Shown one piece after another: positions 1 to 20,427 of a DNA stretch of 20,427 nt. The notes beneath the pieces are model-generated. The model searched no databases. It was not told the origin of the DNA and saw only the letters and a list, made by a program, of their open reading frames with translations. The translations under genes were made by a program, and so were the position numbers. Source of the stretch: a virus. The stretch covers positions 1-20,427 of the IMG/VR virus record IMGVR_UViG_3300019360_000284; one strand, written 5' to 3'. How positions within the stretch are numbered: position 1 is the first letter of the stretch; every line of letters starts with the position of its first letter.

Positions 1-88
1 CAGCAGCACCGCCAGCAGCACTGCCGCCGGCACCACCGCCAGCACCGCCGCCGCCAGCAGCACCGCCAGCAGCACTGCCGCCGGCACC
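1..88. repeat. 54-bp-period repeat coding for Gly/Ala-rich segments
   Basis: Bases 1-34 and 55-88 are identical, giving a 54-bp period (18 codons) inside the Gly/Ala-rich gene on the minus strand. The array may continue beyond the left edge. The period is a multiple of three, so changes in copy number would keep the reading frame. Confidence 0.8.
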
Positions 89-160
89 GCCGCCGCCACC
101 TTCACCGGACGGCGCGAAGTAAGCCCGCCGCAATCCGCTCGTGTTCATCCACCAGTGCAT
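1..160 (-). CDS. Gly/Ala-rich phage protein, N-terminal part only
   Basis: This is an open frame on the minus strand that begins with ATG at 160 and runs off the left edge, so only about 53 residues are visible. It starts MHWWMNTSGLRRAYFAPSGE and then becomes almost pure Gly, Ala and Ser, with the segment AGGSAAGGAA occurring twice. A second ATG at 148 would remove MHWW. The start lies 3 bp after the stop of the 79-aa gene, and a GGAGAA stretch about 10 bp upstream can serve as ribosome binding site. In phages with this gene order the next genes usually encode head assembly or scaffold proteins, and low-complexity N-termini occur there, but that role is inference from position. The function is unknown. 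Confidence 0.6.
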   Translation of the reverse strand, partial: MHWWMNTSGLRRAYFAPSGEGGGGGAGGSAAGGAAGGGGAGGGAGGSAAGGAA

Positions 161-163
161 GGA

Positions 164-403
164 TCAGTTCTCCAACGCTTCGCGCATTGGCCGCACGGCC
201 TCGTGTACGGCGTGCGCCTTTCCCGCCTGCTCGGACGGGAAGCGCATCGACTGCAGCAGGCCGTCGACCGCGATCAGTGCGCGTTCCACACGCTCGATGC
301 GCTCCGGCGTCACCAGCATCAGTGCGCGTTCCACACGCTCGATGCGCTCCGGCGTCACCAGCATGATGTCCGTAGCCTTAGCGGCCGGCTTGCCCTTAGC
401 CAT
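164..403 (-). CDS. 79-aa phage protein with an internal duplication
   Basis: The gene starts at ATG 403, overlapping the end of the Bbp19-like gene by 8 bp (ATGGCTAA), with a good GGAGGGAG site just upstream. Longer frames extending upstream overlap the neighbouring gene and look like shadows. The protein starts MAKGKPAAKATDI, then has a 15-residue unit (LVTPERIERVERALM, then the same with Ile last) repeated back to back, and ends with a helical segment. The repeat is amphipathic and predicted helical, so the duplication would lengthen a helix. I do not recognise a family. Its place between the portal cluster and a Gly/Ala-rich protein suggests a head-associated accessory role, which is inference only. 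Confidence 0.65.
   Translation of the reverse strand: MAKGKPAAKATDIMLVTPERIERVERALMLVTPERIERVERALIAVDGLLQSMRFPSEQAGKAHAVHEAVRPMREALEN
273..362. repeat. Perfect 45-bp tandem duplication
   Basis: Bases 273-317 and 318-362 are identical and directly adjacent. Each copy encodes 15 residues of the 79-aa protein in frame. The lack of any mismatch suggests a recent slippage or recombination event, or an assembly artefact. Confidence 0.9.
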
Positions 404-716
404 TTTCCACTCCCTCCACGCCCAATGGTCCCGGCGCCAGTTCGACGCCCTGGGCGCCGTCGAACAACGACGCCTGGCCGTCGCTTTCCGGCGGCGCGGG
501 CGCGGCTGGTGCCGCGAGTGCACGGTCGATGCGTTGCCAGACCCGGTGCATGCCGCACGCGAAGGCCGTATCCGCCTTGGTGCGCCCTGGCATGTAGATG
601 TCCGTCCCTGCGCAAAAGCTCTTGAGATCGTCGTGGACGATTTTGGCGTCGCCAGGCCGGGCGCTCTGCGCAAACAGCCGTTGGTAGGCGGCAGCGATCT
701 CGGTCCAGTCGCTCAT
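396..716 (-). CDS. Bbp19-like small phage protein
   Basis: This 106-aa protein is encoded directly downstream of the portal gene, and its ATG at 716 overlaps the portal stop (ATGA). The N-terminal two thirds (about residues 5-66) has the look of the small Bbp19-like family found next to portal genes of podovirus-type phages: an aromatic start (AAYQRLFAQ), a V-x-x-D-L-x-x-F segment (IVHDDLKSF), and a Gly-x-x-Arg-V-x-x-x-I motif (GMHRVWQRI). The last 35 residues are Ala/Pro-rich and probably disordered. The molecular function of this family is not known to me; a role in head assembly is inferred from synteny. The family assignment comes from pattern memory and needs a profile search. Confidence 0.65.
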   Translation of the reverse strand: MSDWTEIAAAYQRLFAQSARPGDAKIVHDDLKSFCAGTDIYMPGRTKADTAFACGMHRVWQRIDRALAAPAAPAPPESDGQASLFDGAQGVELAPGPLGVEGVENG

Positions 717-2398
717 GCTGCGGCCATCGCGGGCGTGCCGGCGTTCTCACGGCTGCCCTGCAGCACCTTGAGCAGCGGCGCGATGTTCTTCGCCGCCGTC
801 GTGGCATCGAGCGCCTGTTCGGTGGCCGCCTGGTCTTCCGCGACCTGGCGCTGCGTGCCCAGCATCTGTTGGACTTGGTCGGCGCTGTTGATCCAGCGCT
901 GCGGCACCCCGAGCACCGAGCCGACCTCGGCAATGGCGGTGATCAGGTTGGGCACGTGGGCCACGCCAGGTTCGACCTGCGTCGCCATGCCGACGATCTC
1001 CAGCCACTGGATGAACGCCCGCACTTCGGCCAGGCGCATCTGGCGCAGCGCCGGCGGCTCCAGCTTCAACTTCAGCTTGATGTCGCGGTCTTGCCACTCG
1101 GGCGGCAGCGGGCGCAGTCGTCCGTCGCGGCGGCGGATGTTGTAGGTCCGCATCACGATCTGGCCGAGCGGGCGCTGGAAGGACGTCAGCAGCGGCCCCA
1201 GCGCGCGCATCTGCTCCTCCTGCAGGCCAATGATCTGCTGCGTCGGCATGCGCGGCTCGCGCGGCAGGCGCGTGTAGTGCGTGTAGAAGTGCCGGTCGAT
1301 CGCCTCGTGCAGGATCTTCGACACTTCCAGCCCGAGATCCGGGCGGCCCTCATAACGCAACGTCTGGACCGGCACATTGCCATTGCGCATCAACTCGGAG
1401 CGCACCACCAGCAGGCCGCGCGCCTCGTTCGTCGGCAGACTGACAACGCCGTCGTCGGGCACGATCGTGATCGGGTCTACCGCCTTCTCCATGCCGCGAA
1501 TGGTCGACACGCGCACGCGCTGCGCCATCTGGGTGTCTTCCAGCGCGTTGTCGCCGCAGCCGCGCCCGTAGGCCTCGCCGGGCTGCGGCAAGGCCGCGAA
1601 GATCGAATAGCAGCTCTCCTCCAGGTAGGACGTCGAGATCACGTGCGCACCGTCGCACTCGATCCAGCGCACCCGATACTGCCGCTCGCGCGGCACGTCC
1701 GACCCCGGCACGAAGGCCGGGTTGCGATCCATGACGTGCAGGAACTCACGGCGCGTCGCGTTGCCGGTCTCGACTTTGGCTGCCTCTTCGATTTTGGAAC
1801 TGACCTTGCCCGGCCACTTGTCGACGGCCTGGCGCGCGGTCCAGCGGCACTTCCAGCCGAAGCGCAGCAGCTCGCCATCCGTGTCCAGCTCCCACACGGC
1901 CGATGCCAGTGGCACCGGCATGTAGACCGGCAGCTTGCCCGGGCGGTCTCCCGTGTAGAACGGACCGTTGGCAAAGACCGCGTACTCTTTCGCCGCCGCT
2001 TTCAGCGCCTCGTCGAAGCGTGAGTTTGGGTCGTGCAGGTCGCCCAGGATGTCGTCGCGCGTACCCTCCAGCCACTCGCGGCCGGCGGGTGACGGGCTAA
2101 GCTCACCCTCAACCTCGAACGTGATCCACTTCTGCTGCGGGTTCGCGGCTGCCGCCACGATGTAGTCCGCCAGGTCATTGGCCGCGAGGATGCCGTGGCC
2201 GTCCACGGCGACGTTGCGATCGCGTTTGCCCTGGGTGTCGTTTTGGGCGACGAAGTCCTGTGAGCCGGGAAAGAACACCCGGCGCGCCGCCTTCCATGTC
2301 GTCTCGAAGGCCGCGCGATCGGTCTTGCCTTCCTCGTACCAGGAAATCGCGCGCTGCGGGCCGAAGGTGTCGGGGGCGGCTGCGGCCTGATCGGCCAT
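713..2398 (-). CDS. Phage portal (head-to-tail connector) protein
   Basis: This protein of about 561 residues forms the dodecameric ring at the capsid vertex through which DNA is packaged and to which the tail is attached. The length and texture match the podovirus-type connector family (Bacteriophage head to tail connecting protein): an early WYEEGK segment, a central stretch with PFYTGDR and YMPVPLASAVWELD, a GRGCGDNALEDTQ segment, and a late LGPLLTSFQRPLGQIV helix. The C-terminus is Gln/Ala-rich. ATG 2398 has a GGGGG site about 9 bp upstream; GTG 2404, which overlaps the preceding stop, is an alternative that adds two residues. The gene lies between a 64-aa protein and the Bbp19-like protein and is probably translationally coupled to both. 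Confidence 0.85.
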   Translation of the reverse strand: MADQAAAAPDTFGPQRAISWYEEGKTDRAAFETTWKAARRVFFPGSQDFVAQNDTQGKRDRNVAVDGHGILAANDLADYIVAAAANPQQKWITFEVEGELSPSPAGREWLEGTRDDILGDLHDPNSRFDEALKAAAKEYAVFANGPFYTGDRPGKLPVYMPVPLASAVWELDTDGELLRFGWKCRWTARQAVDKWPGKVSSKIEEAAKVETGNATRREFLHVMDRNPAFVPGSDVPRERQYRVRWIECDGAHVISTSYLEESCYSIFAALPQPGEAYGRGCGDNALEDTQMAQRVRVSTIRGMEKAVDPITIVPDDGVVSLPTNEARGLLVVRSELMRNGNVPVQTLRYEGRPDLGLEVSKILHEAIDRHFYTHYTRLPREPRMPTQQIIGLQEEQMRALGPLLTSFQRPLGQIVMRTYNIRRRDGRLRPLPPEWQDRDIKLKLKLEPPALRQMRLAEVRAFIQWLEIVGMATQVEPGVAHVPNLITAIAEVGSVLGVPQRWINSADQVQQMLGTQRQVAEDQAATEQALDATTAAKNIAPLLKVLQGSRENAGTPAMAAA

Positions 2399-2400
2399 GC

Positions 2401-2595
2401 TCACTGACCCCCGAGCGTGGCGCGCAGTGTGGGCGCGGCCGTGGTGGCGAGCGCGTAGTTGGTGAGGATCGAGCCCTGCCGTCCGCCGGCGCGCGCCTGG
2501 GCGGCGAGCTCGCGGCGGCGCGCCTGCTCCTCGGGCGTGCCCTCGGGGTCGGGCACGGGAGGCGGCGTCTGTTGGCGTGGCGCGCTGAAGCTCAT
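2401..2595 (-). CDS. 64-aa conserved-type phage protein upstream of portal
   Basis: The ATG at 2595 overlaps the stop of the preceding ORF (ATGA), and its own stop overlaps a GTG codon at the portal start. The N-terminal third is Pro-rich, the middle is a charged helix (PEEQARRRELAAQARAGG), and then comes GRQGSILTN. A short protein with an Arg/Ala helix followed by a G-R-x-x-x-I-L-T motif is common just before portal genes in podovirus-like phages, so I regard it as real. I know no function for it. There is no strong ribosome binding site, which fits translation by coupling. Confidence 0.6.
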   Translation of the reverse strand: MSFSAPRQQTPPPVPDPEGTPEEQARRRELAAQARAGGRQGSILTNYALATTAAPTLRATLGGQ

Positions 2596-2900
2596 GGTGT
2601 GCTCACATCGCCGTACTCGGGAAGAAGCCCGGCCGCCGAAGCGGCCGGGCCAGTGTCGAGAGAGGAAACTCTACGTGACTGATCATCACTGCCTAGAGAC
2701 GGCGCATTAAGCACACGAAGCGACACCACTTGTCGTTCCCATAGTTGGGAACTGCTCAACATTTTGCTGAGACCGCGCCGCGTGCGCCCCGTCATGTGCT
2801 CGAGGATCTTCCACGGAATGCCCTGCGCTCGCGCCGGCGCCACCTGCGGCCCCAACGGCCGATCGGTGTCGATGATGACAGTGAGCGCGATGCGGGGCAT
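2592..2900 (-). CDS. Hypothetical 102-aa protein with doubtful C-terminal half
   Basis: The frame opens with ATG at 2900, one base after the stop of the RNA-ligase gene, and closes with a TGA that overlaps the next ATG (ATGA). These junctions favour a real gene. The first 50 residues have G/C-rich third positions and contain GIPWKILEHMTGRTRRGL, which could form a helix-turn-helix. From about residue 50 the base composition drops, rare codons such as AGA and CTA appear, and the frame crosses a perfect UUCG-loop hairpin followed by a U-rich stretch. The C-terminal half may therefore be non-coding or a recent extension. Function unknown. Confidence 0.45.
   Translation of the reverse strand: MPRIALTVIIDTDRPLGPQVAPARAQGIPWKILEHMTGRTRRGLSKMLSSSQLWERQVVSLRVLNAPSLGSDDQSRRVSSLDTGPAASAAGLLPEYGDVSTP
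2621..2650 (-). terminator. UUCG-loop intrinsic terminator-like hairpin
   Basis: On the minus strand, 10-bp arms GCCCGGCCGC and GCGGCCGGGC (2641-2650 and 2627-2636) enclose a UUCG tetraloop and are followed by UUCUUCCC. The closing pair is C-G, the extra-stable form. It sits 26 bp upstream of the 64-aa gene, so if active it would separate the RNA-ligase part of the operon from the portal part. The U-tract is broken by C, so termination may be partial; an attenuator or processing site is also possible. Confidence 0.5.
2651..2765. promoter_or_regulatory. AT-richer stretch dense in dyads
   Basis: This stretch has clearly lower G+C than its surroundings and several inverted repeats: GTTCCCA (2735-2741) with TGGGAAC (2746-2752), CGACA (2721-2725) with TGTCG (2731-2735), and a near-palindrome centred on TGATCA around 2685. 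It lies inside the doubtful C-terminal half of the 102-aa ORF. It may hold a promoter or operator for the portal cluster downstream, but I could not identify convincing -35 and -10 boxes. Confidence 0.3.
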
Positions 2901-2901
2901 G

Positions 2902-3468
2902 TCAGTGCTGCGGCCTTCGCTTCAGGCCGAAGTCGCGCTTCTTGATCTTGGCCATGCGACCGTCGGGGTGATGCCACACGACGCCTTCGATGTCTTGCGT
3001 GGCCAGCCAATCACGCAGGGCATCGAAGGTCGTGGGTACGTCCGCCAGTGGGCCGGCCGGGCCGCCGCCGTGTTTGATCAGTAGGTGAAAGCGCGCGTGC
3101 TCGGGATCGCCCTGCACCTTCGGGCCGATGAGCTCATAGGTACCATCGGACCAATGATCCGCACCGGTCCACGCCTCGCGATGCCAGCGATCCTCCGGCC
3201 CTTCGCCGATCGGGAGCCAACCGACTGTCTTGCCAGTCTCGGGATCGACATCGGCCACCTCGAAGCCTGATGGCGCCGGTTCGTCACCTTTGAGCTCGCG
3301 TCGTTTGAAGAGCCGGTAGTCGCGCACCATGCACGCCGTGCCGTCGATCTTGCGCGTCGCGATACCTTCACCGGCGAAGACCCAACCGCAATCGGGATGC
3401 GCCTTGTCGAGTACGCGCGACCGATCGCCATTCCAGTCGCGCTCGAAGATCGTGGGGATTTTCTTCAT
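2902..3468 (-). CDS. RNA ligase family nucleotidyltransferase (RLIG1/DUF5565-like)
   Basis: This protein of 188 residues belongs by motif order to the covalent nucleotidyltransferases that adenylate a lysine and join RNA ends. Motif I is RKIDGTACMV with the likely adenylated Lys40. The YELIGP segment (Glu112) fits motif III, IEGVVWHH (Glu161) fits motif IV, and MAKIKKRDF (Lys174, Lys176) fits motif V. The opening KKIPTIFERD and the GWVFAGEGIATRK segment resemble the single-domain RNA ligase 1 group. The start is ATG 3468 with an AGGTG site about 6 bp upstream; a longer upstream frame merely overlaps other genes. It sits in the head and packaging operon between an unknown protein and the portal cluster. 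Substrate is unknown; repair of tRNA or other RNA cut by host defence is one plausible role. Confidence 0.75.
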   Translation of the reverse strand: MKKIPTIFERDWNGDRSRVLDKAHPDCGWVFAGEGIATRKIDGTACMVRDYRLFKRRELKGDEPAPSGFEVADVDPETGKTVGWLPIGEGPEDRWHREAWTGADHWSDGTYELIGPKVQGDPEHARFHLLIKHGGGPAGPLADVPTTFDALRDWLATQDIEGVVWHHPDGRMAKIKKRDFGLKRRPQH

Positions 3469-3479
3469 TGGTGCACCTG

Positions 3480-3779
3480 TCAATACTTCGCCGCGCTCTC
3501 GCCGAACATCCGCTCGCGCGTGGATGTCACGACGGTGTTGCTGCAGTGAGCGGCGGCGCGCTGGTTCAACTCGGCCACGACGTTCTCGACGATCGAGGGC
3601 ACCGCGCCAGGCTTGGCCACCAAGGCGATCAGGAAGGCCGCGTTGTCGACCAGCGCCCACAAAATGTCGTTGGAGCCGGCCTGGCCGCCCGCTATCAGCA
3701 CCTCCAGCGCCTTGTGCACGGCGACGGCCGCATGCTGCTGGCCGCCCGGAACTCGCAAGGGGAGTTTGTTGGCCGGCAT
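3480..3779 (-). CDS. Hypothetical 99-aa phage protein
   Basis: The start ATG at 3779 overlaps the stop of the upstream gene in a TGATG junction (a GTG at 3782 is also possible), and the stop lies 11 bp before the RNA-ligase start. The protein begins MPANKLPLRVPGGQQHAAVA and carries a long Ala/Val/Leu-rich middle (residues 20-70), which looks like two or three amphipathic helices rather than membrane segments. I recognise no motif. Its coupling to both neighbours indicates expression as part of the packaging operon. Confidence 0.6.
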   Translation of the reverse strand: MPANKLPLRVPGGQQHAAVAVHKALEVLIAGGQAGSNDILWALVDNAAFLIALVAKPGAVPSIVENVVAELNQRAAAHCSNTVVTSTRERMFGESAAKY

Positions 3780-4237
3780 CACTCACCCTCGCTCTTCGCT
3801 TCCGCGACCGCCTCCTGGCAGCGCGCTTCGACGCGCTCGTCGATCGCCTCGTAGTAGACGCTGAGATCGTAGGCAGTCTTACTGAGCTTGCCGCCGGTTG
3901 CGTGATAAGCGACGCAGGCAAGCACATGTGCCAGTCTCATGGCTTCCGCCTCCCACTCGGCGGCCGTCCACGAGCTGCACGGTTGCGGCTGTCGCCACTT
4001 GCCGTGGTTGGCGTTGCGCCAGGTATGCATCAAGCGAGCACATGCCAGGGCTTCGGTCACCATGTCCTGGTCGGCGAGCGGCTTTGCTCCCCGCTCAATC
4101 GCCTGGGCGCGTTGGACCGCCCACACTTCCACCAATCCTGGCGCACTCGGATCGCGCGCCAGGAGCACGAACATCGGCTCGTCCGGCAGGGCGTTGGCGA
4201 AACAATCGTAGCTACCTGGCTCAAGCTTAGTGGCCAT
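3779..4237 (-). CDS. Conserved-type 152-aa phage protein downstream of terminase
   Basis: The start is ATG 4237 with a TAGGAG site 4 bp upstream, placed over the terminase stop. The N-terminal part contains DEPMFVLLARDPSAPGLVEVWA, a pattern I associate with uncharacterised phage proteins encoded beside terminase or portal genes, and then a helical region with DMVTEALACARLMHTWR. The C-terminal half contains a Trp-rich piece and ends in a Glu/Ala/Lys helix. There is no enzymatic motif. It may be a structural or packaging accessory protein, inferred only from position. Confidence 0.65.
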   Translation of the reverse strand: MATKLEPGSYDCFANALPDEPMFVLLARDPSAPGLVEVWAVQRAQAIERGAKPLADQDMVTEALACARLMHTWRNANHGKWRQPQPCSSWTAAEWEAEAMRLAHVLACVAYHATGGKLSKTAYDLSVYYEAIDERVEARCQEAVAEAKSEGE

Positions 4238-4243
4238 CGTCTC

Positions 4244-5833
4244 CTACCCGTCGATGATGATCGGCCGTTGATGCCGCGCGACATCGCGCAGCCGGCCCGG
4301 CACGCGGCCGACGTGCGCGGGCGTTGTCACGGTGGCGTAGCCGTTCTGCTGCAGCAGCTGGCGAACGGGATTGCTGTCGTCGCGCGCGCGGCCCAGCGCA
4401 CGCTCGTAACCGCCCTCCTCCATCGCGCCGTACTGGCAGGCCTCGGCGACGTGGCTGTAATCGTTCTTGTCGGGCTTCTCGTCGTAGCGCTCGACATTGG
4501 CGATGTTGAGCTTGCGCCAGCGATAGCCGCCGTTGAGCGCACCGCGCAGCACGGTGCAGGTCGGCGACAGCCAGAACATCGGCACCGTACCCTCGACCTT
4601 GAGGCAATCGTCGATCGCCTGGCGCCGCGGCTCGGGAGCGTTGGTCTTTGCCGGCAGGATGCGCACGCCGGCCTCGGCGCCGACACGCTCCATCCAGTCC
4701 CGCTCCCCTTCGACCTTGTCGCTGCCGTACTGGGCGGACGGATCGGCAACGGCACGGATGCGGCCAGGCGCGCGGAAAGCGATGTACTTGGCCGTGTCGA
4801 GCAGCGCACCAAGACGGCGGCCGAAGCGCTCCGGCCCCACGCCGTGCTCGCACACGACCTCGTCGAGCACGCGCAGCTGCGTGTCGGCGCGGCGTTGTTT
4901 CAGCACCGCCGCCGGCGAGCCGCCGGCGTCGATGCCGATGATCAGCACCAGGTTGTGGTCGGGCTGCAGTTCGTCGGGCGCCACGAAAAGCGCGTCGTCG
5001 AAATCATGCACCGGCATGCCGTCCAGGCGCCGACCGAACTTGTTGTCGACCTTGCGCTCGACCTCGTGCTTTTTCATGAAGCGCACCTGGCGCTCGTAGT
5101 AGCCCTTGGGCAGGTGCTGCAGGTTCTCGGCGCCGGGATCGCGCGCGCCGGCCTGGCGGAAGTAATGGCGGTTCTCGATCCAGCGGCGGCTGACGATCTC
5201 CCGGTGCTGCCATGTGTCGACGACGGGCGCATTCATGTCGGCCCACACGCCCGGATCGACGCTGCCGCCGTCGGCCTCGCGCGGGTAACGGCCGGCGCGC
5301 TGGAAGCACTTGCCGAAGGCAAGCTCGATGAAGGTCTGCAATTCGTTGATCCAGATCCACGTCGACTGAATGCCGGCGAAGAAGTCTTCCAGCGCCTCGT
5401 CGGACGTGATGTCGCCCAGCGCCATGAAATGCGTCTCGAGAAGGCCGGCCGTGCCGTCAGGCAGCGCCATCGTGGCGAGCTGCACGGCCGGGCCGCCGTG
5501 GCTGCCGACCCATTCGATGCCGTTTTGCGGATCGTGCTGGGGTATCCACTCCCACCATGAGGGGATGAAGTTTTCCCACAGGCGCCGATAGTCGTTCTTG
5601 AGGATGGTGAGGCGCGAGCGGCGCACGGCGTGCGCGCGTGGAACACGCGCGATTGCGCCCTTGACGATGGGCTGCGGATGCTGTCGCATGGTGCCCGCGA
5701 GCGCCTTCGCGATGAAGGTGCCGGTCTTGCCGGAACCCACCGGCCCCTGCAGGACGATCAGCTCTTCATGGGACTGGAAGGCGGCCAGCGCCTTCGGACC
5801 CGGCGGGGTCCATGGACGGATTACCGTCGCCAT
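4244..5833 (-). CDS. terL: Terminase large subunit
   Basis: This 529-aa protein is the ATP-driven motor and nuclease that loads DNA into the prohead. The ATPase domain has Walker A GPVGSGKT at residues 30-37 and a Walker B-like WIWINE at 159-164 ending in the catalytic Glu. The RNase H-like nuclease domain shows the expected acidic residues in IIGIDAGG (Asp302), AVADPSAQYG (Asp364) and NDYSHVAEACQYG (Asp458). Length is normal for the family. The start is ATG 5833 with GGGAGG about 6 bp upstream. It is separated from the small terminase gene by a 343-bp structured gap, which is unusual because these genes normally abut. A long plus-strand open frame opposite it is a shadow. Confidence 0.93.
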   Translation of the reverse strand: MATVIRPWTPPGPKALAAFQSHEELIVLQGPVGSGKTGTFIAKALAGTMRQHPQPIVKGAIARVPRAHAVRRSRLTILKNDYRRLWENFIPSWWEWIPQHDPQNGIEWVGSHGGPAVQLATMALPDGTAGLLETHFMALGDITSDEALEDFFAGIQSTWIWINELQTFIELAFGKCFQRAGRYPREADGGSVDPGVWADMNAPVVDTWQHREIVSRRWIENRHYFRQAGARDPGAENLQHLPKGYYERQVRFMKKHEVERKVDNKFGRRLDGMPVHDFDDALFVAPDELQPDHNLVLIIGIDAGGSPAAVLKQRRADTQLRVLDEVVCEHGVGPERFGRRLGALLDTAKYIAFRAPGRIRAVADPSAQYGSDKVEGERDWMERVGAEAGVRILPAKTNAPEPRRQAIDDCLKVEGTVPMFWLSPTCTVLRGALNGGYRWRKLNIANVERYDEKPDKNDYSHVAEACQYGAMEEGGYERALGRARDDSNPVRQLLQQNGYATVTTPAHVGRVPGRLRDVARHQRPIIIDG

Positions 5834-6176
5834 GGCCCGGCCTCCCTCGATACCCGTACCCGGCGAGGCAACATTGCCGGGGGTGCGAAGGCCCCCGCCC
5901 CGACCCGCTGGAGCGACCAGTCAATTGTTTCGCGCGAGGCTTCCAACAAGGCATTGGGGGACGAAAAAGTTGTACGGTTTGCGGTAGAAGCCTGTCCGAC
6001 CCCCGCGCGGGCAGAGCGAGCGCCAGGGGGGGCATGCCCCCCGGCAGGGTCCCATTGCCGCACTTCGCGGCGCCGGCCTGCGATCGCAAGCGCCAGGCGC
6101 AGGCCGGCGAGCGGCCCGAGCGCGATCAGGTGCGGCCGGCAAGCTGATGGATAATCAGCCGGGGAATGCAGGCAAG
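5834..6176. other. Structured gap between terminase genes
   Basis: I see no convincing gene here. The stretch holds a 12-bp perfect inverted repeat (6071-6082 with 6098-6109, 15-base loop), a 16-bp palindrome of six G, CATG and six C (6027-6042), a 6-bp stem at 6143-6159, and GC-rich stems near 5860-5895. A minus-strand frame (5821-6180) crosses the whole gap and starts with an ATGA overlap, but its composition follows the palindromes and looks non-coding. Candidate roles are a packaging recognition site (cos or pac, typically near small terminase genes), an RNA element or a remnant of an insertion. Confidence 0.4.
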
Positions 6177-6848
6177 TCATTGATCGCGCTCGCTTTCTGG
6201 CGCCGCGTTAGACTGCGCCGCGTTAGACTGGCCAGGTTCCGGCGCGCTAAGTGTTTGATTTTCAATGATTGTGCCCGCGACGTAGTCGAGGCGGCCAGGT
6301 GGCAGCGCCGCGAACCTCTCAAGCGCCCGCAGCGCGTCGGTATCCTCGACCTGCGCGTCACCCTGGCCATCACCCGGCCGCTGCATGAACACCCCGAAGG
6401 CAAGCGCGCCGCGGCCATCGACCTTGACCTCGGTCGGCATGGTGCTGTGTAGGTAGGGCGCGGCCACGCGCGCGGCCTCGATGATGCGCTTGAGCGCTTC
6501 CCGCGCGTCGCAGCCCAGGTAGGCCGCGAGCTCGCGCGGATCGCTGGCGTAGATCCTCGCCAGCGCCTGCAGCGGCGAGCCGTGCAGGCCGAGGATGAAG
6601 CGCCGCCAGGCCTCGGTGCTCTTGTTGCGCGCACCTGGCGGCCGGCCGACGCGGCGCTCGCCGTGCGCGACCTCGCCGCCGTCCTCGCCATCGTCCGGCG
6701 CCGCCACGATCGGGCCGGCCGCGTTCAACACCGGCAGCGCCGGCGCGAAACCAGCGCCGAGCATCAGCTGCACCGGCGCATCCGCCGGCGGCGCCTCAGT
6801 CGGCCGCTCCTCCTCGACGATCGCGGCTAAGCCATTGACCTTGCTCAA
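6177..6848 (-). CDS. Terminase small subunit-like DNA-binding protein
   Basis: The central part (RRVGRPPGARNKSTEAWRRF, then a helical stretch with DPRELAAYLGCDAREAL and PYLHSTMPTEV) resembles the G-R-P-x-G-x-x-N type proteins that sit before the large terminase gene and recognise phage DNA. It is flanked by an acidic linker before the motif and a disordered tail with a duplicated QSNAA. The start is uncertain. TTG 6848 gives a natural N-terminus (MSKVNGLAAIVEEE) with a GGGGCGG stretch in front. GTG 6902 and TTG 6926 are alternatives with poorer sites, and TTG 6926 would lie inside the repeat array. The gene is the first of the minus-strand packaging operon. Confidence 0.65.
   Translation of the reverse strand: MSKVNGLAAIVEEERPTEAPPADAPVQLMLGAGFAPALPVLNAAGPIVAAPDDGEDGGEVAHGERRVGRPPGARNKSTEAWRRFILGLHGSPLQALARIYASDPRELAAYLGCDAREALKRIIEAARVAAPYLHSTMPTEVKVDGRGALAFGVFMQRPGDGQGDAQVEDTDALRALERFAALPPGRLDYVAGTIIENQTLSAPEPGQSNAAQSNAAPESERDQ
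6201..6230. repeat. Perfect 15-bp tandem duplication
   Basis: Bases 6201-6215 and 6216-6230 are identical. They encode a doubled QSNAA in the tail of the small terminase-like protein, in frame. Confidence 0.9.
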
Positions 6849-6903
6849 TATCCGCCCCGTTTTTAATCGGTCGGAGCGGAGAGCGCCGGCCGATTGTTCC
6901 ACC

Positions 6904-7140
6904 TTGTTGCCAGACGCTGGCAACAAAACAGGACGGCCAAGCCCTTGATATGACTACGTATATATATCTTGTTGACGTTGTTGACGTTGTTGCCATGTAC
7001 CTACGGGCATACACAGGCGCGCACGCATGTAGAGACTGCTGGCAACACGTCAACAGCGGCAACAATCGTCCTAACCATCTGATTTATCAAGGTTTGTTTG
7101 TTGACGCGTTGTTGCCAAACCCCTGACCCATTGGCAACAC
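6904..7140. repeat. Array of eleven 9-bp repeats (YTGTTGMCR), origin or operator candidate
   Basis: Forward copies start at 6904, 6969, 6978, 6987, 7098 and 7109. Reverse copies occupy 6918-6926, 7040-7048, 7048-7056, 7057-7065 and 7132-7140. They form blocks: a convergent pair with 9-bp arms; three in tandem without gaps; three reversed and touching; then two forward and one reversed. A weaker reversed copy lies at 7385-7393. An AT-rich segment (6947-6970) sits between the first two blocks. The array fills the gap between divergent operons. Iterons plus an AT-rich stretch suggest a replication origin; a regulator-binding array is the main alternative. Confidence 0.75.
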
Positions 7141-7491
7141 GCCCGCTTCTCGCGGCACATCCAAAGCATGCCACAGCGCCGCGTCTTTTCCAACTGCAAT
7201 CAATGGGTACGGGTGTGGTGTGGTGGATAGCCACTAGGATCTTGCCCGCCCGCGGGTGCGGGTGATCGAATGCGGCGCACGCCTGCGGCGTGCACGTGGT
7301 GTCCGTCCTAACGCGCGCCCTCTGCGATCGCGCGCGGCGCGATCGCGGCGCGCTCAACTCCTTGATTTTCCAACAAAGATTGGGTGGCAACGCCGAGCAA
7401 TCAAATACCGCTTGCATCTGATCCGATTATCGGACATGCTCTTAGTCATCAACAGGGCGCCTCGCCGATGATCAGGGGCGGAGATAGACAG
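7141..7491. promoter_or_regulatory. Gene-free leader region of the plus-strand module
   Basis: No gene is supported here. Visible structures are a 7-bp stem at 7277-7293, a 10-bp GC-rich inverted repeat built around two GCGATCGC sites (7324-7333 with 7337-7346), and a perfect 13-bp palindrome TCCGATTATCGGA at 7422-7434. The palindrome lies just after TTGCAT (7412-7417), a possible -35 box, in a position where a repressor would block a promoter for the genes starting at 7492. The -10 box is not convincing. Confidence 0.35.
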
Positions 7492-7740
7492 ATGGCTTAC
7501 CGTGACACCCTGCCACAAGCTGAGCGCGAGTTGGTCCGGGCGCTCGAGACCGCGCATCGCGCCGCCTACAATGCCGTCGATGTCGGGGAGCCCGAAGACA
7601 CCAGCTGGTTCCAGGCCGGCACGCTGAGCGATCGTCAAGCTGCCGTCGTCGCGGCTGACCCGATCGTCAAGTTGCTAGCGGAAGCCCAGCGGATCTGGCG
7701 GGCACGCAATGCAGCCCATATCTATTACGACCATATCTGA
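7492..7740 (+). CDS. Hypothetical 82-aa phage protein
   Basis: The chosen start is ATG 7492, preceded by GGGGCGGAG at 8-10 bp; earlier starts (GTG 7384, ATG 7468) lack a site and would run into the upstream control region. The protein is mainly helical and acidic, begins MAYRDTLPQAERELVRALET and ends with RIWRARNAAHIYYDHI. I recognise no family. It is the first gene of a four-gene plus-strand cluster; its stop is one base before the next ATG. Confidence 0.55.
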   Translation: MAYRDTLPQAERELVRALETAHRAAYNAVDVGEPEDTSWFQAGTLSDRQAAVVAADPIVKLLAEAQRIWRARNAAHIYYDHI

Positions 7741-7741
7741 C

Positions 7742-8317
7742 ATGGCCAACCACCCCAACCGCAGCCGCAGCGCGCGGAACGCCGACGCCGGTTTTTTTGA
7801 GGATTGGTCGGAGTGGGCCACCTGGATTTTCCCAGAGCCGGCCCTCTCTCGATACATCGTCCACGTCGCAACCTCGACCGGCGTTGATATGGTGAGCAGG
7901 ATTCCCGGCACGACGGCGCAGCGCCGCGACAGGATGGACGTGTCAAATTTTGCATGGATCGTGCCCGCCGATGGCTGGCGCCACCTCCGCAAGGTTGCGC
8001 CGACTATTGCCGCAGCCGACAACAGCAAGGTCGCCCGACAGCAAGCGGCCTCGCGCCGCCTTGACGCCGCGAACCAGGAGCAATGGCAAAAACACAAGGC
8101 CGAGATGGCGACCGCCGACCCGTTGTTGCGTGAGTTGTGCGAGCGAATCAATGAGATTGCGGATGCCATGCTGCGCGACCGGATCCATGTCACGCCGTGG
8201 GAGCACGATTTTATGGCGCCGATCATCGACAAGCTGTGGCGGTATGGCCCGGCGCTCCGCGTGTCGGACAAGCAGCGCGCCGTCATTGATCGTATCTATT
8301 CTAAGGTTGGCAAATGA
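7742..8317 (+). CDS. Hypothetical 191-aa phage protein
   Basis: The start is ATG 7742, one base after the preceding stop, and the stop overlaps the next ATG (ATGA). The N-terminus is Arg/Asn-rich (MANHPNRSRSARNADAGFFE), followed by a middle with WATWIFPEP. The C-terminus has TPWEHDFM and then RVSDKQRAVIDRIYSKVGK. The combination of a T-P-W-E segment and a later S-x-K-Q-x-x-x-x-x-x-I-Y ending is familiar from small phage proteins in early or replication regions, but I cannot assign a function. A weaker N-terminal extension to 7709 overlaps the preceding gene and is unlikely. Confidence 0.6.
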   Translation: MANHPNRSRSARNADAGFFEDWSEWATWIFPEPALSRYIVHVATSTGVDMVSRIPGTTAQRRDRMDVSNFAWIVPADGWRHLRKVAPTIAAADNSKVARQQAASRRLDAANQEQWQKHKAEMATADPLLRELCERINEIADAMLRDRIHVTPWEHDFMAPIIDKLWRYGPALRVSDKQRAVIDRIYSKVGK

Positions 8318-8541
8318 CGCCCGCCGACCTCGACGCTGCCTGCCGTGCCCTGTTTGGCGACAGCTACAGCGCCGCACAGCTCGGCACCGCGGTCGGGATC
8401 AACGAGCGCAACGCCCGCTACTGGCTCACCGGTGAGCGAGCGCCGCGTGACCCCGACGCCGTGCGGGCAGCGCTGGTGGCGCTGCTAGTGGAGCGCGGCA
8501 GCCAGGTGCAGGCTACGCTGCGGCGGCTGAGGGGCGCGTGA
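8314..8541 (+). CDS. Small helix-turn-helix DNA-binding protein
   Basis: This 75-aa protein starts in an ATGA overlap with the preceding gene. A single helix-turn-helix is visible at about residues 20-44: SAAQLGTAVGINERNARYWL followed by TGERAPRD, the usual signature of Cro-like or transposase-like DNA recognition helices ending in a W-x-x-G turn. The remainder is a helix (VRAALVALLVERGSQVQATL) that could mediate dimerisation. It may regulate this cluster or the repeats upstream; the target is unknown. Confidence 0.65.
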   Translation: MTPADLDAACRALFGDSYSAAQLGTAVGINERNARYWLTGERAPRDPDAVRAALVALLVERGSQVQATLRRLRGA

Positions 8542-8813
8542 TGCGGGCCGCCGACACCGGCGCGCACAAAGGGGGTGTCATCACGCTCGATTGCGTCACC
8601 AGCCCGCGCCTGGTCGTCGAGTGCCGGCGATGCACCCGCAAGGGCGACTATCGCGTCAGCACGATGCGCCAGCGCTTCGGTGAGCGCGCGTCACTGGTCG
8701 ACATCTTGCGCGAGTTATCGGCCGACTGTCCGCGGGCGCAGAAGGTGCGCCGGAGGATCTACAGCGATATGTGCGAAGCGCGATGGGTCGACGTCGCGAA
8801 ATCGATAGGTTAA
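8541..8813 (+). CDS. Small Cys-motif protein, probably zinc-binding
   Basis: The start is ATG 8541 in a TGATG overlap (GTG 8538 also possible), with GAGGGG about 6 bp upstream; the product is 90 residues. It contains a CRRCTRKGDYRV knuckle, then an LSADCPRA segment and a later MCEARW. This matches a common small phage and proteobacterial pattern: C-x-x-C with G-x-Y after it, then D-C-P and a final C-x-A/G-R. The four cysteines could hold a zinc ion. The role is unknown; nucleic-acid or protein binding is likely. It is the last gene of the cluster and converges on the gene ending at 8869. Confidence 0.6.
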   Translation: MRAADTGAHKGGVITLDCVTSPRLVVECRRCTRKGDYRVSTMRQRFGERASLVDILRELSADCPRAQKVRRRIYSDMCEARWVDVAKSIG

Positions 8814-8821
8814 CCGTCGCC

Positions 8822-8835
8822 CGCCGGCGCCGGCG
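8822..8835. other. 14-bp GC palindrome between convergent operons
   Basis: CGCCGGCGCCGGCG is a perfect palindrome in the 55-bp gap between the stops of two convergent genes. No T-run follows on either strand, so intrinsic termination is doubtful. It may act as a weak bidirectional barrier or simply reflect G+C bias. Confidence 0.25.
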
Positions 8836-8868
8836 CCGACGACGATGATGGCGGAAAAGAAGGACTAG

Positions 8869-9135
8869 CTAACGGCCGCGTCTGGCGTAGTGATCGTCCA
8901 GCATGGCCAGCGCCTGGCGCAGCACGTCACGCAGATCGCGCTTGCCCCAGAACGTCACAGCTGAGCTGTCGTCGTCACCAGGCCGGTGCATGAACGGCCC
9001 TTGATGCTGCTGGCCGTTCACGGTCGCCGGCAGTTCGAGATAGAGGCGCAGACCCGTAAACGTTTGCCCGTCGATCTCCTTGCTGATGATCTCGACGCGC
9101 TCGGTCATTTCCTCGGCGTAAACGTTAACTCGCAT
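8869..9135 (-). CDS. Conserved-type 88-aa phage protein
   Basis: The start is ATG 9135 with a strong AAGGAGGAGG site, lying inside the last 31 bp of the helicase gene. The protein begins MRVNVYAEEMTERVEIISKE, continues with FTGLRLYLELP and HRPGDDDSSAVTFWGKRDL, and ends with a Leu-rich helix. The V-Y-A-E-E and F-W-G-K-R-D-L segments recur in small uncharacterised phage proteins in my recall. The strong site suggests independent high translation. It is the last gene of the minus-strand replication operon. Confidence 0.7.
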   Translation of the reverse strand: MRVNVYAEEMTERVEIISKEIDGQTFTGLRLYLELPATVNGQQHQGPFMHRPGDDDSSAVTFWGKRDLRDVLRQALAMLDDHYARRGR

Positions 9136-11138
9136 TTGTCTTCCTCCTCCTTGACCTCGCCCAGCAGCGCGCCGATCGGCACGCAGACACACCATTGCGG
9201 GCCGGCGTCGATGCGCTGCTTCGCGTCGAACGCGCCCGGCACACGCTTGGCCGCCTGGACCCAGACGCCGGCCTGCCAGCGCGTGCCGTGAAAGATGCGC
9301 TCCAGGCCGTTGGCCGACATCGCGATCGCCAGGTGCGGCGAGCGCTCGCGGCCCGCGACGCGCGGGCGCACCACGCGCAGGCCGATGCGGATCAGGCCAT
9401 CCTGCGCCTTGTCCGGCGTGATCTCGGCCGGCAGTAGCGTGCGCTCGTCGTGGTCGCGGCGCGCCTCGTCCAGCTCGAGCGGCCGCAGTTGGGCTGCGAT
9501 CGCGGCGAGCTGGCGCACGGTGTAGCGCTGGCCCTTGTCCCATGGCTCGATCAGGCTGGAGCCCAGCTTGCCCAGCATCTGATCGTGATCGCGGCCGGCC
9601 GCCTCCAGCAGCTTCTTGATGTCCGGCACAAGCGGTTGCGCTAGTTCTTCCACGTCATCCTCCGTTGCTACGGTGTCGAACAGCAGCGCGTGCTGCATGG
9701 CGAGCACGGTGCCGAACACGTCGGCCGACCGGTTGCCTATGTTGCTGCTGAGGTAGTCCCACCATGGCGCCATCAACTCATCCCAGCGCGACCAGGCGTC
9801 GATGATGCGCCGGCGGAACGCCTGGCCGATGACACCTACGCGCGCCGCATCCCAGCGGAAGCGGCCGGAACCGCCCTGCAGCGGCTGCAGTTCCATGAGC
9901 AGCAGCCGGCTGAGATCCTGCGGCGGCAACGGCAGGCGCAGGATCGAGGAAAACATGAAGCAGCTGGTGACGGTGAACTCGACCGCCTTGTGGTCGGCGC
10001 CGCCGCGCGTGATGGTGCCCTTGGACGCGGCGCGCCGCATCAATTCGACGATGGCCGTGCGCTTCCTGTTTTCGGCGTCGGCTTCGAGTTCATCGATGGC
10101 CACGGGCAGCGCGCGAAAGCCGAGCCGCTGCCAGATGCCGGCGCCCGAGGCATCATCGGACTGCACCACGCAGCGCTGCGCGCCGCCCATCGCGGTGTAG
10201 GTCACGCGCTGCAGCTCGCTCTTGCCGTTGCTGTAGTCGCCCGTGAACCACTCTGACGGCCGCCACTGCAGCGCGCCCGACACGATGGCGCAGCCGGTGA
10301 AGCCCAGGTGCAGGCGCGCGTCCAGTTCACCACGCGCCCACTGCCACCGGCGATATAGCTGCAGCAGCTCGCCGGCCGGCCCCGACCAGGTCCCGGCGGC
10401 CGGATCCCACGTCGAGGCGATCGCCTCGCTGCGCGACAGGGGTCGGGGCTGGCGTGCGCCCATGGGATAGACCAGCTCGCCGATCTGGCCTGGCGACTGC
10501 GACCGCTCGCGGCCCTCCTCCTCCCAGCTCACGATCGCGTCGCCCATGTGCCACATCAGGCGGCTGGCGTCGTCGCGCCAGGCGCCGACGCCGCGCACGC
10601 GCTGCATCGGCTCGAACGTGCCACCGGTCGACGCTTCGCCGCACGCCGCGACCAGCGCTCGCTTGAGGCGGTCGCGGTCGATGCCGTTGATGTCGCCGTG
10701 CTGATTGACGCGCGGAAAATGCTCATCGGCCCAGCGCTGCGCATGCTTGGCCTTGAACAGATCATCGACGCCATTTTGCCCCAGCTCGCCCGCTTCCTTG
10801 GGGACGAACTGGCCGAGCGCGTCGATGAAATAGTAGGTGCTGCCGTCAACGCCCAGGCATGTCACCGGGCAGTCCGCCGGCAGCGGCTTGAACGGCTTGC
10901 CGCCGCCCTTCTTCTTACGGCTGGGTGCGGGGTCATCGTCGGACGCATCATCGGCCGGCGGCGGCGGAGCCTTGCCGCCGTTGCCGGTAGCGGTCCGCGC
11001 CTCCTCCTCGCGCCGACGCCGCGCGTCTTCCAGCGACACGACAGCCGCCCGCTCCTGCTCGTTGTTGAAATACGACGCGAGGGCCGACGCGTTGTCAGGC
11101 GGCTCGTTAGGGTCTGGCGTCTTGGGAGCGTCGGCCAT
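9105..11138 (-). CDS. Phage P-loop ATPase, probable replicative helicase
   Basis: This 677-aa protein has a disordered, Pro/Asp-rich N-terminus (about residues 40-80), an intermediate domain, and an ATPase core. A Walker A motif, GDYSNGKS, is at residues 300-307, a Walker B motif, AIDE, at 347-350, and a sensor-like TSCFMFSSI at 391-399 is followed by DLSRLLLMEL, which could supply the arginine finger. This order fits helicases of the D5/SF3 or related phage type that work with a Toprim primase, and the primase is encoded just upstream. The start is ATG 11138 with AAGGAAG about 8 bp upstream. Exact superfamily is not certain from sight, and the C-terminal 250 residues are unassigned. Confidence 0.75.
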   Translation of the reverse strand: MADAPKTPDPNEPPDNASALASYFNNEQERAAVVSLEDARRRREEEARTATGNGGKAPPPPADDASDDDPAPSRKKKGGGKPFKPLPADCPVTCLGVDGSTYYFIDALGQFVPKEAGELGQNGVDDLFKAKHAQRWADEHFPRVNQHGDINGIDRDRLKRALVAACGEASTGGTFEPMQRVRGVGAWRDDASRLMWHMGDAIVSWEEEGRERSQSPGQIGELVYPMGARQPRPLSRSEAIASTWDPAAGTWSGPAGELLQLYRRWQWARGELDARLHLGFTGCAIVSGALQWRPSEWFTGDYSNGKSELQRVTYTAMGGAQRCVVQSDDASGAGIWQRLGFRALPVAIDELEADAENRKRTAIVELMRRAASKGTITRGGADHKAVEFTVTSCFMFSSILRLPLPPQDLSRLLLMELQPLQGGSGRFRWDAARVGVIGQAFRRRIIDAWSRWDELMAPWWDYLSSNIGNRSADVFGTVLAMQHALLFDTVATEDDVEELAQPLVPDIKKLLEAAGRDHDQMLGKLGSSLIEPWDKGQRYTVRQLAAIAAQLRPLELDEARRDHDERTLLPAEITPDKAQDGLIRIGLRVVRPRVAGRERSPHLAIAMSANGLERIFHGTRWQAGVWVQAAKRVPGAFDAKQRIDAGPQWCVCVPIGALLGEVKEEEDKCELTFTPRK

Positions 11139-11160
11139 TGTAGGTCTTCCTTACGCGGTA

Positions 11161-12303
11161 CTACGTCGCGGCGCGCCGCAACATGTCGTTCCAGTCCTGG
11201 ATGCCTGGCGGCGGCCCGACGGGCAGGCATTCGCGGCCGGCAGTGCGGTGCGCCGCGACCGCGCGCTCGCGCCCGAGGCGGGCGGCCCCGTTGCCGTCGT
11301 CGCGATCGTGTGCCAGCACGACGCGCGCGAAGCACGCTGGCAATTCGACGTTGGCCAGCCCGGCGAGCGAGCCGGTGGCGCCGATGCGCCTAGCCGGCAT
11401 GACGGACGCGAGCGCAAAGCCGTTCTCGATGCCCTCGGTCAGCGTGATTTCGCTGTTCTCCGGCGCGCGCGACCACGGCACGCCGCGCTTGATCTCGCCG
11501 GTGCGTGGATCGACACGCTCACCAGCCCACAGGCGGATGCAGCAGCCTGTCGTGGGACCAAGCACGATCTTGCCCTTGATCGGCTTGCCGACGCGGTCCC
11601 TGCCCTCGTGTTCCTCGCGAACACGGTCCCAGCGATCGCCGTCGCGCTGCACCAGGTAGGTGCGGTGGATCGCGACCAGCTCGCCGGCCAGGTTCACATA
11701 GCAGGCCACCATCGCGGGCAGCTTACGACCCAGCTGCGGGTGGTCGAGCGCCGGCGCGAATTTCAGGCAGCCGGGCACGTGGTTCCAATGCGTCGACAGC
11801 TTGCGCAGTGAGATGCCGCGACCGGCGAGATACCCCTCGACTGGCGTGTCGAGGATCTGGTCCTGCAGCTCACGGAACCAGATGCGCCGCGCCAGCACAC
11901 GATTGGCCTTGGCCTGGCGCTCGGCATCGACTGCCGCTCGCTTGGCGGCCAGCGCGCGCCGGCGGATGTCTTCATCGCTCAACGTCGGCACGCGTCCGCC
12001 GAGCCAGTCGAGCGCAAAGGCATACGCATCCTTCATCGGCAGATGCTTGGCGTAGGCGATCAGGCCCAACGCGTCGCCGCCGATCTGACCACCGCCGTGG
12101 TGACACCAGATGCCGCGCTTGGCGCCCTTCGTGACTACGACCAGGCTGTCACCCGGCCCGCCGTCTCGCGTGCTGTCCGCCCACCATTCCCCGCGCCGCG
12201 CATTTTCGTGCGAACAGCCGATGAGGTCGGGCAACAAGCGCTCCAGCACGCCTGTCGCCGCCAGGGCGGCGTTGACATCGGCGATCGAGAAGCGCGGCCG
12301 CAT
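11161..12303 (-). CDS. Toprim-domain DNA primase
   Basis: This 380-aa primase would make RNA primers for phage DNA synthesis. The N-terminal region has Cys30, His32, Cys67 and His68 spaced like a degenerate zinc-binding module with WCHHGGGQIGGDALGLIAY. The middle resembles the domain that precedes Toprim in phage primases (YLAGRGIS, LPAMVACYVNLAGELVAIHR). The C-terminal Toprim fold is clear: LTEGIENGFAL with Glu290 and VVLAHDRDDGNG with Asp333 and Asp335, ending in GIQDWNDML. ATG 12303 overlaps the preceding stop in a TGATG junction; frames that extend further upstream are shadows of other genes. It is followed 22 bp later by the helicase gene. Confidence 0.85.
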   Translation of the reverse strand: MRPRFSIADVNAALAATGVLERLLPDLIGCSHENARRGEWWADSTRDGGPGDSLVVVTKGAKRGIWCHHGGGQIGGDALGLIAYAKHLPMKDAYAFALDWLGGRVPTLSDEDIRRRALAAKRAAVDAERQAKANRVLARRIWFRELQDQILDTPVEGYLAGRGISLRKLSTHWNHVPGCLKFAPALDHPQLGRKLPAMVACYVNLAGELVAIHRTYLVQRDGDRWDRVREEHEGRDRVGKPIKGKIVLGPTTGCCIRLWAGERVDPRTGEIKRGVPWSRAPENSEITLTEGIENGFALASVMPARRIGATGSLAGLANVELPACFARVVLAHDRDDGNGAARLGRERAVAAHRTAGRECLPVGPPPGIQDWNDMLRRAAT

Positions 12304-12467
12304 CACCAACATCCGTGCACACAAGCGACGCCAACGATCGCGAGGCAGGCACCGACCAGGCCGCCGGCGACGATCAGCGGCGTCATGGCGAGGGCGAACA
12401 GCCAGCCGATGGCGCCCATGATGATGACGCCGGCGAGCGCGCCGAGCGGAACAAGTGCGGCGATCAT
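12303..12467 (-). CDS. 54-aa small membrane protein
   Basis: The gene starts with ATG 12467 in an ATGA overlap with the TSCPD-like gene and stops in a TGATG overlap with the primase gene, so it is tightly tiled. The product is almost wholly hydrophobic: two probable membrane helices (about residues 3-22, LVPLGALAGVIIMGAIGWLF, and 25-48, ending near GACLAIVGVA) with a short loop. It lacks a signal peptide and catalytic motif. Its role in a replication operon is unknown; membrane anchoring of the replication complex or a superinfection function are possible but unproven. Confidence 0.6.
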   Translation of the reverse strand: MIAALVPLGALAGVIIMGAIGWLFALAMTPLIVAGGLVGACLAIVGVACVHGCW

Positions 12468-12991
12468 GCCGGCCTCGGCGCGGCGGTGGCTTTGCGGATG
12501 TGGCGCTGCGCCCAGCAGGCGGCCTCGACCACGGCGCCAAGCGGCGAGGCGACCGGTATCGGCGCGCCGTCGAACAGATCGACCAAGCCGGCGTGGTCGT
12601 CGTGCGAGCGGGTCGAGGCCAGCTTGTCGCGCAGGCCGTGCGGCGAGAAGCCCAGCCGCAGCAGGAACGACACGGTACGGCCGAAGTCGTCCATCACCCG
12701 TTCCATCAGCGCGTCGCGATGCGCCGGCTGGTCGCGGTCCTGGCCGTGGCCGGGCCGTACGAACACCTCGACCACGTCGAGCGTACTGGGATCGATGCCG
12801 CAGCCGCAGAACAGCGTGAGCGCATAGCCGCGGTCGGGCTGGCTGTAGACGCACTTGACCATGATCTGCGGCCGACGCGCGGGCAGCGGCCGCAGGATCG
12901 CCTGGCCGCCCGCCTCAAGCTGGCGCCGCTCGGCTACGTTCTCTTCGATCTGCGCCAGGCGTGCCGACAAGGCGAGATGGTGGGCGTCCAT
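12464..12991 (-). CDS. TSCPD-like protein (orphan ribonucleotide reductase tail domain)
   Basis: This 175-aa protein starts at ATG 12991, one base after the preceding stop. The N-terminal 30 residues form a helix (HHLALSARLAQIEENVAER). The rest resembles the TSCPD domain found at the end of B12-dependent ribonucleotide reductases and as a stand-alone phage protein: a VVEVFVRPGHG strand, a long helix with MDDFGRTVSFLLRLGFSPHG, and SPLGAVVEAACWA near the end, parallel to the A-S-P-I-G-A-x-x-x-x motif. No reductase catalytic domain is present nearby. Its function is unknown; a link to nucleotide metabolism is suggested only by homology. Assignment is from pattern memory and only moderately certain. 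Confidence 0.6.
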   Translation of the reverse strand: MDAHHLALSARLAQIEENVAERRQLEAGGQAILRPLPARRPQIMVKCVYSQPDRGYALTLFCGCGIDPSTLDVVEVFVRPGHGQDRDQPAHRDALMERVMDDFGRTVSFLLRLGFSPHGLRDKLASTRSHDDHAGLVDLFDGAPIPVASPLGAVVEAACWAQRHIRKATAAPRPA

Positions 12992-12992
12992 G

Positions 12993-13187
12993 TCAGCGCC
13001 TCGCCGGGCGGTGCTTGCGCGCCAGGCGCGCCTTGTTGGTGGCGTTGCGATAGGTCCGCCGCACAACGGCGCCCCATGGATCGGTCCAGATGTGCCCGAG
13101 CTTCAGGCGGGCCGGCGGGCGGCTCTTGTGGCGATCGCATCGATCGCTGTCGTGGTCGGCGAGCAGCCGACGCTCGGCGGCGTTCAT
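12993..13187 (-). CDS. Hypothetical 64-aa basic phage protein
   Basis: The ATG at 13187 lies one base after the stop of the HTH gene, and the stop is one base before the next ATG. The protein is rich in Arg and Lys, begins MNAAERRLLADHDSDRCDRH and continues with LKLGHIWTDPWGAVVRR and a basic C-terminus. No domain is recognised. The positive charge would suit nucleic-acid binding. Reality of the gene rests on its tight tiling within the operon. Confidence 0.5.
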   Translation of the reverse strand: MNAAERRLLADHDSDRCDRHKSRPPARLKLGHIWTDPWGAVVRRTYRNATNKARLARKHRPARR

Positions 13188-13188
13188 G

Positions 13189-13537
13189 TCAGGCCGCCGC
13201 CTTGATGACGCGCGCCGTGGCGTTCTTGCGCTGCCAGCCGCGCTTGCGCGCCATCAGGTTGACGGTGGTCACGTGGCAGCCGTGCCGCGCGGCAATCTCG
13301 GCCGAGGGATCGCCGCGCTCGAATTCCGCCTGCATGGTCCCGTCGTCGAGGTCGCTGCGCGGACCGCACTTGGCGCGTGCGGCCGGATCTGGCGACGCGC
13401 CACGCGGTCGCTTTGCTACGGGCGTCGCCCCCCCCCGGCGACAGCATGCTTTCAAGCGCCGCGATCGCGACATCGATGCGCTCGCGCTGCGCGCGCAGCG
13501 CGTCGAGGGCTGGTTGGATCGGATCGTTGTCCCGCAT
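13189..13537 (-). pseudogene. HTH protein gene, frameshifted at a nine-base G tract
   Basis: The N-terminal part is read from ATG 13537 (MRDNDPIQPALDALRAQRER, a helical region) with GGGGAGAGA about 9 bp upstream. The C-terminal part lies in a different frame and ends at 13189, one base before the next gene; it contains ARHGCHVTTVNLMARKRGW, a clear helix-turn-helix. The two halves meet at nine consecutive G residues on the minus strand (13428-13436). Removing one G would give a continuous 115-residue protein. Either the tract is a sequencing error, the gene is mutated, or expression depends on slippage at the tract. The unshifted N-terminal frame ends at 13184 with a meaningless Arg-rich tail. 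Confidence 0.7.
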
Positions 13538-13556
13538 GGGCGTCTCTCTCCCCTCG

Positions 13557-13586
13557 AAAAACCCCGGCGCACACGGTGCGCCGGGG
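13557..13586 (-). terminator. Intrinsic terminator after the cro operon
   Basis: On the minus strand a 10-bp stem (13577-13586 with 13562-13571, sequence CCCCGGCGCA in the lower arm), extended by one more C-G pair around a three-base loop, is followed directly by five T residues (13557-13561). This is the best intrinsic terminator in the window. It lies 14 bp beyond the stop at 13600 and separates the cro operon from the replication operon. Confidence 0.85.
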
Positions 13587-13599
13587 AGGTGTTAGATGA

Positions 13600-13887
13600 T
13601 TAGGACGAAGGGCTTGGCCGTCCGTCCGCTCGGCTCGCACCGAGGTCGTTGTCCCGCTGGGCAAGCCAGCCGGGATCATTCGCGTTGCGTTCCTTGATCC
13701 ACGTGCCGGCCCGGCGGTGCCAGCGCTCGCCGTTGGCGGCGTGTTCCACGCGGCACGAGCTGCGGCGGTAGTGCTTGTCGGCGTTGTTCATCGCCGCGCT
13801 CAACGTGTTGTGCGGCAGGCCCCGGCTCCCGAACACGAGGCGGCCGTTGTCGACCACGTCCAGGCGCCAGGGCCTGCCGGCGCTCAT
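13600..13887 (-). CDS. Hypothetical 95-aa protein of the cro operon
   Basis: The ATG at 13887 overlaps the stop of the Cro-like gene (ATGA), and the gene ends just before the intrinsic terminator. The protein begins MSAGRPWRLDVVDNGRLVFG, has RSSCRVEHAANGERWHRRAG in the middle, and a Ser/Arg-rich tail. I recognise no motif. By position it would be expressed with Cro right after induction. A regulator or early accessory role is possible but not shown. Confidence 0.6.
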   Translation of the reverse strand: MSAGRPWRLDVVDNGRLVFGSRGLPHNTLSAAMNNADKHYRRSSCRVEHAANGERWHRRAGTWIKERNANDPGWLAQRDNDLGASRADGRPSPSS

Positions 13888-14144
13888 GACCCTTCGCTCC
13901 CGCTCACGGCAGGCCCCTCGCCACGTTCGGCCAAGGCGGGCAGATCGAAGATGTCGTTGGGTGTCACTGCGCCCTCGGTGGCGCGGTACAGCCGGACAGC
14001 GGAGTCACGGTCGGGATAGACCTTGTCGGGGTGGCCCTGCGGCAGCGCCCACTTGCGCACCGTCGAGGGCGAGCGGTCGACCGCCTCCGCCAGCCGCGAG
14101 ATCGCGCCCCGACCGCCTTGCCTGATCCGTTCGTCCAGCCGCAT
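13884..14144 (-). CDS. Cro-like/YdaS-type small repressor
   Basis: This 86-aa protein has an N-terminal helix-turn-helix, ISRLAEAVDRSPSTVRKWAL (residues about 15-34), followed by DRDSAVRLYRATEGAVTPND, the arrangement seen in Cro and YdaS-type small phage repressors. It is encoded divergently from the XRE repressor, as expected for a Cro-CI pair. The ATG at 14144 lies 12 bp from a 13-bp operator-like dyad (14157-14169). A TTGACT/ACTAAT promoter with an operator in its spacer is about 60-85 bp upstream, so the XRE repressor probably shuts it off in the lysogen. It is the first gene of a two-gene operon that ends at the terminator at 13557. Confidence 0.75.
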   Translation of the reverse strand: MRLDERIRQGGRGAISRLAEAVDRSPSTVRKWALPQGHPDKVYPDRDSAVRLYRATEGAVTPNDIFDLPALAERGEGPAVSGSEGS

Positions 14145-14156
14145 CGCCTAGCCTTT

Positions 14157-14306
14157 GTCGCATGGTGACAAAACCGCACCACATTTAGTGGCTGGCGTAA
14201 TTAGTCGTATAACGACAGAATAAAGTCAAGCCCACGTCGGAATCGGGCTTGGCGACAGCCGCAATTCTGCCGGGAAACGGGCGTGCTAGTTCTATCGTGT
14301 GGCGAC
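14157..14306. promoter_or_regulatory. Switch control region: cro promoter and three operator-like dyads
   Basis: Three 13-bp dyads occur: GTCGCATGGTGAC (14157-14169), GTCGTATAACGAC (14204-14216, perfect 5-bp arms) and ATCGTGTGGCGAC (14294-14306). On the minus strand the second lies between TTGACT (14229-14224) and ACTAAT (14205-14200), spacer 18 bp, making a likely cro promoter blocked by repressor. The third ends 12 bp before the repressor start and could give autoregulation. A 7-bp inverted repeat, CAAGCCC with GGGCTTG (14227-14251), is also present. Confidence 0.65.
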
Positions 14307-14318
14307 CAAATAGCCCGC

Positions 14319-14693
14319 ATGGCGGGCCGCCCACCGAGCGAGAAAACCGGACCGTTTCCCAACAGGGTGCGGGAGCTTCGGCTCGCCGCCGGCATAACCC
14401 AGCGTGAACTCGCCGACCGCATCGGGCTGTCGCCCGGCCAGGTCGGCAAGATCGAGCGCGGCGAGAACAAGCTGCATAGCGTCCACGTGGAACGGCTCAG
14501 CCAGGCGCTTCGTTGCCAGCGTTGGGAACTATTCTCCGACGCCGCAAGCGCGACACAGACAGCCTTGCTAGCGCTGCTGGATCAGTTGTCGCCCGAGGAC
14601 CAGGACAGATTGCTCAACTTCGGTCGCGCGCTCGCGCAATCGGCGGCCCCCTCGGCCACGGACGCAGACAGCGCACGCCGCAAGGCCGGCTAG
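14319..14693 (+). CDS. XRE-family phage repressor (CI-like)
   Basis: This 124-aa protein has a textbook XRE helix-turn-helix at about residues 15-70: NRVRELRLAAGITQRELADR then LSPGQVGKIERGENKLHSV, followed by LSQALRCQRWELF. The C-terminal 50 residues form a short helical region (LLALLDQLSPEDQDRLLNFG) that may drive dimerisation. There is no LexA-type peptidase domain, so induction would not follow the RecA self-cleavage route. The ATG at 14319 has no ribosome binding site; a GTG at 14283 would add 12 residues. A leaderless transcript is possible. It is divergent from the Cro-like gene and flanked by operator-like dyads on both sides. Confidence 0.8.
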   Translation: MAGRPPSEKTGPFPNRVRELRLAAGITQRELADRIGLSPGQVGKIERGENKLHSVHVERLSQALRCQRWELFSDAASATQTALLALLDQLSPEDQDRLLNFGRALAQSAAPSATDADSARRKAG

Positions 14694-14700
14694 ACCGGCG

Positions 14701-14723
14701 GCGCGCTTCGGGCGCGCGTGTTT
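14701..14723 (+). terminator. Possible weak terminator after the repressor
   Basis: GCGCGC (14701-14706) and GCGCGC (14712-14717) form a short stem around TTCGG, followed by GTGTTT. It starts 7 bp after the repressor stop. The T-run is short, so its strength is doubtful. Confidence 0.4.
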
Positions 14724-14865
14724 ACCGATCGTTGACGAATCGTTCCACCCTGCCGCGCCCTTCTTACGCGCTGCCGCAAGCGCTTAGCGCCGGCAGTTTG
14801 CGTGACAATTCAACAAGATTCACCCGCAAATGGATAGATCGCCGGGCGTTTATGCACAGCTGTGG

Positions 14866-14930
14866 ATGTTCTATTTTGTCTTTTTACGACTTAATTCTGG
14901 TTGACTGATTTTGTCGTATAGCGACTTAAT
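14866..14930 (+). promoter_or_regulatory. Early promoter with two operator-like dyads
   Basis: TTGACT (14901-14906) and CTTAAT (14925-14930) are separated by 18 bp and enclose GTCGTATAGCGAC (14913-14925). This mirrors the cro promoter: same -35, same spacer, same dyad overlapping the -10. A second dyad, GTCTTTTTACGAC (14878-14890), is followed by another CTTAAT but lacks a good -35. The promoter points at the Cys-motif, parB-like and integrase operon, so the XRE repressor probably controls it. No other gene is seen between 14694 and 14980. Confidence 0.65.
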
Positions 14931-14980
14931 AAGACGGTCACCCGCCCTGCTACCGGGGCTCAACCATTGGGAACCGTCGA

Positions 14981-15259
14981 ATGCCTCTGCCGAAATGCGA
15001 GAACTGCGATAACTGGCGCCGCCGGCACCGCGATGCCCGCGAGGGCACATGCCACCTGCGCCCGCCGGCCGTGATCGTGTCGCCCGCGTCTTCCGGCGCG
15101 ATGAGCGCCTGGCCGATCACCTATGCCGACGACGGCTGCCGCGTTGGCTTCCTGCACAAACTGCCGCCCGCGCTCGAGGACGTATCGGAAAGTCCCGTCG
15201 TCGCACTGGCGCGCCGGGCGGCGCGGGGCGAGCCGCTGCTGCGAGGCGACCATGGCTAA
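14981..15259 (+). CDS. Small Cys-motif phage protein
   Basis: This 92-aa protein begins MPLPKCENCDNWRRRH, with Cys6 and Cys9, and has further cysteines at TCHLRPP (about residue 24) and GCRVGF (about 53). That spacing fits small phage proteins with a treble-clef or zinc-knuckle that usually start with C-x-x-C-x-x-W. It is the first gene behind the repressor-controlled early promoter. Its stop overlaps the parB-like start by 8 bp (ATGGCTAA). Only a weak GGGA site precedes the ATG. Function unknown, probably nucleic-acid or protein binding. Confidence 0.6.
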   Translation: MPLPKCENCDNWRRRHRDAREGTCHLRPPAVIVSPASSGAMSAWPITYADDGCRVGFLHKLPPALEDVSESPVVALARRAARGEPLLRGDHG

Positions 15260-16979
15260 GGCGTCCCAGACGCTGGCCGCGCGCGTCAAGGCGCGGCGCA
15301 CCGAGCGGGGCCTGTCCATGGCCGACGTCGTTGCGGTGGCGGCCAAGGGCAAGCATCGGCTGGGCAAGGCCACGATCTCCTCGATCGAGGCCGGCAAGCT
15401 CAATCCCAGCCTCGACGTCCTGCGCGCCGTGGCGGCCGGGCTGGACTGCCAGGTGTCCGACCTGGTCGACGGCCAGACGCACGCCGTGCGCATGGTGGCC
15501 GCCGGTCATCTGCGGCCCTCGCCGTTCAACCCGCGCAGCATCAAGGCCAGCAGCGATGGCTTGGACGGGTCCATCCAGGACGTGGGCGTGCTGCTGCCCC
15601 TGATCGCACGCCCGCTGCCGGCCGAGGACGGCACGCATCCCGGCGGTGCGCAGTTCGAGATCATCGCCGGCGAGCGGCGCTGGCGCAGCGCCATGGCCGT
15701 CCATGGCCCGAAGCACTTGTTGCCGGTGCGGATCTGCGAAGCCGACGACCGGACCGCACTGCGCCTGGCGCTCACGGAGAACATCCAGCGGGCCGACATG
15801 CACCCGCTCGATGTGGCCGAAGCCTTCAAGCGGCTTGCCGACCACGGCGACAGCACCGATCAGATCGCCGGCGCCTTCGGCAAGGGCAAGCGCGTGGTGC
15901 AGGAATACATCAGCGTCGCGCGCCACTGCACCAACGGAGCCAAGAATGCGCTGACATCGGGTTTCATTTCGATCAGCCATGCCATCGCGCTCGCCGGCGA
16001 ACGCGATGAGAAGCGACAGAACGAACTGGTCACCCGCGTTGCTCGAGAACGGCTCAGCGAGGACGACGTCCGCGCGGCGATCGCCGGCACCAAGGCCGTG
16101 ACGCGCGCGGCGGCGCCGCCAGCGACGGCAACATCACAGGCCGACATCGAGGACGTTCCCGGCGTCAAGAAGTGGCCGAAGCCGAACAAGAGCGGCGTTT
16201 ACAGCGAGGAGGAGCCGCACCTGCGCACGTACACGTTCAGTCACGCGCGCGGCACCATCGAGCTGCGGTTGTTGCAGATCGCCGCCGACAAGTGGATCGA
16301 GGCGCGCAGCGCCGAACATCCCGGAAGCGGTCGGGGCGGTCCTCTCACGGCCGACGTCACCTACAGCACCCTGACCTTCGCGCTGCGGGTTTCCTGCACC
16401 GACGCCTGCATCGATCTCGCCAACGGCTACGCCGGCGGCGCGCAGAGCTGGAGCAAAGCAGCGCGCAACGGCTGGGCCGAAATGATGGCGCGCTTTGCCA
16501 TCTGGGCCGAAAGCATCTTGCGCGCTCAGGGCGGCCTCTCGGCGCCTGAGTTGAAGCATTTCCGCACGCTGCTGGACGATCGCATCAACAAGGCGATCGA
16601 CAAGGGCAACAAGGCAGTAGAGGCCAAAGTCAGGGCGGCCGATGACGACCTGGTCGTGATGCCGCGCGGCGCCAAGCCGCCCCAACGGGAACAGCCTCAC
16701 GACGATGAAGGACCGGACGTGCTCTTCGACGCTGGCACGCGCTTTGTCGTCATCCACGGCGGCGTCGCCCAAATCGTTGAGAGCTTCAACGCGCTGGCGA
16801 GCTACGTGCTCGATGCCGGCGGCAATGTCGGCAAGCGGACGCCGGGTGTCCGACCCGGGCTGCGTGACCCGCGTGATTGGCTCGCCGGACGCGATGGTCA
16901 TCCGTTCCACTGGCAAGACACGTCGGGTGCGGTTTTTCCCACGATCGAAGTCTACGAGTTGTGGGAGCCGGCGCGGTGA
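15252..16979 (+). CDS. XRE-ParB fusion protein
   Basis: This 575-aa protein begins with an XRE-like helix-turn-helix (about residues 8-72; KARRTERGLSMADVV, ISSIEAGKLNPSLDVLRAV). It is followed by a ParB N-terminal domain: AAGHLRPSPFNPR at 83-95, FEIIAGERRWRSA at 135-147 with the G-E-R-R motif that binds CTP in ParB proteins, and LTENIQRADMHPLDVAEAF at 174-192. A second helix-turn-helix, STDQIAGAFGKGKRVVQEYI, is at 201-220. The 330-residue C-terminal part is unassigned. ParB proteins bind centromere-like sites and act as CTP-driven DNA clamps. No parA gene is next to it, so a regulatory or maintenance role is possible. The start is ATG 15252 with GAGGCG upstream; the longer frame from 15123 is unlikely because it overlaps the previous gene. 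Confidence 0.8.
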   Translation: MAKASQTLAARVKARRTERGLSMADVVAVAAKGKHRLGKATISSIEAGKLNPSLDVLRAVAAGLDCQVSDLVDGQTHAVRMVAAGHLRPSPFNPRSIKASSDGLDGSIQDVGVLLPLIARPLPAEDGTHPGGAQFEIIAGERRWRSAMAVHGPKHLLPVRICEADDRTALRLALTENIQRADMHPLDVAEAFKRLADHGDSTDQIAGAFGKGKRVVQEYISVARHCTNGAKNALTSGFISISHAIALAGERDEKRQNELVTRVARERLSEDDVRAAIAGTKAVTRAAAPPATATSQADIEDVPGVKKWPKPNKSGVYSEEEPHLRTYTFSHARGTIELRLLQIAADKWIEARSAEHPGSGRGGPLTADVTYSTLTFALRVSCTDACIDLANGYAGGAQSWSKAARNGWAEMMARFAIWAESILRAQGGLSAPELKHFRTLLDDRINKAIDKGNKAVEAKVRAADDDLVVMPRGAKPPQREQPHDDEGPDVLFDAGTRFVVIHGGVAQIVESFNALASYVLDAGGNVGKRTPGVRPGLRDPRDWLAGRDGHPFHWQDTSGAVFPTIEVYELWEPAR

Positions 16980-17332
16980 CGGCCGATCGCATCGCAGCGA
17001 CCGTGATCGAGGCTGTGCCCGATCCACTAGCCAAGGTGGGGCCGGCTGAAATCGCCAAGCTGTTCGGACGCGCGCCGTCGTGGTTTGACCGCACCGGCCA
17101 GCGCGCCCGGCTCTACGCGGCAGGCTTTCCCCGGCCGATCACACGCGGCCAGTGGCTCAAGCGCGACGTGGTCGCCTTCATCCTGCGCGCCAGCAACACC
17201 GACGGCCGGCCGCCGGCGCCGGCTGGGCAACCATCGCCGGCGCCGGTCGACGCGTTCACCGAGGTCATCGGTCGTACGCGCGAACACATGGCGCAACGCC
17301 GCAAAACCAGGGGAGAGAACCATGCCCGTTAA
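16976..17332 (+). CDS. AlpA/MerR-type helix-turn-helix protein
   Basis: The start is GTG 16976, overlapping the preceding stop (GTGA), with GGGAG about 9 bp upstream; the product is 118 residues. VGPAEIAKLFGRAPSWFDRT at about 18-37 and GFPRPITRGQWLKRDVVAFI at about 47-66 form the winged helix-turn-helix typical of AlpA and excisionase-like proteins, with the usual F-P-x-P loop and W-x-x-x-x-V end. The C-terminus is Pro-rich and then basic. It may act as excisionase or as transcription factor; the integrase lies downstream in the same operon, which favours excision control. Confidence 0.7.
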   Translation: MTADRIAATVIEAVPDPLAKVGPAEIAKLFGRAPSWFDRTGQRARLYAAGFPRPITRGQWLKRDVVAFILRASNTDGRPPAPAGQPSPAPVDAFTEVIGRTREHMAQRRKTRGENHAR

Positions 17333-17801
17333 CCAGGACCTGGCACTGACGGCGGCGCAGGAAGCCGTCGACAAGGTGCTGATCCGCGCCCGCGATCTGC
17401 TGTGCGCGACAGGCGTGTGGACGCAGGGCGCCTCGGCCCGCGACTGCTTCGGCAAGTGGGTCGCGACCCGCGACGAGGGCGCCGTGCAATGGTCGCTCGA
17501 TGGCGCGCTGTGGAGGGTCGCCGACACGGTTGCCGATGCCTACCTGGCCGGCATGTGCATCCGCAAGCTGCTCAACCTGCCGCTAGAAGATCCGACGGCG
17601 TTGTGGGCCTGGGGCGACGCGCCGGGCCGCACGCTCGACAGCATCCGCCGCGTGCTGGGGCAGGCGCGCTCGCAGATCCCCGAAATCGTGCAGGGCCGCA
17701 CCGTATCGGTGACGCGCGCGGTGCACGTCCACGTGCCCGTGCCGCTCGAACCGCCGCCGGCGCGCGCATCGGCACCACAACGAGCGAGAGCCGCACGATG
17801 A
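17322..17801 (+). CDS. Hypothetical 159-aa phage protein
   Basis: ATG 17322 has a strong AGGGGAGAG site 5 bp upstream and overlaps the previous gene by 11 bp. The protein is helical, with ARDCFGKWVATRDEGAVQWS and a following GALWRVADTVADAYLAG region that could pack as a small domain; the C-terminal 40 residues are Val/Pro/Arg-rich (HVHVPVPLEPPPARA) and probably disordered. I recognise no family. It is tightly coupled to the following 32-aa gene. Confidence 0.6.
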   Translation: MPVNQDLALTAAQEAVDKVLIRARDLLCATGVWTQGASARDCFGKWVATRDEGAVQWSLDGALWRVADTVADAYLAGMCIRKLLNLPLEDPTALWAWGDAPGRTLDSIRRVLGQARSQIPEIVQGRTVSVTRAVHVHVPVPLEPPPARASAPQRARAAR

Positions 17802-17896
17802 GCGCCTGGCTCAACCGCTGGCACAACGAAGTGATCCTCGCCGGCATCACCGCGCTGTGGATCGTCATGATGCTGTTGGAGGAAGGCACGCCATGA
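17798..17896 (+). CDS. 32-aa single-span membrane microprotein
   Basis: ATG 17798 overlaps the preceding stop (ATGA), and the TGA at 17894-17896 overlaps the next ATG at 17893 (ATGA). The peptide MSAWLNRWHNEV continues with one hydrophobic helix (ILAGITALWIVMMLL) and ends EEGTP. Two exact overlaps on either side make a real gene likely despite its size. Such one-helix peptides in phages are often inner-membrane proteins of unknown role; holin-like activity cannot be judged from this. Confidence 0.55.
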   Translation: MSAWLNRWHNEVILAGITALWIVMMLLEEGTP

Positions 17897-18174
17897 TCGC
17901 CTACGTCGACCCTGCCGGCCTCATCGGCCTCAGCTATACCCTGCCGCTGCCGGCACGCAGCATCGCGATCGCCGACGGCCACGACGACAGCGTGCGCGCG
18001 GCCGTCGCCTACTGGTGCACGCCAACCGATGACGGCCGGTGGCGCATGCGCCTGCCCTTCTGGGGCGCGCCCGGCTTCGATCGCCTGACGGCGTGGCGCC
18101 AGGAGATCATCGCCGACTGCATCGCCGAACGCGCGGCGTACCTGCAGCGCATCCAGGTGGAGGCGCTGACATGA
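17893..18174 (+). CDS. Hypothetical 93-aa phage protein
   Basis: The start is ATG 17893 (MIAYVDPAGLIGLSYTLPLP); an earlier ATG at 17857 lies inside the microprotein gene. The protein has a beta-rich first half and a second half with RWRMRLPFWGAPGFDRLTAW followed by a helix (ADCIAERAAYLQRIQVEALT). The stop overlaps the next ATG (ATGA). No family is recognised. Confidence 0.6.
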   Translation: MIAYVDPAGLIGLSYTLPLPARSIAIADGHDDSVRAAVAYWCTPTDDGRWRMRLPFWGAPGFDRLTAWRQEIIADCIAERAAYLQRIQVEALT

Positions 18175-18479
18175 CGCCCTTTCCGCGCGACGGATACGAG
18201 GTGTGGGCCGTGCCCACGCCGCCGAAGTGCAAACGGCCGAAGCACTGGCAACCGAAGCGCATCGGGATCTACATCACGCGCGAGCTCGCCGAGGCCGTCG
18301 TGTACTTCGAGAAGCGCTCGGTGTCGCGAGAGGTCCGGAGCATCGTCCGCTTTGAGATTCGGCGCGGCACGATCGGCATGTGCCGGGAGTGCGGCTGCAC
18401 CGATCGGCATGCCTGCCCTGACGGCTGCCACTGGGTCCAGCCCGACTTGTGTAGCGAGTGCACAGAGGTTGCTCCATGA
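18171..18479 (+). CDS. Phage protein with Cys-rich zinc-binding tail
   Basis: This 102-aa protein starts in an ATGA overlap. The N-terminal two thirds is basic (PPKCKRPKHWQPKRIGIYIT) with a helix including REVRSIVRFEIRRG. The C-terminal 35 residues carry a compact cysteine cluster: MCRECGCTDRHACPDGCHWV followed by PDLCSEC. The C-x-x-C-G-C-T, A-C-x-x-G-C-x-W-V and D-L-C-S-x-C elements are familiar from many phage and prophage proteins and should bind zinc. Function is unknown. Confidence 0.7.
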   Translation: MTPFPRDGYEVWAVPTPPKCKRPKHWQPKRIGIYITRELAEAVVYFEKRSVSREVRSIVRFEIRRGTIGMCRECGCTDRHACPDGCHWVQPDLCSECTEVAP

Positions 18480-18718
18480 CCACCAAAAACTCGCCGCTGC
18501 GCATGCTCAAAGCGCAGGCCGATCAGATCGCCGGCAAGCTCAAAGCGATCGAGCGCGACGCGCCGGCGGAAAAGAGCAGCATCAAAGTCGGCATCGTGAT
18601 GGACGACAAAACCATCACGATCGAAATGTCACTGGCGACTATCCGCAGCACGAGCACAGCAGGCATCGCCGAGTACATCCTCAATCAGATGCGAGAGGCG
18701 CACGATGCCGTCAACTAG
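18476..18718 (+). CDS. Hypothetical 80-aa phage protein
   Basis: ATG 18476 overlaps the preceding stop (ATGA); an ATG at 18458 is a less likely alternative. The protein has an N-terminal helix (LRMLKAQADQIAGKLKAIER), a beta-strand-like piece (IKVGIVMDDKTITIEMSL), and a C-terminal helix (STAGIAEYILNQMREAHD). It looks like a small folded alpha-beta protein. I cannot assign a function. Confidence 0.6.
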   Translation: MTTKNSPLRMLKAQADQIAGKLKAIERDAPAEKSSIKVGIVMDDKTITIEMSLATIRSTSTAGIAEYILNQMREAHDAVN

Positions 18719-18794
18719 GGAGTTGAATAGGAGGCTCTTCGTCATCGCGGCGGCCGCGCCCCACATCTACGCCTCTCGCATCATCGGCGATTGA
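18705..18794 (+). CDS. Possible 29-aa peptide before integrase
   Basis: An ATG at 18705, with GAGAGGCG upstream, opens a 29-codon frame (MPSTRELNRRLFVIAAAAPH, then IYASRIIGD) that ends 2 bp before the integrase ATG. It bridges the only gap in an otherwise gap-free operon, and its hydrophobic middle is plausible. It may be a leader peptide that couples translation into the integrase gene or just a chance frame. An unpaired AGGAGG lies inside it (18730-18735). Confidence 0.3.
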   Translation: MPSTRELNRRLFVIAAAAPHIYASRIIGD

Positions 18795-18796
18795 CC

Positions 18797-20215
18797 ATGC
18801 CCGCCGCCGCGCGCCATTTTGCCAGCATGGGCAAGATCGAGGTTCCCTATTTCAACATCCGTCCCAACAAGGATGGCACACGGCGCTTCCTGTTCCAGCC
18901 GAAGTCGACCGATCGGGCGGCGGGGTGGAAGGCGGTGCGGCTGCACGACGCGCACCACGTGCCGATCGCCGACGAGATCCAGGCGGCCGAGGCCTGCCGC
19001 AAGTGCGCCGACATCTACAAGCGCTGGCGCGAAGGCGATCGCAGTGTGTCGGCCGCCTGGATCGACGCCTGGGGCCTGGTGCGCGAGCCGCCGCCGGCGC
19101 CGGCGTCCAAGAAGCGCAAGCATCAGGCGACGCACGCCGTGCGCTATTTCGCGCCGGGCACGCTGGGCGCCGTCATCGCCGACTACAAGGCGTGGAAGCC
19201 GGCCATGCGGGTGATCGAGACCGAGGGCAACCGGCGCGGCAAGCGGCGCAAGGCCTACGGCGAGCTGGAGGCCAACACGCGGCGCACCTATGACGCGTGC
19301 CTGGATCTGCTGGAGGCGGCATGGGGCGATCGGCCGTGGCGCGCGATCAGCGCCCATGAGGCGCGCAAGTGGATCATGCTGCTGATCGACGAGGCGCCCT
19401 ACTTCGGCCACTACGTGATGCGGGTGGCGCGCCTGGTGCTGGCGATGACCCGGTTCATCCATCCCGAGGACCACCCCGGCCACGTGCCGCTGGGCGCCAA
19501 TCCCTTCCGCGAGCTGGCGGTGCCCAGCCCCGAAAGCGAGATCCTGCCGTGGCCCGGATCGCTGATCCATCCCTACGTCGCCTTCTGCGATGCCGCCGGC
19601 AAGCCCGGCGTCGGCGACTACGTGCTGTTCAACTCCTGGCTGGGCCAGCGCATCAACGACATGATCGCGCTGCCGGCTGACCGTTTCAGCCTGACGCGGC
19701 CGCTGTGGGTCGGCCAGCACAAGACCGGCGCCGACGTGGTGTTGCCCTGGTCGATGGTGCCCGAACTGCAGGCGCGCCACGCGCAGGCCGTGGAACGGCG
19801 CGCAGCGCGGGCGGTGCGGGCAACCACCTTCTTCTACGACGATCGCACCGGGCGGCCGTGGGCGCCGGACGAACTGAGCCGCGCCCATGCCGACCTGCGC
19901 AGCGGCTTCGGCTTCCTGCTGATGGCCGGCCGGCTCGATCGCACGACGCGCTGGCCGGCCGACTTCCTGGCCAAGCATTTCGAGGACGATCCTTTCGCCG
20001 TCGATTTCAGCCGGCTGGAGCTGCGCACCCTGCGCGCTACGGCCGTCACCCTGCTGGCCGACAAGGACGTGAGCCTGCGCGGCATCGCGGCCGTGACCGG
20101 CCACAGCCGCAACACGATCGAGCAGATCCTGTCGCGGCACTACCGCAAGCGCACCGCCCGCCAGGCCGGCGCCGCCTTCGCCAAGCGCCTGGCCAGCGAG
20201 GGCGGACAGTCGTGA
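18797..20215 (+). CDS. int: Tyrosine recombinase (phage integrase)
   Basis: This protein of about 472 residues would integrate and excise the phage genome. The N-terminus has an arm-binding-like region (FNIRPNKDGTRRFLFQP), and the core-binding helices lie in the middle (TRRTYDACLDLLEAAWGDR). The catalytic domain shows Arg285 in LGQRINDMIAL, Lys309 in GQHKTGADVV, Arg413 in LRTLRATAVTLL, His436 in AVTGHSRNTI and Tyr449 in SRHYRKRT (numbers from ATG 18797). The first His of the usual H-x-x-R box is Arg here. TTG 18791 is an alternative start and there is no clear ribosome binding site. A long minus-strand frame opposite is a shadow. Confidence 0.9.
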   Translation: MPAAARHFASMGKIEVPYFNIRPNKDGTRRFLFQPKSTDRAAGWKAVRLHDAHHVPIADEIQAAEACRKCADIYKRWREGDRSVSAAWIDAWGLVREPPPAPASKKRKHQATHAVRYFAPGTLGAVIADYKAWKPAMRVIETEGNRRGKRRKAYGELEANTRRTYDACLDLLEAAWGDRPWRAISAHEARKWIMLLIDEAPYFGHYVMRVARLVLAMTRFIHPEDHPGHVPLGANPFRELAVPSPESEILPWPGSLIHPYVAFCDAAGKPGVGDYVLFNSWLGQRINDMIALPADRFSLTRPLWVGQHKTGADVVLPWSMVPELQARHAQAVERRAARAVRATTFFYDDRTGRPWAPDELSRAHADLRSGFGFLLMAGRLDRTTRWPADFLAKHFEDDPFAVDFSRLELRTLRATAVTLLADKDVSLRGIAAVTGHSRNTIEQILSRHYRKRTARQAGAAFAKRLASEGGQS

Positions 20216-20217
20216 GC

Positions 20218-20427
20218 ATGGTTCCTAAGACCAAACCCTTGATGGACGGCTATACGGCTCGCGAAGATGGGAAACCCGTCGAGGCCAACCCGCACAAGAC
20301 CGAGGCCGGGCCGCGCAAGCTCATGCGCGATGCCTGGGATGAAGGCTGGTACATCGCCGACGATCACATCAAGGCTGAGCACTCCGAGGCCATCGCGCGT
20401 GCGCTCAAGGCGGCGCGCAAGCGCTGA
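20218..20427 (+). CDS. 69-aa protein downstream of integrase
   Basis: ATG 20218 lies 2 bp after the integrase stop; GTG 20212, which overlaps that stop (GTGA), would add two residues. The protein (MVPKTKPLMDGYTAREDGKP, then HKTEAGPRKLMRDAWDEGWY and a helical AEHSEAIARALKAARKR) ends with TGA at the last base of the window. It is charged and without a known motif. A larger frame that runs through it from inside the integrase gene is a shadow in its upstream part. Function unknown; an excision helper is possible from position. Confidence 0.55.
   Translation: MVPKTKPLMDGYTAREDGKPVEANPHKTEAGPRKLMRDAWDEGWYIADDHIKAEHSEAIARALKAARKR

Follow-up and report, generated by a model that had tools for sequence, protein, structure and literature searches.

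The window, by which we mean the entire 20,427-bp virus record (a linear contig with a GC content of ~0.67), carries a complete iteron array at 6895–7139 that is very probably the replication origin of the phage. Sequence comparisons point to the C-terminal domain of the helicase encoded at 9105–11138 on the minus strand as its predicted binder. More tentatively, and with slightly less than even confidence, we propose that such arrays represent a distinct and widespread class of phage origin. An origin of this class would have a near-fixed stoichiometry, with twelve heptamers divided between two half-origins in mirror image (each a block, an AT-rich segment and a second block) on either side of a Z-DNA-prone hub, and with each heptamer serving one subunit of a double hexamer like that of MCM. 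Its natural specificities, some nineteen in number, would be exchanged by swapping the array and the C-terminal domain of the helicase as a unit. The phage encodes an integrase, an XRE regulator and an XRE-ParB fusion, a gene content that suggests a temperate lifestyle.

Organization of the repeat array

The core heptamer TGTTG[AC]C occurs 11 times within 237 bp, as compared to 6 times in the remaining 20 kb of the window, and 300 dinucleotide shuffles of the window never yielded more than two copies per 237 bp. A previous sequence-only reading had described eleven copies of a 9-bp repeat in the order >< >>> <<< >><, and both their positions and their order were confirmed. The 9-bp consensus given there, YTGTTGMCR, is exact in nine copies, while those at 7040 and 7132 have a G at position 1. 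A degenerate twelfth copy, TGTTCCA, lies at 6895–6901, and the same variant is found within an inner triplet of the close relative L062.

The twelve heptamers (11 good and one degenerate) are arranged in four blocks, with the centre of the array near 7017. The outer block on the side of the small terminase gene, terS (6895–6925), consists of the degenerate copy on the plus strand, TGTTGCC at 6905–6911 on the same strand and TGTTGCC at 6919–6925 on the minus strand. An AT-rich segment at 6945–6970 lies between this block and the inner triplet of the plus strand (6970–6994; TGTTGAC at 6970, TGTTGAC at 6979 and TGTTGCC at 6988) and, given the AT enrichment found across arrays, is a candidate melting site. 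The 46-bp central hub (6995–7040) contains a 15-bp alternating purine-pyrimidine run at 7017–7031 (GCGCGCACGCATGTA), which had escaped the sequence-only reading and which ties in length with one other run of the window. Beyond it lie the inverted inner triplet on the minus strand (7041–7064; heptamers at 7041–7047, 7049–7055 and 7058–7064), a second inter-block segment on the helicase side (7065–7098) and the helicase-side outer block (7099–7139), with heptamers at 7099–7105 (+), 7110–7116 (+) and 7133–7139 (−). Both triplets had been described as gapless; the forward one is indeed contiguous, with steps of exactly 9 bp, while the reversed one begins with an 8-bp step, its first two copies sharing 1 bp. 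The AT-rich tract noticed earlier is thus real, and the one at 7065–7098 is additional to it; the AT content of the inter-block segments is 0.57–0.60, as compared to 0.32 for the window overall.

The array is intergenic, between divergent genes; 2 kb of DNA with several genes on the opposite strand separates it from the stop codon of the helicase. The terS gene abuts it, with its start ~50 bp away, as in most relatives. There was no Rfam match, and no DnaA box was found at the array, the sole TTWTNCACA match of the window being at 14850. The array does not fit a DnaA-dependent iteron plasmid origin, as the iterons have no adjoining DnaA boxes, or a lambdoid O-type origin, in which the iterons lie within the initiator gene, given the intergenic position of the array 2 kb off the helicase gene. 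GC skew, which had been proposed as a check, shows no inflection at the array and supports neither side.

The helicase and its neighbouring genes

The proposed initiator (9105–11138, minus strand) is a Cch/MCM-like AAA+ helicase of 677 aa with the Walker A motif TGDYSNGKS. It adjoins a TOPRIM primase gene (11161–12465, minus strand), which is present in nearly all homologous loci and encodes a probable partner. The order on the minus strand is TOPRIM primase and helicase, followed by small plus-strand genes, the array, terS (6177–6848, minus strand), the large terminase subunit gene (4244–5833, minus strand) and the head-tail connector. The TTG start of terS is predicted from its conservation in L062 and L048. 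In the late-gene cluster, we also observed a small RNA-ligase-like gene at 2902–3384 on the minus strand (Pfam RLIG1, 1e-9; phrog_14301, 3e-48).

The helicase matched no Pfam family at an E value of 0.05, and is therefore outside DUF927 (PF06048) at the Pfam level; profile comparison with DUF927 gave only a local match over Walker A-B. In PHROGs it falls into phrog_21086, listed there with unknown function, and also matches a distant DNA primase family. The AlphaFold2 model, built with 50 homologues, has a mean pLDDT of 86.9. Upon structural realignment, its best match is SCCmec Cch (Z 17.7, rmsd 6.7 over 431 residues, model residues 81–654), followed by the MCM helicases with Z of about 15, and its Foldseek matches include viral D5-type primase-helicases and the Rep proteins of SaPI5 and SaPIbov1. 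The C-terminal domain (residues about 515–660; 9159–9596, minus strand) is the proposed heptamer binder, on the grounds of the covariation described below and of the model. Modelled alone, it has a pLDDT of 85 and a predicted winged-helix-like fold with weak matches (best Z 4.8), the top ones being DNA-binding domains, several of them winged helices.

Distribution of the arrays

Viral contigs were scanned for three heptamers in tandem, which gave 23 loci, and about a dozen of these have dense intergenic arrays with inverted triplets. Some of the arrays are from phages with a relative of the window terminase, such as L037, and others lie beside DUF927 or VapE-type helicases. Since this pattern is biased to the window motif, the argument is carried by a motif-blind scan. 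A helicase search with an alignment of five homologues yielded 38 viral and 30 bacterial-genome loci, mostly from Alphaproteobacteria (Sphingomonas, Albimonas, Stappia, Brevundimonas, Rhodospirillales and others), and a search for clustered 6-mers was run on 71 helicase-homologue loci.

An array was found 3′ of the helicase gene in 66 of the 71. The cluster scores have a median of 15.7 and a minimum of 7.6, whereas shuffled versions of these loci never scored above 6.6. In L065, L076, L097 and L110 the top k-mer cluster is an unrelated tandem repeat, and the array was chosen from helicase-downstream candidates; the direct repeat in L065 and L110 (about 2270–2580) carries GGCTAC/GCCGTA in 22–24 copies and possibly lies within a gene, and that in L076 (1714–2064) has 24 copies of ACAGGT. 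No array was detected in L101, L105 and L114, whose contigs end within about 0.5 kb past the helicase. In L078, the region 11740–12000, which follows a helicase ORF of 1,303 aa, holds a few scattered CGTACC/GGTACG repeats and a CG-alternating run with no clear array; its origin may have decayed or be of a different kind. In L115, an array with a long alternation in its hub lies directly 5′ of the helicase gene (9427–9700).

Other queries were less productive. The large terminase subunit retrieved relatives in viruses, including L002, an array phage with a relative of the window terminase, and none among genome contigs. No relatives were retrieved with the flanking small gene at 7709–8317 or with terS alone as the query of a pattern search, and a DNA similarity search with 6000–9200 found no match among phage records. 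Six annotated phages with helicase homologues at 23–28% identity were also examined. The cultured Bdellovibrio phage phi1422 has a strong array next to its homologue, in which 11–12 TGTTACC sites form mirrored blocks immediately 3′ of the primase gene; the passages on repeats in its description do not mention the array (PMC3391216). Acinetobacter phage Acjo_20 has a strong array 5′ of its homologue, and Pararheinheimera KLER1-1 a weaker cluster 3′ of it. Three of the six (Bordetella PBb002, Bordetella PY223 and Pseudomonas Dolphis) show no array.

A shared plan with differing heptamers

The layout was compared among 45 nonredundant loci. The mode and median of the site count are both 12 (20 of the 45 arrays have exactly this number), with the reservation that automatic matrix refinement occasionally calls spurious sites (counts of 13–16) and may miss degenerate ones. 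Copies within the inner blocks are mostly 8–9 bp apart, the facing inner blocks are separated by a central gap of 51–91 bp, most often 53–57, and the outer blocks mostly lie a further 39–48 bp outward. The two inter-block segments have AT contents of 0.53 and 0.63 across the arrays, as compared to 0.36 for the loci (p about 1e-10 or below). The array centre is not AT-rich and instead contains an alternating purine-pyrimidine run, with a mean length of 18 as compared to the 6 expected. This run is unusual for its locus (p < 0.01) in 36 of the 45 loci, and exceeds every run sampled elsewhere in the locus in 32. Alternating purine-pyrimidine runs can form Z-DNA under negative supercoiling, and it is possible that the hub run is a Z-DNA element.

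The heptamer itself varies among families, with roughly 19 motif classes (TTAGACA in L072 and CGTTACC in L043, for example). Where the sequence-only reading had looked to conservation of the motif among related phages, the architecture is kept and the 7-mer is not. Divergence of the 7-mer within a constant architecture points to the binder.

The position of the array just before terS is nearly constant. In addition to its probable role at an origin, and compatible with it, helicase binding could also time terS and late transcription. Since there is no promoter evidence over the array and some arrays occur away from terS, we consider this second function rather unlikely.

Covariation of the heptamer with the helicase C-terminus

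A rival reading of the array is a packaging (pac/cos) site that the small terminase subunit would recognise. In its favour, most loci have the array immediately upstream of terS, at a median distance of 34 bp, and terS was detected in 63 of the 66 array loci. Motif similarity correlates with that of the helicase C-terminus when the ATPase core is controlled for (partial Mantel r 0.178, p 0.0005), and also when both the core and TerS are (partial r 0.217, p 0.0005), a statistically clear but modest effect within one family of related genes, obtained by simple Mantel permutation with the tree not modelled explicitly. Given the helicase, TerS adds no clear signal (partial r 0.061, p 0.10). The test omitted L042 and L054, whose array orientation was unassignable automatically, and L062 and L070, which have partial helicases.

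Individual pairs agree with this result. The window and L048 share the same motif despite TerS proteins that are only 27% identical, whereas L092 and L094 have different motifs despite 55% TerS identity. Furthermore, L085 (with another large-terminase family), L086 and L087 carry arrays with no TerS homologue detected nearby, and an array is present in the Pseudomonas satellite phiAH14b, in which its authors identified no terminase gene (PMC4936722). A packaging site is thus a highly improbable explanation of the array.

The satellite phiAH14b also provides the clearest exchange of a helicase C-terminus, with the qualification that its helicase is a DUF927 relative, outside the window helicase family. 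It is 85% identical to L035 over 3.5 kb, and its array is composed of GGGGAACA, whereas that of L035 at the same place is composed of GGCAACA. Identity is about 90% on either flank and drops in a valley at 9020–9715, which extends over the C-terminal end of the helicase, the array and the first part of the following gene. Taken together, these comparisons support a model in which heptamer specificity would be set by the helicase C-terminal domain.

The sequence-only reading had left a choice between an iteron origin and a cooperative regulator site; the former is well backed by the comparison, while the latter is disfavoured. As an operator, the array would be bound cooperatively by the HTH proteins encoded at 8314 or 13189, or by the XRE protein at 14283, and would control the divergent transcripts of terS and 7492–8813. 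It does sit between divergent genes, and regulators can bind tandem sites cooperatively. However, no relatives of the two HTH proteins, which had been put forward as binders, were found in the other array-bearing loci, and the single weak promoter-like match in 6800–7600 is outside the array. It would also be unusual for an operator to consist of twelve 7-mers, a hub and AT-rich segments and to accompany a helicase in different phages. This function is very unlikely. A parS-like partition site for the XRE-ParB protein (15123–16979), another binder suggested earlier, can be practically dismissed despite the presence of the ParB-domain protein in the window, as its gene is about 8 kb from the array and ParB relatives were found in only 42 of the 66 array loci even by a permissive iterated search. 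The XRE-ParB protein, encoded on the plus strand, has an N-terminal XRE-type HTH fused to ParB_N and ParB HTH domains.

Proposed mechanism of initiation

Returning to the origin as the preferred reading, we infer a scheme that covers binding of the helicase, the stoichiometry of the double hexamer, the sites of melting and replication itself; the hub may also play a part. The helicase C-terminal domain would bind the heptamers, with roughly one site per subunit, and the mirror-oriented blocks of about three would nucleate a pair of oppositely facing hexamers. Remodelling driven by ATP would then melt the AT-rich segments that separate the outer from the inner blocks. Each ring would thereby remain loaded on the DNA, ready for bidirectional unwinding, and the adjoining TOPRIM primase would supply the primers.

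How pairs of oppositely facing ring helicases arise at origins is a central question, usually studied in many-component eukaryotic or viral systems. The array is a candidate one-protein system, whose stoichiometry is suggested by the DNA itself, with its 12 sites split into two mirrored sets. Initiators and origins have diverged in many natural pairs, which could be used as orthogonal replicons. The comparison also provides a likely function for a family of phage helicases whose annotation is either unknown or simply primase, and marks likely origins in dozens of genomes.

Comparison with known replication origins

The window has several features of the origins of self-loading helicases: repeats beside an initiator-helicase gene, a predicted Cch/Rep/MCM fold and an AT-rich region between the iterons. 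The closest known systems are the SaPI/PICI origins, which are served by Rep or Pri-Rep. SaPI Rep uses its C-terminal domain to recognise iterons downstream of the rep gene and apparently binds them as two hexamers, and the isolated C-terminal domain of Cch2 binds iterons 3′ of its gene, at a site with three iterons (PMC7581432). A PICI pri-rep-ori segment sustains plasmid replication (PMC6092414).

The present arrays resemble these origins in their short iterons by the gene of a self-loading helicase and in the iteron sets around an AT-rich segment; specificity residing in the helicase C-terminal domain and two-hexamer binding are likenesses that are only predicted for our arrays. Since iteron sets flank an AT-rich segment in each half, each half resembles a PICI-type origin, mirrored. 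By analogy, the array would work like the SaPI/PICI iteron origins. Unlike them, it usually has about 12 sites, two mirrored block-AT-block halves and an alternating purine-pyrimidine hub, and it occurs in complete phages, where it adjoins terS and the helicase gene can be as much as 4.9 kb away. The published claim that the organisation of PICI origins is unique to PICIs is thereby qualified. The 12-site mirrored plan with a hub in complete phages has no prior description in the literature searched, which lies outside most subscription journals.

The alpha protein of phage P4 is a primase-helicase that binds short repeats through its C-terminal part; the P4 iterons differ in repeats and layout from the present array.

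SCCmec Cch, a DUF927 protein, is the top structural match of the window helicase, and the 3′ position of the iterons is shared with Cch2. The DUF927 helicase-array units of phiAH14b, its relatives and other phages belong to another helicase family, and likewise have inverted arrays with 9-bp steps beside the helicase, in which the motif and the helicase C-terminus diverge together. The array is not mentioned in the passages of the phiAH14b paper that were searched (PMC4936722). Units of a DUF927 helicase and an array were also observed in seven further Pseudomonas satellite-like elements (L018, L023, L030, L031, L033, L035 and L039).
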